Positions 1 through 64,000 of a DNA stretch of 64,000 nt are shown one piece after another. Position numbers and translations under genes: made by a program. The stretch is from the NCBI RefSeq assembly GCF_002019705.1, contig NZ_KV917377.1, positions 4,393,085-4,457,084 on the forward strand, given 5' to 3'. Under the pieces are notes generated by a model, which searched no databases, had not been told where the DNA came from, and was given only the letters and a program-made list of their open reading frames with translations. This DNA comes from Shouchella patagoniensis. Lineage in GTDB: Bacteria > Bacillota > Bacilli > Bacillales > Bacillaceae_D. Position 1 is the first letter of the stretch; each line of letters opens with the position of its first letter.

Positions 1-16
1 AAAAAAGAACACAAAA

Positions 17-59
17 AACCCGAAAGATGGACTTTTTTAAAGTGTCCATTTTTCGGGTT
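17..59 (-). terminator. Hairpin with leftward U-tract
   Basis: A 16-bp stem with one wobble pair (arms 17-32 and 44-59) and an 11-nt loop. On the minus strand it is followed by a U-rich stretch; on the plus strand it is not. It therefore looks like a terminator for leftward transcription, although no minus-strand gene lies close on its right. Confidence 0.5.
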
Positions 60-89
60 ACAGTTCAGAATTAGGAGTTGCGTTTTTAT

Positions 90-704
90 ATGAAAGCACT
101 ACTTATGTCAAAACACTGCTTACTCGCTGAATTGTTTCAATTCCGTTTAAGTCAAGATGATTTTTTTGACTTACATATGGTTGAATCAGTTGAAGCTGTA
201 AACCGCTATTTACAAGAGCATGATCCAAAGCTTGTGTTTATCTTTGGAGAGGAAGCGGAGTCACTTGAATGGATGAAACATGTACGCAATGTCTATAAAG
301 ACGTTGCATTAATCGTCTTAGCAAATGACCCGTCCTATGAGTACACAATGATGTGTATAAAGTGCGCGGTTAATGGACTTCTATTGACCGAAACAACATA
401 TGATCATTTGATATCCTCTGTTGAGAAGGTATTAACTGGTGACTTCGTATACGATAAACAATTACTCAAAGACGAGCTGGGGCATTTTGCTACAATACGT
501 TTTTCGAGAATGGAAAAAAAAGTGATTTATTATTTAACGAATGAGTACAGCAACAAAAAGATTGCACAGAAGATGAATTTAAATGAGGGGACCGTACGCA
601 ATTACATAAGCAGCATATATAGTAAGATTGGAATTCACAATCGAAAGGACGCGATTCCTTTATTGGTTAAATGGATGGAGTCAAAAATGGTTAAAAGTAC
701 GTAA
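90..704 (+). CDS. LuxR-family regulator with degenerate receiver domain
   Basis: Cytoplasmic DNA-binding regulator of about 204 residues. The C-terminal third carries a LuxR/NarL helix-turn-helix (SRMEKKVIYYL, then NKKIAQKMNLNEGTVRNYISSIYSKIG). The N-terminal 120 residues follow a receiver fold pattern, but the usual phospho-acceptor Asp position reads FIFGEE and the conserved Lys before the last helix is Thr (GLLLTE), so phosphorylation is unlikely. A TTG at 78 also opens the frame but abuts the AGGAG at 73-77; the ATG at 90 (spacer 12) is preferred. A small protein and a true response regulator follow on the same strand. No kinase is nearby and targets are unknown. Confidence 0.8.
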   Translation: MKALLMSKHCLLAELFQFRLSQDDFFDLHMVESVEAVNRYLQEHDPKLVFIFGEEAESLEWMKHVRNVYKDVALIVLANDPSYEYTMMCIKCAVNGLLLTETTYDHLISSVEKVLTGDFVYDKQLLKDELGHFATIRFSRMEKKVIYYLTNEYSNKKIAQKMNLNEGTVRNYISSIYSKIGIHNRKDAIPLLVKWMESKMVKST

Positions 705-836
705 CTTACACTATTTGGTATATAATCTTAACAGTTGTATAGTTTTTGTATAGGAAAGACCTATAACGTTAGTTTATGTTTATCGTTTAACAGCTATCCT
801 GTTGTGAATCTCATATTAAAAAAAGGGGTGAGTACG

Positions 837-1001
837 TTGGACTTTGAAGTAGATCGTGTTACTTCACTTACATTTAGAGAAGAAAGAGCACTAACTTCGT
901 TAGAGGTTATTGCCAAATTAGAGGCAATAAGTGCCCTAATGGTCAATGCGGATGGGTACTATTCAATTAAAGTAGAAATTACTGAAGAAACAGTTGGCTA
1001 A
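837..1001 (+). CDS. Small acidic protein, unknown function
   Basis: About 54 residues. An upstream in-frame extension exists, but the strong ribosome site AAAGGGGTGAG sits just before a TTG at 837, which I take as the start; a GTG at 828 lies inside that site. The sequence is mixed polar/hydrophobic with a central helix-like stretch (ALTSLEVIAKLEAISALM) and ends in alternating hydrophobic residues. There is no signal peptide or Cys motif. It lies between two regulators on the same strand and may be co-transcribed with the response regulator that starts 54 nt downstream. I do not recognise the family. Confidence 0.6.
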   Translation: MDFEVDRVTSLTFREERALTSLEVIAKLEAISALMVNADGYYSIKVEITEETVG

Positions 1002-1054
1002 AACGTTTATCTAAACTTACAATCAATTAACGGATTATAGGAGGGCACTCCTTC

Positions 1055-2188
1055 ATGAAAGTCATTTTAATAGACAATGAACCTTTAGAACTTTCATATT
1101 TAGAGAAGCAGCTTATGGAGGTTGGGAAATTTACTGTGCTCGAAACCTATTATTCTGTGTCAAAGGCTGTCAAGGCAATTGATCGTGATCCGCCTGATTT
1201 GATTTTCCTTGATGTTGAAATTGGCGGTAGAAATGGGCTCGATTTAACAGAACAGGTCCAATTGAAGCATCCCCATATTAAAATCGTGTTTGTGACAGCA
1301 TTTAAAGAACATGCTGTAAAAGCATTTGAATTAAACGCTGTAGACTATATCATGAAGCCTGTTACACTCGATAGACTACGTAAAACCATTAATCGAGTCA
1401 TGAAAGTAAAAAAACAGGCACCATCAACTAAGCAATCGTTAATAAAGTGCATGCCTTCGTTTGAGTTAATTAGTGATGGAGTACCATTAAATGTTCAGTG
1501 GCGTACAACCAAAGCAAAAGAATTATTCCTGTTTTTGTTGCATTATCAAGGTTCTTTAGTAAAGAAAGATTTAATCATTGAAGTATTGTGGCCAGACTTT
1601 GAAATTAAGAAAGCATACACACAATTATATTCTACTATATACCTAGTACGAAAAACACTGATGGTTTTTCCTTCACTTATAATAAAAAGTGTAGAAGACC
1701 ACTATCAATTATTGCTTGGCGAAGTTAAAGTTGACACGATCGAGTGGGAAAAAACGGTTAAACATTTGCCTTATCTTACCTCAAAAACGTTGAAAGACTT
1801 CCAGTTTGTACTAGATGGATATAAAGGGGATTATTTAAGTAGGGAAGGGTATCTGTGGGCGGAAAATGAAAGAGAACGACTCAAGAATTTTTGGTACATG
1901 ACAGCTACAAAAGTAGGGCGTTTTCTTTTTTCTATTAAAAATTACGAAGATTCCATTACTTTATTCTTACGTATTCAGACAATGTACCCGTATATTGAAG
2001 AAAGTTATTTTACGCTTATGAAGTTATATGATCAATTAAAAGATTCATATAACGTTGAATATCAGTATCGGCTCCTTAAAAATATGCTACAAGAGGAAGT
2101 TCAAGTCTATCCTTCTCATGTAGTCACAGAATGGTACAAGCAAAGAAAAAAGAAACGAGCGATAAATAATGGAAGCGTCTCCAGATGA
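1055..2188 (+). CDS. Response regulator with SARP/BTAD-like output
   Basis: Two-domain cytoplasmic regulator of 377 residues. Residues 1-118 are an intact receiver: acidic pocket D7/E9, phospho-acceptor D53 (LIFLDVEIGG), T81 and K101 (IMKP). Residues about 130-225 form a winged-helix output domain of the OmpR/SARP type (KELFLFLLHYQGSLVKKDLIIEVLWP). The remainder resembles a helical bacterial transcriptional activation domain. GGAGGG precedes the ATG. This architecture is known in Bacilli, but the controlled genes are usually not established. No histidine kinase is adjacent, so the partner must lie elsewhere. A clear terminator follows. Confidence 0.85.
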   Translation: MKVILIDNEPLELSYLEKQLMEVGKFTVLETYYSVSKAVKAIDRDPPDLIFLDVEIGGRNGLDLTEQVQLKHPHIKIVFVTAFKEHAVKAFELNAVDYIMKPVTLDRLRKTINRVMKVKKQAPSTKQSLIKCMPSFELISDGVPLNVQWRTTKAKELFLFLLHYQGSLVKKDLIIEVLWPDFEIKKAYTQLYSTIYLVRKTLMVFPSLIIKSVEDHYQLLLGEVKVDTIEWEKTVKHLPYLTSKTLKDFQFVLDGYKGDYLSREGYLWAENERERLKNFWYMTATKVGRFLFSIKNYEDSITLFLRIQTMYPYIEESYFTLMKLYDQLKDSYNVEYQYRLLKNMLQEEVQVYPSHVVTEWYKQRKKKRAINNGSVSR

Positions 2189-2300
2189 TTAAAAAGGAAT
2201 CCCATATACTTGTTTGAGATAGATAGTTACTAAGTTCGGAGTAATTCACACTATACACGTTCAAGAACGAGCAATTAAAAACGTCGTGAAAATAGAAATA

Positions 2301-2333
2301 CGCTCCAAATGACTTTTGGAGCGTTCTTTTTAA
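2301..2333 (+). terminator. Rho-independent terminator
   Basis: A perfect 9-bp stem CGCTCCAAA/TTTGGAGCG with a 5-nt loop, followed by TTCTTTTT. It ends the response-regulator transcript. Confidence 0.85.
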
Positions 2334-2590
2334 TTGTAAGTAGAAGCCTCTTTTACCCATAAAGACCAGCAAACAAATAGACTTCTGTATAGGATTCCAC
2401 ATGTGCGACTTTCTTTTAAACCAAATGAATCGAATAACGTACAAGATACTTGTTTAACTCGATTAGCAAATCATCTTTTGAAGGAAAATGATATACAAAG
2501 GCTCCCTTGCTAATGTTTGCTTAAGCCGTTATCGGCAATCAATTCAACTGTTGCTTTAAAGATTAAATCATTTTTATCAAAAACTCTATC
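2330..2590 (-). pseudogene. TetR-family regulator remnant
   Basis: Reading the minus strand in shifting frames gives a recognisable TetR N-terminus: DLIFKATVELIADNGLSK, then after a gap ISKGAFVYHFPSKDDLLIELNKYL. The recognition helices between these pieces are missing. A frame break and stops follow, and a second piece (GILYRSLFVCWSL) ends near 2330. No valid start or ribosome site remains. It is a dead regulator gene with an internal deletion and several frameshifts. The approximate limits are inferred from the readable fragments. The rest of 2591-2730 holds nothing I can assign. Confidence 0.55.
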
Positions 2591-2730
2591 CTATTTACAT
2601 CTTCCTTTCTTATTAATCCCAACTGGTCTGTATTTGTTTTAAATGAGTGATCAATGGCGTCAAATGGAAAAAGGAGAAGGGGGGAGAGCAACCTCAGGTT
2701 CTGTTTCAACAGATCCCAAGGTCTTAATTT

Positions 2731-3741
2731 CTAAGGAATTATAACTTCAAATGGTTCAAATGAGACACTGGCATTTACGTTATCCGTATCATCTTCTGTT
2801 ACATCATCCTCTGTAATTGCATTTAATACCGGCGTTATATGCAACGATTTAACCGATGCGTCTAATGCATTAAATCGAGCCTCTCCTGATAAAATCCAAT
2901 TTCCATCTTCAATAGCACTACTCGTTTTTCCGGAGGAAGGCGAAATAAATTTGCCGTCTTGATCTCGTAGCTTAAAATCAAAGGATTGATTGATTTCCTC
3001 TTGGTTTACAACCGTATAGGTAAGGTTTGTTGCGGACTTGCTTAAAGTCAAAGCGTGTACCTCGAGTTCAATTCCACTAACCTCCTGATCGTAGTTCACT
3101 GCTAATTCTGTATAATCTAGTTGCTTAATTGGTGTAGAGAAAAAGAAGGAATCACCATTGTCTAGATCCCAAACGATACCAAGATCGAATGCTTCTGGTA
3201 TTTCTTCATCCTGTCGAACCTCGAATTCGTAACGAACGATATGCTTGTTTGGATCACCAGTTGAAGAACTTCCGCCCCCGCTAACTTCAGTAAATTCTTT
3301 CTCGTTAATTACTAGAGACAGAGTCCGCATTTGATAATCTTCTTCTTTAAGCGTTTGTTCAGATTCAATGGTAAACAATAATGAGAAATGAGTTTGATCA
3401 TAAAGTGCTTCATTTAACGTAATTGAAACATCTCCAATTGTTTGTGGCTGAAGGAGAGGAGTTGTTAACCCGTTCTCACTTGCTTTTTTAAGGCGCTCAT
3501 CTTGAGAGACGGTAAAGACAGATCCTAGAACTGGAATCCGTGAGAGCTCATGAGTCATTGTTGGTGAGAGGTAAGCTGTTCCGAGCAGTAGACCAATTGC
3601 TGCGGCTAATACACTTAACCCATATACGATAGGCTTATGAATGTGAGCTCTTGCCTTCTTTTGTTTGCCATTTGTGATTCCTTTAATAATGGCTTGCTTA
3701 ACCTCTCTTTTTAATTCCTCACCTGATAAGCGTTTCTTCAT
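2731..3741 (-). CDS. Anti-sigma factor, DUF4179 family
   Basis: Membrane-bound partner of the adjacent ECF sigma factor, predicted to hold it inactive at the membrane. Of 336 residues, about 36 are cytoplasmic and basic, then one transmembrane helix (about residues 37-58, IVYGLSVLAAAIGLLLGTAYL), then a large acidic extracytoplasmic region rich in beta strands, typical of DUF4179 proteins. The start is the ATG at 3741, with AAAGGAGC about 11 nt upstream. A TTG further up lies inside that ribosome site and is rejected. It overlaps the end of the sigma gene by 23 nt, so the two are translationally coupled. The inducing signal is unknown. Confidence 0.8.
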   Translation of the reverse strand: MKKRLSGEELKREVKQAIIKGITNGKQKKARAHIHKPIVYGLSVLAAAIGLLLGTAYLSPTMTHELSRIPVLGSVFTVSQDERLKKASENGLTTPLLQPQTIGDVSITLNEALYDQTHFSLLFTIESEQTLKEEDYQMRTLSLVINEKEFTEVSGGGSSSTGDPNKHIVRYEFEVRQDEEIPEAFDLGIVWDLDNGDSFFFSTPIKQLDYTELAVNYDQEVSGIELEVHALTLSKSATNLTYTVVNQEEINQSFDFKLRDQDGKFISPSSGKTSSAIEDGNWILSGEARFNALDASVKSLHITPVLNAITEDDVTEDDTDNVNASVSFEPFEVIIP

Positions 3742-4270
3742 GAATCTGTTTGCTCCTTTCAATATGCGTTTTCATCCGCTTTCTCGCACGACGCAAATAC
3801 GATTTAATCGTCGATTCGTTTTTCTTCATAACAAGCGCCACTTCTTTTATTGATAAGTTGTGGTAATAATGGAGTATGATTGCAGATTGGTATTTGCCGT
3901 CTAAGTTTTCAATTGCTGCAGTAAGCGTTCTATGTTCCGTATGGTAATTTTCTTGGGAATGGTTTAGTTTTCGTGTAATATCATTTCCTTCATAGGGGAT
4001 CGTTTTGTTCTTTTTCTTCAATAACTTGTAGCATTCCCGTATCAAAATCTTTGTGATCCATGTCATGACGTATGCTGGTTGTTTTAGTTTGTAGATCGAA
4101 AGAAACGTCTTGCAGCATGCTTCTTGAATGGCATCTAAAGCATCTTCATGATTATAAGTGTATTTGAGAGCGGTGCAATAAAGCTTATCGTACTGGGATG
4201 TAAGCAAAGCCTCTAAGGCTTTTGAATCTCCACTGCTCGCTTGCCGAGCGAGTGTCTCTAATTCAGTCAT
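3719..4270 (-). CDS. ECF sigma-70 family sigma factor
   Basis: RNA polymerase sigma subunit of the extracytoplasmic-function group, 183 residues. Region 2 spans about residues 20-90, with the -10 recognition helix DALDAIQEACCKTFLSIYKL and the downstream segment MTWITKILIRECYKLL. Region 4 spans about 120-170 (LDGKYQSAIILHYYHNLSIKEVALVMKK, then STIKSYLRRARKRMK). There is no sigma region 3. It is first in a two-gene operon with its anti-sigma factor. The upstream DNA carries an ECF-type promoter at the right distance, so it is probably autoregulated. The exact ECF subgroup cannot be named from sequence reading alone. Confidence 0.88.
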   Translation of the reverse strand: MTELETLARQASSGDSKALEALLTSQYDKLYCTALKYTYNHEDALDAIQEACCKTFLSIYKLKQPAYVMTWITKILIRECYKLLKKKNKTIPYEGNDITRKLNHSQENYHTEHRTLTAAIENLDGKYQSAIILHYYHNLSIKEVALVMKKNESTIKSYLRRARKRMKTHIERSKQIHEETLIR

Positions 4271-4292
4271 TGTTGTTCCTCCCTCTTACTAC

Positions 4293-4323
4293 TTAGAGCA
4301 AATAAAGTGTACGAAAGGTTGCA
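4293..4323 (-). promoter_or_regulatory. Autoregulatory ECF promoter
   Basis: On the minus strand TGCAACCTTT (-35 type, 4314-4323), a 15-nt spacer, then CTCTAA (4293-4298). The AACC-containing -35 is the hallmark of ECF promoters in Bacillus. It lies just upstream of the sigma gene. Confidence 0.6.
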
Positions 4324-4455
4324 GGTTTGTTTTTTGTTTTATTCTATTGAAAATCAGAATATAAGAGTTCTCTTCATAATTCATGTTACTAGAGTCATCT
4401 ACTCGGTTTCGCATACAATAAAGAGTGAAAATTCAAACTTTTTTAGGGGGTGTTT

Positions 4456-4610
4456 ATGCATCATACTCATGAGTATTCGGTTTCGGTGAAGGCCCATGCA
4501 AAGCCTGCGGTTGAAATGGCTGTCCATTGTATGGGCTAGGAATTCCTCCTCATTTGCTTTGGTGCTATTTCCTATCATGCGGTTTTGCTGCCTTATTTGG
4601 AAAAAGATAA
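4456..4610 (+). pseudogene. Possible frameshifted small protein gene
   Basis: A short frame with a good ribosome site (AGGGGG, spacer 6) starts at the ATG at 4456 and reads 27 residues rich in His, Met and Cys (MHHTHEYSVSVKAHAKP...) before TAG at 4537. Shifting by one nucleotide at that point gives a plausible continuation with a hydrophobic C-terminus (IPPHLLWCYFLSCGFAALF) up to TAA at 4608-4610. This suggests a small protein broken by one frameshift just before the CD3324-family gene. I do not recognise the family. The rest of 4324-4455 shows nothing else. Confidence 0.3.
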
Positions 4611-4628
4611 AATAAGGAGCTGGGCAGA

Positions 4629-4898
4629 ATGGCTTATAAGAGTGCTTCCATCGTATTACCAAAAAAATTAATAAAAGAAATTCAAAAAGATGTCCAAGGT
4701 GAAACAATCTATATACCTAAGAAAGAAACAGCTTATTATCAGTGGGGTGAACGTTCGGGAACAAAAGCATTTATTCATAAACGTAACGCTGCGATGAAAC
4801 AAGCTTTTTCTGAAGAGATCTCAATCGAACAATTGGCAGCCCGACATCACTTGGCGGTCGAAACGATAAAAAAGATTGTTTCCGTCAAAAAATGTTAA
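4629..4898 (+). CDS. CD3324-family protein, HTH-like
   Basis: An 89-residue protein with the CD3324 family pattern: an N-terminal (A/G)Y.KA...LPK.LIKEIQ.. segment, the QGETIYIPKK motif, a WGE(R/K)(S/T)G.K motif, and a C-terminal helix-turn-helix-like region (SIEQLAARHHLAVETIKKIV). Members are small putative DNA-binding proteins related to Mor-type activators; their biological role is not established. A paralogue with the same motif order lies at 61135-61443. AAGGAG precedes the ATG by about 10 nt. A weak hairpin with a TTTT tail follows at about 4896-4920. Confidence 0.7.
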   Translation: MAYKSASIVLPKKLIKEIQKDVQGETIYIPKKETAYYQWGERSGTKAFIHKRNAAMKQAFSEEISIEQLAARHHLAVETIKKIVSVKKC

Positions 4899-5011
4899 AG
4901 CGCTCTTCAGCGGAGCTTTTGGTTATGTCAAAAATGATTCTCATTTGTTTGTGGTCTATCGTGGGCTTTTCTTTTTCGTTAACTTAATAGAGAAGAGAAA
5001 GGAGAACGTTT

Positions 5012-5540
5012 ATGTTAGTAGGACATACCGTTTATTTACGACCACTTAAAGAAGAGGATCCCCCTAGCATTTTTTCTGGTTTGCAAGATGAAGAAGCATT
5101 ACATGACCGCAACTCGTAAGATCCTTACGAAAGAAGAAGTGATTGCAGCGGTACGTCGATTTGAGCAGGACACGACCCGTCATGATTTCGCCATTTGTTT
5201 AGTGGAAAGTGGTGTGATAATTGGAGATTTGGCCATTACAGAAATCGATTTAGACAATAACAAAGCCATGTGTCGAATTGCTATGCATCACAAAAAAATA
5301 CTATGGCAACGGATACGGGACTGAGGCAACACTGCTTGCTCAACAAATCGTTTTTGAGCAGCTTCAATTAAATCGCTTAGAATTGCAAGTGTATTCCCTA
5401 ATCCTAGAGCAATCGCAGCTTATAAGAAAGCTGGTTTTCGTCAAGAAGGTGTATTGAGGCAAACGTTGTATATGAATAATGTCTATTCGGATGAGATCAT
5501 AATGAGTGTGTTGTATGAAGACTATATGAAAAAGCAGTAG
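5012..5540 (+). pseudogene. GNAT acetyltransferase pseudogene
   Basis: This would encode a RimJ/RimL-type N-acetyltransferase, but the frame is broken at least three times. It opens at 5012 with a good ribosome site (MLVGHTVYLRPLKEEDPP), shifts near 5098, shifts again in a run of seven A at about 5291-5297, and a third time near 5397. The pieces spell a normal GNAT (YYGNGYGTEATLLA, then NPRAIAAYKKAGFRQEG). The acetyl-CoA loop is the GNGYGTEA stretch. Three separate indels in one gene argue for real decay, not a sequencing error. A terminator hairpin, GCAGTAG/CTACTGC, overlaps the end (5534-5560). Confidence 0.8.
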
Positions 5541-5665
5541 GCGTTTTCTATGTCTACTGCATTTATTCATGAAAGCGTTATTCATTGCTTATGAATGCCC
5601 AATTTACTAGACTAATAAGAAGAAACAAAGAGATTATATAAATAAAGCACAAGAAAGGGGAAACG

Positions 5666-7012
5666 ATGAGAAAACTTTTTAAAAATGCAACGATCCTTAC
5701 ACTTGATAAGAAACTAGGGAGCTATGAAAAATCCGATTTGCTTGTAAACGGCTCTAAGATTGAGGCGATCGGTCACGATTTAAATACAGACAATTGCGAA
5801 GTAATCGATGCAACAAATCGAATCATTATGCCTGGATTTGTTGATTCTCATAGACATACGTGGGAATCACTTATTCGAAATATTGGAACCGACTGGTCAT
5901 TGCAGACGTATTTGGGGGAAATCTATTATGGCAACTACGGATCACTTAGGCGACCACAAGATGACTACATCGGAAACTTGCTAGGAGCGCTTGAAGCTCT
6001 GGATGCAGGGGTGACTACCTTGCTGGACTGGTCGATGATTATTTCACCTGACCATACACATGAAATGATTAGAGGTCTTGAAGACGCAGGGATTCGAGCG
6101 GTCTTTGCTCACGGTTGTCCTGGAGATGCGGAGTATTGGAACAACAACAGCACACTTGATAATGCAGAAGATGTACGGAAAGCAAAAGTGCGTTATTTTT
6201 CATCGGAAGACCAATTATTGACAATGGGTTTGGCGATTCGAGGACCGGAATTTAGCGCATGGGAAACGAGTGTGAAAGAAATTGAGCTAGCAAGAGAACT
6301 GAACGCGGTTTGCAGCATGCACTTAGGGTTTGGAATATGGGGGCATCCTTCTCAATCAATTACACGACTAAATGAAGCAAACTTACTAGGTCGAAATGTA
6401 AACTTTGCTCATGCAAATGCCGTTCGTCCAGAAGAGATTAAGTTACTCGCTGAAAAGGGTGGTAGCATCTCCGTCACACCAGAAATTGAAATGATGATGG
6501 GTCACGGCTATCCCGCAACAGGATTAGCCCGGGAAAATGGATTAAATGTTGCTCTAGGTGTCGATGTAGTGACATCAACTGGTGGAGACATGTTTACCCA
6601 AATGAAATTTGCGCTGCAAGCAGAGCGTGCACGAGTGAACCAGCAGTTGTTAGACGGAGGGGTAATGCCTGGTCCAGAGTTGCATATCGCTGCTGAAAGC
6701 ATGCTAGAAGCCGCAACGATTGAAGGCGCAAAAGCATTAATGCTTGAGGATAAAATAGGATCTTTGACACCTGGTAAAGAAGCGGACTTTATTATGGTGC
6801 GTACCGATGATATTAATCTCTTTCCTGTCAATGATCCCATTGGGGTTGTGACCCAGTGTGCACACACAGGCAATGTTGATTCCGTGTACGTTGGCGGAAA
6901 TGCGGTGAAACAAAACGGCAAGTTGCTTCATCATGATTTGCAGCAGCTGCGTAAATTAGCTGAAGAATCACGGAATCATTTGGTGAAAGAAAAGCAGAAG
7001 CAGTTTGCGTAA
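5666..7012 (+). CDS. Amidohydrolase-superfamily metal-dependent hydrolase
   Basis: A 448-residue cytoplasmic enzyme of the cytosine-deaminase/chlorohydrolase-like branch of the amidohydrolase superfamily. The metal and catalytic residues are visible: H62 and H64 (DSHRHTWES), H219 (CSMHLG), H249 (NFAHANAV), E273 (TPEIE) and D300 (GVDVV). N- and C-terminal beta segments form the usual extra domain (GSLTPGKEADFIMV). The Arg between the two His is less common than other residues. The reaction is probably deamination or dechlorination of a heterocycle, but the substrate cannot be told. A MarR gene is convergent. AGAAAGGGG precedes the ATG. Confidence 0.82.
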   Translation: MRKLFKNATILTLDKKLGSYEKSDLLVNGSKIEAIGHDLNTDNCEVIDATNRIIMPGFVDSHRHTWESLIRNIGTDWSLQTYLGEIYYGNYGSLRRPQDDYIGNLLGALEALDAGVTTLLDWSMIISPDHTHEMIRGLEDAGIRAVFAHGCPGDAEYWNNNSTLDNAEDVRKAKVRYFSSEDQLLTMGLAIRGPEFSAWETSVKEIELARELNAVCSMHLGFGIWGHPSQSITRLNEANLLGRNVNFAHANAVRPEEIKLLAEKGGSISVTPEIEMMMGHGYPATGLARENGLNVALGVDVVTSTGGDMFTQMKFALQAERARVNQQLLDGGVMPGPELHIAAESMLEAATIEGAKALMLEDKIGSLTPGKEADFIMVRTDDINLFPVNDPIGVVTQCAHTGNVDSVYVGGNAVKQNGKLLHHDLQQLRKLAEESRNHLVKEKQKQFA

Positions 7013-7021
7013 GCACATGCA

Positions 7022-7047
7022 AAAGAGCGTCTAAATAGACGCTCTTT
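7022..7047. terminator. Bidirectional terminator
   Basis: A perfect 12-bp stem AAAGAGCGTCTA/TAGACGCTCTTT with a 2-nt loop, between the convergent amidohydrolase and MarR genes. Confidence 0.85.
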
Positions 7048-7055
7048 ATTGTATA

Positions 7056-7475
7056 TTAACGAGTAACGATTGCTAAAATATGCTCAATATCTTGAGAGCT
7101 AAGAGATTCGTTTAACGTTGTATCGAGCGTGGAGCGGATCGAAGAAAGAAGCGTTTCACCAGATGCAGAAAGCTTAATGAATGTGCCGCGTTTGTCATCT
7201 TCGCAAATCGACCGCGTCACAATTTGTTCGCCCCTGTAGTCTTCCATACGAGAAACAAGCCTGGAGAGGGCGCTTTGACTAAGTCCTACTTTGGGGTGGA
7301 GTTCAGATAACCGCAGCTTATTTTGATCTGCTTGAGACAAAAAGTATAGCAAATAAAATTCATTTATATTTAATTGATATTGCTGTTGAAGTACGGAGTC
7401 TAACGCATTTGATAGCCGAGCGTAAAACTTAGCGTAATGGACCCATGAATCAATGAGATGATTAGGTTTCTCCAA
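7056..7475 (-). CDS. MarR-family transcriptional regulator
   Basis: A 139-residue winged-helix regulator, expected to act as a dimeric repressor. The HTH is at about residues 55-80 (LRLSELHPKVGLSQSALSRLVSRMED), followed by the wing (ICEDDKRGTFIKLSASGETLL). It is divergent from the old yellow enzyme gene. Two related palindromes lie in the 295-bp gap between them, so it probably represses that enzyme and perhaps itself. The ligand is unknown; OYE-linked MarR proteins often respond to reactive electrophiles. Confidence 0.85.
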   Translation of the reverse strand: MEKPNHLIDSWVHYAKFYARLSNALDSVLQQQYQLNINEFYLLYFLSQADQNKLRLSELHPKVGLSQSALSRLVSRMEDYRGEQIVTRSICEDDKRGTFIKLSASGETLLSSIRSTLDTTLNESLSSQDIEHILAIVTR

Positions 7476-7612
7476 AAAAATCCCCTGCCTTAAATAGCTT
7501 TATGACTATCTATAAGAATACTATATAATGGAAAAGGGTGCAATTTAGCGTAAACGATAAGTAGATTTGGCAAAGCATGTTGATTGACATCAATCCCCTA
7601 TCTATATATAGT

Positions 7613-7626
7613 TGCATGTGCATACA
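7613..7626. promoter_or_regulatory. Candidate MarR operator 1
   Basis: TGCATGTGCATACA, two mismatches from the perfect palindrome 114 bp further on. It lies between the divergent marR-type and OYE genes. Confidence 0.45.
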
Positions 7627-7739
7627 TTTTAAATCCATGGCGTATTTCCTTTTCTACTTCTTGTTTTAAGAAGAGAGGGAATCGGAAATACCAACTAGTG
7701 TCATATGCAATAGAGTAGAGTATTTGTATTTATTTTATA

Positions 7740-7753
7740 TGCATGCGCATGCA
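7740..7753. promoter_or_regulatory. Candidate MarR operator 2
   Basis: TGCATGCGCATGCA, a perfect 14-bp palindrome ending about 5 bp before the ribosome site of the OYE gene. A bound protein would block transcription into that gene. Confidence 0.5.
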
Positions 7754-7770
7754 AATCGAAGGAGGCAATT

Positions 7771-8892
7771 ATGAAGAACACCTATAAACCACTGTTTGAA
7801 CCTTTTACGTTTGCGTCTGGTGTGACGGTTGATAATCGAATAGTGATGGCGCCAATGACAACACAGTCATCGTTTGAAAATGGCATGGTCACGACAGATG
7901 AACATAATTATTACAAGCGCAGAGTAGAAGGGGTGGGATTTGTCCTAACTTCTTGCGCACAAGTACAGGAAAACGGAAAGTTTCCAGGGTCATTAAGTGC
8001 TGCTTCTGATAATCAGATTGAGAGCTTGACAAAACTTGCTAATACGATTAAGAGTAAAGGCACAAAAGCTGTTTTGCAAATCTTTCATGTCGGACGAATG
8101 GGCACAAGTGCATCGGTAGGTGAGCAGCCGGTAAGCGCAAGTGCCGTTGCAGCAGCGCGTGATGATGCCGAAACACCACGTGAATTAACGAATGCAGAGG
8201 TTCATGAGATGGTGAAATCGTTTGGCGAAGCAACTAGAAGAGCGATTCAAGCAGGTTTTGATGGGGTTGAAATTCATGGAGCCAATACGTATTTAATACA
8301 ACAATTCTTCTCGCCACATTCCAACCGTAGATCTGATGAGTGGGGTGGAACTCTCGAAAAAAGAATGGCTTTCCCCCTTGCTGTCGTTAATGAAGTCAAA
8401 AAAACAATTTCGCAATATGCAACAAAACCATTTATGTGGGGATATCGCGTATCACCAGAAGAGCTTGAGGAACCTGGTATTACGTTAGCTGACACGATGC
8501 AATTGTTGAACAAACTGAAAGACAAGGGCCTTGATTATTTGCATATTTCCGTTGGTCATTTTGAGCAAACATCCATGCGTGATAAGAGTAGCGAAACACC
8601 TGTGTTAAAACTCATCCAAGATGATATTGGGAACGACATTCCAATCATTGGAGTAGGGATGGTAAAAACACCAGATGATGCTGTGAAAGCACTGAATATG
8701 GGCTTACCGTTAATCGCGCTTGGTCGAGAGTTACTAGTTGAACCAGATTGGATTAAGAAAGTAAAGAATGGTGAAGAAGATACGATCCGTACGGAAATTC
8801 GTTTAGAAGATCGTGAGGACTTGGCATTCCCAGATTCGATGTGGGAATATGTACAAAGTCGTCCGGGCTGGCTTCCGTTCGCCACTAAATAA
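7771..8892 (+). CDS. NADH-dependent flavin oxidoreductase, OYE family
   Basis: An FMN-dependent ene-reductase of 373 residues, a TIM barrel. It has the family N-terminus (NRIVMAPMTT), the substrate-binding pair H169/N172 in EIHGANTYL, the signature FFSPHSNRRSDEWGG, and the C-terminal flavin phosphate site (VGMVKTPDDA, then ALGRELL). It reduces activated C=C bonds with NAD(P)H; the true substrate is not known. A Cys in the FMN pocket region (SCAQ) resembles the redox-tuning Cys of YqjM-type enzymes, but its alignment is uncertain. GGAGG precedes the ATG, and a MarR gene with palindromic sites is divergent. Confidence 0.85.
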   Translation: MKNTYKPLFEPFTFASGVTVDNRIVMAPMTTQSSFENGMVTTDEHNYYKRRVEGVGFVLTSCAQVQENGKFPGSLSAASDNQIESLTKLANTIKSKGTKAVLQIFHVGRMGTSASVGEQPVSASAVAAARDDAETPRELTNAEVHEMVKSFGEATRRAIQAGFDGVEIHGANTYLIQQFFSPHSNRRSDEWGGTLEKRMAFPLAVVNEVKKTISQYATKPFMWGYRVSPEELEEPGITLADTMQLLNKLKDKGLDYLHISVGHFEQTSMRDKSSETPVLKLIQDDIGNDIPIIGVGMVKTPDDAVKALNMGLPLIALGRELLVEPDWIKKVKNGEEDTIRTEIRLEDREDLAFPDSMWEYVQSRPGWLPFATK

Positions 8893-8896
8893 GTGA

Positions 8897-8932
8897 AAAA
8901 GCAGTGAGGACTTAATGTCCCACTGCTTTTCT
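8897..8932. terminator. Bidirectional terminator
   Basis: Stem AAAAGCAGTG(A)GGAC/GTCCCACTGCTTTT with one bulged A, between the convergent OYE and MFS genes. Confidence 0.85.
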
Positions 8933-8935
8933 TTG

Positions 8936-10105
8936 TTAAGCGGCTTCTGATACTGAACCTGATTTTTTGTTGCCTTTACGCATCGATAGCAACACGACCG
9001 CTAAAGCAAGTAAAGCAAACACGCCACCGACTGTTGCATTCATTTCAACATACGCTCGTTCAATAACAACTCCACCAATCATAGAACCAAATGCGATTCC
9101 AAAATGCAGTGCAGAATTGTTTAAGCTTTGCTGGATATCAGAACTTTCTGGTGCAGAGGCAATTAAATAACTTTGCATCGCCGGTGTAATTGCCCAGCTT
9201 AACATGCTCCAGACCATCATCACTCCAATAAAGAGTGGCATAACACTCGTTGTAAATGGAATGGAAAAAATCGAAACAGAAAAGACGGAAATGACTCCAA
9301 CAATTGTTTTCTTAGGACCAAAACGATCAGAGAGCATTCCACCAATGCCTCCTCCAATAATTGCGGCGATTCCAAAGATCAAATACATCATGCTAATCCA
9401 ATTACCCTCGAGTCCAAGTGTCATTTGCAAAAACGGTGTTAAGTAGGCATAAAGAGTTAAGTGCCCTGCTAGAAAGAGAAAGGACGTTAATTGGATAAAT
9501 ACAATTTTGCTGTTTTTTAACGTCTTTAATTGTTCTTTTAATGGAATTCCAGGTTTTGGCGCTATTTCTTCCATAAAAAAGTAGACACATAAAAAAGAGA
9601 TTGCTGTTAGGACGACAATAAATAAAAAGGGTGCGCGCCAACCAAAAGCATTGCCGAGCATTAATCCAAGAGGAACACCAAGAACGAGTGATGCACTTAC
9701 GCCCATAAAGACGATTCCAATTGCCCTCGCTCGATATGGTTTTGAAACGATATTAGAAGCAATCGTCACACATAGAGAAATAAGCAAAGCGGCACTCATT
9801 GCTGATATCACACGAGCAAGTAGTAGCATGGCATAACCAGTGCTTGCGACTGCTACGACATTCGCAAAAAAGAACACAAGTAACGTAATCAGCGTTAGCT
9901 TCTTGCGCTCGACTTTTGCGGTTGCTGATAAAAGAATCGGACCTGATACGGCAAAAACAAAAGAAAAAATAGAAATTAAAAGACCCACTTGTCCAAGAGT
10001 GACATTTAAGTCTAATGCGACTAAATGGAGAATGCCTCCTAGAATTAATTCAACTAAGCCAACGACAAAGGAAACAATCGTTAGTAAATAAACACGTTTA
10101 TCCAT
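8936..10105 (-). CDS. MFS transporter, DHA1-like
   Basis: An inner-membrane secondary transporter of 389 residues with about 12 hydrophobic helices. The loop after helix 2 reads SATAKVERKK, a weakened version of the MFS motif A, and the second half carries a better copy (GMLSDRFGPKK). The best start is the ATG at 10105, preceded by GAGGTG at 7 nt; the longer upstream frame has no ribosome site. Its closest kind is the AraJ/chloramphenicol-resistance group of drug or sugar exporters. A TrmB-type regulator is divergent and may control it. The substrate is unknown. Confidence 0.8.
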   Translation of the reverse strand: MDKRVYLLTIVSFVVGLVELILGGILHLVALDLNVTLGQVGLLISIFSFVFAVSGPILLSATAKVERKKLTLITLLVFFFANVVAVASTGYAMLLLARVISAMSAALLISLCVTIASNIVSKPYRARAIGIVFMGVSASLVLGVPLGLMLGNAFGWRAPFLFIVVLTAISFLCVYFFMEEIAPKPGIPLKEQLKTLKNSKIVFIQLTSFLFLAGHLTLYAYLTPFLQMTLGLEGNWISMMYLIFGIAAIIGGGIGGMLSDRFGPKKTIVGVISVFSVSIFSIPFTTSVMPLFIGVMMVWSMLSWAITPAMQSYLIASAPESSDIQQSLNNSALHFGIAFGSMIGGVVIERAYVEMNATVGGVFALLALAVVLLSMRKGNKKSGSVSEAA

Positions 10106-10231
10106 AAAACACCTCGTTGTTGATTTTGTTACCACTAAGAGAGTAACATTATTTTTTTCTTGGAACAAGTGGAAATTAGTCGGGCATTTGGTCTATGCTA
10201 GGAAAAGAATATGTGCAGAAGAGGGGATTCG

Positions 10232-10990
10232 ATGCTCCAGCAATTTGGGTTTACGCAATATGAAAGTCAAGTGTATACATCACTTATTACGATTAACAAA
10301 GCACTTGATCCAACGGCCATCGTGAAGCGTTCTGGTGTGCCACGCACGAAGGTATATGAAGTATTAAAAAACCTAGTGGAAAAAGGAATTGTACTTGAGG
10401 CAACGGTTGAGAAGAAGCGACAGTATACAGCCTTGCCGATGGAAGCGATGATTGAAAAATTAAAAGCTAATTTTGATGCGAATATAGAAGAATTAAAAAA
10501 AATTGAAGTTGCGGAAATGGAAATCGACGACCGGGTTTGGACGTTAAAAGAGAACCAATCAATTGCTTCTGTAATGAAAGAGTTAACCGATGAAGCGACG
10601 AAATCCATTTTCATTTCTGCCTGGTCCGATGATTTGCAGCATTATTTATCAGTGCTTGAAGCAAAAGAAGAAGCTGGTATGGATGTTGTGGTTCATGCGA
10701 TTGGTGAAGTTCAAACAAGGATTAAAAAAGTATCGACGCTTATTCCAAACCAAAGTCATGAGACACTTGAACGGAGTCGAATTTTGATCGTTGATGAGAA
10801 GGAAATGGTTTTTGCAGGAATGGAGGAGGGGAGTTGGCAGGCAATTCGAACTCAGTCACCTCCTCTCGTGAAGTTTTTTACAGAATTCTTTTACCACGAT
10901 GTTGCGTTAACAAAAATTACACAACGGTACCAGAACATTGTGATGCAAGATGAAGACATTAAGGACATGCTATTAAAGCTACGTTACTAG
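10232..10990 (+). CDS. TrmB-family transcriptional regulator
   Basis: About 252 residues. The N-terminal winged HTH (YESQVYTSLITINKALDPTAIVKRSGVPRTKVYEVLKNLVEKGIV) is diagnostic of TrmB. A coiled-coil linker follows (residues about 80-105), then a phospholipase-D-like C-terminal effector domain that in known members binds sugars. The ATG at 10232, preceded by AGAGGGG, fits better than the one at 10211. It is divergent from the MFS gene and upstream of an aldo/keto reductase on the same strand (77-nt gap), which suggests it controls both. Confidence 0.82.
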   Translation: MLQQFGFTQYESQVYTSLITINKALDPTAIVKRSGVPRTKVYEVLKNLVEKGIVLEATVEKKRQYTALPMEAMIEKLKANFDANIEELKKIEVAEMEIDDRVWTLKENQSIASVMKELTDEATKSIFISAWSDDLQHYLSVLEAKEEAGMDVVVHAIGEVQTRIKKVSTLIPNQSHETLERSRILIVDEKEMVFAGMEEGSWQAIRTQSPPLVKFFTEFFYHDVALTKITQRYQNIVMQDEDIKDMLLKLRY

Positions 10991-11067
10991 GCAGATGTTT
11001 TGAATCAATGAATCGCGGCAATTAAATGAGTGCGGGCATGATTCAGAGCATAAGGAGGACTTAGTGA

Positions 11068-12045
11068 ATGAGTATAAAAATAAAAAACAAACTTGGTTTT
11101 GGTACAGCACCTCTTGGAAATATGTTTCGGGATATCCCAGAGGAGGAGGCTCAAGCAACCATTCAATCAGCGTGGGATCAGGGTATCCGCTATTTTGATA
11201 CGGCGCCATTATACGGAGCAGGATTATCGGAAATTCGTTTAGGAGATGCCTTATCGAAATACAATCGTGATGACTACGTACTTAGCACAAAGGTTGGGCG
11301 TGTTATTTCTGACCTGAAGGAAGAAAAAGAAGGGTTGTTCCAAAGTGGGCGCAAAAACAAAGTCATTGATGACTATACGGCAGATGCAACGTTGCGGTCC
11401 ATTGAGCAAAGTCTTGAACGGTTAAAAACAGATCGTCTTGATATTGTCTATGTACATGACATCTCACCTGATTTCCATGGCGATGAATGGATTTCTAAAT
11501 TTGATGAAGCGAGAAAAGGTGCTTTCCAAGTCCTTGCACGATTAAAAGAAGAAGGAGTTATCAAGGCTTGGGGCCTGGGTGTGAATACAACCATTCCGAT
11601 TGAACTTGTGATTGGTTTGGAAGAAGCTCACCCTAATTTAAGCTTATCAGCAACTCAATACACGCTCATGCAGCATGAGCACGCTCTAGAGCGTATGATG
11701 CCGAATGCACAAGAAAAAGGCATGGGTATTATTGTTGGAGCACCATTTAATTCAGGAGCATTGCTTGGTGGATCTTATTTCGATTATGCAGAAGCAACAC
11801 CCGCTGTTAAAGCACATGTACAAAGTTTAAAAGAAAGTGCCAAACGTCATAATGTCAGTTTAAAAGCAGCGGCACTGCAATTCTCAACGGCACATCCAGC
11901 CGTTGAAGCAGTTATTCCAGGTTCAACGCGACCGGAACGAATAAAAGAAGATGTGGCGGCGATGGCAGAGACGATTCCAACGTCATTTTGGCAAGAACTT
12001 ATTGAAAAAAAACTGCTCTCACCAAAAGCACCATTACCAAATTAA
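11068..12045 (+). CDS. Aldo/keto reductase
   Basis: A 325-residue NAD(P)H-dependent TIM-barrel oxidoreductase. The catalytic tetrad is visible: D44 and Y49 (FDTAPLYG), K75 (LSTKVGR) and H130 (VYVHDIS). The C-terminal cofactor segment reads VIPGSTRPERIKED. The GFGTAPLGN start and DxAPLYG context place it with L-fucose/D-threo-aldose 1-dehydrogenase-like reductases. AAGGAGG precedes the ATG. Given the TrmB and MFS neighbours, a sugar or sugar-derived aldehyde is a reasonable guess as substrate. Confidence 0.83.
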   Translation: MSIKIKNKLGFGTAPLGNMFRDIPEEEAQATIQSAWDQGIRYFDTAPLYGAGLSEIRLGDALSKYNRDDYVLSTKVGRVISDLKEEKEGLFQSGRKNKVIDDYTADATLRSIEQSLERLKTDRLDIVYVHDISPDFHGDEWISKFDEARKGAFQVLARLKEEGVIKAWGLGVNTTIPIELVIGLEEAHPNLSLSATQYTLMQHEHALERMMPNAQEKGMGIIVGAPFNSGALLGGSYFDYAEATPAVKAHVQSLKESAKRHNVSLKAAALQFSTAHPAVEAVIPGSTRPERIKEDVAAMAETIPTSFWQELIEKKLLSPKAPLPN

Positions 12046-12050
12046 AACAA

Positions 12051-12083
12051 GAAAAGCCGAGATCTAGGTCTTGGCTTTTTTTG
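12051..12083 (+). terminator. Rho-independent terminator
   Basis: An imperfect stem AAAGCCGAGA/TCTTGGCTTT followed by T7 just after the aldo/keto reductase. Confidence 0.8.
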
Positions 12084-12164
12084 TTTATATACAGCTTTAG
12101 TCATAAACAAGCAGACATGCCACATACGTTGTTATAAATGAAATCAATGTGTGGAGGGTACGTT

Positions 12165-13837
12165 ATGGATGAAAACAAGAAGGCAAATGATGGGTGGTTT
12201 TAGTTATCTGAAATGAAACCACTTATAAAAAAAACGCCGATAAAGAGAGTGGAGACAAAGTCGACAGAGGCTCAAAGAGCGGCGAAGCACAAGCAAACGA
12301 AGAAGGTAGAAAAAAAAGATGAAAGAATTAACAGCCAACGTAAGGTTAAATCGGTTGCTTCCTCTGAATTACAGTCCGTGTTAAAAAATAATGCAGTGAA
12401 AGAAGTGCTACCAACTTCTGAAAAGAGGGAGGAGGTGTCGAACGTAGAAAAAGGGCAAACGATTAAAGAAACAAAAAAGGGAAAGGCTCAAGAAAGACAA
12501 AATGCAAGCAAGTATAAGGAAGATATGCCTGGAGAGCTTCATGCACAAACAGTCGGTAAACGAGGACCCGTTTTAGAACAAGATAGTGTCATGCGTGAAA
12601 CGTTGGAAACGTTTATCCATGAAAAGATTCTGGAGCGTCCGGTTCATGTTAAGGGATTTGGTGCTTTTGGCTATTTTGAGACGATCCATTCAATGAGTGA
12701 TTACACAAAACTTTCATTCTTACAACAACCAGGCGAACAAGTCCCTGTCGCTGTCCGCCAGCGGTCAGCACGAAGGGAACACCGGATACATCGCGCAATG
12801 TTCGAGGTTTCTCAACGAAATTTTATACGAACGATGGGGTTTTTGATCTTGTCTTTAACCACATACCTGTTTTTTCCGTTCGGGATGCGATTCGATTTCC
12901 AGAAGCCATTAAGGCTTTTTTGCCATCGCCTAAAAACAATTTAATCGATCCAGAACGATTCTGGAATTTCGTAGCGAGTGCGCCAGAATCGACTCACTTT
13001 GTTGTGAGACTCTATTCAAATACCGGCACAGTGAAAAGTTTACGTCACATTTCTGGACATAGTGTAAACACATATGTCTGGCGGAATGCCGAAGGAAAGC
13101 GTCATTATGTGAAATACCGATGGGTGCCATTCGCTGGAGAGGAATGTATTGACATAAAAGAAGCGACTAAACTAGCAGGGGAGAATCCAGATATTGCCGG
13201 GCAAGATTTATATAATACGATAGCGGCTGGAAAGAGTGTTCAATACGATCTTTATGTTCAGGTGATGAATCCAAGCGATGAGGCGAAGCTCCCTTATGAT
13301 CCGTTAGACGACACAAAAGTATGGAGTGAGCACCAGTATCCATTAAGGCCAGTAGGGAGAATGGTGCTTAATCAAAATCCAGATCTCTTTATGGAAGAAG
13401 TTGAAAAAATTGCTTTTTCGCCTTCAAATCTATTAGAGGGAGCGGAACTATCTTATGATAAAATGCTCCAAGGTCGAGCGAATATTTATTCCGATTCCCA
13501 ACGTCGCCGCATTGGACCCGAATTCAGGAAAGTGCCAGTGAATCATCAAGTGAATTGGACACCGGCGAATCTAGTCAGTAGCGGAAACGATAGATATGTA
13601 GAAGGCACACTCCAGCGTTCAGACATCCCGAAGGAAGATGACTTTACCCAAGCGGGAGAATATTATGATTCGCTTACTATGACAGAAAGGGAGGACCTTG
13701 TCCAGAACCTTGCAGCAGATTTAGCTGGCATTTCAATAGATACGCGATCGATTGTACTCACTTATTTAACAAAGGCCTCACATGAATTAGCTACACGAGT
13801 TAAACATGCGATTGCAATGGAGGAAGAAAAAGCGTGA
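12165..13837 (+). pseudogene. Catalase pseudogene
   Basis: Remains of a monofunctional heme catalase with an unusual Lys-rich N-terminal extension of about 110 residues. The original start is probably the ATG at 12165, behind GGAGGG; in that frame TAG at 12201 stops translation after 12 codons. The frame reopens and reads catalase (PVLEQDSVMRETLE, VHVKGFGAFGYFE), then shifts near 12760, where the VRFS region should be. The second frame continues to the end with the substrate-site Asn (NHIPVF) and the heme-ligand region (RANIYSDSQRRRIG). One nonsense codon plus one indel make it non-functional unless rescued. Confidence 0.85.
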
Positions 13838-13861
13838 GATAGAAAACTCTATCTCACGCTT
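13830..13861. terminator. Bidirectional terminator
   Basis: Perfect stem GCGTGAGATAGA/TCTATCTCACGC (extended by AA/TT) with a 4-nt loop. It includes the catalase stop codon and is followed by TCTTTT. Confidence 0.85.
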
Positions 13862-13864
13862 CTT

Positions 13865-14341
13865 TTAAGATAATCTTTTTAAATACCAAGCATCCATTGC
13901 AGAGTGCTCTGAACCAGAAATTGGTTCAGGTAGAGGTTTAAACTCAAAACGTTCATACAAGGAGCTAGCAGCGGTTAAGCTGTGATGAGTTTCCAAGTAG
14001 CAATGGGAATAATGCTGGGAAGCGAATGTTAGTGCAACGTCCATTAACTTCTTTGATAACCCTTGCCCCTGTGCTTTTGGATGCAAATAGAGTTTCTGTA
14101 ACTCACAAATCCCTTTCTTTTTATCAAAAGGTGCAATACCGATCCCCCCAACAACCTCACCATTTTGTATGGCAACCCAATAACTTGCTTCATCAATAGA
14201 TGCGTAATACTCCGCGAGGCTTCCTAGTTGAGGGTCGGTGTAAGCAGTCCCTTTACGATCTAAATTAAGCGCTTCAAGTGAACGTTTAATAAGAGATTCG
14301 ATATGCATATTATCCTTTGGTTCTATTGTACGAATGATCAT
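13865..14341 (-). CDS. GNAT N-acetyltransferase
   Basis: A 158-residue acetyl-CoA-dependent acetyltransferase. The core motif A reads LQKLYLHPKAQGQGLSKKLMDVAL (Q-G-Q-G-L pyrophosphate loop), and motif B follows (CYLETHHSLTAASSLYERFEF). The N-terminus MIIRTIEPKDN is typical. The substrate is unknown. It is convergent with the catalase pseudogene and divergent from a second GNAT gene about 110 bp away. Confidence 0.85.
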   Translation of the reverse strand: MIIRTIEPKDNMHIESLIKRSLEALNLDRKGTAYTDPQLGSLAEYYASIDEASYWVAIQNGEVVGGIGIAPFDKKKGICELQKLYLHPKAQGQGLSKKLMDVALTFASQHYSHCYLETHHSLTAASSLYERFEFKPLPEPISGSEHSAMDAWYLKRLS

Positions 14342-14454
14342 ATTGTCTCTCCTTTTTACACTATGAAACTAGCTTAATCATGTTTGCTCGAATATTCAAT
14401 ATAAAAATATGCTAAGATAAAAAAAGGAAAGTCGATTTTGACTAAAGGGAGCGA

Positions 14455-14955
14455 ATGAGTAGAAAAATGTTAAACATACGAATTGCAACGACAGAAGATC
14501 AAACATATATCGTCGAATCTCATTCACAGATCTATAAAAAAGAAAGAAACTTTGATGAATCGTTTAAAGAATTTATTGAAGCATCCGTATCTAACATTTT
14601 TTCTCCAGATTATGCGGGAGAGGTTTGGCTGCTTGAAAAAGAAAGCACCCCTTGCGGTTCAATTGCTGTCAGTTTATTAAGTCAAGATGTTGCCCAACTG
14701 CGCCTATTCTTAATTGAACCAAGTGGTCGTGGGCAAGGCGGTGCAAAACAGTTAATGGATCAAGCGATTGATTACGCAAAAGATCAAGGTGTGAGTGAAA
14801 TGATCTTATGGACTTCATCAAACCAAGAAGCCGCTAGAACCATTTACGAAAAGTACGGATTTGTTTTAACTGAATCAAAAACAAGCTTTCTCTCAAAGCA
14901 ATACGTAGAAGAAGAAAAGTGGACAATGGCATTAAAAAAAGAGGTTCGTACATAA
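14455..14955 (+). CDS. GNAT N-acetyltransferase
   Basis: A 166-residue protein. Motif A is AQLRLFLIEPSGRGQGGAKQLMDQAIDYA with an intact R-G-Q-G-G loop; motif B is LWTSSNQEAARTIYEKYGFVLTE. This layout resembles MarR-fused or stand-alone protein/peptide N-acetyltransferases. GGGAGCGA precedes the ATG. It is monocistronic between a divergent GNAT and a terminator. The substrate cannot be inferred. Confidence 0.85.
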   Translation: MSRKMLNIRIATTEDQTYIVESHSQIYKKERNFDESFKEFIEASVSNIFSPDYAGEVWLLEKESTPCGSIAVSLLSQDVAQLRLFLIEPSGRGQGGAKQLMDQAIDYAKDQGVSEMILWTSSNQEAARTIYEKYGFVLTESKTSFLSKQYVEEEKWTMALKKEVRT

Positions 14956-14956
14956 A

Positions 14957-14988
14957 GAGAGCTTTTCCAATCGAAAAGCTCTTCTTTA
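14957..14988 (+). terminator. Rho-independent terminator
   Basis: Perfect 10-bp stem AGAGCTTTTC/GAAAAGCTCT, loop of 5, then TCTTT, just after the GNAT gene. Confidence 0.75.
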
Positions 14989-15137
14989 CTGTTCTGGAAA
15001 GTTAATGAATGAGCGGCATGGTTAAGTGAGGGTGTGAACCTTAAAAGGTGATCGATTTTTTGATAATCAAGTTATCGGTTGCTTTTCTTCAACGCATCCA
15101 TCTTTAAATGGGAATCCTTAGTATTACATTTCTTTAA

Positions 15138-15302
15138 ATGACTTCACCTCGTATCACCTCCCTATATGATTGGACAGATGCCAATGGAACTCCTTTACGT
15201 GTCGTAGATCGAGTGATCTCCTCCTCTAAGATAGAAATTATTAATCATTTAAGAGTGATTTATCAAGATAAGATTATTCTGTATAGTTGGGTATATGAAT
15301 AA
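15138..15302 (+). CDS. Short reading frame, possible gene remnant
   Basis: A 54-residue frame (MTSPRITSLYDWTDANGTP...) with protein-like composition, ending LYSWVYE. No ribosome site stands before the ATG, so it may be the tail of a decayed gene or a chance frame. It is the only coding signal in 14990-15331; the rest of that gap shows a short GATAA/TTATC inverted repeat near 15061-15075 and nothing else clear. Confidence 0.3.
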   Translation: MTSPRITSLYDWTDANGTPLRVVDRVISSSKIEIINHLRVIYQDKIILYSWVYE

Positions 15303-15331
15303 TTTGAGTGTCAATAGAATTGAGGAGATAA

Positions 15332-15795
15332 ATGATGCATATTAGGAATTCGGCAAAAGCAATTATTATTAAGGAAGATAAGGTGTTATTAACGAAAAAT
15401 CAAGATAACGAAGGGTACTTCTATCTTTTTCCAGGCGGTGGTCAAGAACATGGAGAAACCCTCCATCAAGCCCTCCGAAGAGAATGTCTAGAGGAAGTAG
15501 GGTATGAAGTGGAAGTAAATGAATTGCTTCATATTCGAGAATATATAGGGAAAAACCATGAATATGCTTCATTTGATTTTAATGTGCATCAAATTGAATA
15601 TTATTTTTGTGTGCACGATCAGATGAGAAGCAACAGCAAGTACCAAAAAATCCAGATAAACATCAAGTTGGTGCGGAATGGGTAAAAATAACGGACTTGC
15701 TTTCCTATCGAATTTATCCAAAAGAATTGAGCGTGTATGTGACCAAACATTTGAAAGGCGAAACGTCCTCAGTTTATTTGGGAGATATAAATTAA
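15332..15795 (+). pseudogene. NUDIX hydrolase, frameshifted
   Basis: This would encode a nucleoside-diphosphate-linked pyrophosphohydrolase. The N-terminal frame holds a complete Nudix box, GG..HGETLHQALRRECLEEVGYEV (residues about 35-57), with an ATG at 15332 behind GAGGAG. Near 15622 the frame shifts by one nucleotide: the expected continuation (DEKQQQVPKNPDKHQVGAEWVKITDLLSYRIYP) is in the next frame and ends normally at 15795. The two parts together have normal family length (about 154 residues). The catalytic half is still made but lacks its C-terminal fold, so I call it a pseudogene. Confidence 0.75.
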
Positions 15796-15842
15796 TAAGC
15801 CATTCACGGTATGTGATGTGATAAATGAATGATACACAGGTT

Positions 15843-15871
15843 TAAGCAACAATGATGAACATTGTTGCTTA
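15843..15871. terminator. Hairpin between convergent genes
   Basis: Perfect 12-bp stem TAAGCAACAATG/CATTGTTGCTTA with a 5-nt loop; it contains the stop codon of the VOC gene. It has no long U-tract, so termination may be weak. Confidence 0.55.
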
Positions 15872-16273
15872 ACTAGTGAATGAAAGAGGAGGTTCGTTTT
15901 TTTCCATAACTGCAAAATAGTTGTTTTCATCATCAGAAAAGTTGAAAACCCTTCCTGATGGCATCGAAACAATTTCTCCAACGGTTACATATTGCTTTGT
16001 TAAATGGGTATATAGGCGATCAAGATCTGTTGTAAAGAACATGAGCGACGGGGTGCCTACGTTCAATTCTGGCTGCATCTTGGCAATTAGTTGTTTATTA
16101 TGAAGGATGATGTTTGTGCTGGCTTCTTTCGTTGGTGCAAGCTCAACCCATCTCATTCCTTCACCGTTATTTTCATCTGAAACAACATGAAACCCTACTT
16201 TTTTAGTCCAAAAATCTATGGCTTCTTCTTGATTGTTCACATATAGCATGACTTGTCCAAGTTTAGTAATCAC
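15869..16273 (-). CDS. VOC-family protein (glyoxalase/dioxygenase fold)
   Basis: About 134 residues with one paired beta-alpha-beta-beta-beta unit of the vicinal oxygen chelate family (GQVMLYVNNQEEAIDFWTKKVGFHV, then GMRWVELAP, and the second module FFTTDLDRLYTHLTKQYVTV...NYFAV). The best start is the GTG at 16273 (VITKLGQVMLY), preceded by AAGGAGA; the longer frame reads through a neighbouring remnant in the wrong frame. Small single-unit VOC proteins act as dimers in metal-dependent isomerisation or ring opening, or as resistance proteins. The specific role is unknown. Confidence 0.78.
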   Translation of the reverse strand: MITKLGQVMLYVNNQEEAIDFWTKKVGFHVVSDENNGEGMRWVELAPTKEASTNIILHNKQLIAKMQPELNVGTPSLMFFTTDLDRLYTHLTKQYVTVGEIVSMPSGRVFNFSDDENNYFAVMEKNEPPLSFTS

Positions 16274-16286
16274 GTTAGTATCTCCT

Positions 16287-16451
16287 TTAAATATGAAATG
16301 GGCGTACAGCTTCTCCATGTAAGTATTCGCGTATCCTGGAATTAAACCAGAGGAATGTGCTTACTGAAGCGTTTAATGCTTGTTCATAGAACTGAATAGC
16401 ATCTTTGGCATTGCCATTCATCATTAAATAGGGAATGAGTTTAACTGACAT
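16287..16451 (-). pseudogene. Truncated PhnB/YjdN-like VOC gene
   Basis: A strong ribosome site (GAAGGAGG) and ATG at 16451 open a frame whose first 28 residues are a clear PhnB-type N-terminus (MSVKLIPYLMMNGNAKDAIQ, then FYEQALNA). The sequence then jumps to unrelated residues and stops after 54 codons, so most of the gene (normally about 140-150 residues) has been deleted. It lies directly upstream of the intact VOC gene and may now only serve as its leader. Confidence 0.7.
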
Positions 16452-16619
16452 TGTTTTTCCTCCTTCATATTCTTATTTATGCTCATTATATCAAACAGTA
16501 ATTGGTTCCATTTCTTATCAATTGCTATTAATCGAAGGATAAGCTCGTTAACAAAAAGTCCGAATCAATCGTTAGAATTGAAGGAATGTTGTGTATGATA
16601 ATAAAAAAAGGGTGATGTT

Positions 16620-17882
16620 ATGTCCATTATTCATGTGAAAAACAATCAACTGGAATCACGAATCGATGAAGTCATTCATATTCAATTTAAACAATTACAT
16701 CCTAATCAAATGTATAAAATTATCTTACGACGGCGTGCGGTCACGAAGACACAGATCATTTATAGAGAATCATGGGCTAACTTTACTTCAAGTCTAGAAG
16801 GAACAATTGATGTAACAAATCAAAAACCTGTAGCTGGTTCGTACGATACGGTTAATGCAATGGGTTTGTTTTGGTCAATGGACGTTATAAAGAAAGAAGA
16901 GAATAAAGGCGAACCCTATATAAAATTAGCTCCTCATCAATTTGAATTATCGATTGAATTAAATGATCAAGTAATTGAACGGAAATTCTTAACAAAACGT
17001 TGGTATGACAATGAAATGAAGAGAAAAGAAGTCAATGAGGGGGGTGTCATTGGATCGTATTTCTATCATCAAGGTCAAGAAAGCCGACCAACGGTTATTG
17101 TCCTTTCAGGTTCAGAAGGAGGCATCTATGAATTCGTTGCGGGACCACTCGCTTCAGGTGGATTTAATGTATTAGCAATTGCTTACTTTGGCGTTGAAGG
17201 AACAACAGATCGATTAGTGAATATTCCATTGGAGCGAGTCGAGGACGCCATAAAGTGGTTAATAAAACAAGATGAATCAAATAAAATATGGATTGGGGTT
17301 CATGGGACATCCCGTGGAAGTGAGATTGCGCTATGGTCAGCGGTATTGTTTGATGAAGTGAAAGCGGTTGTTTCAATGAATGGATCAGGTATTGCATTTT
17401 CCGGAATTGTTCCTTGGACAGATGATTTGAAGTTACCACCTGCTTGGTTATATAAAGGAGAGTCTCTGCCATATGCATCGCCTAACAATCCTGTTCATGT
17501 CGCGCTTTCATGCAAAGCGCTTTATCAAAAAGGGAAAAATGGAGCACTAGATTGGTACGATGCACTCTATAATGATGAGCTCTATCGGAAAGAAGCAACC
17601 ATCCCAATTGAAGCGACAAAAAAAGATATTTTGTTTATATCTGGTGCATCGGATCAGATGTTTCGTTCGTCTTTGTTTTCTTCTGTGAGTCGATCAAAGT
17701 GGATCAAACAAATCAATTATGAAGGCGCAGGTCATGAAATAGGTATTCCACATGTGCCCATTTATGCAAATAAGTTTACAGGTGGTACGAAAGAAGCTAC
17801 TTATAAGGCTAGTTTTGATTCATGGGAAAAAATGAAAGAATGGTTTATTTTAAGTTATCAAAATCGGTTGAGAACCAAATGA
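16620..17882 (+). CDS. Acyl-CoA thioesterase/BAAT-family alpha/beta hydrolase
   Basis: A 420-residue protein with the bile-acid-CoA thioesterase layout: an N-terminal beta-sandwich (residues about 1-130) and a C-terminal alpha/beta hydrolase. The nucleophile elbow reads GTSRGSE, with Ser in the position where other members carry Cys or Ser. The likely acid is in ISGASDQMFRS and the His is in GAGHEIGIP. Bacterial members probably hydrolyse acyl-CoA or related thioesters; the substrate is unknown. A start after AAAGGGTG fits. Monocistronic. Confidence 0.82.
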   Translation: MSIIHVKNNQLESRIDEVIHIQFKQLHPNQMYKIILRRRAVTKTQIIYRESWANFTSSLEGTIDVTNQKPVAGSYDTVNAMGLFWSMDVIKKEENKGEPYIKLAPHQFELSIELNDQVIERKFLTKRWYDNEMKRKEVNEGGVIGSYFYHQGQESRPTVIVLSGSEGGIYEFVAGPLASGGFNVLAIAYFGVEGTTDRLVNIPLERVEDAIKWLIKQDESNKIWIGVHGTSRGSEIALWSAVLFDEVKAVVSMNGSGIAFSGIVPWTDDLKLPPAWLYKGESLPYASPNNPVHVALSCKALYQKGKNGALDWYDALYNDELYRKEATIPIEATKKDILFISGASDQMFRSSLFSSVSRSKWIKQINYEGAGHEIGIPHVPIYANKFTGGTKEATYKASFDSWEKMKEWFILSYQNRLRTK

Positions 17883-18025
17883 TATAAAACGTTCCGATAA
17901 ACGAAAAAATCATTAACATAATGTTGATGTTTCACAACCTTTTAATCTTTTTCATCGTCGTTAGCAAATAAATTGCGTTACAATGAGATGCATGCTTTTG
18001 GACGAACTTGAAGGAGATTACATCT

Positions 18026-18880
18026 GTGAAATATATGAAAATACTTATTGGGCTTTTATTATGTATGGTCTTTGTAATCGGGGGCATTTATTTATATGCT
18101 CGTTTTATTGAACCGAAGCGTTTAGATATAACTAGCCATCACATTTCAAGTGAATCAATTGGAGAAGAGCTGGATGGTTTTAAAATTATTCAATTTAGTG
18201 ACACTCATATTGGAGAAGATTATTCGATTGAACAACTGGATGAGCTCGTTCAGCGTATAAACGAAGTAGAACCAGACTTAATCGTTTTTACTGGGGATTT
18301 AATTGAAGACTCAAGCGACTTTGATAAGGAAGATAAAGTGGCGGAGTCGCTTAGCCGCCTGCAAGCACCTTATGGGACTTATGCTATTTCTGGAAACCGG
18401 GAAGTTGGTGGTGCTGGGATATCACCGTATGAAGGTATTTTAGCTAAGGCAGGGATTAATTTTCTAAGGAATGAGTCGATTACGATTGATGTAAATGGCG
18501 AGTCTTTAGTTATAGTCGGACTTGATGATTATATGTTAGGAGAACCACAACCAGAGTCGGCTTTTGCGGGAGTGGCTGCGGAAGATTTCACAGTCACACT
18601 CGTGCATGAGCCTGATGTTGTTGAGGATTTAAAATCCTATCCGTTTGACTTGCAGTTATCAGGTCATAGTCACGGTGGGCAGGTTCGACTTCCGATAATT
18701 GGTGACCTCTACACACCTCCGCTAGCGGAAAAATATCCTGTCGGACGCTATGAAATCGAAGGGGGCATTAAGCCAATCACGTTATACGTGAATCGTGGCA
18801 TTGGAATGGCAAGAGTGCCTTATCGATTCTTGAGTATACCAGAAGTAAGCGTGTTTACGCTTGAGAGTGAACAAGATTAA
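18026..18880 (+). CDS. Membrane-anchored metallophosphoesterase, YkuE-like
   Basis: A 284-residue protein with one N-terminal transmembrane helix (about 5-25) and a calcineurin-type phosphoesterase domain facing outward. Motifs: D59-x-H61 (FSDTHIG), G-D91 (FTGDLIE), the SGNRE stretch in place of the usual GNH(D/E), VHEPD, and the metal motif SGHSHGGQ. The GNH histidine is replaced by Arg (R125), which is unusual and may lower activity. I chose the GTG at 18026, 9 nt after GGAGA, over a TTG at 18008. It has a terminator of its own. B. subtilis YkuE is an exported relative. Confidence 0.82.
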   Translation: MKYMKILIGLLLCMVFVIGGIYLYARFIEPKRLDITSHHISSESIGEELDGFKIIQFSDTHIGEDYSIEQLDELVQRINEVEPDLIVFTGDLIEDSSDFDKEDKVAESLSRLQAPYGTYAISGNREVGGAGISPYEGILAKAGINFLRNESITIDVNGESLVIVGLDDYMLGEPQPESAFAGVAAEDFTVTLVHEPDVVEDLKSYPFDLQLSGHSHGGQVRLPIIGDLYTPPLAEKYPVGRYEIEGGIKPITLYVNRGIGMARVPYRFLSIPEVSVFTLESEQD

Positions 18881-18954
18881 ACAGGTGGGAAAGGGGTTTA
18901 CATCGTCATTTATCATTAGACCTGAAGTTCTTTATCTGAGAGATAGAAGTACTT

Positions 18955-18981
18955 AGATGGCTGTTGTCAGCCATCTTTTAT
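18955..18981 (+). terminator. Rho-independent terminator
   Basis: Perfect 9-bp stem AGATGGCTG/CAGCCATCT, 4-nt loop, then TTTATTAT. Confidence 0.8.
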
Positions 18982-19087
18982 TATAAAACGAAAATAGGCG
19001 AATGTCTGTTTCTATCGTGCGCAAGTCATGGTAGAATGAAAAAAAGAAAATAGGAGCGGAAATAATAAGGAAAGGGAGGAATGAAAA

Positions 19088-19471
19088 ATGCAAGATCAAG
19101 AGATTCTACAGCTCATATTGGACAAGCTGACGGGTGTAGAAGGCAAAGTTAACGGTTTAGTGAAGAGGTTTGATGGATTAGAGCAGAGGTTTGATGGATT
19201 AGAGCAGAGGATTGATGGATTAGAGCAGAGGATTGATGGTTTAGAGAAAAAGTTTAGTGGATTAGAAAAAAAGTTTAGTGGATTAGAAACAAGGTTTGAT
19301 CGGTTAGAGACTGAAATGAAGGAAGTAAAAGAAGAGCAGGTCATGATTAAGCAAGCCGTCTTCGAAACAAACGAGCGTGTGAAACAATTGGTAGAAAACC
19401 AGAAATCGATCTTTGAAATTTTAGGGGACCATGAAGTAGCAATTCGGACCTTAAGACGAAAGCCCGTTTAA
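19088..19471 (+). CDS. Heptad-repeat coiled-coil protein
   Basis: 127 residues, highly charged, no membrane segment. Residues 27-75 are seven consecutive seven-residue repeats (RFDGLEQ, RFDGLEQ, RIDGLEQ, RIDGLEK, KFSGLEK, KFSGLET, RFDRLET), and coiled coil continues to about residue 110. Each repeat equals one heptad, so the protein should form a rod, probably a parallel bundle. Bacillus genomes hold many such proteins of unknown function; phage-tail and chromosome-associated roles have been suggested for similar sequences, but nothing here supports one. GGGAGGA precedes the ATG. A terminator follows. Confidence 0.75.
   Translation: MQDQEILQLILDKLTGVEGKVNGLVKRFDGLEQRFDGLEQRIDGLEQRIDGLEKKFSGLEKKFSGLETRFDRLETEMKEVKEEQVMIKQAVFETNERVKQLVENQKSIFEILGDHEVAIRTLRRKPV
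19166..19312 (+). repeat. Seven 21-bp tandem repeats inside coding sequence
   Basis: Seven in-frame copies of a 21-bp unit (first copy 19166-19186). Copies 1 and 2 are identical; copies 3-7 diverge by a few bases. Each adds one coiled-coil heptad. Copy-number change would keep the frame. Confidence 0.9.
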
Positions 19472-19497
19472 GATAATTTATAATTTCATCGATCACT

Positions 19498-19533
19498 AGG
19501 TTTCTTCAGCAAAAGGAAGAGACCTTTTTTTGT
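19498..19533 (+). terminator. Rho-independent terminator
   Basis: Stem AGGTTTCTTC/GAAGAGACCT (one mismatch) followed by T7, downstream of the coiled-coil gene. Confidence 0.7.
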
Positions 19534-19555
19534 GTTCAAGGAATCTAGTAGTGCT

Positions 19556-19587
19556 AAAGCAGCTGTACAACCGTGTACAGCTGCTTT
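19556..19587 (-). terminator. Hairpin after NlpC/P60 gene
   Basis: Perfect 14-bp stem AAAGCAGCTGTACA/TGTACAGCTGCTTT with a 4-nt loop, just past the end of the leftward NlpC/P60 gene. The U-tract is short. Confidence 0.7.
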
Positions 19588-19591
19588 ATGT

Positions 19592-20815
19592 TTACCGTTT
19601 TTGCAACAAATCATCGTGTATTTTTGTTGCTTCTGGCACACGTACAGCCGTGACATAGCGATCGCGCCAGTAATTGCTCGCAGCGAAATTGGTTACTGTT
19701 ACACCTTGTGATAAAGTAACGTGGACAACCCGGTCTTCGGAAATGTAAATTGCTGGATTGAGTGTATTCCCCTCGAAGAAAACAATGTCCCCTGGACGTA
19801 CGTCCTCACGGGCAATTTCATCTCCATGCTCGAGTTGACCGCTCGCGTAGCGAGGTAGTTCAATGCCGTAACTTTCCCGGAACGCGTATTGAATAAATCC
19901 GGCCGTATCAAAACCTTCTGGTGTTACTCCACCTTGCTTATATGGAACTTCCCCTACATATTTGGTTGCGACTGAAACAACAGGAACTTCGGCTTCAAGT
20001 GTTAAGTCATTGAATCGACGAACCCCGGCAAATTGTTCTTGCCAATACGTTGATGTTAAGTGTCCGATTGTGACCGATTCAGAGCGGCTTGCATGAATGA
20101 ATTGGTTATTACCAGCGTAAATGCCGTTATGGGAGATACCAGGTTTGTATGTATCTTTAAAAAAGACTACATCACCGGGTTGGATGTCTTCTAACTCGAT
20201 TTCTTCTCCAACTAACCATTGTTCTTCAGCGGACCTGGGCAAAAATATTCCCATTTGGCGAAAAACATAATTGGTTAGGCCGGAGCAATCAAAACCAATT
20301 TCTGGATCAGCTTCACCAAAAATATATGGAATCCCAATGTATTTCGCGGCTTCTTGTACAAACGGATCTAAAGAAAGTGCTGGTTCTTCCGTAATTCGTT
20401 TCGCTCCTAAGTAACGAGGGTTCCAATACGCGCTTGTTGATAGCTCTGTTGTAATGACACCTTTTGATTGAGTGACATGCAAGATTGTATCGTTCCCAGC
20501 GTAAATAGCGACATGAGTTGGGGTAGTTGAAGCACCAAAAAAGATTAAATCTCCTCGTTCTAATTCAGCTCTTTCCACACTTTCCCCTTGTTTCCATTGT
20601 TCACGGACGGTGCGAGGTAGTGGTGCATCCCAAGTTTCTTTCGTAACATATTGTACAAACCCGGATGGATCAAATCCTTGATCGGGTGTATTTCCTCCAA
20701 ATTGATAAGGAGTGCCAAGGTACCGCTCTCCTGTTTCGACAAGTTCAGCTTCAGCCATTGAACAAAATACAGCTAGTTGCATAGCAACTAGTACACCTAC
20801 AAATACTTTTTTCAT
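19592..20815 (-). CDS. Secreted protein with three NlpC/P60 domains
   Basis: A 407-residue secreted cell-wall or polymer hydrolase. A signal peptide ends near residue 23 (CSMAEA). Three NlpC/P60 domains follow: about 25-140, 150-268 and 278-395. Only the middle one has the full catalytic set: C177 (GFDCSGL), H229 (SHNGIYAG) and H241. Domain 1 has Pro at the Cys position (GFDPSGF) but keeps H101. Domain 3 has Thr (GFDTAGF) and Asn in place of the first His. Length and three-domain layout resemble B. subtilis PgdS, a gamma-polyglutamate hydrolase, but single-activity gamma-DL-endopeptidase action on peptidoglycan is equally possible. No pgs genes are near. Confidence 0.82.
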   Translation of the reverse strand: MKKVFVGVLVAMQLAVFCSMAEAELVETGERYLGTPYQFGGNTPDQGFDPSGFVQYVTKETWDAPLPRTVREQWKQGESVERAELERGDLIFFGASTTPTHVAIYAGNDTILHVTQSKGVITTELSTSAYWNPRYLGAKRITEEPALSLDPFVQEAAKYIGIPYIFGEADPEIGFDCSGLTNYVFRQMGIFLPRSAEEQWLVGEEIELEDIQPGDVVFFKDTYKPGISHNGIYAGNNQFIHASRSESVTIGHLTSTYWQEQFAGVRRFNDLTLEAEVPVVSVATKYVGEVPYKQGGVTPEGFDTAGFIQYAFRESYGIELPRYASGQLEHGDEIAREDVRPGDIVFFEGNTLNPAIYISEDRVVHVTLSQGVTVTNFAASNYWRDRYVTAVRVPEATKIHDDLLQKR

Positions 20816-21023
20816 AGTAAAAACCTCCCGTATGGAATATCGGCAGGAAAGAAGAGGGTTTTAGTGGAGATGTCTATTTTTTGTGTTGGGAAATATTATT
20901 AAATGGCTTATAACCATTGTTAAATAAGGTTTTTTGGTGATTGAAAAAATTATTATTTTTTTATGGATAAGGTATTCTGTATTTAAGTAAGAGATAATTA
21001 ATTAAATAGGGGAATCATAAGAC

Positions 21024-21110
21024 ATGGTTATTTTGACCTTTTTAACGTTTGGTTTATCATTTTTTACCTTATCCATTTTTTTAGGGACTTTAGGTCTGTT
21101 TTATGATTGA
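21024..21110 (+). CDS. Possible 28-residue membrane peptide
   Basis: A short frame starting ATG at 21024 encodes one hydrophobic helix (VILTFLTFGLSFFTLSIFLG) and ends GLFYD. AGGGG lies about 12 nt upstream, which is rather far. Single-helix peptides of this size exist in Bacilli, but I cannot assign a family. A second short frame (TTG at 21134 to 21235, behind GAGGTGAG) is also possible. The rest of 20816-21382 holds the repeat at 21232-21255 and the Zur box. Confidence 0.3.
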   Translation: MVILTFLTFGLSFFTLSIFLGTLGLFYD

Positions 21111-21231
21111 TAAGGAATGAGGTGAGAGATATCTTGAACGAGACAAAAGGTAATTCCTTTTTAAATTGTAGAATGCAACAGTTGTTCACTAAATCAATCG
21201 TTGCGACGAAGAGTAGTCTTTTTAGGGTTAT

Positions 21232-21255
21232 GTAAAAACGATCACATGTTTTTAC
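21232..21255. promoter_or_regulatory. Inverted repeat, possible operator
   Basis: GTAAAAAC and GTTTTTAC separated by 8 bp, perfect arms, no U-tract after it. It sits 37 bp upstream of the Zur box before rpsN2. An operator is more likely than a terminator, but no binding protein is obvious. Confidence 0.35.
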
Positions 21256-21291
21256 AACTTACTAGTTGCGCAAAAGAGAAGAGGGTGCTAT

Positions 21292-21312
21292 AATTCGTAA
21301 TCATTACGATTT
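21292..21312. promoter_or_regulatory. Zur box upstream of rpsN2
   Basis: ATTCGTAATCATTACGATTT matches the Bacillus Zur operator (inverted CGTAAT around one base) almost perfectly. It implies repression by zinc-loaded Zur. Confidence 0.85.
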
Positions 21313-21382
21313 GTGTCGTTGTTGAATGATACATAGACTCAAGTGCGTGTGTAAACAATGATTTAAAAGTGAGGTTTAGTAG

Positions 21383-21652
21383 GTGGCTAAAAAATCAAAA
21401 GTCGCAAAGGAATTAAAACGGCAGGAGCTTATTGAACGTTACGCTGAATGTCGTAAAGCGTTAAAAGAACAAGGTGATTACGTTGCGTTAGCCAAATTGC
21501 CACGTGATTCATCTCCAATAAGGCTCACTAGAAGATGCAGGGTTACTGGACGTCCGCGTGGTGTTTTGCGCGAGTTTGAGTTGTCTCGAATCACGTTTCG
21601 TGAACTCGCACATAAAGGGCAAATACCTGGAGTAAAAAAAGCAAGCTGGTAA
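21383..21652 (+). CDS. rpsN2: 30S ribosomal protein S14, zinc-independent form
   Basis: An 89-residue S14 of the C-minus type: the C-terminal half ([43 protein letters not shown]) is typical, and the two CxxC zinc motifs of the short S14 are missing (only one Cys). In B. subtilis the homologue (YhzA/RpsN2) replaces zinc-binding S14 when zinc is scarce, freeing zinc while keeping ribosomes working. The Zur box upstream and the znuA gene downstream fit this exactly. The start is a GTG at 21383 behind GAGG. Confidence 0.93.
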
Positions 21653-21676
21653 GGAACATATTTTTTTGTCTTTTTT

Positions 21677-21697
21677 AAATCGGAATGATTACGAAAG
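21677..21697. promoter_or_regulatory. Second Zur box, before znuA
   Basis: AAATCGGAATGATTACGAAA, one arm imperfect relative to the first Zur box. It lies between the rpsN2 stop and the znuA start and touches the znuA ribosome site, so Zur could block znuA separately. Confidence 0.7.
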
Positions 21698-21709
21698 GGG
21701 TTTGTTGTT

Positions 21710-23077
21710 TTGAAGAAATTAATGGCATCAGCAAGTGTAGCTGTCTTATTTTTGCAAGCTTGCTCAAACGCAGAAACAGATTCATCGAACGAGGCGAGTG
21801 GTGATGAGGGAGTAGGCGAGAAGCTTACGATTATGACGTCGATTTTTCCTTTAGAGGATTGGACAAAGAAAATTGGTGGAGACTATGTCGATGTTACAAA
21901 TGTTGTCCCTGTTGGAGCCGATGCCCATTCTTATGAGCCTACACCTAATGAAATGATCTCGGTCGCTGAAGCAGACGCATTCATATACAATGGGGCTGGA
22001 ATTGAAGCTTTTGCAGATAGCATTGTTGGTGCGGTTGAAAACCAAGATGTTATCGTTCTTGAGGCGAGTGGTGGGGTTGATTTAATCGAAGACAACCATG
22101 ATCACGATCATGACCATGGAGACGACAATCATAGTCATAGTGATGATGATCACGATCATGATCATGAGCATGGCGATGGAGACGACCATAGTCACAGCGA
22201 TGGTGATCACGATCATGACAACGCGGGCATCGCCTATATCGACGGTTTGAGCGATCACTATCATTCAGGTGATGAGGTTCGTTTAACCGTCCGTGAAGAG
22301 GAAGAAAGTAGCCATGACCACTGGCATTGGTATACGCTTGCGCCAGGTGCTGATCCAGCTGATGATGAGGCATGGGAGGTCGTGCCTGACAACGGCACAG
22401 ATACGTATGAAGGAACGGCCGAAGAGGATGATCAACAAATACAGGCGAAGCTTTTTAATGATGACCATGACGTCATCGCCCAAAGTGAGCCGGTAACGAT
22501 TGCGATTGATGACCATGACGACGCTCACGGTCATGGTCATTCTCATGGTGATTATGATCCACATGTATGGCTGGATCCAGTGTTATCAGTTGAGATGGCT
22601 GAAGAAATTAAAACGTTACTCGTAGAGCTAATGCCGGAACAAAAAGCGTATTTTGAAGAAAATTTCGAAACGTTAAAGACCGATTTTGAAGAACTAGACC
22701 AAAGCTTCCAAGAACTTGCAGAGCAAGCTGAAAAAGATACGTTTATTGTTTCTCACGCAGGTTATGGGTATTGGGAAAACCGTTATGGGCTCAATCAAAT
22801 TGGTATCGCAGGTATTTCTCCGACGAGTGAACCTTCACAAAGTCAGTTAGTGAAAACTATTGAGCAAGCAGAAGAGCTAGGTCTTGAATATGTTCTTTTT
22901 GAACCAAATATTACACCTTCAGTCGCACAAACAGTGCAAAGTCATCTAGGAGCTGAAGCTCTACCCATTCATCCGTTAGAAGCGTTAACGGATGAAAATG
23001 TTGAAGCTGGAGTCGATTATTTTTCATTGATGCATGAGAACATAGAAACCCTCCGAACAGCTTTATCAGCTAATTAA
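21710..23077 (+). CDS. znuA: Zinc ABC transporter substrate-binding lipoprotein with inserted domain
   Basis: A surface lipoprotein of 455 residues that captures Zn(II) for an ABC importer (lipobox LQAC, lipid Cys at C18). The cluster A-I metal-receptor fold is split: N-lobe 38-128 with metal ligand H73 (GADAHSYEP), and C-lobe from about 283 with H285 (DYDPHVWLD) and the later VSHAGYGY His. Between them lies an insert of about 150 residues: a His/Asp-rich tract (129-171), a small beta-rich domain (about 173-266) and a second His tract (266-280). Usual ZnuA proteins have only a short His loop. TTG start behind AAAGGGG. The permease and ATPase genes are not here; a terminator follows. Confidence 0.88.
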   Translation: MKKLMASASVAVLFLQACSNAETDSSNEASGDEGVGEKLTIMTSIFPLEDWTKKIGGDYVDVTNVVPVGADAHSYEPTPNEMISVAEADAFIYNGAGIEAFADSIVGAVENQDVIVLEASGGVDLIEDNHDHDHDHGDDNHSHSDDDHDHDHEHGDGDDHSHSDGDHDHDNAGIAYIDGLSDHYHSGDEVRLTVREEEESSHDHWHWYTLAPGADPADDEAWEVVPDNGTDTYEGTAEEDDQQIQAKLFNDDHDVIAQSEPVTIAIDDHDDAHGHGHSHGDYDPHVWLDPVLSVEMAEEIKTLLVELMPEQKAYFEENFETLKTDFEELDQSFQELAEQAEKDTFIVSHAGYGYWENRYGLNQIGIAGISPTSEPSQSQLVKTIEQAEELGLEYVLFEPNITPSVAQTVQSHLGAEALPIHPLEALTDENVEAGVDYFSLMHENIETLRTALSAN

Positions 23078-23091
23078 ATAAATAAAAAAAG

Positions 23092-23121
23092 AGCTTTGCA
23101 GTTTATCTGCAAAGCTTTTTG
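23092..23121 (+). terminator. Rho-independent terminator
   Basis: Perfect 10-bp stem AGCTTTGCAG/CTGCAAAGCT, loop of 5, then TTTTTG. The following gap to 23516 shows only a 7-bp-arm inverted repeat, ATTAATA-AG-TATTAAT, at 23318-23333, a possible operator for the peptide transporter operon. Confidence 0.88.
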
Positions 23122-23516
23122 TAATGACCCTCAAACTCAATTGAGGGGGGAGACTCGGGATGGATGAATTACCGAGTTTTGGATGATTCCTGTGCCTGTT
23201 TTAAATACTACCATACTCATCGGATAAGTAAAGGATTATTTTCGGAGAAATTTTCGTTTAAATGAGTGAACGGTTTCACTCTTATTAAAATGCTAAGGAT
23301 TAACCTTGAATAGCTTGATTAATAAGTATTAATAGCGTTTTTAGATCAAATTTATCAAGCGCATATACAGAAACAGACGAACGAATTAATTGATTATTAG
23401 CGATGGTAGGATATAAATTCGCGTTGACTTATCGGAATTATGTGTTTTAATAAAAGTAGTTTCAAGAAATCAATTAATTTTACACAAAGCTCAGGGATAA
23501 AGAGGGAGGAAAAGCA

Positions 23517-25247
23517 ATGAGGAAATGGAAAGTCGCTTTACCAGCAGTAGCCATTATAGGTTTTTTGGGAGCGTGCAACACGGAAATGACTGGAGATAGT
23601 AATGAGGAAGTGAATACTGATCCAGAAGAGCAACTCGTTGAAGCGAATGTGGTTGAGGATAAAAAAGTAGAGGCGAGTGATCCGACTTCATCTCCTGAAT
23701 TGGCATTAAATCGGGGGAATACAGTCGTTGTTGGTTTGCAGGAACCTGGAGGCGTGTTCACGCCACATTTTAATACGAGTGGGTACGATGGCAATGTTCA
23801 AGCGGTTATGTTTCCGCCATTAATTGATATTAATGAAAATGGTGAACCTTTTGGACGATTGGCGGAAAGTTGGGAAGTGACGGATGATGAACTCACTTAT
23901 ACATATACATTACGTGACGAACTTAAGTTTGATAACGGTACAGACTTAACCGCGAATGACGTCGCTTTTACTGTCACTTTGCTTTACGACCCAAGTTATC
24001 CAGGAACGACGGATATTTCAGAAACGAATGTTGTTGGCGGGCTTGATTACAAAGAAGGTGATGCCGATGAGGTTTCAGGTATCAACGTTATTGATGATCA
24101 AACAATCGAGTTTACATTAGAGGAGCCAAATGCAAGAGCATTGACGATGCTTGGTGGAGTTGTCTTAAGCGAAGCGTATTACGGAGAAAACTATGAAAAA
24201 GGTGATTTGGATTATATTAGTGATTTCCATTTAAGCCCTGTAGGTGCGGGCCCATTTAAGTTTGAAGAGTACAATCCGGGTCAAGAAATTCGCTTTGAGT
24301 CAAATGAGCATTATTATAATGGAGAGCCAGAGGTTGATAGGTTTATCTACCGTACAACAGAGGGAGATTCTCAACAATTCTTCCAAACTGGAGAATTAGA
24401 TTATAGTGGCTTTGCGGCAAATCAAGATAATTTCGATTTAATTGAATCAATGGGATTTGCCCATATCGATCTTTATACATCGTCGAACTATAGCTATGTT
24501 GCATTTAACCACGAATCCGAAAAATTTAAAGATCCTAATGTCCGCATAGCATTTAATCTCGGTCTCGATAGACAGTCTTATATTGACGCAAGATTCCAGG
24601 GATTTGCTCAACTTGCGAATGTGCCAGTTGCTCCGACTTCATGGGCATATACGGATGAAATCGAACCCTTTCCGTATGACCCTGATGAAGCAAAGCGCTT
24701 GCTTGATGAAGCTGGATGGGAAGAAGGTTCCGATGGTATTCGTGAAAAAGATGGTGAAAAGCTAACGGTTTACTTCTTCACGACTGATGGAAGTGGAGGA
24801 AATGATGTGTTTGTTACACTTGCTCAAGAAAATTATAAAGAAATTGGTGTCGATTTCCAAATTGAGCAAATGGACTTTAATGCGCTCCTTTCTCGTGTGG
24901 AAAATGGCGATCATGACCTAGTTTCGTTTTCAACAACGATGCAGCCTGATCCTCACATTGGCATACAAACCTTCCATTCCGGTCACACAGGCAACACATT
25001 TAGAGGTTATGAAAATGAAGAAGTGGATGTTTTAATCGATGCAACGGTTGCTGTAAGTGATCTCGAGGCACGTGCTGCTGCTTATCATGAGCTGTATGAG
25101 AAATTGCAAGAAGATCCACCTATGATTCTTTTAAATTACAACAAAGCACTCGCTGCAACAAATGCTCGTGTTGACGGCTTTGAACCAAATGGCTTCCGTG
25201 GCATTTCATTAAGTTTAGAACATTTAAACGTAAACGAAGTGGAGTAA
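23517..25247 (+). CDS. Oligopeptide ABC transporter substrate-binding lipoprotein
   Basis: 576 residues, SBP_bac_5 (OppA/DppA/AppA) family. Signal peptide with lipobox LGAC (lipid Cys about residue 20), then a very acidic linker and the two-lobe peptide-binding fold (GLQEPGGVFTPHF, YTYTLRDELKFDNGTDLTANDVAFT, VRIAFNLGLDRQSYI). It is the first gene of a five-gene operon encoding a full importer. The acidic surface is typical of proteins exposed to alkaline or saline surroundings. GGGAGGAAAA precedes the ATG. Confidence 0.9.
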   Translation: MRKWKVALPAVAIIGFLGACNTEMTGDSNEEVNTDPEEQLVEANVVEDKKVEASDPTSSPELALNRGNTVVVGLQEPGGVFTPHFNTSGYDGNVQAVMFPPLIDINENGEPFGRLAESWEVTDDELTYTYTLRDELKFDNGTDLTANDVAFTVTLLYDPSYPGTTDISETNVVGGLDYKEGDADEVSGINVIDDQTIEFTLEEPNARALTMLGGVVLSEAYYGENYEKGDLDYISDFHLSPVGAGPFKFEEYNPGQEIRFESNEHYYNGEPEVDRFIYRTTEGDSQQFFQTGELDYSGFAANQDNFDLIESMGFAHIDLYTSSNYSYVAFNHESEKFKDPNVRIAFNLGLDRQSYIDARFQGFAQLANVPVAPTSWAYTDEIEPFPYDPDEAKRLLDEAGWEEGSDGIREKDGEKLTVYFFTTDGSGGNDVFVTLAQENYKEIGVDFQIEQMDFNALLSRVENGDHDLVSFSTTMQPDPHIGIQTFHSGHTGNTFRGYENEEVDVLIDATVAVSDLEARAAAYHELYEKLQEDPPMILLNYNKALAATNARVDGFEPNGFRGISLSLEHLNVNEVE

Positions 25248-25264
25248 CCAGTAAGGTTTGAAAT

Positions 25265-25300
25265 AAAGGAGGGTGGGACATTTGCGCCCTCCCTTTCTTA
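25265..25300 (+). terminator. Attenuating hairpin after the binding-protein gene
   Basis: Stem AAAGGAGGG/CCCTCCCTTT with one bulged base and a 13-nt loop, followed by CTTAT. Such partial terminators after binding-protein genes keep downstream membrane genes at lower expression. Confidence 0.5.
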
Positions 25301-25334
25301 TGGATGCTTACAGACGAGGCGAGGAGGCATTTTT

Positions 25335-26291
25335 ATGAAAAGTTATTTTATGAGGCGAATCTTATATTTAATTCCCACGCTCATTGGGGCTTCGATTTTA
25401 ATCTTTTTTTTGTATTCTTTAATTCCTGGCAATTTTATTGATACGGATCCTAATTTAACCGCAGAGCGAAAAGCGGAGTTGTATGCGTTATATGGTTTTG
25501 ACCAACCAATTGTTATTCGGTATTTTATCTGGATCGGGAATTTGTTTCAAGGTGATTTAGGCTATTCTCTTCAGTTCCAACGGCCGGTGACTGAAGTACT
25601 TGGTAACTACATATGGAGTTCGTTTATTGTTGCTTTTGCCTCATTATTTCTTACTTGGGGGATTGCCATTGTTGTTGGTATTGTCTCTGCTACGAAGCAG
25701 TATTCATTTTATGATTCGGTTGTAACGATCCTTGTTTTTGCAGCTATGGCAACCCCGTCGTTTTTTTTAGGACTCATTGTCATTAAATTCTTTGCGGTGG
25801 ATTTAGGGTGGTTTCCTGCAGGTGGGATGACGACTTCCGGCATGGATTATACTGGCTGGGCCTACGTAAAGGATGTTCTCGAACATATGATTTTGCCTGT
25901 TCTTGTGTTAACGATGCTCGGAATTGGCGGTTTAACAAGGTATTTTCGGACAAATATGCTTGAAGTTGTGAAACAAGACTTTGTCCGAACAGCTCGGGCG
26001 AAGGGGTTAAAAGAGAAGGTGGTCATCTATAAGCATGCATTAAGGAATGCTATGCTGCCTGCGATCACATTGTTCGCATTTGAGCTTCCAGCACTTTTTA
26101 GTGGGGCAATTATTACCGAACAAATTTTTAATTGGCCAGGGATAGGTGCCATTTACATGCAAGCATTTTCCGTACGTGATTATCCGCTCTTGATGGGCTT
26201 TACAATGTTTATTGCTCTATTGACGGTTATTAGCAACTTAATTGCCGATCTCCTTTACGGTGTAGCGGACCCGCGGGTTCGGGTAAGATAG
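25335..26291 (+). CDS. Peptide ABC transporter permease, DppB/AppB type
   Basis: A 318-residue inner-membrane permease with about six helices. Its N-terminus (RRILYLIPTLIGASILIFFLYSLIPG) and the EAA-type loop that contacts the ATPase (FVRTARAKGLKEKVVIYKHALRNAMLPAI) are typical of the first permease of Opp/Dpp systems. It is second in the operon, after a hairpin that may lower its expression relative to the binding protein. GAGGAGG precedes the ATG. Confidence 0.9.
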   Translation: MKSYFMRRILYLIPTLIGASILIFFLYSLIPGNFIDTDPNLTAERKAELYALYGFDQPIVIRYFIWIGNLFQGDLGYSLQFQRPVTEVLGNYIWSSFIVAFASLFLTWGIAIVVGIVSATKQYSFYDSVVTILVFAAMATPSFFLGLIVIKFFAVDLGWFPAGGMTTSGMDYTGWAYVKDVLEHMILPVLVLTMLGIGGLTRYFRTNMLEVVKQDFVRTARAKGLKEKVVIYKHALRNAMLPAITLFAFELPALFSGAIITEQIFNWPGIGAIYMQAFSVRDYPLLMGFTMFIALLTVISNLIADLLYGVADPRVRVR

Positions 26292-26303
26292 GAGGATAAA
26301 AAA

Positions 26304-27233
26304 ATGGAGAATCGTCCTGATATAGAGACAAAAACGCTTCAAATGGAACAGAAAGGCCATAAATCTTCTTTGTGGAAAGAAGTTGGCAGACGTTTTATAA
26401 AAAAGAAAATTGCGATGTTTGGTTTTATTTTTTTGTTATTCATTTTTTTATTTAGTTTTGTCGGGCCGTTGTTCTCACCGTATACAACAGCAGGAACAAA
26501 TACACAGATGATTCACCAACCACCTAGTATGTCTCATTGGCTTGGGACAGATCATTTAGGTAGAGATGTGTTGACTCGGCTGATGCTTGCTGGTCGTATT
26601 TCATTGACGGTTGGGCTTGGTGCAATGGCGCTCGCTGTATCCATTGGTGGATTGCTAGGAATGTTGGCAGGCTATTATCGTGGAATCATTGATCAAGTGG
26701 TTATGAGATTTGCTGATATTTTAATGACATTACCAGGATTGCCTCTGCTATTTATTATGGCAGCGGTCATGTCGGAATGGCGCGTTCCAGCAGAACAACG
26801 ACTTTACATTGTCATGATCATGTTGAGCTTAGTAAATTGGCCTGGACTTGCTCGTCTTGTTCGCAGCCAAGTACTAAGTTTAAGAGAACGAGAGTTCATG
26901 CAAGCGACAGATGCGCTTGGTCTGAGAGATCGGCGTAAAGTATTAAATCACCTGCTGCCAAATGTCTTGCCACTTCTCATCGTGACAGCTACATTGAGTG
27001 TTGGTGGAGCGATTTTAAGTGAATCCGTTTTAAGTTTCTTCGGATTAGGTGTTGTGCCCCCTACCGCTTCGTGGGGAAATATGATTAATACAGCAAATAC
27101 ATTAATTGATTTTACAAATCGTCCGTGGTTATGGATCCCACCAGGAATTGCCATTTTTGCAACGGTTATTTCAGTTAACTTACTTGGTGATGGTCTGCGA
27201 GATGCGATTGATCCAAATATGAAAGGTAGGTAA
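26304..27233 (+). CDS. Peptide ABC transporter permease, DppC/AppC type
   Basis: 309 residues. A cytoplasmic N-terminal tail, then OppC_N (KKKIAMFGFIFLLFIFLFSFVGP), the LGTDHLGRDVLTRLM motif characteristic of DppC proteins, and an EAA loop (REREFMQATDALGLRDRRKVLNHLLPNVL). It pairs with the preceding permease as a heterodimeric channel. 12 nt separate the two genes, and the ATPase gene follows after 5 nt, so all are one transcript. Confidence 0.9.
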   Translation: MENRPDIETKTLQMEQKGHKSSLWKEVGRRFIKKKIAMFGFIFLLFIFLFSFVGPLFSPYTTAGTNTQMIHQPPSMSHWLGTDHLGRDVLTRLMLAGRISLTVGLGAMALAVSIGGLLGMLAGYYRGIIDQVVMRFADILMTLPGLPLLFIMAAVMSEWRVPAEQRLYIVMIMLSLVNWPGLARLVRSQVLSLREREFMQATDALGLRDRRKVLNHLLPNVLPLLIVTATLSVGGAILSESVLSFFGLGVVPPTASWGNMINTANTLIDFTNRPWLWIPPGIAIFATVISVNLLGDGLRDAIDPNMKGR

Positions 27234-27238
27234 TCATC

Positions 27239-28231
27239 ATGGAAAGCCAAACACCTGCTTTGGAATTAAAAAATGTAAGCACCTATTTTCAAGCAGAAGC
27301 AGGACTTGTTAAAGCGGTTGATCAAATCAATTTTAAAGTCGGGCATGGAGAGACGGTATGTGTTGTAGGGGAATCTGGTTGTGGTAAAAGCGTAACGGCT
27401 ATGACGATCATGGGACTCGTCCAGCAACCAGGTGTGGTTTCAGGAACGATTACACTTGATGGAAAAGAATTAAGCGCGTTGCCAAAAGGAGAAATGCGTA
27501 AGTTGCGTGGGAATGAACTCGCAATGATCTTTCAAGAACCGATGTCCTCATTAAATCCGGTTTTGACAATTGGCGAGCAAATAATGGAACCTTTGCTCGA
27601 ACACCAGCTTATCTCAAAAAAAGAAGCGAAGAAAAAAGCGCTTGAGTTAATTCAGATGGTTGGAATTGGGAGAGAAGAGCAGATTTTCCGTTCTTACCCT
27701 CATCAAATGAGCGGAGGCATGTTGCAGCGAATTATGATTGCAATTGCCCTTAGTTGTGACCCGAAAATGTTAATAGCGGATGAACCAACGACTGCACTTG
27801 ATGTAACCATCCAAGCACAAATATTAGACTTGTTAAGAAGTTTAAAAGAAGAAAAAAAGATGTCGATGCTTCTCATTACCCATGACTTGGGAGTTGTTGC
27901 AGAAGTGGCAGATTATGTGGTCGTCATGTACGCAGGAAAAGTGATTGAACAAGGTCCGGTAGAAGCGATTTTTGAAGAGCCAAAACATCCTTATACAAAA
28001 GGCCTGCTTCAATCAAAACCAATTCTCGGTTCGCGTAGAAAAAAATTATATACAATCCCTGGCCAAGTGCCAAATTTAATGAACTTATCTCCTTCTTGTT
28101 ATTTCGCTGATCGGTGTGAGCATTGTATGGATGTGTGCACGGTGAAACGGCCAGATTTAAAGCAAGAAGGGGAGGCGCGCAATCATCAAGTTGCTTGTTG
28201 GCTATATGATTCGGAGAAGGTGGCACAATGA
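27239..28231 (+). CDS. Peptide ABC transporter ATPase, DppD/OppD type
   Basis: 330 residues. Walker A GESGCGKSV, Q-loop FQEPMSSLNP, signature MSGGMLQRI, Walker B MLIADEPTTALD and H-loop THDLGV are all intact. The C-terminal oligopeptide-transporter extension carries a four-Cys cluster (CYFADRCEHCMDVC) that binds an Fe-S cluster in related proteins. It works as a heterodimer with the next gene product, with which it overlaps by 4 nt. Confidence 0.92.
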   Translation: MESQTPALELKNVSTYFQAEAGLVKAVDQINFKVGHGETVCVVGESGCGKSVTAMTIMGLVQQPGVVSGTITLDGKELSALPKGEMRKLRGNELAMIFQEPMSSLNPVLTIGEQIMEPLLEHQLISKKEAKKKALELIQMVGIGREEQIFRSYPHQMSGGMLQRIMIAIALSCDPKMLIADEPTTALDVTIQAQILDLLRSLKEEKKMSMLLITHDLGVVAEVADYVVVMYAGKVIEQGPVEAIFEEPKHPYTKGLLQSKPILGSRRKKLYTIPGQVPNLMNLSPSCYFADRCEHCMDVCTVKRPDLKQEGEARNHQVACWLYDSEKVAQ

Positions 28232-29196
28232 AGCAGCCAATTGTAACAATAGAAAGCTTAAAAAAAGAATATGCCTCAAAAGCGAGTTTTTGGAACCGCC
28301 ATTCTGAAGTAGTAAGAGCAGTCGATGGCGTTAGCTTTTCAATCGAAGAAGGAGAAACCTTTGGATTAGTCGGGGAATCAGGTAGTGGCAAAAGTACGAT
28401 CGGAAAATCCGTTTTGCGCCTTGAAGAAATTACAGAAGGAACTGTCGAATACAAAGGACAAGACTTGCATCGTTTATCTAAGAATGAGATGAGGAAACTA
28501 CGACCGAAGCTCCAATTCGTTTTTCAAGATCCATTCAGTTCGCTAAATCCTAGGTTGCGTATTGGAGATGCTTTAGCTGAACCGTTAATTGACCACGGAC
28601 TTGCTTCAAAAAAGGAAGCCTATGATAAGGTTTTGGAAACGATGGAGCTTTGTGGTTTGCCAGCTTATCATATGAATAAATTTCCTCATGAGTTTAGTGG
28701 CGGACAACGGCAACGTATTGGGATTGCAAGAGCTGTTATTATGGATCCGGAATTTATCGTTGCCGATGAACCTGTTTCTGCCTTAGATGTTTCGATTCAA
28801 GCACAGATTATTAACTTGTTCCAAGAACTGCAAGAAAAGAAAAAGATGGCATTACTGTTTATTTCTCATGATTTAAGCGTCGTCGAGCACCTTTGTACAA
28901 GAATAGGTGTGCTTTATTTAGGTACAATGATGGAAATGGCAAGTCGGGATCAATTGTATGAAAATCCGCTCCATCCTTACACGAAGGCGCTTTTATCCGC
29001 TGTTCCCGTAGCTGACCCGAAAAAACGTAAAGATAGGATTGTCTTAAAAGGAGATATTCCAAACCCTGCTTCTCCCCCGAGTGGCTGCAAATTCCATACC
29101 CGCTGTCCATTGGCGATGGAGGCATGCAAGTCAACTGTGCCTGTTTTTAAGGAAGCGGAGCCAGGTCACTATGTTGCTTGCCATCTTGTTGAGTGA
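28228..29196 (+). CDS. Peptide ABC transporter ATPase, DppF/OppF type
   Basis: 322 residues. Walker A GESGSGKST, Q-loop FQDPFSSLNP, signature FSGGQRQRIGIA, Walker B FIVADEPVSALD, H-loop SHDLSV, and the C-terminal CKFHTRCPLAMEAC cluster. Its overlap with the previous gene shows translational coupling. It closes the transporter operon; a cupin gene follows 96 nt later without a clear terminator, so co-transcription is possible. Confidence 0.92.
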   Translation: MKQPIVTIESLKKEYASKASFWNRHSEVVRAVDGVSFSIEEGETFGLVGESGSGKSTIGKSVLRLEEITEGTVEYKGQDLHRLSKNEMRKLRPKLQFVFQDPFSSLNPRLRIGDALAEPLIDHGLASKKEAYDKVLETMELCGLPAYHMNKFPHEFSGGQRQRIGIARAVIMDPEFIVADEPVSALDVSIQAQIINLFQELQEKKKMALLFISHDLSVVEHLCTRIGVLYLGTMMEMASRDQLYENPLHPYTKALLSAVPVADPKKRKDRIVLKGDIPNPASPPSGCKFHTRCPLAMEACKSTVPVFKEAEPGHYVACHLVE

Positions 29197-29292
29197 AAGC
29201 AAGCGTTAAGCCTCCTACGCGTCTTTCCTGTTGTATAGGAAAAGGATTGAATGAATAAAGATGGAAGAAGATAGATTGATAGGGGGGAGGGT

Positions 29293-30135
29293 ATGATGGA
29301 AACGCCAAAACCTATTCGATGTATACCGCACACAATTCGTAGTGACGGGGCGGGGGGAATCGACCGAGGACCACGGAACATAGCTCGTGACCGCCAAAAT
29401 CCGAATATCCTTGTTCCACCTAAAACCGATCGTGGACTGATTCCAAATTTGCGCTTTTCATTCTCTGATGCTCATATGCAATTAAATCATGGTGGTTGGT
29501 CAAGAGAAATCACCGAAAGGGATTTGCCGATTACAACCACGCTTGCAGGTGTAAACATGAGCCTGACACCTGGGGGAGTACGTGAACTTCACTGGCATAA
29601 GCAAGCGGAGTGGTCCTATATGCTACTTGGGCGTGAGCGAATTACAGCTGTTGACCAAAATGGGAGGAACTTTATTGCGGATGTTGGACCAGGAGACTTA
29701 TGGTATTTTCCTCTTGGCATTCCTCATTCCATTCAAGGGTTAGAAGAAGGATGTGAGTTCTTGCTAGTCTTTGATGACGGTGCGTTTTCTGACTTAAGCA
29801 CATTATCGGTATCGGACTGGTTTGCCCATACTCCCAAAGAAGTGCTATCTGCTAATTTTGGCGTTCCAGAAGCAGCGTTTTCCTATATTCCTCCTGATCA
29901 AGTATATATTTACCAGGCTGAAGTTCCTGAATCGTTACCATCGCAAGAGGTTCAGTTCCCGAATGGCACAGTGCCGCAAACGTTTAAACATGAATTGTTT
30001 AAGCAACCTCCTTTAAAAACGCCAGGAGGAAGTGTACGCATTGTTGATTCTCGTTTTACAGACGTGCTTCGGAAGGTGAAATGGCCGGTCGTTTCGTACC
30101 CAGGTTTTACATTACCGCCATGTGTAGAGAAATAA
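29293..30135 (+). CDS. Oxalate-decarboxylase-like protein lacking its second cupin
   Basis: 280 residues. Residues about 25-245 follow the first half of bicupin oxalate decarboxylase Oxd[13 protein letters not shown], the Mn ligands H100, H102 and E106 ([10 protein letters not shown]) and H145 (GIPHSI), then [10 protein letters not shown][11 protein letters not shown]. At residue 253 the sequence (GGSVRIVDS) jumps directly to the OxdC C-terminal tail ([13 protein letters not shown]), so the whole second cupin (about 100 residues) is missing in frame. The active-site lid that reads SENST in OxdC is SDLST here (166-170), replacing the Glu needed for decarboxylation by Asp. It may be an oxidase, a changed enzyme or a decaying gene. 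Strong ribosome site AGGGGGGAGGG. Confidence 0.8.
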
Positions 30136-30139
30136 AACA

Positions 30140-30187
30140 AAAGAAAGCAGCGACCGTTGTTTAAAACAACAGCCGCTGCTTTCTTTT
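30140..30187. terminator. Bidirectional terminator
   Basis: Outer stem AAAGAAAGCAGCG/CGCTGCTTTCTTT and inner stem GTTGTTT/AAACAAC, between the convergent cupin and glpK genes. Confidence 0.88.
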
Positions 30188-30200
30188 CGTTAAAAAATCA

Positions 30201-34393
<4,193 letters not shown>

Positions 34394-34403
34394 TAACAAC
34401 ATC

Positions 34404-34432
34404 GAAAACGCGCGAATAGCGCGTTTTTTTGT
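34404..34432 (+). terminator. Rho-independent terminator
   Basis: Stem AAAACGCGC/GCGCGTTTT, loop GAATA, then T-run, after the GH81 remnant. Confidence 0.85.
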
Positions 34433-34515
34433 GAGTGTTTATAAGAAGCTTCTCCAAAGGATGATCGTTTCAATAGTGTCAACACGCAACGTTTCTATAA
34501 TTTGCTTCTCTGTTT

Positions 34516-35214
34516 TCATTGTCTAGTCTTTAACTTGATTCCTAAGAGTTCTTGTAAAGCGCTTGCTCCTTCTTCTGTTATGGATACGGCACGGCTATTT
34601 TCTGCTTTTGTTAGCCATCCTTTTGAGAACAGAAGTGTAGCAATTTGTGCGCCTAACCAACCAGAAATATGGTAGTGACGCTCACTCCAGTCGAGACAGG
34701 GTTTTGCAAAAATACGTCTGGTTGTTTGAGCTTGCTCTGTATTAATCCCTACAAGAGAGAACCATTCTGCACCTAGTGGTGTGACATCATACGTCTTATC
34801 CTTTTCAATAATTAGTTGCTTGTGAAGCAATGCTTCTGTGATCTTTACACCAAGTTCTCCAGCCAAATGATCATAGCATGTACGGCCGTTTTTCAAGCGC
34901 TTAAGCTTGTCTGATTGGCGTAAAGATTGAACGTGTACAGGCGGTGCGATTGTTCCTAGTTTTTCAATTAGTTCTGCTACTTCTTCATTAGCGAGCTTAT
35001 AGTATCGGTGGCGACCTTGATGTTCAACAGCAAGCATCTTTCCCTCAACTAATTTTGACAGGTGAGAGCTCATTGTCGGGTGAGAAACGCCTGCAAGGGA
35101 AGCCAATTCAGTTGCAGGTCTAGAGCTACCGTCCATCAAGCTTTCTAAAACAATTCCTCGAGTAGGTTCTGACAAGAGTTTAGCAGTATATGAAATATTC
35201 GGATATACATTCAT
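34516..35214 (-). CDS. ArsR-family transcriptional regulator
   Basis: About 232 residues. The N-terminal winged HTH (AKLLSEPTRGIVLESLMDGSSRPATELASLAGVSHPTMSSHLSKLVEGKMLAVE) is ArsR-like without the Cys metal motif. A long C-terminal domain (about 130 residues) with CYDHLAGELGVKITEALL is characteristic of a Bacillus subgroup of unknown ligand. I took the ATG at 35214; a TTG at 35262 would add 16 residues. It is divergent from the DinB gene, with about 67 bp between them, so it likely controls it and itself. Confidence 0.8.
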   Translation of the reverse strand: MNVYPNISYTAKLLSEPTRGIVLESLMDGSSRPATELASLAGVSHPTMSSHLSKLVEGKMLAVEHQGRHRYYKLANEEVAELIEKLGTIAPPVHVQSLRQSDKLKRLKNGRTCYDHLAGELGVKITEALLHKQLIIEKDKTYDVTPLGAEWFSLVGINTEQAQTTRRIFAKPCLDWSERHYHISGWLGAQIATLLFSKGWLTKAENSRAVSITEEGASALQELLGIKLKTRQ

Positions 35215-35281
35215 AGTTCGATCATACCCTAAATGAATTTTCGCTACAATTGTAATAAGCAAATATTTAGGAGGAAATTAA

Positions 35282-35755
35282 ATGAATGCAATTGAACTAA
35301 CTAAGATCAATGTAAAAGAAACACGCCGTCGCTCAATAAAACTATGGAAGTCGCTCCCAGATTGTTGGTTAAGCTGGCGACCAGACAAAGAAGCGATGTC
35401 TTTTGGTGAAATGATACGCCATGTATGGAGTGCAACTCCTCAATACCAACAAATTCTTGAAAACAGTGGGTCTATTGCTGGCTCAATCGAGTTCTCTTTT
35501 GAGAAAGAGCCCATTCTTTCTGTGGAAAAAGAGATTCAATTAGCAGAGCCTTATTTTGAAGCATTTCTTTGTTACATAGAAAGTCTTGAAGTAAGCGAAA
35601 TGGACAAGAAGTTGATTGATCGCGCCGATGTAGGTTATCAACGCCATTTAGGGGATATGTTATTGCGAATTGCTTATCATGATGCGGTTCATGCAGGGCA
35701 ATTTCTACAATATCAACGTATGGTAGGGTTAGATAGACCGTTAATATGGGATTAG
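35282..35755 (+). CDS. DinB-family four-helix-bundle protein
   Basis: 157 residues. The DinB/YfiT-like metal triad is visible: His in MIRHVWSATP and the pair in YHDAVHAGQF. Members include bacillithiol-dependent transferases and damage-inducible proteins; most have no known substrate. AGGAGG precedes the ATG. It is divergent from an ArsR-type regulator, which suggests induction by some small molecule. Confidence 0.82.
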   Translation: MNAIELTKINVKETRRRSIKLWKSLPDCWLSWRPDKEAMSFGEMIRHVWSATPQYQQILENSGSIAGSIEFSFEKEPILSVEKEIQLAEPYFEAFLCYIESLEVSEMDKKLIDRADVGYQRHLGDMLLRIAYHDAVHAGQFLQYQRMVGLDRPLIWD

Positions 35756-35802
35756 TAGGAAGGTGATAGGTAGCGATGTATAATTAGATGGAAGGTGAAT
35801 GT

Positions 35803-36254
35803 ATGCTTATTAGGCAAATGGAAAACAAAGATAAAAAGAAAATTATCTCTTTAGCAGAACGTTTTAGCGATATTGTTTTTATGGGGTATCGCAACATCGA
35901 AAAAATGAAGAGAAAACAAACGGAGCTTGCACAAGCATCCGTTGAAGCAGATGATTCAACAATCTTTGTGGCAGAGCAAGATGAAATTCTCTTAGGTTAT
36001 ACGAGTTAAAGGAAGAAATCGATTATTTTACAGCAGAGAAAACAGCTTACATCTCTGCTGTGGCTGTAGCTTCATCTTGAGAAGGTAAAGGTGTAGGAAA
36101 GCAACGGATGCATAGAGCAGAAAAATGAAGTAAAGAGAGAGGATTAAAACAAATTGTGCTTGATGTGTTTAAAGCAAATGAGCGAGCGGTAGATGTCTAT
36201 CGTCATTTAGGGTATGAAGAGGAGATTGTGAAGATGGTGAAGGTCATTGAGTAA
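35803..36254 (+). pseudogene. GNAT acetyltransferase pseudogene
   Basis: The ATG at 35803 (behind GAAGGTGA) opens a GNAT N-terminus (MLIRQMENKDKKKIISL...FVAEQDEILLGY). Then the frame shifts near 35998, and the remaining sequence (ELKEEIDYFTAEKTAYISAVAV, EGKGVGK, KQIVLDVFKANERAVDVYRHLGY) is interrupted by two TGA codons, one just before the acetyl-CoA loop. One indel and two nonsense codons mean it is dead. Confidence 0.82.
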
Positions 36255-36368
36255 TAACATAAGTTTTACTTCTAACTTCTCATTCATCTTGCTTTATATT
36301 CTTACAATATCTGTGAAGAACCCGATTGTTTCTTCCCTTATGCTTTAAGTAGGGGAAGGAGTTTATTG

Positions 36369-37586
36369 ATGTATATTACTCTATTCAAAAACAATCAATC
36401 ACTCGTTTATTATCTCGGAAGTACAGCCATTTCAAATGTAGGCAATGTGATGACAGGGCTCGCATTTTTGTTCTTAGCGTTCGAGCTAACTGAATCAAGC
36501 ATGCACGTTACGGGTGTGGCGATGTCGCAAGTGTTACCATACTTGTTGTTTGGCCTAGTTGGTGGTGTGATTGCCGATTGGATTCCGAAACGTAAGTGGA
36601 TGATTGCAATGGATCTCTTGCGGGTACCGCTGCTTTTAGTGCTGGTGATGTTGCATTACATGGAAATGCTAGCCTATGGGCATTTAATCGTCGTGAGTTT
36701 CACGAATCACGTGTTTGGGTGTTTCTTTAATCCAGCGCATCGGTCGCTCCTACCTTTAATTACAAGCGATGTGGAGCGAACGGCGGCGAATAGTTTGGTT
36801 GATACGGTAACACGGGGAATGACGGTGCTTGGTCCGATTCTTAGTGTGTTTTTAATGAACACGATTGGCGTCATTCATTTCTTTACGCTTGATGCACTCA
36901 CATTTTTGGGAAGTGCGTTGTTGTTAGCGAAAATCAAGCTTAAAGAAGAGAAAGGCAAGCCAATTTCTGAAATGAAGCGAACCGCTATTGTTCTTTCCTT
37001 AAAGGAGTTTGCTGTATGGTTAATAGGACATGGGACGATGCGGCGCTTATTTGTTGTGACAGGGGCGATTGTGTTTTTGAATACGTGGGTGTGGCAAGTA
37101 GGGCTGTTGCTTATACTAAACGAAACAATGACAAATGGAAAAGCATTGTATAGCTTTTTACTAAGCTGGTACGGAGCCATTGTTATTGTCGTTAACCTTG
37201 TGATTCCTTATTTTATTAGAATATTTACAATGAACATCTATTTGATTAGTTCATTTATTTGGGGTATCGGCATTGTGCTAATCGGATTTGCACAAGTCAT
37301 GCCAGTTTATTTTCTTGGTGTCTTCATCGCTGCCCTAGGCTTACCACTATCGGGGCTAGCACGCGTGTATTTATTGCAAAAGCATGTGCCAACAGAGAAG
37401 TTAGCTCGTGGCTTTAGTTTTAATGCCGTGTTGTTGTATTTGGCCAACCTCGTTTCGCTAGGCTTCTTTGGGCTTCTGTCAAAGTTTGTATCAACATACA
37501 TCCTTTTTCTTTTTTGTGGAGGAATGATGGTGCTTGTTTCGATCTTATTTATCAGGAGAGTGGTTCAAGCAGAACGGTCAGTCTGA
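36369..37586 (+). CDS. MFS transporter, DHA3-like
   Basis: 405 residues, about 12 membrane helices. Motif A-like loop GGVIADWIPKRKW after helix 2, and the FNPAHRSLLPLI segment typical of the MFS_3 group (macrolide and siderophore exporters). AAGGAG stands 8 nt before the ATG at 36369; a TTG three bases earlier is less likely. It has no obvious cluster partner; the substrate is unknown. Confidence 0.82.
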   Translation: MYITLFKNNQSLVYYLGSTAISNVGNVMTGLAFLFLAFELTESSMHVTGVAMSQVLPYLLFGLVGGVIADWIPKRKWMIAMDLLRVPLLLVLVMLHYMEMLAYGHLIVVSFTNHVFGCFFNPAHRSLLPLITSDVERTAANSLVDTVTRGMTVLGPILSVFLMNTIGVIHFFTLDALTFLGSALLLAKIKLKEEKGKPISEMKRTAIVLSLKEFAVWLIGHGTMRRLFVVTGAIVFLNTWVWQVGLLLILNETMTNGKALYSFLLSWYGAIVIVVNLVIPYFIRIFTMNIYLISSFIWGIGIVLIGFAQVMPVYFLGVFIAALGLPLSGLARVYLLQKHVPTEKLARGFSFNAVLLYLANLVSLGFFGLLSKFVSTYILFLFCGGMMVLVSILFIRRVVQAERSV

Positions 37587-37743
37587 TCGTTCTGTTTTGT
37601 TTGAAAGAAAAGTGAACAAAAGGGGAGGCGGATGTAAGGGCAAAGGATGAAAGTCGAGACGATAGGTCTTCAGAAAACAAATTAACGGATGCCTTTAATG
37701 TGACGAGGGTCACTGGACCCCACTCTTGGAAAAAGAACGCTTC

Positions 37744-38574
37744 TCATTTCTGTGCTAATAATCTAAATTGGCTAGGAGTCAAACCATATTGATTTTTAAA
37801 TAAGCGGTTATAGACGCTGGTAGAAGAGAATCCGCAGTCTAGTGCGATGGAAAGAATGCTCTTACGCGTATATAACAACTGTTCTTGGCTCCGAATGATT
37901 CGATAAAGTTGAAGCCAGGTATAGGGAGCCACGCCTATGTGTTCTTTAAAGGAGTGGGCGAGTTGGAATTTCTCCATCTGTGCTACTTCAGACATGTCAG
38001 CTAAAGACCAAGTTTTATTGTAACTTTGTTTTAGTGCATCCAAGAGGTTATAGAGTTGAATATGCAAGGATTTATATTGACGAATAGGAAGATCATCTAA
38101 CTGAGAACCGACTGCGTTTTTTGCAAGAAGAAGAGAAAGCTGTGTGAAACTATGTTCAAAGAATAGTTGTAATGATGTATTTGATGAACGGTCTTCTAGA
38201 TGTAAATATCCAACGATTAAGCGAACCCATTGTGATAATAGAGAATGCTGTTGGATTGTTGATGCAAACTGAACGTCAAATGCTAGAGGTCTGATTGCTT
38301 TTGCAGTCTCATTAAGGAGGGTTGCATCTAGCTCAATCAAAAACTTCGTTTGATCGACTTGCAGTTGCTTATGTTCGTCGTATGGATTTAGTAGAACAAA
38401 TTGTCCCTCCTTCAGCTGCATTGACTTTGACCTTGATTGATAAGTCATACGTCCATTTAGTGCATAAATGAATTTATAAGATTGATCCATACGCCAATTG
38501 CTTTCTTGTGCGAATGTATTTTTTAGTAAGAATAAGCCAGAAGGTGATGTGAAAAGTGTGTTTGCATCATTCAT
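37744..38574 (-). CDS. AraC-family transcriptional regulator
   Basis: About 276 residues. The N-terminal cupin-like sensor (residues about 1-130, with KEGQFVLLNPYDEHK) is followed by a C-terminal double HTH (WSLADMSEVAQMEKFQLAHSFKEHIGVAPYTWLQLYRIIRSQEQL, then ILSIALDCGFSSTSVYNRLFKNQYGLTPSQFR). The ATG at 38574 has GAGGGA at a good distance. It is divergent from the GntP permease gene across a 445-bp gap, so it may control that sugar-acid pair. This link is inferred from position alone. Confidence 0.82.
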   Translation of the reverse strand: MNDANTLFTSPSGLFLLKNTFAQESNWRMDQSYKFIYALNGRMTYQSRSKSMQLKEGQFVLLNPYDEHKQLQVDQTKFLIELDATLLNETAKAIRPLAFDVQFASTIQQHSLLSQWVRLIVGYLHLEDRSSNTSLQLFFEHSFTQLSLLLAKNAVGSQLDDLPIRQYKSLHIQLYNLLDALKQSYNKTWSLADMSEVAQMEKFQLAHSFKEHIGVAPYTWLQLYRIIRSQEQLLYTRKSILSIALDCGFSSTSVYNRLFKNQYGLTPSQFRLLAQK

Positions 38575-38845
38575 TGCTGTCCCTCGCATTATGTAGTCTG
38601 GACTGAGTATATCATATTTAAGGAATAGTGAGAAAATAGCAATCTGGATATTTTGTATTAAAAGATAGTACAGAACATACTGAAATCTAATGCAAAGGTT
38701 TACATAATCGAACTATTTGATTACAATAGCAAATATATATATTTTTTGACTTATAGGATCGATAGTTCAGTTGTTCGTTTATATAAGGCGATTTATATGG
38801 TTTTAATTGAAGCTATGAATGCGATATAAACAATTAAAATCCTCT

Positions 38846-38862
38846 ATGCAAGCGTTTGCAAA
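38846..38862. promoter_or_regulatory. cre site (CcpA operator)
   Basis: ATGCAAGCGTTTGCAAA fits the Bacillus consensus WTGNAANCGNWNNCAWW and is nearly palindromic. It lies 158 bp upstream of the GntP gene, in the AraC-GntP gap. It implies carbon catabolite control. The remaining gap (38590-39019) shows AT-rich DNA without other clear signals. Confidence 0.65.
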
Positions 38863-39019
38863 AAAGAGGGTTGTTAGGGGGCTAAAGGAAAAATAGTGAT
38901 AGGAAGAATCATATACGAGGATACTTGATTTGTAAGACTAACAGAAACTAGAACCATACATAGAAATAGAGATACCTTGTTACGAAAGACAAGGAGATAG
39001 ATAGAGGAGAGTTTCCATT

Positions 39020-40372
39020 ATGCCATTGCTTATTACTGCATTAGGGGTATTACTTCTTTTGCTACTAATCATGAAGTTTAAAATTAATACGCTTATTTCT
39101 TTGTCGATTGTATCATTTGCACTAGCGATCGCCCTCGGGATTCCTATTCCAGACATTGTTGTTGCGATTGAGGATGGTCTTGGAGGAACGTTGGCAAGTG
39201 TAGGGTTAATCTTTGGTTTTGGTGCAATCTTAGGTAAGCTTATCGCTGATGCAGGTGGAGCGCAACGAATTTCTACGACATTAATTGCTGCTTTTGGGGA
39301 AAAAAGAATTCAGTGGGCGGTTGTTTTAACCGCATTTATGCTTGGGATTGCTCTCTTTTTTGAGGTTGGACTTGTTTTATTGATTCCGATTGTTTATCAA
39401 ATTTCAAAACAAGTAAATATATCCTTCCTTTATTTGGGATTACCGATGGTGACGGCATTGTCTGTTACGCACGCTTTTCTTCCTCCACATCCTGGTCCAA
39501 CTGTTATTGCCGGAGAATATGGTGCAGATATCGGTATGGTATTAATTTATGGTTTTATTATTTCAATTCCAACGGTATTAATTGCGGGTCCTCTTTTCAC
39601 AAAATACGCACAGAAATTTGTTCCGAGTGCGTTTAAAAAACAAAACAATAGCTCGATGGCGGCTCTTGGTGACGCTAAGCCAATGCCACTAGAGGAAACA
39701 CCTGGATTCTTCAAAAGTTCAATTACTGCTCTCTTTCCGGTATTGTTAATGGGTTTTGCGACGATCGTAAATTTTTTGCAGGAAGCGACAAATCTTCCTT
39801 CGAATCTATTATTTGAGATCATCGCATTTATAGGTACACCAACAGCAACGATGTTTTTGTCACTCTTGTTTGCTTTATATACAATGGGGATTTCACAGAA
39901 TCGGACAATGACACAGTTAATGGAATCTGCAGAGTCATCGGTAAAAGCAATTGCGATGATCTTACTTATTCTTGGAATGAGTGGTGCATTAAAAGAGGTA
40001 TTAATTGTTGGTGGTGTAGGTGATTATGTGGCAACTCTTTTTATTGGAAGCGCATTATCCCCTATCATCCTAGCATGGTTGATTGCAGCGCTTATGCGTA
40101 TTGCACAAGGTTCGGCTACGGTTGCTGCGTTAACAACCGCAGGACTTGTCATCCCTCTTATGGAAGGGGCTGACGTAAACTTAGCACTTATGGTACTTGC
40201 AACTGGAGCTGGTAGTGTCATTGCTTCTCACGTAAATGACACAGGCTTCTGGATTATTAAAGAATCCTTTGGATTAACAATGAAAGAAACGTTTGCGACA
40301 TGGACGGTATTAGAAACCCTTATTTCCGTTTGCGGACTGATGTTTGTTTTATTGTTAAGTGTGTTTGTTTAA
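39020..40372 (+). CDS. GntP-family sugar-acid:proton symporter
   Basis: 450 residues, normal for gluconate/H+ symporters, with about 12-13 membrane helices. Family segments include GFGAILGKLIADAGGAQRIS, HAFLPPHPGPT, AQGSATVAALTTAG and the end region VIASHVNDTGFWIIKE. It likely imports gluconate or a related hydroxy acid. A kinase gene follows after a terminator-like hairpin, so the two may be partly uncoupled. Confidence 0.88.
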   Translation: MPLLITALGVLLLLLLIMKFKINTLISLSIVSFALAIALGIPIPDIVVAIEDGLGGTLASVGLIFGFGAILGKLIADAGGAQRISTTLIAAFGEKRIQWAVVLTAFMLGIALFFEVGLVLLIPIVYQISKQVNISFLYLGLPMVTALSVTHAFLPPHPGPTVIAGEYGADIGMVLIYGFIISIPTVLIAGPLFTKYAQKFVPSAFKKQNNSSMAALGDAKPMPLEETPGFFKSSITALFPVLLMGFATIVNFLQEATNLPSNLLFEIIAFIGTPTATMFLSLLFALYTMGISQNRTMTQLMESAESSVKAIAMILLILGMSGALKEVLIVGGVGDYVATLFIGSALSPIILAWLIAALMRIAQGSATVAALTTAGLVIPLMEGADVNLALMVLATGAGSVIASHVNDTGFWIIKESFGLTMKETFATWTVLETLISVCGLMFVLLLSVFV

Positions 40373-40411
40373 TAGAAAGAAAGGCTTCAAATTTGTATTA
40401 CATATTCTAAT

Positions 40412-40442
40412 TAAGCCCCTGCTTGAAATGAGGGGCTTTTTC
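40412..40442 (+). terminator. Rho-independent terminator
   Basis: Stem AAGCCCCT/AGGGGCTT, 10-nt loop, then TTTC, between the GntP and kinase genes. Confidence 0.8.
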
Positions 40443-40545
40443 GTGTGATTACAGTAGTACATTTTTTACCGCTTATCCTTTTCGATGACTTGATCAAAAG
40501 CCTACGTTATAATGAGCAAAACGTTACAACAATAGAGGTGGCAGG

Positions 40546-42024
40546 ATGGAGAATATTGCGGCTTTTGACATTGGCACAACGAATATAAAAGGGGTTTTAA
40601 TCGAAAAAGATGGTTCTTATCGACTGCCCCTAACACATTCATTAAGAACGATTTTTGGAGAAGGGGGAACGGTGGAGCAAGACCCAAATGAATGGTGGGA
40701 AAAGCTGTGTTCTATTACTGTCAATTGGTGGGGTAACGGCGTTGAACCTGACTCCATTAAAGCGATTGTGATGAGTGGACAGATGCAAGATTTTATACCA
40801 ATTGATCACACAGGAAACCCTGTCAGACCGGCTATTCTTTATTCGGATGGTAGGGCAAAGGCGCAAGCTGAATTCATTGATAAGACATTGCCTTTTATCC
40901 AGGAAAAAACGGGTAACCATTTTGACGGAACGATGGTGTTGCCGAAGATTTGTTGGTTGGTAGAGCATGAACAAGCCACTTATGAAAAAACGGCTGCTTT
41001 TCTCGTAAACGCAAAAGACTTTGCCATCTATAAGCTAACTGGGCAAGCGGTGGCTGATCCAGTGACGGGGGCAACGACTGGAATGATGGACTTGCATAAA
41101 AAAGAGTGGCTGTTTGAATGGTTTGAACAGCTAGGTCTTGACGAAAGCAAGTTGCCCACACTTCTATCTCCAAATAGCGTCGCTGGAGAAGTGTTACATG
41201 GTGCCGGTGGATTTGCAACAGGTACGCCTGTTCTATCTGGGTCAGGTGATGCAGGGGCAACCTCGATGGGGGCAGGGGTACTAAACACAGGTTCAAAGTA
41301 TGCCTACATTGGTTCAACAGGGTGGGTTGCATATGCGACAGAAAGCGTGTCACAAGCGGAAAAAGGCGTTTTTCACCTTGTCCATTTTTCGGAAGAGTCC
41401 TACCTTGCGATTGCACCAATACTTAATGCGGGCAACGTTCATCGCTGGGCTGTAGAACAGTTTATGAACGGTAATTATTCGGCATTTGAACAAGCTGTGA
41501 ACGAAACGAAAGCAAGTGAAACGACTCCTCTCTTTTTACCTTATCTAAATGGTGAACGTTTTCCTGTACAAGATATGAATGCGTCAGGGAGCTTTATGAA
41601 TTTAAAGGGCACAACTACGAAAGAAGATCTTTGCCGCAGCGTATTAGAAGGAGTCGCGTTTGCTTTGCGCCAGACGATGGAATTGTTGCTCGGAGAGGCC
41701 AATGACGAGGTGCCATTTACGTTAATTGGTGGTGGAACAAAAAGCGAAGCATGGTGCCAAATTATCGCTGACGTCTGTGGACGTGCTGTTCATGTTCCGG
41801 AAGATGCTGACTTCATACCATCTTTAGGAGTTGCTGCTGCGGGGTTTTGCCACTTAAATTGGTGTGCGAACTATGAGGACTTTAACACGCGTATCATCCA
41901 ATCGATTCCTAAAAAAATATACAACCCACAAGAACGTTCACAAGAAGTGTATTGCAGGTTGTATAAGAAATTTACCCGGCTGTATCCTCTTGTACAATCA
42001 TGGACAAATGATTCAGGAGGATAG
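40546..42024 (+). CDS. FGGY-family carbohydrate kinase, probable gluconokinase
   Basis: 492 residues. ATP-binding start AAFDIGTTNIKGVLIE, middle SGQMQDFIPID and ILYSDGRAKAQ, and the C-terminal FGGY signature region (FTLIGGGTKSEAWCQIIADV...GVAAAG). The family phosphorylates gluconate, xylulose, ribulose or glycerol. The adjacent GntP permease makes a sugar acid the best guess, but xylulokinase-like substrates are not excluded by sequence. GAGGTGG precedes the ATG. A terminator follows. Confidence 0.83.
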   Translation: MENIAAFDIGTTNIKGVLIEKDGSYRLPLTHSLRTIFGEGGTVEQDPNEWWEKLCSITVNWWGNGVEPDSIKAIVMSGQMQDFIPIDHTGNPVRPAILYSDGRAKAQAEFIDKTLPFIQEKTGNHFDGTMVLPKICWLVEHEQATYEKTAAFLVNAKDFAIYKLTGQAVADPVTGATTGMMDLHKKEWLFEWFEQLGLDESKLPTLLSPNSVAGEVLHGAGGFATGTPVLSGSGDAGATSMGAGVLNTGSKYAYIGSTGWVAYATESVSQAEKGVFHLVHFSEESYLAIAPILNAGNVHRWAVEQFMNGNYSAFEQAVNETKASETTPLFLPYLNGERFPVQDMNASGSFMNLKGTTTKEDLCRSVLEGVAFALRQTMELLLGEANDEVPFTLIGGGTKSEAWCQIIADVCGRAVHVPEDADFIPSLGVAAAGFCHLNWCANYEDFNTRIIQSIPKKIYNPQERSQEVYCRLYKKFTRLYPLVQSWTNDSGG

Positions 42025-42062
42025 CTAAAAAGGATGGTAAAACAAACACTGATCTTTTTGAA

Positions 42063-42088
42063 TAGCCTCTACATAGGGGCTTTTTTTG
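42063..42088 (+). terminator. Rho-independent terminator
   Basis: Stem AGCCTCT/AGGGGCT (one wobble), loop ACAT, then T7, after the kinase gene. Confidence 0.8.
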
Positions 42089-42183
42089 TGTTTTTACGAG
42101 CCTTGCGCAGGTGATAGACGAAGTCGTTCTAATCACATGCAATTAAAAAAAGACTGAAAAAAGGACTTGCTTTTCTTTTTTTG

Positions 42184-42210
42184 AAAGTTGTATACTTGCC
42201 TTACAACTTT
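42184..42210. promoter_or_regulatory. Inverted repeat, candidate GntR operator
   Basis: AAAGTTGTA and TACAACTTT separated by 9 bp, perfect arms, just upstream of the TRAP operon. A near-cre sequence (TGAAGCGCTTTCA, one base short) follows at 42213-42225. The repeat also overlaps the likely promoter region, so the GntR protein encoded in the operon is the natural candidate ligand. Confidence 0.45.
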
Positions 42211-42240
42211 AATGAAGCGCTTTCAAAAAGGGGGATGTAT

Positions 42241-43245
42241 ATGTTTGCGAAAAAGCATGCATGGATTGCCGGGACAACCATGAGCATACTGCTGCTCGTT
42301 GCGTGTGGAAACGAAGACAATCAGTATTATTCAATTGCGACTGCTTCAACAGGAGGAACGTATTATCCAATTGGGGTAGGCATGGGCAATTTATGGACAG
42401 AAGAACTAATTGATCAAGGCATTCGAGTAACAGGACAATCGTCAGCTGGATCGGTTGAGAACATTGATTTGCTGCGTAAGGAAGAAGCGCAGTTTGGTAT
42501 TCTGCAAGGGTTGATTGCGGACCAGGCTTACAGAGGCATTGGCATTTATGAAGGAAATGGCTATGAAGATTTGCGTTCCATTACGATGCTTTGGCCTAAT
42601 GTTGAGCACTTTGTGTTAATGAACAACGAAATTGCAAACGGTGATATTTCTGATATCGAAGGATCGTCGTTTTCAATTGGACCACAAGCAAGTGGAACAG
42701 AACAATCAACCAGGGCATTAATTAATGGTATTGGCCTTAGCGTGGATGATATCTCGCCAGATTTTTTAGGGTATGATGATACCATTTCGTCGATGCGTGA
42801 TGGTCGACTTGATGGTGGTTCACTTCCAGCGGGTGTTCCAGTTACTGCGATTACAGACATGTACGCGAGCGGTGTAAGGGCTTCAGTCCTCGATGTAACA
42901 GATGAGCAACTTGAATCGATCAATGAGGATTACCCAGTTTTTTTTCGTTATGAAATAGAAGCGGAAACGTATCCGCGCCAAGAAGAGGCCATTCAAACGA
43001 TTGCTCAATCGAATGTGCTTGGGGTTGATAAAAACCAGGATGCTGATTCAATTTATTTGCTGACAAAAATCTTATTTGAAAACCTCGATAAAATGTATGA
43101 AGTACATAACTCTGCACGGGAGATGTCGCTAGATACAGCGTTAGTTGGTGTGTCGGTTCCGCTACATATTGGCGCTTATACCTATTTTGTTGAGCAAGGT
43201 ATTGAGATTCCAGATGAATTAGTACCGCCTGAAGCAGGCGAATGA
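42241..43245 (+). CDS. TAXI-family TRAP transporter solute receptor (lipoprotein)
   Basis: 334 residues. Signal peptide with lipobox LLVAC, then the TAXI-type binding fold (YSIATASTGGTYYPIGVGMGNLW; TGQSSAGSVENIDLL; FSIGPQASGTEQSTRALINGIG). It captures an organic acid outside and passes it to the fused permease encoded next (15-nt gap). Known or suspected TAXI ligands include glutamate and other dicarboxylates. I chose the ATG at 42241, 6 nt after GGGGG; a longer frame from 42181 overlaps the operator. Confidence 0.87.
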   Translation: MFAKKHAWIAGTTMSILLLVACGNEDNQYYSIATASTGGTYYPIGVGMGNLWTEELIDQGIRVTGQSSAGSVENIDLLRKEEAQFGILQGLIADQAYRGIGIYEGNGYEDLRSITMLWPNVEHFVLMNNEIANGDISDIEGSSFSIGPQASGTEQSTRALINGIGLSVDDISPDFLGYDDTISSMRDGRLDGGSLPAGVPVTAITDMYASGVRASVLDVTDEQLESINEDYPVFFRYEIEAETYPRQEEAIQTIAQSNVLGVDKNQDADSIYLLTKILFENLDKMYEVHNSAREMSLDTALVGVSVPLHIGAYTYFVEQGIEIPDELVPPEAGE

Positions 43246-43260
43246 TGGGAGGGAACCTAG

Positions 43261-45231
43261 ATGGTTCAGGAAGCCGCAAAAAAAGATGCTTTGCAAGAAG
43301 CAAGCACTGAACAAACAGGAATGGGTAGGCAGTTAAGCGGGTGGCAATATCGGGTCATGGCCATTGTTGCGATTTTCTTATCAGGATTTTCGCTTTATGT
43401 AAACAGCTTTATGAACATTCAAGAAATTTACCGCAATATTCTCTTCTTGGCTTTATTGCTTGTGCTTGCCTTTCTTTTATATCCAGCAACAAAAAAAGGC
43501 AGTCGGAAGCAATTTACCAAAATTGACCTTGCTCTCGCTCTGGTTGGTATAATAGGGACAGGTTATCTTTTAATTTTTTATACAACGATTCACATTGATC
43601 GCATGTCTCAAGCAGTGGCAACGGATTATCTTTTTGCAATCGTAACGGTCTTATTGTTGCTTGAAGCAACAAGACGGACACTTGGAACGTTTATTCCAGT
43701 CCTCGCAGCAACAGCAATTCTTTATGCTGTATTTGGCCCGTATTTTCCAGGAATGTTTGGCCATGCGGGATTCTCATTTGAGCGGTTGCTTTACCGCGTG
43801 TATATGACGACCGAAGGGATTTTTGGTATTACATTATCAATCGCCTCTACATATATTGTCATTTTTATTCTATTTGGAGCTTTCCTTAGTGTAAGTGGTG
43901 CATCAAAATTATTTAACGATTTGGCGATTGCTGTCGCAGGACAGCGACGCGGTGGACCAGCACAAGTTGCGGTCATTTCGAGTGCGCTAACTGGTTCCTT
44001 AAATGGAAGTGCTGTTGCGAATGTTGCGACTACAGGTGCATTTACAATTCCTTTAATGAAACAAATCGGTTTAAAGAAAAACTATGCCGCGGCAGTTGAA
44101 GCAACGGCTTCAACCGGTGGCATGATGATGCCGCCAATAATGGGTGCCGCCGCATTTATTATGGCTGGGTTTTTAGGTGTTCCTTATGCAACAATTGTGT
44201 TTGCGGCTCTTATTCCAACATTTCTTTATTTTATTGCGCTTGTATTCGCGATTGATTTAGAAGCAAAAAAACAAGGGCTGAAAGGAATGAACAAAGAATC
44301 AATCCCGCAAGTCTGGGATGTATTAAAAGAACGAGGGTTATTGCTATTGCCAATTTTAGTGGTCATTGGCACATTGCTTGCTGGCTACACACCGCTATTT
44401 GCTGGATTTTCTGGAATCATTGTGGTGGTTGTAACGAGTTGGCTTACAAAAAGCAAGGAAACGCGTGTCACGCTATCAAAAGTAAAGACGGCGTTTATTG
44501 AGGCAGCAAAAAGTACGATTCAAGTCGGTCTTGCCTGTGCATCAATTGGCATTATCATTGCAGTCGTAACAATGACGGGACTTGGATCAGCAATTGCCTA
44601 CAATGTATTAAATGCTGCAGATGGCGTTCTTTGGATTGCGCTTGTGCTTGTTATGGCGACATGTATCGTCCTTAGCATGGGGCTGCCATCAACGGCACTT
44701 TACATTGTTGTTGCGGTAACCGCTGCGCCAGCTCTTGTTGAAATTGGAGTTAATCCTGTCGCTGCCCATTTCTTTGTCTTCTGGTTTGGTGCATTATCAA
44801 ATATTACGCCTCCTGTAGCACTCGCTTCTTATACGGCAGCGGGAATAGCTGGCGCGGATGCAATGAAAACGTCTTGGACATCGGTAAAGTTGGCGTTACC
44901 AGGCTTTATTATTCCATTTATGATTGCTTATAACCCGGTGATGGTTCTACAAGAAACAGACGGAAACCCGATTACAATAACGGCAGTCATCCTCACGCTC
45001 GTTACTTCAGTTGTTGGCGTTTTTGCGATCGCTGTTGCGTTAAGTGGGTACTTGTCTGTATCGCTTTTATTACCAGAACGGGCGATTTTTCTTGTTAGTT
45101 CTTTACTCTTAATTAAGCCAGGAATGATAACCGATTTAATTGGGTTTGCATGTTTAATAGCAACATTTATATGGCATATTGCCAGAGCAAAACGGCAGGG
45201 GAGGATGAATGGCATCGCCCCTCCGTATTAA
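43261..45231 (+). CDS. TRAP transporter permease, fused DctQM (TAXI type)
   Basis: 656 residues, about 17-18 hydrophobic segments. The small 4TM part (about 25-165) is fused to the large DctM-like part, with family segments GSLNGSAVANVATTGAFTIPLMK, STGGMMMPPIMGAAAFIMAGFLG and SMGLPSTALYIVV...NITPPVALASYTAAGIAGAD. This fused form is the rule for TAXI TRAP systems. It forms the Na+- or H+-driven pore. GGAGGGAA precedes the ATG. The GntR gene overlaps its end by 23 nt. Confidence 0.9.
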   Translation: MVQEAAKKDALQEASTEQTGMGRQLSGWQYRVMAIVAIFLSGFSLYVNSFMNIQEIYRNILFLALLLVLAFLLYPATKKGSRKQFTKIDLALALVGIIGTGYLLIFYTTIHIDRMSQAVATDYLFAIVTVLLLLEATRRTLGTFIPVLAATAILYAVFGPYFPGMFGHAGFSFERLLYRVYMTTEGIFGITLSIASTYIVIFILFGAFLSVSGASKLFNDLAIAVAGQRRGGPAQVAVISSALTGSLNGSAVANVATTGAFTIPLMKQIGLKKNYAAAVEATASTGGMMMPPIMGAAAFIMAGFLGVPYATIVFAALIPTFLYFIALVFAIDLEAKKQGLKGMNKESIPQVWDVLKERGLLLLPILVVIGTLLAGYTPLFAGFSGIIVVVVTSWLTKSKETRVTLSKVKTAFIEAAKSTIQVGLACASIGIIIAVVTMTGLGSAIAYNVLNAADGVLWIALVLVMATCIVLSMGLPSTALYIVVAVTAAPALVEIGVNPVAAHFFVFWFGALSNITPPVALASYTAAGIAGADAMKTSWTSVKLALPGFIIPFMIAYNPVMVLQETDGNPITITAVILTLVTSVVGVFAIAVALSGYLSVSLLLPERAIFLVSSLLLIKPGMITDLIGFACLIATFIWHIARAKRQGRMNGIAPPY

Positions 45232-45961
45232 CAAGCAGGGAAGGGTGTTTGTCTTGGATCAAACAATCGAACGAAAAAAAGTCTCGCTTCAAGTGTTAGA
45301 ACATTTGAAAGTGATGATTCAACAAGAGCCATATGTGAGCGGAGGAAAATTGCCTTCTGAAATGGAGCTTGCTGAGCGGTTTCAAGTGAGTCGTGCACCG
45401 ATTCGGGAAGCATTAACCGTGTTGACGGCGACAGAGGTAATTGAATCGAAACAAGGCGGCGGACGCTGGATTAAAAATATTAAACTCGTCGACATGCTTG
45501 ACCATATTAAATTAGGCATGGTGTCGGTTGATGAAGTGCATGCATTGCTTGAAATGCGTCATATCATCGAGACAGAAGCAGCTGCACTTGCCGCAGAACG
45601 AGCGGATGATGCGGAAATTGAAGCACTTCACAAGTCTTTGATCGCCTTTTCAGAAACAATTCTAACGGAAAATACAATCGGAAGTGAAGCGGACTCCCAT
45701 TTCCACCTTGTGCTCGTTAAGGCAGCAAAAAATCCTTTCCTAACTGCGACACTTGAAAATATGAAAGGCTTGTTAAATGATGCGATTGAGTTCTCACTCA
45801 GATTAAACGTCGGAAAAACAGAGAAGCGGCGAAATGTCTATCAAGAGCATGAAGCAATTTATGAAGCCATTGCCGCAAAAGATGCGCAAGCGGCTCGCAA
45901 AGCGATGGACATCCACCTTACAAATGTCCGCAAAAAGCTAGGTGATACGCGGCTTGCATAA
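45209..45961 (+). CDS. GntR-family regulator, FadR subfamily
   Basis: 250 residues. Winged HTH at about 25-90 (VLEHLKVMIQQEPYVSGGKLPSEMELAERFQVSRAPIREALTVLTATEVIE) and a C-terminal FCD helical domain (ALLEMRHIIETEAAALAAERADD...DSHFHLVLVKAAKNPFL...HEAIYEAIAAKD) with metal-ligand-like residues. FCD regulators commonly bind small carboxylates. The ATG at 45209 has GGAGG four nt upstream and overlaps the permease gene; a TTG at 45254 behind GGGAAGGG is a serious alternative. Probably it senses the transported acid and controls the operon. Confidence 0.83.
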   Translation: MASPLRINKQGRVFVLDQTIERKKVSLQVLEHLKVMIQQEPYVSGGKLPSEMELAERFQVSRAPIREALTVLTATEVIESKQGGGRWIKNIKLVDMLDHIKLGMVSVDEVHALLEMRHIIETEAAALAAERADDAEIEALHKSLIAFSETILTENTIGSEADSHFHLVLVKAAKNPFLTATLENMKGLLNDAIEFSLRLNVGKTEKRRNVYQEHEAIYEAIAAKDAQAARKAMDIHLTNVRKKLGDTRLA

Positions 45962-45975
45962 AAAGGAGAGAAACC

Positions 45976-47400
45976 ATGCAAACAAAAAAAGAGAGTGCTT
46001 TTTTGGAGGAAGTGCGAAAATCAACGGGACTTGCGCCAGAGCGGATTTTAACGTCCCCAGCAGATTGCGCCAGTTATGCATTTGATGCGTCTTTTGGTAC
46101 GCATCTTCCTGATGCCGTATTTCAGCCAATGTCGAAAGAAGAGGTCTCATCTGTTTTGAAGTTAGCTAATAAGCATACAGTGCCTGTTTATCCACGAGGT
46201 CAAGGCACAAGTTTAAGCGGTGGACCTTTGCCAGTCTATGGTGGGGTTGTACTTGATTGCTCCCAGTGGAATCAGAAACTTGAAATCGACGCCGATGATA
46301 TGGTTGCGGTTGTATCGCCAGGTGTGCTCACAGCAGCGATTAACGAAAAGGCTGGCGAACTTGGTCTCATGTATCCACCCGATCCAAGTAGTGCCCACGT
46401 GTCGACGATTGGCGGAAACCTTGCGGAAAATGCTGGTGGGCCACGGGGACTAAAATATGGTGTCACAAAAGACTATGTGCTTGGGTTAGAAGTGGTAACG
46501 CCGGAAGGAGAGATTGTCCGGACAGGCGGGCGGACTGTGAAAAATGTGACAGGATATGACTTAACCAAATTAATTGTTGGTTCTGAAGGTACGCTTGCTG
46601 TCATTACCGAGGCGACATTGAAGTTGGTTCCAAAACCAAAGGCAACAAAAACGTTGCTCGCTTTATTCGAAGACATTGTTGATTCTGGAAAAGCAATCTC
46701 GAAGATTTTAAAAAACGGGATTGTCCCAGCGAAAATGGAGTTAATGGACCAGGCATCTATTGAAGCGGTTGAAGCGTACGAACCGACAGGCTTGCCTATC
46801 GATGTAGATGCACTTTTGTTAATTGAGCTTGACGGGCATCCAGCTGCGATTGAGGAAGAAATCCGTGAAGTCGAGCGTCAGTGCCGGAGTGTGTTCGCCC
46901 GTGAAGTACGAGTGGCACAAACGGATCAAGAAGCAGCGGAATTTTGGAAAGCGCGCAAGCTCGTATCGCCTGCAATTGTAAGGATAAAGCCAACAAAAAT
47001 TTCAGAAGATGCGACGGTGCCGCGAAGCAAGATTCCTGCGATGTTTGCAGCCTTAAAAGAGATCAAAGCAACCTACAACGTGGATTTGGTTGTGTTTGGC
47101 CACGCCGGTGATGGCAACCTCCATCCAAACATTATTGCAGATGTCCGTGATCGAGAAGAGATGGCACGAGTGGAGCAAGCGGTCGCAGCCATTTTTGAAG
47201 CAGCGGTAAGTCTTGGTGGCACACTTTCGGGTGAACACGGCATCGGCACGATGAAAGCGCCGTTTATGGAAATGGAAGTTGGTACAGCTGGGCTTGATTT
47301 AATGAAACGAGTGAAACAAAGCTGGGACCCAAATGGCATTATGAACCCAGGGAAGATTTTCCCTGAACCTGGTCAAAAGTTGGTGTTGTCGAATGGCTAA
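45976..47400 (+). CDS. glcD: FAD-linked 2-hydroxyacid dehydrogenase, GlcD-like
   Basis: 474 residues. PCMH-type FAD domain (about 40-220: PVYPRGQGTSLSGGPLPVYGGVVLD, PPDPSSAHVSTIGGNLAENAGGPRGLKYGVTKDYVLGLEVV) and C-terminal FAD-oxidase domain with the metal/substrate motif VFGHAGDGNLHPNI and SGEHGIGTMKAPFM. It oxidises D-2-hydroxyacids such as glycolate, D-lactate or D-2-hydroxyglutarate to 2-oxoacids. It overlaps the next gene, the Fe-S subunit, by 8 nt; together they pass electrons to the quinone pool. AAGGAGAG precedes the ATG. Confidence 0.9.
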   Translation: MQTKKESAFLEEVRKSTGLAPERILTSPADCASYAFDASFGTHLPDAVFQPMSKEEVSSVLKLANKHTVPVYPRGQGTSLSGGPLPVYGGVVLDCSQWNQKLEIDADDMVAVVSPGVLTAAINEKAGELGLMYPPDPSSAHVSTIGGNLAENAGGPRGLKYGVTKDYVLGLEVVTPEGEIVRTGGRTVKNVTGYDLTKLIVGSEGTLAVITEATLKLVPKPKATKTLLALFEDIVDSGKAISKILKNGIVPAKMELMDQASIEAVEAYEPTGLPIDVDALLLIELDGHPAAIEEEIREVERQCRSVFAREVRVAQTDQEAAEFWKARKLVSPAIVRIKPTKISEDATVPRSKIPAMFAALKEIKATYNVDLVVFGHAGDGNLHPNIIADVRDREEMARVEQAVAAIFEAAVSLGGTLSGEHGIGTMKAPFMEMEVGTAGLDLMKRVKQSWDPNGIMNPGKIFPEPGQKLVLSNG

Positions 47401-48673
47401 GCTTGCGTATGAAGAAACATTTGACTGTGTGCAATGTGGCTATTGCTTGCCTGCATGTCCAACGTATCAGACGATGGAAAAAGAAACGCACTCACCAAGA
47501 GGACGCATTAATCTTGTAAAGATGGCTGCAGAGGGCAAAGTAAGTTTAGAAGATTTAAAAGAACCAATTGATTTATGCCTTGGTTGCCGCGCTTGTGAAA
47601 CTGCGTGTCCCACGAATGTTCAATATGGAAGAATTCTCGATTCGGCGAAAGAAGTCCTTTCTGAGAAAACAAAGAAGAGCATTGGGCAGAGAACGGTCGA
47701 ATCGGCCCTGTTTCGGAAACTATTGCCGAGCGAACGGTTGCTTACTGTGGCAGGGGCAGGTTTGTACGCGTATCAAAAAACGGGTATGCAGAAGTTAGTG
47801 CAAAAAAGCGGGGTGCTGTCATTCTTTCTGCCCGAAGGTATGCACGCATTTGAAGCAATTATGCCAACCGTTCTTCCGCCACGGAGAAAGGAGCGGAAGC
47901 GGGTAATCATGAATGAGGAGCCTACGTATAAAATTGGATATTTTCTTGGTTGTTTAATGGATACGATGTTCGCTGACATTAACAATCAAGCGATGACACT
48001 GCTTGAAAAAGCAGGATGCCATGTTGAGATACTCGGTAATCAAGCGTGTTGTGGCGCTTTGCAAAATCATGGTGGTGACCTAGATACGGCAAAAGAGCTG
48101 GCGAAAAAGAACATAGTGGCATTTGAAGAAGCTAGTTACGATTATATTGTATCAAGCATCGGCGGTTGCGGTGCGATGTTAATGGAGTATGGCGAATTGC
48201 TAGATAATGAACCTGAATGGCGGGAGCGAGGAGAAGCTTTTGCAAGAAAACACGCAGATGTGAGCGTCATCCTTGCTGAATGTGGGCTTGAACTTAATCA
48301 GCCTATTAGAAAAACAGCGGTTTATCAACCTTCTTGCCATATGACCCATGTACAGAAAAACGTCGAGGCTCCTCTCGCGCTCATTCAATCGATCCCGGAG
48401 CTTACGTATAAGCAAGTACCAAAGCAAGACATGTGCTGCGGCTCCGCAGGTATTTACAATATCCTTCATTTTGATGAAGCAATGGCAATTTTAGACTCGA
48501 AAATGCCTCATGTTGAGACCGCACAACCTGAATTAATCATTACGACCAACCCAGGCTGTCACCTGCAAATGAAACTTGGTGTAGAACGGGCAGGGTTAAC
48601 TGAAAAAATTGAGGTGAAGCACTTGGTCGAAGTGTTAACTGAGGCAACAAGAGAGGAGTGTACGAATGATTGA
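47393..48673 (+). CDS. glcF: Fe-S subunit of 2-hydroxyacid oxidase, GlcF-like
   Basis: 426 residues. Two 4Fe-4S motifs at the N-terminus, CVQCGYCLPACPTY and CLGCRACETACPTN, and two CCG domains (GNQACCGALQNHGG and DMCCGSAGIYN) typical of GlcF, LldE and heterodisulfide-reductase-like subunits. It is the electron-transfer partner of the GlcD-type flavoprotein. Translationally coupled on both sides (8-nt overlaps with the previous and next genes). Confidence 0.9.
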   Translation: MAKLAYEETFDCVQCGYCLPACPTYQTMEKETHSPRGRINLVKMAAEGKVSLEDLKEPIDLCLGCRACETACPTNVQYGRILDSAKEVLSEKTKKSIGQRTVESALFRKLLPSERLLTVAGAGLYAYQKTGMQKLVQKSGVLSFFLPEGMHAFEAIMPTVLPPRRKERKRVIMNEEPTYKIGYFLGCLMDTMFADINNQAMTLLEKAGCHVEILGNQACCGALQNHGGDLDTAKELAKKNIVAFEEASYDYIVSSIGGCGAMLMEYGELLDNEPEWRERGEAFARKHADVSVILAECGLELNQPIRKTAVYQPSCHMTHVQKNVEAPLALIQSIPELTYKQVPKQDMCCGSAGIYNILHFDEAMAILDSKMPHVETAQPELIITTNPGCHLQMKLGVERAGLTEKIEVKHLVEVLTEATREECTND

Positions 48674-49871
48674 TTACGTCATTGTTGGCGGTGGAATTGT
48701 TGGGTTATCTGTTGCTTATGCACTTAAACAACAAGAGCCAGAGGCAACCATTCAGATTGTAGAAAAAGAGAAAGAAGTCGCTTGCCATCAAACTGGTCAT
48801 AACAGCGGTGTCATTCATTCTGGGATTTATTATAAGCCAGGTAGTTTTAAAGCAAAGTTTGCCAAAGCAGGCAGTGAATCAATGCGTTCCTTTTGCATCG
48901 AACATGGGTTGGATGTGGACATTTGCGGGAAAGTCATTGTTGCAACTGAAGAAAAGGAACTCGCGCAACTGGAAAACTTGTATCAACGGGGCTTGGATAA
49001 TGGTTTAAAGGTAGACTTGCTTTCGCGTGAAGAGCTATTAGAGATAGAACCACATGTACGTGGGCTGGCTGGCATTCGAGTTCCAGCTGCGGGTATTGTC
49101 AATTACAAACACGTTTCCGAGAAACTAGCAGAACTATTTGTTGAGAAGGGTGGGAAACTGGCACTCTCTCAAAAAATAATTGGTATTCAAGAAGCTGATG
49201 AACATGTTGATGTTGAAACCGATATGGGGCGTTACCGGACACGCTATTTGATTAATTGCGCTGGACTGCATAGCGACCGAATCGCAAAACTTGCAGGTTA
49301 TCATCTGGATATGAAGATCGTGCCTTTCCGTGGTGAGTATTACAAACTGAAACCAGAGAAACGCTACCTTGTTAAAAACTTAATTTACCCCGTACCTGAT
49401 CCAAACTTTCCTTTTCTTGGCGTCCATTTTACAAGAATGATTGATGGGGAAGTAGATGCAGGGCCCAACGCGGTTCTTTCGTTTAAACGGGAAGGGTATA
49501 AGAAAACCGATTTTAGTGCGAGGGATCTATCAGAGACGCTCTCATACCAAGGATTTTGGAAGATTGCGGGCAAGTTTATGAAGGAAGGCGTTGAAGAGAT
49601 GCGCCGTTCGTACAGCAAGAAGCTATTTGTACAAAATTTGCAGAAACTGATCCCGGAAGTTCAGGAAGAAGACCTCATTCCTGGACCAAGCGGCGTCCGT
49701 GCCCAAGGACTGACGATCAACGGAGAGCTCGTAGATGATTTTCACATCGTTTCAGGGAAACGTACGCTCCACATTTGCAACGCACCATCTCCAGCGGCAA
49801 CGGCTGCACTTGAAATTGGCAAAGAAGTTGCACAACGAGCAAAGAAATTGCATCGGCCGGGAATGAAATAA
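48666..49871 (+). CDS. lhgO: L-2-hydroxyglutarate oxidase
   Basis: 401 residues, DAO-family FAD oxidoreductase. N-terminal dinucleotide fold DYVIVGGGIVGLSVAYAL; family segments CHQTGHNSGVIHSGIYYKPGSFKAKFAKAG, FRGEYYKL and GPSGVRAQGLTINGELVDDF closely follow LhgO. It oxidises L-2-hydroxyglutarate to 2-oxoglutarate, feeding electrons to quinone or oxygen. It is last in the TRAP operon, so this operon may deal with both enantiomers of a 2-hydroxyacid. A bidirectional terminator follows. Confidence 0.88.
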   Translation: MIDYVIVGGGIVGLSVAYALKQQEPEATIQIVEKEKEVACHQTGHNSGVIHSGIYYKPGSFKAKFAKAGSESMRSFCIEHGLDVDICGKVIVATEEKELAQLENLYQRGLDNGLKVDLLSREELLEIEPHVRGLAGIRVPAAGIVNYKHVSEKLAELFVEKGGKLALSQKIIGIQEADEHVDVETDMGRYRTRYLINCAGLHSDRIAKLAGYHLDMKIVPFRGEYYKLKPEKRYLVKNLIYPVPDPNFPFLGVHFTRMIDGEVDAGPNAVLSFKREGYKKTDFSARDLSETLSYQGFWKIAGKFMKEGVEEMRRSYSKKLFVQNLQKLIPEVQEEDLIPGPSGVRAQGLTINGELVDDFHIVSGKRTLHICNAPSPAATAALEIGKEVAQRAKKLHRPGMK

Positions 49872-49872
49872 A

Positions 49873-49912
49873 AACAAAACCGAGACATCAATAGGTGTCC
49901 CGGTTTTGTTCG
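49873..49912. terminator. Bidirectional terminator
   Basis: Outer stem AACAAAACCG/CGGTTTTGTT, inner GACA/TGTC, between the convergent lhgO and ornithine-cyclodeaminase-like genes. Confidence 0.88.
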
Positions 49913-49913
49913 A

Positions 49914-50903
49914 TTAATCGTGCAATGCAATTTCCTCACCAACACTCGCTTTAACTGCTTTGTGATAGACTGCGACCGCAATAGCTGTATCCAAATACGC
50001 CACGCCAACAGACTTATAAAAGGTAATCTCTTCATCATTTTCTCTACCCGGTTTTTCTTTAGCAAGAATCGGTGCCAATTCGCTATAAAGCTGATCAAAG
50101 TTCCACGTACCATCCTCAATTGGAATTAATAAATCGCCCGCTTCATGTTGTGCACCCTCTTGTGTATCGACCACAATTTTGCTACTTTTGTTTAACGTCG
50201 TCACGTCCACTTCTTGCATCGTTGCTTGAAAAGAACCGATACCATTAATATGTGTGCCTGATTTTAAATCGTTTCCGTCAAATACTGGCGTGTTTGATTT
50301 CGTGCTGCACACAAGGATGTCACAAGCCTCGACTGCTTCTTTCACCGATTCAACGACGACAATGTCGCCATTCCAACTCGGTAGTTGTAACCGCATATTT
50401 TCAGCAAACAGTTGAGCTTTTTCATGTGTACGGTTGTATAAGTAAATCGTGTTGATGTCTCTAACTGCAAGGACGGCTTGTATTTGTCCAATTGCTTGTG
50501 CGCCAGTACCAATGACGCTTAACGTATGTGCATCTGCTTTAGCGAGGTATTTTGTTGCAACGCCACTACTTGCGCCAGTGCGTAAAATCGTTAAATAAGA
50601 GGCGTCCATTAAAGCGACATGCTCGCCAGTCGTTGTGTCCGTTAAAAGAATCGCGCCACGCAACGCAGGTCTGCCTGATCTCGGGTTATCTGGAAAAACG
50701 CTCACCATTTTAATCGCGCTATAGCCAAGTGATTCGCTGTATGCTGGCATGTAAAGGCTTGTACCGTTTGTTGCTTGATGAGAAAGAGCAGTTCGGACTG
50801 GTGTTTTGGCGTTTCGGTTAACAAGAAACGCCTCTTCAATATCTTTTAAACAATCTTCCATTTTATAAAGAGATTCGATAGCTGATTTTGTTAAAATTTT
50901 CAT
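49914..50903 (-). CDS. Ornithine cyclodeaminase/mu-crystallin family protein
   Basis: 329 residues. NAD-binding fold with SVIGTGAQAIGQIQAV and the substrate-side segments IKMVSVFPDNP and GRPALRGAILLTDTTTGEHVALMDASYLTILRTGASSGVATKYLA. Members convert ornithine to proline or act as dehydrogenases/imine reductases for alanine, lysine-derived or opine-type compounds. The family label is firm, the reaction is not. It is 18 nt downstream of an MHS transporter gene in a leftward operon; an XRE-cupin regulator is divergent. Confidence 0.85.
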   Translation of the reverse strand: MKILTKSAIESLYKMEDCLKDIEEAFLVNRNAKTPVRTALSHQATNGTSLYMPAYSESLGYSAIKMVSVFPDNPRSGRPALRGAILLTDTTTGEHVALMDASYLTILRTGASSGVATKYLAKADAHTLSVIGTGAQAIGQIQAVLAVRDINTIYLYNRTHEKAQLFAENMRLQLPSWNGDIVVVESVKEAVEACDILVCSTKSNTPVFDGNDLKSGTHINGIGSFQATMQEVDVTTLNKSSKIVVDTQEGAQHEAGDLLIPIEDGTWNFDQLYSELAPILAKEKPGRENDEEITFYKSVGVAYLDTAIAVAVYHKAVKASVGEEIALHD

Positions 50904-50921
50904 CGGAGAAGACCACCTTTT

Positions 50922-52244
50922 TTAATCGAGTTCTCGATGTCTGGTTTCACGCGTCGCAAGCACGGCCACAATGGAAATAACGCCTGCTAAGATAATATAG
51001 AGCGAAATCGGGACAGACGAGTTGTTAAATGTATTAAGCAAGTAAGTAGCAAGTAGTGGTGCAGTTCCTCCAGCAACGGCAGCACCAATTTGATAGCCAA
51101 CCGTAACACCTGTATAACGGACATTTGCGCTAAAAATCTCTGAAAACATCGTTCCGAGTACAGCAGTGACAGGTGCCCAGAAGATACCTAAAGCAACAAC
51201 AGTAGCGACAAATAACCAAAGTGTTGAACCAAGGGAAAGCAAATAGAAGTAAGGAAAAGCAAACAAAATCATCCCTATTGTTCCACAAATGAAGACGGGT
51301 TTTCGACCAACCTTATCGGAGAGGGATCCCATAAGCGGAATCATCAGAGTAGCCGCCAGCGTCCCGATTGTAACGGCGTTTAAGGCGGTTAATCGATCAA
51401 ACGTTAAATACGTTGTTGTATATGCAATGACAAATGTTGAAAAGATATAAAACGGTCCTGTCTCGACAATTTTTGCGCCAACCGCAATTAATACTGAACG
51501 CCAGTGGTAACGAAATGTATCAAACAACGGGACTTTAGCAATATTCCCGGATTCTTTTGCTTCTTTAAAAGAAGGTGTCTCATCAAGAGATTTACGAATC
51601 CACAAGCCTAGGAAAACAAGCACAGCACTTAAAACAAATGGAACACGCCAGCCCCATGCCATAAATTGCTCATCAGGCAACAAGCTCATAACGGAAATTG
51701 CGAGCGTTCCCATTAACATCCCGATGGTCACACCCATCTGCGGCACGCTACCGAATAGCCCACGCTTTTTCTTTGGTGAATATTCAACTGCAAGCAGGAG
51801 AGCGCCACCCCATTCGCCGCCAATGCCGAGTCCTTGAATGCAGCGTAGTGTAATTAATAAGATAGGTGCCCAGACGCCAATCATTTCATAGGTAGGCAAC
51901 AGACCAATGAGCACTGTTGCACCGCCCATAAGAGAGAGCGTTATCACAAGTGTTTTTTTACGGCCAATTTTATCACCAATGTGGCTAAAGATCACACCAC
52001 CAAGTGGACGGATAAAAAAAGGCAAGGCAAATGTCACATAAGCGAGCATGACACCAACAACGGGGTCATAGGACGGGAAAAAAAGTTGGTTTAAGACGAT
52101 TGCCGCGACTGTACCGTAAAGAAAGTAATCAAACCATTCAATAGAGCTCCCTATTAAACTGGCAATTAGAGCCTTGCGTGAATCTTTTTTTGAAATCGTT
52201 GGTTTTACCTGTTTTGTTTCAATTACTGAATCAATTGTGTTCAT
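50922..52244 (-). CDS. MFS transporter, metabolite:H+ symporter (MHS) family
   Basis: 440 residues, about 12 helices. The MHS start IGSSIEWFDYFLYGT, motif A GGVIFSHIGDKIGRKKTLV, and the middle RCIQGLGIGGEWGGALLLAVEYSP are characteristic of ProP/ShiA/KgtP-like uptake symporters for zwitterions and carboxylates. The second motif A copy reads GSLSDKVGRKPVF. It probably imports the substrate of the adjacent ornithine-cyclodeaminase-like enzyme. Confidence 0.88.
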   Translation of the reverse strand: MNTIDSVIETKQVKPTISKKDSRKALIASLIGSSIEWFDYFLYGTVAAIVLNQLFFPSYDPVVGVMLAYVTFALPFFIRPLGGVIFSHIGDKIGRKKTLVITLSLMGGATVLIGLLPTYEMIGVWAPILLITLRCIQGLGIGGEWGGALLLAVEYSPKKKRGLFGSVPQMGVTIGMLMGTLAISVMSLLPDEQFMAWGWRVPFVLSAVLVFLGLWIRKSLDETPSFKEAKESGNIAKVPLFDTFRYHWRSVLIAVGAKIVETGPFYIFSTFVIAYTTTYLTFDRLTALNAVTIGTLAATLMIPLMGSLSDKVGRKPVFICGTIGMILFAFPYFYLLSLGSTLWLFVATVVALGIFWAPVTAVLGTMFSEIFSANVRYTGVTVGYQIGAAVAGGTAPLLATYLLNTFNNSSVPISLYIILAGVISIVAVLATRETRHRELD

Positions 52245-52414
52245 CCCAAAACCTCCTGAATAGTTAGAAATTACAGTGTCACTTCAATTTCAAAACATAA
52301 AAAAAGGACTTTTTTGATTGAGATGGGGGTGTTCCCATTTTTATGATGTTATTATACATAGGAGAGATAGAAAGTACAATGTTTTTTGAAAATTAGTTCA
52401 TTTGGAGGAGTATG

Positions 52415-52951
52415 ATGAAGACGGGGATTGGTATTCAGATAAAGAAAGTGCGGAAGCAAAGAAAAATGACATTGAAACAATTGGCAGAAAAAACAGGACT
52501 GTCCATTAGTTTTCTATCACAAATTGAACGTTCAAAATCATCGATGACTCTCGAATCTTTACATAAAGTCTCTGATGCTTTGGATATAAGCCCAAGCCAA
52601 TTTTTTTCGGAAAATAAGGATATCGATACACCTATTTCAGGAAAGGAAACGATGAACAAACAAGCGGACTCGTTTTTTCATTACCATTCGTTGATTGGGA
52701 GTATGACAAATCCGTTGTTTGAGCCGAGGATCGTTACGCTCTTGCCAACTGAAGAGAAAGTGAGTCCGTTCAGGCACGAAGGTCAAGAATTTATTTATAT
52801 TTTACAAGGCACATTAACCTTGTTTTATAAAGATCATTATTATGAATTAAATACAGGTGACAGTTTTCATTTTGAATCAACAGAAGCCCACAATTGGATT
52901 AATTACTCAAAAGAAACAGTGAAATTGCTTCAGGTTGTAGCGAAAAGATAG
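52415..52951 (+). CDS. XRE-family regulator with C-terminal cupin
   Basis: About 178 residues. The HTH_3 domain at about 8-62 (VRKQRKMTLKQLAEKTGLSISFLSQIERSKSSMTLESLHKVSDAL) is followed by a cupin at about 105-175 (FRHEGQEFIYILQGTLTLFYKDHYYELNTGDSFHFESTEAHNWIN). This class (PuuR/SutR-like) often controls uptake and breakdown of amines or amino acids. It is divergent from the transporter/cyclodeaminase pair. The second of two adjacent ATG codons (52415) has the better spacing from GGAGG. Confidence 0.87.
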   Translation: MKTGIGIQIKKVRKQRKMTLKQLAEKTGLSISFLSQIERSKSSMTLESLHKVSDALDISPSQFFSENKDIDTPISGKETMNKQADSFFHYHSLIGSMTNPLFEPRIVTLLPTEEKVSPFRHEGQEFIYILQGTLTLFYKDHYYELNTGDSFHFESTEAHNWINYSKETVKLLQVVAKR

Positions 52952-53021
52952 GAAAGAGAAAATAGAAAAGTGAAAGGTTATGTTAGAACGGACTTTTCTA
53001 GTGGAAGGAGGAGGGATAGAA

Positions 53022-53528
53022 ATGATTAACATTCAACTAGGCACAAAAGAGCACGTTGACGGAATTGTCATTATGTGTACGGAGGCCTTTCGTCTTACTT
53101 CGCGTGGATTATTAGCAAGTGAATCGATTGATAGACGGTGCAAAGAATTTTTTAACAAAGCAAGGGTATTAAAAGAAGTGACTGAACGCAATTGGAATTG
53201 GGGTGGCTATATTGTTGCTGTAGAAAACGGTCATGTAATAGGTGCTGGTGGAGGTGGGATGACTGGTGAAGGCATAGGAGAGGTTTTTGTGCTTTACTTG
53301 GATCCTAATCGACGGAATGAAGGCATTGGTTCGAGAATACTAAAAGCCATTACAGAACAGCAAAAAGTGTTAGGGGCAACAGAACAATGGGTATCGGTTC
53401 AAAAAGACAATCAAAAAGGGATTCCCTTTTACGAAGCTAAAGGGTTTTTGTTTCAACAAGAAGTGCATTCCTACGAAAGTCAGAAAGCAGAGCGAGCTGT
53501 ATCATTGCGCTATAAAAGAATGATTTAA
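53022..53528 (+). CDS. GNAT N-acetyltransferase
   Basis: 168 residues. Motif A GEVFVLYLDPNRRNEGIGSRILKAITEQQ with the R-N-E-G-I-G loop, and motif B WVSVQKDNQKGIPFYEAKGFLFQQ. The ATG at 53022 follows GGAGGAGGGA; the frame upstream is unlikely to be used. Possibly co-transcribed with the XRE-cupin gene 70 nt before it. The substrate is unknown. Confidence 0.84.
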   Translation: MINIQLGTKEHVDGIVIMCTEAFRLTSRGLLASESIDRRCKEFFNKARVLKEVTERNWNWGGYIVAVENGHVIGAGGGGMTGEGIGEVFVLYLDPNRRNEGIGSRILKAITEQQKVLGATEQWVSVQKDNQKGIPFYEAKGFLFQQEVHSYESQKAERAVSLRYKRMI

Positions 53529-53615
53529 ATTTTTTGAGACCACGTGGAAAGCACAGGTCTCTTTTTCTATTATCGTGTAGGCACATGGAAGGAACTTCAA
53601 AAAAACTGTTGAAAA

Positions 53616-53630
53616 TGAGAATCGTTATCA
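53616..53630. promoter_or_regulatory. Fur box before heme monooxygenase
   Basis: TGAGAATCGTTATCA, 13 of 15 positions equal to the Bacillus 7-1-7 Fur consensus. It lies 37 bp upstream of the heme monooxygenase gene. Confidence 0.75.
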
Positions 53631-53666
53631 ATATAATGAGGTTGAAAGAATGCTAGGAGGGATTGT

Positions 53667-53999
53667 ATGTTTTTGCAAACAAAAACATTGATTGTGGAAG
53701 AAGGTCATGCGAACAAGATGGTTGAAAAGTTCTCAACTGAAGGCGTCATTGAAGAACAGCCTGGCTTTATTGATTTAAATGTGATGAAGCAAAAGGCGCG
53801 AAAAGGCCAGGAGGAAGTATTGGTTCTTATTCGCTGGAAATCAGAAGAAGCATGGAAGGCATGGGAGAAAAGCGATGTACATTTAGCAGGCCATAAAGCA
53901 AATCGTGGCAAGCCAAAACCTTCTTTTATTATTGATTCAAACCAAAAGGTATATGAACAACTAGCTTCAAAGACTTACCGTGAACCAGTAAGCAAATAG
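53667..53999 (+). CDS. hmoA: Heme-degrading monooxygenase, HmoA/IsdG family
   Basis: 110 residues, a dimeric ferredoxin-like ABM fold. The start FLQTKTLIVEEGHANKMVEKFSTEG and the RWKSEEAWKAWEKSDVHLAGH segment match Bacillus HmoA. W66 and H76 fall where IsdG-type enzymes have their Trp and heme-ligand His; the Asn of the IsdG triad is not obvious (Lys-Thr there), as is known for some HmoA/HmoB proteins. It opens heme to release iron in the cytoplasm. A Fur box and CTAGGAGGG lie upstream; the petrobactin operon follows. Confidence 0.87.
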   Translation: MFLQTKTLIVEEGHANKMVEKFSTEGVIEEQPGFIDLNVMKQKARKGQEEVLVLIRWKSEEAWKAWEKSDVHLAGHKANRGKPKPSFIIDSNQKVYEQLASKTYREPVSK

Positions 54000-54008
54000 A
54001 ATGAAGTG

Positions 54009-54030
54009 AGCGGGATGACCCGTTTTTTTC
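54009..54030 (+). terminator. Short terminator after hmoA
   Basis: Stem AGCGGG/CCCGTT (core CGGG/CCCG), loop ATGA, then T7. Confidence 0.6.
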
Positions 54031-54041
54031 TTCCAATTGAG

Positions 54042-54056
54042 TGAGAATGAATATCA
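54042..54056. promoter_or_regulatory. Fur box of the petrobactin operon
   Basis: TGAGAATGAATATCA, 13 of 15 matches to the 7-1-7 Fur consensus, 24 bp before the asbA start. Confidence 0.75.
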
Positions 54057-54080
54057 TTTATGAGAGGGATTGATGAGAAT

Positions 54081-55901
54081 ATGCTTCCATCAGCTAAGCG
54101 TATTGCCGAAAACGCCTCTTTACAAGCTTTTCTTAATAGCTTTACCCGTGAAACGGGGCTAGGAAAAATCGTACCAATCCATGAAATTGAGGAGGCGGTC
54201 GGTTTCCGCCGTCTACAGAGTCAAAAAGTGATGAAACTAGGGTTAGCTAGGCAAGCGTGCCAATTACTGATAGAAGTGCATTATGAATCGCTTGTTGGAC
54301 GTCACACATTTGGTACAGTCTTGAAAGAAAGTTATGGTCGAGCATCTCAAGAAGAAGAGCCATTAGCTGTAATGATTCTGCTTATTCAAGAGTTGCACTT
54401 ACAAACAAAAGCCAATCCACAAATACAAGATTCCACCTTTGAGGAATGTTTAGTACGAATGATTGAAAGTTGCCAGACGATGGGTGTCTACATCGAAGAA
54501 CGAATGAATGAAAAGGAAGCGCTGTACGAGCCGAAACAATCATTTATTGATTCAGAACAGTCGCTATTATATGGACATTGGTTGCATCCTACTCCTAAGA
54601 GCAGACAGGGGATGACCCATTGGCAACAACAATCATTTGCCCCGGAACTAAAGGGGGACTTTCAACTCTACTATTTTTATGTGCATCACACAATTCTGGA
54701 ACAAGAATCATTAGGGAAGATGAGTGCGTGGGAAATGGTGTCACAAGAGGTTGAAGGGATAACCGAATTACCAGAACTTGATGAGAAGTGGTTGACTTAC
54801 CCAATGCATCCGTTGCAAGCAGAGTATTTGCTTTGTCAGCCACATGTAAAAGAAGCGATACATGTGGGGCTTATTAAAGATATTGGACCCGCGGGCAAAC
54901 GCTTTACGGCAACGTCGTCGATTCGTACTGTTTATAGTGAATCAAGTAAATGGATGTACAAATTTTCCATTCCTGTTAAAGTGACAAATTCATTGCGTAA
55001 CAATAAGCGACATGAGCTTCGAGCAGGTATATTAGTCGCAAAGTTACTGACTCATTCTCCGTGGCTGCAACAAAGTAAGACATTTACGATGATTACGGAC
55101 CCTGCTTATTTAACGGTTCGATTACCAGGGTTAAAAGAATCAGGATTTGAAACCATTATTCGCGAAAATCCATTTTCAGATGGCGGACAGGGGATTAGTT
55201 CTATAGCTGCCTTGGTGCAAGATCCGTTGCCTGGATGCTCTTCAAAACTTAAATCGATTATTGTAGAACAAGCGGAACAAGAAAAAACAACGGTTGCCAA
55301 CATTAGTATTCGTTGGTTTAACACATACATAACGATCGCACTTCAGCCCCTTATTCGTTTGTATGATGAGCTTGGCGTTGCGTTAGAAGCTCACCAACAA
55401 AATAGCTTACTTGACGTAAGTGAAGGGTATCCAAGTGCCTACTATTATCGAGATAATCAAGGCTATTATTTGGCGGACTCGTATAAAGCTCTACTACTGA
55501 ATAAAGAGCCTGATTTACTAGAAACAAATGGCTTGTTTTATGAAGATTCACTAATTGAGAACCGATTTTCGTACTATTTGTTAATGAACCAAGTGTTTTC
55601 GATTATCCATCGTTTTGGTGTAGACGGATTAATAGATGAATCGATCTTGATGTCAATATTGCGTAGTGAGCTTGAAAGGATCAAGCAGACATGTATAGGT
55701 GCGGGACGTTCATTCATCGGAGGATTGTTGGAAAAAGAGAAACTTGCGTTTAAAGCAAATTTATTAACACGGTTTCATGATGTGGATGAACTAGCAGAGG
55801 ATTTAGAACAAGCAGTGTACGTAAAAATTAAAAACCCGCTCCATAAAGAAGAGGAGAAAGTAGAGGTGGCTTATGCAAAAGCTGTCTACTCTACCAACTA
55901 A
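54081..55901 (+). CDS. asbA: Petrobactin synthetase AsbA (NIS synthetase)
   Basis: About 606 residues, IucA/IucC-type NIS synthetase. In B. anthracis AsbA joins spermidine to citrate. Family motifs: YPMHPLQAEYLL, SSIRTVYSESSKWMYKFSIPVKVTNSLR, and LGVALEAHQQNSLL near the C-terminal palm. I place the start at the ATG at 54081 (MLPSAKRIAENASLQAFL), which matches the B. anthracis N-terminus; the ATG at 54060 lies almost in the Fur box and has no ribosome site. The asbB start lies inside its end (29-nt overlap). First gene of six. Confidence 0.92.
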   Translation: MLPSAKRIAENASLQAFLNSFTRETGLGKIVPIHEIEEAVGFRRLQSQKVMKLGLARQACQLLIEVHYESLVGRHTFGTVLKESYGRASQEEEPLAVMILLIQELHLQTKANPQIQDSTFEECLVRMIESCQTMGVYIEERMNEKEALYEPKQSFIDSEQSLLYGHWLHPTPKSRQGMTHWQQQSFAPELKGDFQLYYFYVHHTILEQESLGKMSAWEMVSQEVEGITELPELDEKWLTYPMHPLQAEYLLCQPHVKEAIHVGLIKDIGPAGKRFTATSSIRTVYSESSKWMYKFSIPVKVTNSLRNNKRHELRAGILVAKLLTHSPWLQQSKTFTMITDPAYLTVRLPGLKESGFETIIRENPFSDGGQGISSIAALVQDPLPGCSSKLKSIIVEQAEQEKTTVANISIRWFNTYITIALQPLIRLYDELGVALEAHQQNSLLDVSEGYPSAYYYRDNQGYYLADSYKALLLNKEPDLLETNGLFYEDSLIENRFSYYLLMNQVFSIIHRFGVDGLIDESILMSILRSELERIKQTCIGAGRSFIGGLLEKEKLAFKANLLTRFHDVDELAEDLEQAVYVKIKNPLHKEEEKVEVAYAKAVYSTN

Positions 55902-57621
55902 ATGTGATCAACGAGTGATGAGGCAACTAGTGGAAGCAATTTTATTTGAGGAAATCATACCTATAGTTGAAACAGAGATGAACGACGGATGGAAGTTGTT
56001 TAGATTTCAAGGCAACGAAGCCACATATCAATGCATGGGCAAACGTTCAGCGTTTAGTCGAATACGCTTAACGGGTTCTCTTCTTGTATGTCGTGACGAA
56101 GGGAAGCAAGAGATCGCTTCTATTACTGAGTTAGTCTATGATCTTCCAATCTCATATGAAAGAAAAGAAAAGATTCTACATGAGCTTAAACAAACGGTTT
56201 TGTTGACTGAAAGAAATGAAGCATTGCTTGAGATACCTCTATCAAGAAGAGAGCTTTCCTATGAACGTTTAGAAGCGGTACTAGTGGAAGGGCATCCATA
56301 CCATCCGTGTTTTAAAGCAAGAACAGGCTTTTCAATAGAAGATCACGAACGGTATGGCCCAGAAGGAGAGAACGTGTTCCAACTGATTTGGCTTGGCATT
56401 CGAAAAGAGGATGTAACGGTCTCTTATCCAGTAGAAGAACATAGCTTTCTCCAACAAGAATTAGGGTATGCCGTTTGGAAGCAAGTTGTTCAAGCATTAT
56501 GTAGACAAGGTGGGCAGCTTTATGACTATCGGCTAGTACCAATCCACCCGTGGCAGTGGTATGCGTTAAAAGAGGATCAGTTAAATGAAGCTATTCTTAA
56601 AAAAGAGATCCTGTATCTTGGTCACTTTGGTGATGCTTATAAAGCGACACAATCTTTACGGACGGTGATGAATCAAGAGGATATACGAAAAGCGCATGTG
56701 AAACTACCGTTAAATGTCGTCAATACGTCATCGCTGCGTTCAATCGCTCCACATCTTATTGTAGCAGCGCCAAGTATTTCAGCGTGGTTAAAACGTATCA
56801 TTGATTGCGATCCTTTCTTAAAGGATGAAGCAAACGTTCAGATTTTAACAGAATATGCTGGTGCTGCATACGAGCCTTCGGGAAAGCCTTGGAACAAAGC
56901 GGTATTTGGGCAAATTGGCTGCATCTATCGTGAAAGTATTGCTACTAAAGTGATTGGAAGGGAACAGGCTATTCCATTTAATGCGCTTCCACTAGTAGAA
57001 AAAGATGGCGATCTATTTGTTACACCTTATTTGGAATCTTACGGGGTGGAACCTTGGCTTGAGCAGTTAATCGAAGTGAGTGTCATCCCCATTATACATT
57101 TACTCGCAGAGCATGGAATCGCGCTAGAAGCTCATGCCCAAAACATGGTGCTTGTTCATGAAAATGGGTGGCCAAAGCGTGTTATTTTAAGAGACTTTCA
57201 TGAGAGCCTAGAATATTGCAAGGGATTTGTTCAGAAACCTTCTTGGATTCCTGCTTTTGAGAATCTTCATAAAGCATTTAAAGATGGAGCAGTAAATGAA
57301 CATTACTGGATGTCGTCGATTGAAGCATTAAGAGAGTTGCTAATGGATACGTTGTTTGTTTATCAGTTATCCGAACTTTCTTGGCAAATTGAAGTCCATA
57401 ATGGTTATCCAGAAACGCAATTTTGGCAGTTAGTCGATCGAGCTATCCGCGAATACATAAAGAAGGGAATCGTTCCAAAAGAACGTATTAAGGCGTTAGG
57501 GTTAGATGTGCCCATTATAACAACGGAATCACTGCTCAAACGTAAATTAACTGTTGAGTCAGTTTGCAGTCACACCGTGCGGAATGAGCTAGGAAAGGAG
57601 CGATTTGCATGTTTGCAGTAG
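55873..57621 (+). CDS. asbB: Petrobactin synthetase AsbB (NIS synthetase)
   Basis: 582 residues, second IucA/IucC-type synthetase; in the known pathway it condenses the citryl-spermidine intermediate with a second spermidine or dihydroxybenzoyl-spermidine. Motifs: GHPYHPCFKARTGF, PIHPWQWYALKE, ATQSLRTVM, VKLPLNVVNTSSLRSIAPH, IALEAHAQNMVL. GAGGTGGCTT before the ATG supports the start inside asbA. It overlaps asbC by 13 nt. Confidence 0.92.
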   Translation: MQKLSTLPTKCDQRVMRQLVEAILFEEIIPIVETEMNDGWKLFRFQGNEATYQCMGKRSAFSRIRLTGSLLVCRDEGKQEIASITELVYDLPISYERKEKILHELKQTVLLTERNEALLEIPLSRRELSYERLEAVLVEGHPYHPCFKARTGFSIEDHERYGPEGENVFQLIWLGIRKEDVTVSYPVEEHSFLQQELGYAVWKQVVQALCRQGGQLYDYRLVPIHPWQWYALKEDQLNEAILKKEILYLGHFGDAYKATQSLRTVMNQEDIRKAHVKLPLNVVNTSSLRSIAPHLIVAAPSISAWLKRIIDCDPFLKDEANVQILTEYAGAAYEPSGKPWNKAVFGQIGCIYRESIATKVIGREQAIPFNALPLVEKDGDLFVTPYLESYGVEPWLEQLIEVSVIPIIHLLAEHGIALEAHAQNMVLVHENGWPKRVILRDFHESLEYCKGFVQKPSWIPAFENLHKAFKDGAVNEHYWMSSIEALRELLMDTLFVYQLSELSWQIEVHNGYPETQFWQLVDRAIREYIKKGIVPKERIKALGLDVPIITTESLLKRKLTVESVCSHTVRNELGKERFACLQ

Positions 57622-58850
57622 ATGATCAACTTTTTACAGAAAGTGATTATTATCATTATGAGCACCAACTGAACAAGCATCCGATCTGGCAAAAAGCAGA
57701 TAAATGGCGAATTGCTGTCTGCCCTGAAGATATTGGAAAGTGGATTATGCTCTTACTTTATTTAAAGAAAAAAGAAGCAAGTGTAGTACCAATTCATCCT
57801 TCCACACCAATTACTGCAGCAGAGCGAATTGCCGAACAGGCTGGTTGTTATTATTTATTTTATCATTCGTTTGAGGCACCAATTACTTTATCGAATCCAC
57901 AAAGTAACATTCAACCAGGCTTGGTTCAATTTAGCTCTGGTACGACCGGAGAACCGAAACAAATAAAACGGAGTTGGGTTTCAATTGATGAAGAGATCGC
58001 GGCTTACAGCATTCAATTTAAGGATGTCGAAGTGGACACGATTATCGTAGCTTGCCCGGTGACACATTCATATGGTCTCATCAGTGGCGTATTAGCTGGA
58101 TTTGCTCAAAACAAGCATGTTCTTATTGTGACAACTCAAAACCCAAAGTACGTATTAAAAAAAGCGAAAGAGCATTCGAAATACTTGCTTTATGCAGCGC
58201 CTCCACTCCTCTATACACTGGCGAGATTCATCAAAGGTGAGGAGCGATTATACGGGGTTATGACCTCTGGGACAAGACTGTCTGATACATGGTTCAAGAC
58301 GATTCGAGCTTCAAGTGTGTTTCTAATGCAACAATATGGCTGCTCGGAGATCGGATGTATGAGCGTAACACAATCTTTGAGTCATCCTGATCAAATGGGA
58401 AAAACGCTATCGCATTTAAGTATTACAGCTGGTCAAAGCAAAAACAAACCAGCAGAGATAGCAGTAATAAAAGGTGCTCGCTCAATGGCAACAGGAGATT
58501 TAGGTTATTTTAACAATGAAGGCGTGCTCTGCTTTCTCGAGCGAATAGGAGATATGATTAATGTTGCTGGTTTGAATGTTTATCCACATGAAGTGGAACA
58601 AGTTCTTTGTCAGCATAATGAAGTGAGTGAGGCTGTTGTTTACAAGAAAGTTGACACTTTTGCAGGAGAAAGAGTATATGCTCAAGTGGTTGCAGATGAA
58701 CAGATACTGTCGGTGGACGGGTTAAGAAGCTGGTGTATTGAGTATTTAGCACCTCACCAGATTCCGCAGCAATTCACAATAGTGGACGCTATTCAAAAAG
58801 GTGCAAATGGAAAAATAAATCGTAAGCAATTAGGGGAGGTGGCGGAATGA
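57609..58850 (+). CDS. asbC: 3,4-dihydroxybenzoate adenylating enzyme AsbC
   Basis: 413 residues, ANL-superfamily AMP ligase, short as in other AsbC proteins. ATP loop QFSSGTTGEPKQIKRSW (about residues 105-120), QQYGCSEIGCMS for adenylate binding, GDLGYFNNEGVLCFLERIGDMINVAGLNVYPHEVE, and the catalytic Lys near the end (GANGKINRKQL). It activates 3,4-dihydroxybenzoate and loads it onto AsbD. Overlaps asbD by 4 nt (ATGA). Confidence 0.92.
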   Translation: MFAVDDQLFTESDYYHYEHQLNKHPIWQKADKWRIAVCPEDIGKWIMLLLYLKKKEASVVPIHPSTPITAAERIAEQAGCYYLFYHSFEAPITLSNPQSNIQPGLVQFSSGTTGEPKQIKRSWVSIDEEIAAYSIQFKDVEVDTIIVACPVTHSYGLISGVLAGFAQNKHVLIVTTQNPKYVLKKAKEHSKYLLYAAPPLLYTLARFIKGEERLYGVMTSGTRLSDTWFKTIRASSVFLMQQYGCSEIGCMSVTQSLSHPDQMGKTLSHLSITAGQSKNKPAEIAVIKGARSMATGDLGYFNNEGVLCFLERIGDMINVAGLNVYPHEVEQVLCQHNEVSEAVVYKKVDTFAGERVYAQVVADEQILSVDGLRSWCIEYLAPHQIPQQFTIVDAIQKGANGKINRKQLGEVAE

Positions 58851-59116
58851 CATATAAAGAAGCAGTGAGCGCCATTTATGAGATTTTAAAAACAGAGCTT
58901 CAAATAAACACACTCGAATCTTTTCATGAAGACGCTCGTTTAAATGAAGATCTTGCAATTGATTCCGTCATGATGCTTCAAATTTTGCTACAGCTTGAAA
59001 TGGATTATGGCATTGAGATTCCTGATGAAAAAATTGAAAGAGACTCCTTTTTTAGTGTGCGGACATTAGCTCAATTTTTGGAGCTGCAAGGACAATCGGA
59101 GCCTACTCATGATTAA
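58847..59116 (+). CDS. asbD: Aryl carrier protein AsbD
   Basis: 89 residues, four-helix carrier protein. The phosphopantetheine attachment Ser is S40 in NEDLAIDSVMMLQILLQLE. Acidic overall, as usual for carrier proteins. It carries the activated 3,4-dihydroxybenzoyl group between AsbC and AsbE. It overlaps the asbC end by 4 nt and the asbE start by 8 nt. Confidence 0.92.
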   Translation: MTYKEAVSAIYEILKTELQINTLESFHEDARLNEDLAIDSVMMLQILLQLEMDYGIEIPDEKIERDSFFSVRTLAQFLELQGQSEPTHD

Positions 59117-60080
59117 AGTACACTGTTTTGTTAGCTGTGTATGTGAATTACTAAAGAAAAGAGGAGTGGATCATCGGCCTTATTATTTTGGGGTATGGGA
59201 TGCCGATTTTGCTCTTGATGACTCGTTTGCTTTAGCCTATCATGCTGATGGAATTGATCATTCGTTCTTTAAGAATTGGTATGAGCTATTATATGGCATT
59301 CGCCTACATGAGTGGTATGAAGAACAGAAAACAAAGGAAGAAAATATCGAGACGTTAGACTATTTGGTTGAGAACAAAGGAAGTGGTCATCATATTATGG
59401 TGATGCTTGACTTATCTTTATTGCCAGAACGAGAAAATAAATTTCATCAAAAGCCTTTTCCTCATTACGTCATGCTAGAGAAGACAAATGATCCAGAGGA
59501 ATGGTTTATGTTCGATCCTGATTTTCGCTGGGAGGGACGCATCAAGAAAAAACGCATACTAGATGCGGTTCGATCACCTGATGTAGGTGGTGGCTTTTCA
59601 TTTGATGGAGATCAGATTCATGTGCCAACAGCTCAAACCGTTGAAGCCTATTTTCATACGTGCATGAAATTAGATAAGAACCCTTTGACAGAAGCGGTCC
59701 GCTCGATTGTAGAAGCGTTTATGTATGGAAGTGAACAACATCGATTATCTGAACTAGGTTCTTCACTTAAACAACTTCCTGTTTTAGCGATCCGTAAGTA
59801 TGCCTATGAACATGCATTTGCTTATTTTTGGATGGCTCTGGATTTTGGTGAGGAAGTATTCGAAGCATGGTGCGATGAAATTGAATCGCTTGAAAAAGGC
59901 TATAAAATTGTTCACTATCGGGCGATGAAATTAGCAAAGACAAAGAAAGAAGAAGATTATCAAGCGTTATGTGATCAGTTGGATAAACAAGATAAGCTCG
60001 AAACAGCGATAAAACACGGGTTACATCAATATTTTACTCAATGGGCACAAAAACAAAGCCAAGTCGAACAAATTGGTTAA
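59109..60080 (+). CDS. asbE: Petrobactin biosynthesis acyltransferase AsbE
   Basis: 323 residues. Similar in length and position to AsbE of B. anthracis, which transfers the dihydroxybenzoyl group from AsbD to spermidine. The sequence has a Cys near the start (HCFVSCVCELLKKRG), conserved aromatic segments (YYFGVWDADFAL) and HHIMVMLDLSLLP. I cannot point to catalytic residues with confidence; the assignment rests on context and overall family likeness. Starts inside asbD. Confidence 0.88.
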   Translation: MIKVHCFVSCVCELLKKRGVDHRPYYFGVWDADFALDDSFALAYHADGIDHSFFKNWYELLYGIRLHEWYEEQKTKEENIETLDYLVENKGSGHHIMVMLDLSLLPERENKFHQKPFPHYVMLEKTNDPEEWFMFDPDFRWEGRIKKKRILDAVRSPDVGGGFSFDGDQIHVPTAQTVEAYFHTCMKLDKNPLTEAVRSIVEAFMYGSEQHRLSELGSSLKQLPVLAIRKYAYEHAFAYFWMALDFGEEVFEAWCDEIESLEKGYKIVHYRAMKLAKTKKEEDYQALCDQLDKQDKLETAIKHGLHQYFTQWAQKQSQVEQIG

Positions 60081-60091
60081 AGGAGGATGAA

Positions 60092-60916
60092 ATGAACCTA
60101 TCTATTTGTACAATTTCGTTTCGTCATGGATTGCAGTCGATCGAACAAATAACGGAATGGGCTGGGAAACGAGGATTTGATGGGATTGAACTTTGGGGGA
60201 CCCATGCTCGGCATTTGGCCAGTGATCCAGAATTTAATGGAAGTTGGTTGCGTTCTATAGGGTTATCGGTACCAATGATAAGTGATTATTTGCCACTTGA
60301 GCAAAGCTGGGATGAAGTAAGAGCTACCGCAATTCGTACGTTTTCCCTCGCCAACCATTGGAAGACAAACCATGTTCGAATTTTTGCTGGTGGAAAAGGT
60401 AGTTTGCAATCGACGAATGAGGAGCGGTCTTATATTGCGGCTCAATTACATCGCTTATGTCATTTAGCTGAAGACAGAGGACTACGAATTTTGCTGGAGA
60501 CACATCCACGCACATTATGTGATACGCTCCCATCCACTCTACAGCTATTGGCAGAAGTGAACCACCGAGCATTGCATGTTAATTTTGATGTTCTTCATGT
60601 ATGGGAGAGTGGGGTGGACGTAAATCTTGCATTTCAGCAACTTCAACCGTTCATTAAGCATATGCATTTGAAAAACATTACTTCGACTGCACATTTAGAT
60701 GTATTTATACCAGAAAATGTGTTTTCTTCTTCAGGATCTCGAAAAGGAATGACGAGTTTGTTTAAAGGGTGTATTGATTATAAAACTTTTTTTGCTATGA
60801 ATGATATAAGTGGTCTTAATGCATCACTTGAATGGTTTGGTCCCCACCCTTTTGAAATCTTGGAGGAAGATGGAAAGCAACTACTGCCGTATCGTAAACA
60901 AAAACTGTACCATTAA
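60092..60916 (+). CDS. asbF: 3-dehydroshikimate dehydratase AsbF
   Basis: About 274 residues, AP-endonuclease-2-like TIM barrel. It converts 3-dehydroshikimate to 3,4-dihydroxybenzoate, the catechol of petrobactin. Motifs: GFDGIELWGTHARH, RILLETHPRTLCDT, HVNFDVLHVWESG and IKHMHLKNI carry the metal-binding Glu/Asp/His set. The ATG at 60092 has AAAGGAGGATGA just before it; the in-frame ATG at 60041 lies within asbE. Last gene of the operon; a hairpin follows at 60937. Confidence 0.93.
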   Translation: MNLSICTISFRHGLQSIEQITEWAGKRGFDGIELWGTHARHLASDPEFNGSWLRSIGLSVPMISDYLPLEQSWDEVRATAIRTFSLANHWKTNHVRIFAGGKGSLQSTNEERSYIAAQLHRLCHLAEDRGLRILLETHPRTLCDTLPSTLQLLAEVNHRALHVNFDVLHVWESGVDVNLAFQQLQPFIKHMHLKNITSTAHLDVFIPENVFSSSGSRKGMTSLFKGCIDYKTFFAMNDISGLNASLEWFGPHPFEILEEDGKQLLPYRKQKLYH

Positions 60917-60936
60917 GAGAAAGGGGCTGCTAAGTG

Positions 60937-60962
60937 ACGCCGCCTTAAAAACGGTGTTTTAA
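60937..60962 (+). terminator. Terminator of the petrobactin operon
   Basis: Stem ACGCCG/CGGTGT (one wobble), 9-nt loop, then TTTTAAT. Confidence 0.6.
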
Positions 60963-61023
60963 TAATGAGAAAAAATTGATAATATAAATGGGATTAAGAG
61001 TTTAACGTATGGGAGGGATATAC

Positions 61024-61047
61024 ATGAGAAAGTTTATTATTTGCTAA
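61024..61047 (+). CDS. Seven-residue leader peptide
   Basis: A strong ribosome site (GGGAGGG, 6 nt before the ATG) opens MRKFIIC followed by TAA. The last codons and the stop overlap the first arm of a hairpin (61043-61051). The 88-nt stretch to the next gene's TTG holds two hairpins that cannot form together. Such an arrangement is typical of translation-dependent attenuators. The codons that might be sensed are Ile-Ile-Cys. Confidence 0.55.
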   Translation: MRKFIIC

Positions 61048-61106
61048 TAGCAAAGACTGCTATTAGCATACGACTCAAATAAAAGATAGTAGTCTTTGCT
61101 TTTCTC
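61043..61106 (+). promoter_or_regulatory. Attenuator-like alternative hairpins
   Basis: Hairpin 1: GCTAATAGC (61043-61051) with GCTATTAGC (61059-61067), perfect 9 bp. Hairpin 2: AGCAAAGACTGCTAT (61049-61063) with ATAGTAGTCTTTGCT (61086-61100), 15 bp with one wobble, followed by TTTCTCTTATTTC, a weak terminator tail. They share 61049-61063, so only one can form. The leader stop codon lies in the first arm. Confidence 0.6.
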
Positions 61107-61134
61107 TTATTTCAATATAAGGAGGAGCAAAGTA

Positions 61135-61443
61135 TTGGGATACATTAAAGCGGAACGTGTGTTACCAAAAGAACTGCTAAAACAAATACAAACATATATC
61201 GACGGTGAATGCTTGTATATTCCTAGAAAAAAACAGAATAAAAAAGGGTGGGGAGAAAAGACCGGTGCTAAAACAGTACTGGAAGCAAGAGATAAAGACA
61301 TTTATATCCAATATGAACTTGGACGAACGATAAATGAACTTGCTGAACACTTTTTCCTCTCACAGAAGAGCATTGAACGAATTGTGTATCAACAAAAGCG
61401 TCATACAAGCAAGGGGGCTGTCCATCAGGTCATAAAGAAGTGA
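61135..61443 (+). CDS. CD3324-family protein, HTH-like
   Basis: 102 residues. The start is a TTG at 61135 (LGYIKAERVLPKELLKQIQTYI) behind AAGGAGGAGC; the open frame to 61096 has no start signal and runs into the hairpin. Same motif order as the paralogue at 4629: GYIKAE..LP, DGECLYIPRKK, WGEKTGAK, then a C-terminal HTH-like segment (TINELAEHFFLSQKSIERIVYQQK). A small putative DNA-binding protein of unknown role. The leader with a peptide and two hairpins suggests regulated expression. Confidence 0.72.
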   Translation: MGYIKAERVLPKELLKQIQTYIDGECLYIPRKKQNKKGWGEKTGAKTVLEARDKDIYIQYELGRTINELAEHFFLSQKSIERIVYQQKRHTSKGAVHQVIKK

Positions 61444-61449
61444 CCTTTT

Positions 61450-61469
61450 TGGGCTTAGCCCTTTTTTTC
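61450..61469 (+). terminator. Short terminator
   Basis: Stem GGGC/GCCC, 3-nt loop, then T7, just after the CD3324-family gene. Confidence 0.6.
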
Positions 61470-61515
61470 TTCACAAATTGAGACGAAGATAGCTAAACAA
61501 CAAAGCTTTTAAGTC

Positions 61516-61665
61516 ATGCTATATTTACAGGCGCACTTAATATTTTGGACCAGTCCTAGTAGAACATTAGCCATGTTCGTTGAAGATACGGCAGGACATA
61601 ATTGGACAAATCGAGCAAAAAGACAGAGTAGTGTTGGGGATTGTATGAATAGGGTGAAGATTTGA
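61516..61665 (+). other. Possible gene remnant in intergenic region
   Basis: A 49-codon frame without ribosome site (contains RTLAMFVEDTAGHNW) followed 15 nt later by a good terminator. The terminator suggests that something here is or was transcribed, but I do not recognise a family. Nothing else is visible in 61470-61679. Confidence 0.2.
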
Positions 61666-61679
61666 GAAATCATATCAAC

Positions 61680-61708
61680 GTCAACCTACAAGGTAGGTTG
61701 ACTTTTTA
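61680..61708 (+). terminator. Rho-independent terminator
   Basis: Perfect 10-bp stem GTCAACCTAC/GTAGGTTGAC, loop AAG, then T5. Confidence 0.8.
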
Positions 61709-61762
61709 TCTTGTGGAGTGATTGATTGAATTCAAGTTTTTTATATCGTATAATCCAGTTAT

Positions 61763-61777
61763 ATCGTCAATTACGAT
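61763..61777. promoter_or_regulatory. Candidate MarR operator
   Basis: ATCGTCAATTACGAT, a 15-bp palindrome with 5-bp arms, 20 bp before the MarR start. A direct half-copy (TTATATCGT) lies at about 61741-61749. It overlaps the likely promoter, so autoregulation is plausible. Confidence 0.45.
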
Positions 61778-61796
61778 GTAATGAAAAGGAGTGGCT

Positions 61797-62231
61797 ATGT
61801 CAAATAATGTTTCTCACTTAAATCAATTATGGACAGATATTTATTATTTATTGCGGTATAAGCACAAAGAAAAAGTGACTCACATAGGTGTAAGAATTAT
61901 GCAGATCATCGAGAAAGAAAGGGAAGTGGGCATTCAAGATATTGCTAGAGTAATGGATATATCACCTAACACGGCATCAGAACATGTGAAGCGTTTAACT
62001 GAAAAGAAATACGTTTATAAGACTCGGAGTGATGAAGATGAACGAAAAGTGATTGTGAAACTAACGGATGTTGGTGCAGATGTACTGCATCTAAACTCAA
62101 GTTTGGATGAAGGCAAGCTTACCGGAATTTTTGCACAAGCATCAACAAAAGAGCAGGAAGCCATTATTCAATCATTCCAATTACTAAAAGAGTTAGCCAA
62201 AAAGAATGAGGAACAGGAACAAATTGATTAG
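61797..62231 (+). CDS. MarR-family transcriptional regulator
   Basis: 144 residues. HTH at about 40-70 (GIQDIARVMDISPNTASEHVKRLTEKKYVYKTRSDEDERKVIVKLTDVG). The ATG at 61797 follows AAGGAGTG; a GTG six bases earlier is inside that site. The GNAT gene downstream starts 10 nt after its stop, so both form an operon, and the regulator probably represses the pair through the palindrome upstream. The ligand is unknown. Confidence 0.85.
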   Translation: MSNNVSHLNQLWTDIYYLLRYKHKEKVTHIGVRIMQIIEKEREVGIQDIARVMDISPNTASEHVKRLTEKKYVYKTRSDEDERKVIVKLTDVGADVLHLNSSLDEGKLTGIFAQASTKEQEAIIQSFQLLKELAKKNEEQEQID

Positions 62232-62241
62232 GGGTGAGGTT

Positions 62242-62688
62242 ATGAAGTACAGGAAAGCAACGATAAAAGACATCAATGTTCTAATCGATTTACGGAAAAA
62301 GCAGCTTAGTGACGAGGGGATCAAAGCTGATGGTACGATTAATCAGGAGCTTCATCAATTTTTCGAAGTTACATTAAACGATCAGTCACTTATTCAATTA
62401 TTGGTTGAAGAAAAGGATCAGATCATCGCATGTGGTGCTGTTATGTTTTATCAGTTCCCACCTACTTACACGAACAAAAGTGGGAGAAAGGCTTATATTA
62501 CAAATATGTATACAGAAAAAGAATACCGTGGAAAAGGGATTGCTACTAAAATACTCACCAAACTGGTGGAGGAAACACGTCAAATTGGCATCTCGAACAT
62601 ATGGCTCGGTGCTTCAATGTTAGGAAGGCCCGTTTATAAGAAGTTTGGTTTTACTGAAACAGATGAGTGGTTGGAGTTAACGGTATAG
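62242..62688 (+). CDS. GNAT N-acetyltransferase
   Basis: 148 residues. Motif A AYITNMYTEKEYRGKGIATKILTKLVEE with an R-G-K-G-I-A loop, and motif B IWLGASMLGRPVYKKFGFTETDEWLEL. This is the common Bacillus small-molecule acetyltransferase type, often linked to drug or amine resistance. The ATG at 62242 is behind GGGGTGAGG. In operon with the MarR gene. The substrate is unknown. Confidence 0.85.
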   Translation: MKYRKATIKDINVLIDLRKKQLSDEGIKADGTINQELHQFFEVTLNDQSLIQLLVEEKDQIIACGAVMFYQFPPTYTNKSGRKAYITNMYTEKEYRGKGIATKILTKLVEETRQIGISNIWLGASMLGRPVYKKFGFTETDEWLELTV

Positions 62689-62731
62689 GGCATTGAAAAT
62701 TTATGGCGTCATGTGAAAGGACAATACATAA

Positions 62732-63415
62732 ATGATTGGAACGATAGTAAACGTTTTGACAATCATCGTTGGTAGTATGATTGGTCATTTTTTTAAGAAA
62801 GGATTAAAGGATTCCCATCATGAGATAATGATGCAAGCGATGGGGCTCGCTGTTGTGGGATTAGGGGTAAGTTCAATTGCGGTACACCTTCCTGTAAGTC
62901 ATTATCCAGTCCTATTTATTATTAGTTTGGCGATTGGTGGCTTAATTGGGGAATCAATTCGGTTTGAAGAACGATTTAATCGAGCACTTTCTGTATTGCT
63001 GAAAGGAAATGTAAATGAAGGATTAACAACGGCTATCTTGCTGTTTTGTGTAGGTACTCTATCAATTGTAGGTCCAATTGAAGCTGCATTAAATCATAAC
63101 TATACCTATCTATATTCGAATGCCATACTAGATGGATTTACATCTATTGTTTTAGCGTCGACGTTTGGTATTAGCATTGCTTTTTCAGCGATTGTTTTAC
63201 TTGTTTGGCAGGGTAGCATCTATGCCTTCGCTTCGTTTGCATCTGTAGCAATAACACCAGAGATTTTAACAGAGATCTCAATCATTGGAGGAGTCCTTAT
63301 TTTAAGCACAGGTTTAAGCATTCTCGGTTTAAAGAAATTTAAAACAATGAACTTGTTGCCTGCAATGATTGTTCCAGTCGTGTTTTTTACAGTGAAAGCA
63401 TTGGTTGGCTTTTAA
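62732..63415 (+). CDS. DUF554 integral membrane protein (YdfK/YqgA-like)
   Basis: 227 residues, about 7 membrane segments. The start MIGTIVNVLTIIVGSMIGHFFKKGLKD and the segments IGGLIGESIRFEERFNR, ILLFCVGTLSIVGPIEAALN and LYSNAILDGFTSIVLASTFGISIAFSA are diagnostic of DUF554. The function is not established; a transporter role is suspected. Monocistronic with its own terminator. Confidence 0.88.
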   Translation: MIGTIVNVLTIIVGSMIGHFFKKGLKDSHHEIMMQAMGLAVVGLGVSSIAVHLPVSHYPVLFIISLAIGGLIGESIRFEERFNRALSVLLKGNVNEGLTTAILLFCVGTLSIVGPIEAALNHNYTYLYSNAILDGFTSIVLASTFGISIAFSAIVLLVWQGSIYAFASFASVAITPEILTEISIIGGVLILSTGLSILGLKKFKTMNLLPAMIVPVVFFTVKALVGF

Positions 63416-63429
63416 TAAAGAACAGTAAA

Positions 63430-63460
63430 AACGTCCTAACGATCTGTTAGGGCGTTTTAT
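63430..63460. terminator. Bidirectional terminator
   Basis: 11-bp stem AACGTCCTAAC/GTTAGGGCGTT with one wobble, loop of 5, then TTTATT, between the DUF554 and deacetylase genes. It overlaps the end of the deacetylase gene. Confidence 0.8.
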
Positions 63461-64000
63461 TACGCTCTTTTTCAATAGAAGATGAAAGATAATCTTCTAT
63501 TGTGTAAGGCTGATGACCCGTTAGTTCTGAAAGCGTTAAAAATGTATAGCCTTGTTTATGGAGAGTGGGGATAATCTCTTTTACTGCTTCAACTGTTTCA
63601 GAGCGATCACCACCACCGTCGTGTAAAAGAATAACGTCCCCAGGTTGAATATTACTTAATACATGTGACACGATTTGTTTTTTACTACGGTTATCCCAAT
63701 CCCGCGGGTCTTGATGCCAAGACCAAAGCGATATTTTATGCTCTTTTTCAAGGGCGACGTCAATAATATCGTCATTGTAATACCCACCCACTGGTCGAAA
63801 AAATAACGGTTTAATGCCAAACATATCCATTAAGAGGGTGTCCGTTTGCTCGATTTCTTGCGATAAATTTGTTTTACTCACATGTTCATTATAATCGTGT
63901 GTGAACGTATGATTTCCAATTTCATGATTCTCAAATAAAATTCGTTTCACGATATCTGGATGTTCTTTGACATCTTCACCAACGACAAAAAAAGTCGCCT
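63447..64000 (-). CDS. Polysaccharide deacetylase (NodB domain), partial
   Basis: The gene runs off the right edge: the frame stays open to 64000 and reads ATFFVVGEDVKEHPDIVKRILFENHEIGNHTFTHD, which is inside a NodB domain. Visible motifs: the zinc-binding H-x-x-x-H (NHTFTH), RPVGGYY (usually RPPYG), WSWHQDPRDW, and DVILLHDGGGDRSETVEAV. The first catalytic Asp motif (FDDGP-like) must be beyond the window. Such enzymes remove N-acetyl groups from peptidoglycan, chitin or poly-GlcNAc. A GTG at 63950 could be taken for a start but is internal. Confidence 0.88.
   Translation of the reverse strand, partial: ATFFVVGEDVKEHPDIVKRILFENHEIGNHTFTHDYNEHVSKTNLSQEIEQTDTLLMDMFGIKPLFFRPVGGYYNDDIIDVALEKEHKISLWSWHQDPRDWDNRSKKQIVSHVLSNIQPGDVILLHDGGGDRSETVEAVKEIIPTLHKQGYTFLTLSELTGHQPYTIEDYLSSSIEKERNKTP

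Follow-up and report, generated by a model that had tools for sequence, protein, structure and literature searches.

A conserved leader RNA before CD3324-family genes is probably an erm-type translational attenuator of a Mor-like transcription activator

The CD3324 locus and its leader RNA

The window (the whole 64,000-nucleotide stretch of DNA analysed here) contains two genes of the CD3324 family, both on the plus strand. The protein of the gene at 61135-61443 scored 114 bits against NF040785, with a curated cut-off of 65, confirming the family label of the initial annotation. Its sole Pfam match was Mor (31.4 bits; gathering score 24.9). A fold search with its AlphaFold model (pLDDT 78, pTM 0.51) returned phage Mu C first but weakly (E 0.02), with Mor in fifth place (E 0.27), and a sequence-profile search of solved structures gave no match under E 0.05. 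The modelled protein resembles the phage Mor/C activators, weakly by fold. The Bacillus subtilis member of the family may be yraL. On the 5′ side, the neighbour of the gene is of AP_endonuc_2 type and ends at 60916. A gene row that includes DUF6005 and AP_endonuc_2 (Pfam) spans 55873-60916, just 5′ of the CD3324 locus, and has the look of a petrobactin-type siderophore synthesis set (putative asb genes). On the 3′ side, a MarR-type gene separates the CD3324 gene from a GNAT gene. Downstream of the second CD3324 gene, overlapping short frames at 5012-5457 look like a single GNAT gene interrupted by frame changes. The features of the window are as follows.

4456-4539, plus strand: class B leader frame MHHTHEYSVSVKAHAKPAVEMAVHCMG, 27 codons, before the second CD3324 gene
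4629-4898, plus strand: second CD3324-family gene, 95.5 bits to NF040785
61011-61017, plus strand: ribosome site of the leader frame, GGGAGGG (from sequence)
61024-61047, plus strand: leader frame MRKFIIC and stop (ATG AGA AAG TTT ATT ATT TGC TAA)
61042-61052 with 61058-61068, plus strand: hairpin 1:2, predicted off state, 11 pairs (from folding)
61049-61063 with 61086-61100, plus strand: helix 2:3, predicted on state (from folding and covariation)
61090-61110 with 61117-61137, plus strand: helix 3:4, hiding the ribosome site and start (from the best fold)
61119-61127, plus strand: ribosome site of the CD3324 gene, AAGGAGGAG (from sequence and folding)
61135-61443, plus strand: CD3324-family gene, 102 amino acids, TTG start at 61135, Mor-like (NF040785 and Pfam Mor matches)
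61791-62231, plus strand: MarR-type gene, next 3′ of the CD3324 gene (profile matches)
62206-62688, plus strand: GNAT acetyltransferase gene, candidate target of CD3324 (profile matches)

The initial annotation had proposed a leader peptide with its own ribosome site and two exclusive hairpins ahead of the CD3324 gene. We found the frame MRKFIIC and its ribosome site as described. The two arms assigned to the first hairpin (61043-61051 and 61059-61067) do pair, in a hairpin that extends one pair further at each end, and the longer, exclusive hairpin has exactly the arms proposed. Folded by itself, 61049-61105 formed 16 pairs (−20.4 kcal/mol, z −5.2), and 61000-61140 reached −36.7 where shuffles averaged −23.6 (z −3.8); in each case none of 200 shuffles did as well. 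The best fold of 61000-61140 pairs segment 3 with the CD3324 ribosome site and TTG start, the site having a predicted mean unpaired probability of 0.003 in the window fold. Segment 3 pairs with segment 2 or with this ribosome site, never both, and hiding of that site by helix 3:4, absent from the initial annotation, is the predicted output. As in erm-type attenuators, a short frame with a ribosome site lies 5′ of the gene and the main ribosome site sits in a predicted helix. A consensus scan found no plus-strand promoter 5′ of the leader. There was no Rfam 15 match over the gathering threshold in the window or at the leaders of 40 fetched loci, the sole match across those loci being one 5S rRNA away from the leaders.

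The 16-pair helix of the window is followed by TTTTCTCTTATTTC, so the U-rich run of the initial annotation is present at this locus. Such an arrangement would suit transcription attenuation, with helix 2:3 and the U run forming a terminator that hairpin 1:2 prevents. We consider this unlikely. Among relatives retaining the helix, a U run is not a general feature (alignment A2, described below), a terminator scan made no call (the helix loop being longer than the scan allows), and helix 3:4 covers the ribosome site. Because the U run is not general in relatives, we set the terminator aside as the general output. The transcriptional and translational levels could nevertheless both operate, which the available part of PMC9226507 reports for B. 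subtilis vmlR.

Recurrence, covariation and leader peptides

A CD3324-type match was present in 65 of 149 related genomes, over the curated cut-off in 43. A genome-contig scan that used just the window protein as query gave no relatives, whereas an alignment query found many: 571 stretches were confirmed, and 80 named loci were kept. An unselected test used the 200 nt upstream of 72 of these loci, chosen by protein only and after dropping eight near-duplicates. A leader frame preceded by a ribosome site, with a 12-mer helix scoring at least 8.5 anchored at its stop, occurred in 38 of the 72 loci, compared with 3.6% of 360 dinucleotide shuffles. Eighteen loci scored 0, and several of these have a leader start beyond the 200 nt used. 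The leader-like frame alone was a weak sign, since 76% of the real regions have one and so do 51% of the shuffled ones.

We examined pairing in alignment A2 (41 sequences, most of them chosen partly by pairing), where helix 2:3 (12 pairs) was 96.5% paired and double-changed cells numbered 40, compared with 14.1 after shuffling; slid versions of the helix were at most 51% paired. Double changes fell in 6 of the 12 pairs, a modest signal given a shuffled mean of 4.0 and 15 of 500 shuffles as high. Since A2 is partly selected for pairing, we took 48 loci by the 5′ element only; 43 of these paired better with their own downstream sequence than, on average, with swapped ones (means 8.1 versus 5.0). 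Helix 2:3 therefore covaries and, as described below, the MRK start of the leader is conserved, the two comparative signs on which the initial annotation had staked its proposal.

A covariance model (R1) gave 11 matches at E ≤ 1.3e-6 in the 149 relatives, all at CD3324 genes, one of which is broken; seven rows at E 0.002 to 0.0094 lie outside this count, and the match at L157 is at a contig end. Searches of 398 genomes of the phylum and of 73 genomes of another order each yielded three new matches, two before CD3324 and one false. The matches at L168 and L170 were judged false. From 26 genomes chosen for CD3324 came 43 rows, 2 antisense and 41 sense; the sense matches precede CD3324 (32), DUF1062-like genes (8) or a GNAT gene (1). 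We conclude from these comparisons that the predicted attenuator layout recurs before CD3324 genes in Bacilli and Clostridia. We set aside the idea that CD3324 is phage or plasmid cargo: a tblastn search of phage and plasmid collections with a Clostridial CD3324 protein gave 0 phage records and 5 plasmid records.

Several loci show partial forms. The attenuator is kept before a frame of only 16 codons in C. tetanomorphum (L184) and before a broken CD3324 gene at L065 (G022). At L064, in a genome of the same genus as the window (G006:C36, about 798-1080), a CD3324 remnant lies at the same place without leader, hairpins or 5′ part; R1 had no match anywhere in that genome.

The second CD3324 gene of the window has a longer leader of another type with an HAKP motif, which we call class B, whose exclusive helices covary across Bacilli. 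In an alignment of 30 of 35 loci picked by leader resemblance, helices 1:2, 2:3 and 3:4 were 95.8% paired, and 7 of their 23 pairs had double changes; an alternative helix 1:3 was 98.8% paired, with double changes in 4 of 8 pairs. At L055 and L056 (G147:C4), two CD3324 copies in tandem, about 0.8 kb apart, carry identical class B leaders.

Leaders beginning MRK were found at six Bacilli loci including the window (MRKFIIC, MRKLILS, MRKYIIN, MRKLISN, MRKLIYY and MRKNTFFA), and M(G)KY leaders at four Bacilli loci by reading of upstream regions. Among the 80 named loci, many of them Clostridial, the leader stop is often the TAG within GCATAGCAAAGGCTATTGC, and the leaders include MRRYIIFA, MKYPSLKVFLNS, MMEPKKTA and MGTPYYVA. 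Very short hydrophobic leaders ending LLV, MLV, MFV or MLI precede CD3324 at L072, L080, L098, L113, L016, L013 and L002, mostly beside beta-lactamase-type hydrolase genes; by eye they resemble macrolide-stall peptides, and the MILLV type may be like the peptides of macrolide-resistance genes. In another CD3324 subgroup (L043, L048 and L053), a shared short frame (MITNNEVISA, MITIYEVISA and MKLITKYEVISA) lies about 205-260 nt upstream of CD3324.

This variety bears on what the leader might sense. The initial annotation had offered Ile-Ile-Cys as one possible sensor. The last residues of the MRK-type relatives are LS, IN, SN, YY or FA, the MRK start being conserved, and we rejected Ile-Ile-Cys sensing because those residues vary among leaders. 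MRK and KY leaders often have Lys or Arg close to their start, as might be expected if the leader were an amino-acid attenuator that stalls when one charged tRNA (Lys, Arg, Ile or Cys) runs short. That explanation is improbable: no single amino acid is repeated in or common to the leader types, MGTPYYVA, MSVEIIYA and others are without Lys or Arg, and amino acid genes are absent from the frequent Pfam matches of 66 downstream neighbours.

Covariation alone needs no translation, and an RNA that binds a protein (CD3324 itself, for instance) or a small molecule could also covary, the short frame being incidental. We regard this as very improbable. In 41 loci of our leader listing, a frame with its own ribosome site stops at one common point of the hairpin, and across the core codons of 15 KY leaders 172 of 364 pairwise codon differences are synonymous, against 19% for random single changes, although these pairwise differences are not independent. 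The RNA also stands 5′ of DUF1062-like and GNAT genes, and the leaders have no Rfam match, as noted above.

Simulated stalling and the candidate targets of CD3324

We simulated ribosome stalling by blocking bases and computed the cost of opening the CD3324 ribosome site in 35 loci. Opening energy was used because unpaired probability barely moved with simulated stalls in many loci. The mean cost was 10.6 kcal/mol with hairpin 1:2 held and 6.1 kcal/mol with helix 2:3 held, the gain being at least 1 kcal/mol in 28 loci and less than 1 kcal/mol in 7. For the window the cost fell from 11.9 kcal/mol (off) to 5.4 kcal/mol (on). Yet a short stem remains in the window, so that at equilibrium most of the site is paired in the on state too, with an unpaired probability of only about 0.1; this residual pairing points to a shortcoming either in the model or in the simulation.

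In the window, the cost was about 8 kcal/mol at codons 3-4 versus 13 kcal/mol at most other codons, and four of the five MRK leaders had their minimum at codons 3-4 (L004 at the leader end), not at codons 5-7, the Ile-Ile-Cys position named in the initial annotation. All six MGKY leaders had the minimum at codon 8 or 9. Among six MKY leaders it lay at codon 8 in three, at codon 9 in L011, at codons 4-5 in L096 and at codon 1 in L121, which has a second dip at 7-8. The best predicted stall site, therefore, is mostly just past the conserved part of the peptide.

The computation shows the helices, the covariation of helix 2:3, the conserved leaders, their recurrence and the opening-energy difference; we infer that the leader is translated, that ribosomes stall on it and that CD3324 acts on its neighbours. 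With no stall, ribosomes would complete MRKFIIC and leave, hairpin 1:2 would form and segment 3 would pair with the CD3324 ribosome site. A ribosome stalled near codons 3-4 would instead sit over the 5′ part of arm 1; strand 61049-61063, thereby freed, would capture segment 3 (61086-61100) and the CD3324 ribosome site would open; the CD3324 protein would then probably activate a nearby resistance-type gene. The conserved leader and the covarying helices bear out, at the level of sequence comparison, the ribosome-coupled attenuator first proposed for this locus, and comparison supports a real, conserved switch. We think it probable that the switch is an erm-type translational attenuator controlling a Mor-like transcription activator. 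The most likely cause of stalling would be ribosome-targeting antibiotics.

We surveyed neighbouring genes for candidate targets. Pfam matches among 66 same-strand downstream proteins included Acetyltransf_1 (19), DUF1062 (15), FusB-type EF-G-binding (7), beta-lactamase-type (5) and ABC_tran (5); the DUF1062 label comes from Pfam for this set (15 of 66) and from resemblance elsewhere. The associations of leader type with neighbour given here are raw counts confounded by relatedness. A single GNAT group accompanies the KY leaders in 8 of 9 named loci, L121 being the exception, and in 4 of 4 Bacilli loci; MRK leaders go with GNATs of differing kinds in 5 of 5 scanned Bacilli relatives, and the Clostridial leaders MRRYIIFA and MKRYVIFA with DUF1062. 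A leader frame was found in 6 of the 7 FusB-type loci, with TF..K..CS common to all six. Two of the 7 FusB-type proteins scanned against FusF scored 60 and 64 bits, far below the cut-off of 435, and we therefore do not assign these neighbours to fusidic acid resistance. Leaders ending LLV, MLV, MFV or MLI are present in the five hydrolase (beta-lactamase-type) loci; exceptions to this pairing are MILLV at L002, with an APH-type kinase, and L095, with a resolvase-type frame.

In some loci the attenuator is attached straight to a candidate effector, namely the 8 DUF1062-like genes and the GNAT gene. By eye, a second attenuator between CD3324 and DUF1062 is clear in 7 of 13 printed intergenic regions and doubtful in 1. 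DUF1062 genes with their own attenuator copy, often with a similar leader, occur at L069, L089, L114, L119, L123, L125 and L135; the pair at L125 is MGTPYYVA and MGTPYYIA. In Oceanirhabdus (L196) the leader MKYPSLKVFLAS lies directly 5′ of a GNAT gene whose product is 44-52% identical to 8 GNATs found after KY-leader CD3324 genes. The similarity comes mostly from residue 10 onwards, and residues 1-9 (MSYNSAKSE) resemble the start of CD3324. From the sequence, it looks as if CD3324 has been lost here and the effector put under the attenuator. This bypass is our best hint that CD3324 may relay the signal to that GNAT gene.

We also sought an operator for CD3324. Of 65 intergenic regions following CD3324, 17 scored at least 14 for a candidate motif, CTCAA-N19-TTGAGG-N20-TGnTAnAnT; none of 80 other spacings gave more than 6, and shuffled sequences gave 0.33. 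The choice of this fixed spacing drew on some of the very sequences counted, which makes the count partly circular. Upstream of CD3324, in regions not used for choosing the spacing, 4 of 69 scored at least 16 against 0.000 expected, L073 reaching 19 of 19. Held-out loci, mostly class B, gave 2 of 67 downstream (0.7 shuffled, another spacing reaching 6) and 0 of 67 upstream; one of the two, L169, scores 18. Earlier operator tests had been weak, with strict forms in at most 5 of 58 and a mean best score of 10.6 versus 9.5 shuffled. In the window, no position on either strand reached 16 and none beside either CD3324 gene reached 14. The motif lies upstream of the CD3324 leader itself at L073, L075, L104 and L112, which suggests self-activation; we saw no second attenuator in the printed intergenic regions of these four loci. 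Judging by these sequences, the activator step likely holds in part of the CD3324 family; for the window it is a candidate step.

By analogy with WhiB7, a cascade from stall to activator to resistance-type gene is plausible and partly supported. On a fuller version of this scheme, Bacilli and Clostridia would share a two-step antibiotic alarm in which exchangeable leaders, each specific for a single type of ribosome inhibitor, govern a Mor-like activator of the matching resistance gene (FusB-type, GNAT, DUF1062 or hydrolase), partly through the CTCAA-N19-TTGAGG-N20-TGnTAnAnT promoter, as an independent counterpart of WhiB7. We give this version slightly less than an even chance. If it were true, leader type would predict the drug and hence the function of neighbours such as DUF1062. 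Many Bacilli and Clostridia would hold an undescribed circuit coupling ribosome stalling through a transcription activator to a neighbouring defence gene, with testable functions for the CD3324 family and DUF1062. The leaders MRK.., KYPSLK, TF..K..CS and ..LLV or ..MLI would be new candidate stall peptides for ribosome work.

Comparison with known attenuators and activators

Our search, which covered few subscription journals, found no literature on CD3324 leaders or on a DUF1062 function. The CD3324 element is not described in the available parts of PMC12121999, PMC10314930, PMC12561750, PMC11109978, PMC8632094 and PMC12421871. The ermC and ermB attenuators, as presented in the available part of PMC12121999, are alike in having a short leader, exclusive hairpins and a hidden main ribosome site; a stalled ribosome opens that site in the erm systems and would do so here. 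Unlike them, the window has a Mor-like regulator as its main gene rather than a methyltransferase or other resistance determinant, and the CD3324 leader peptides and RNA are unrelated to theirs in sequence as far as seen. According to the same available text (PMC12121999), the whiB7/wblC uORF of actinobacteria senses several ribosome inhibitors and, like the CD3324 leader, precedes a transcription factor, which in that case controls resistance genes. However, CD3324 is Mor-like and not WhiB, and its ribosome site is hidden; for both systems we infer the stalling.

Other systems share single features. The MsrDL leader MYLIFM, very short and hydrophobic, stalls with macrolides (available part of PMC10314930) and resembles by eye the leaders MILLV, MKMLI and MNLFLLV of some CD3324 genes, but it controls a terminator and an ABC-F gene. 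In Bacillales, uORFC-6-1 before hflX is a computed leader with a stall motif, covarying RNA and a ribosome-rescue gene (available part of PMC8632094); with its Arg-Leu-Arg motif and hflX target, it is another RNA and gene than the CD3324 leader. Phage Mu Mor/C are alike through the Pfam Mor match and the weak top fold match to Mu C, whereas CD3324 had no match in the phage collection and its DNA binding is a prediction. The kind of device is known; the CD3324 attenuator family, its target and its spread appear to be new.
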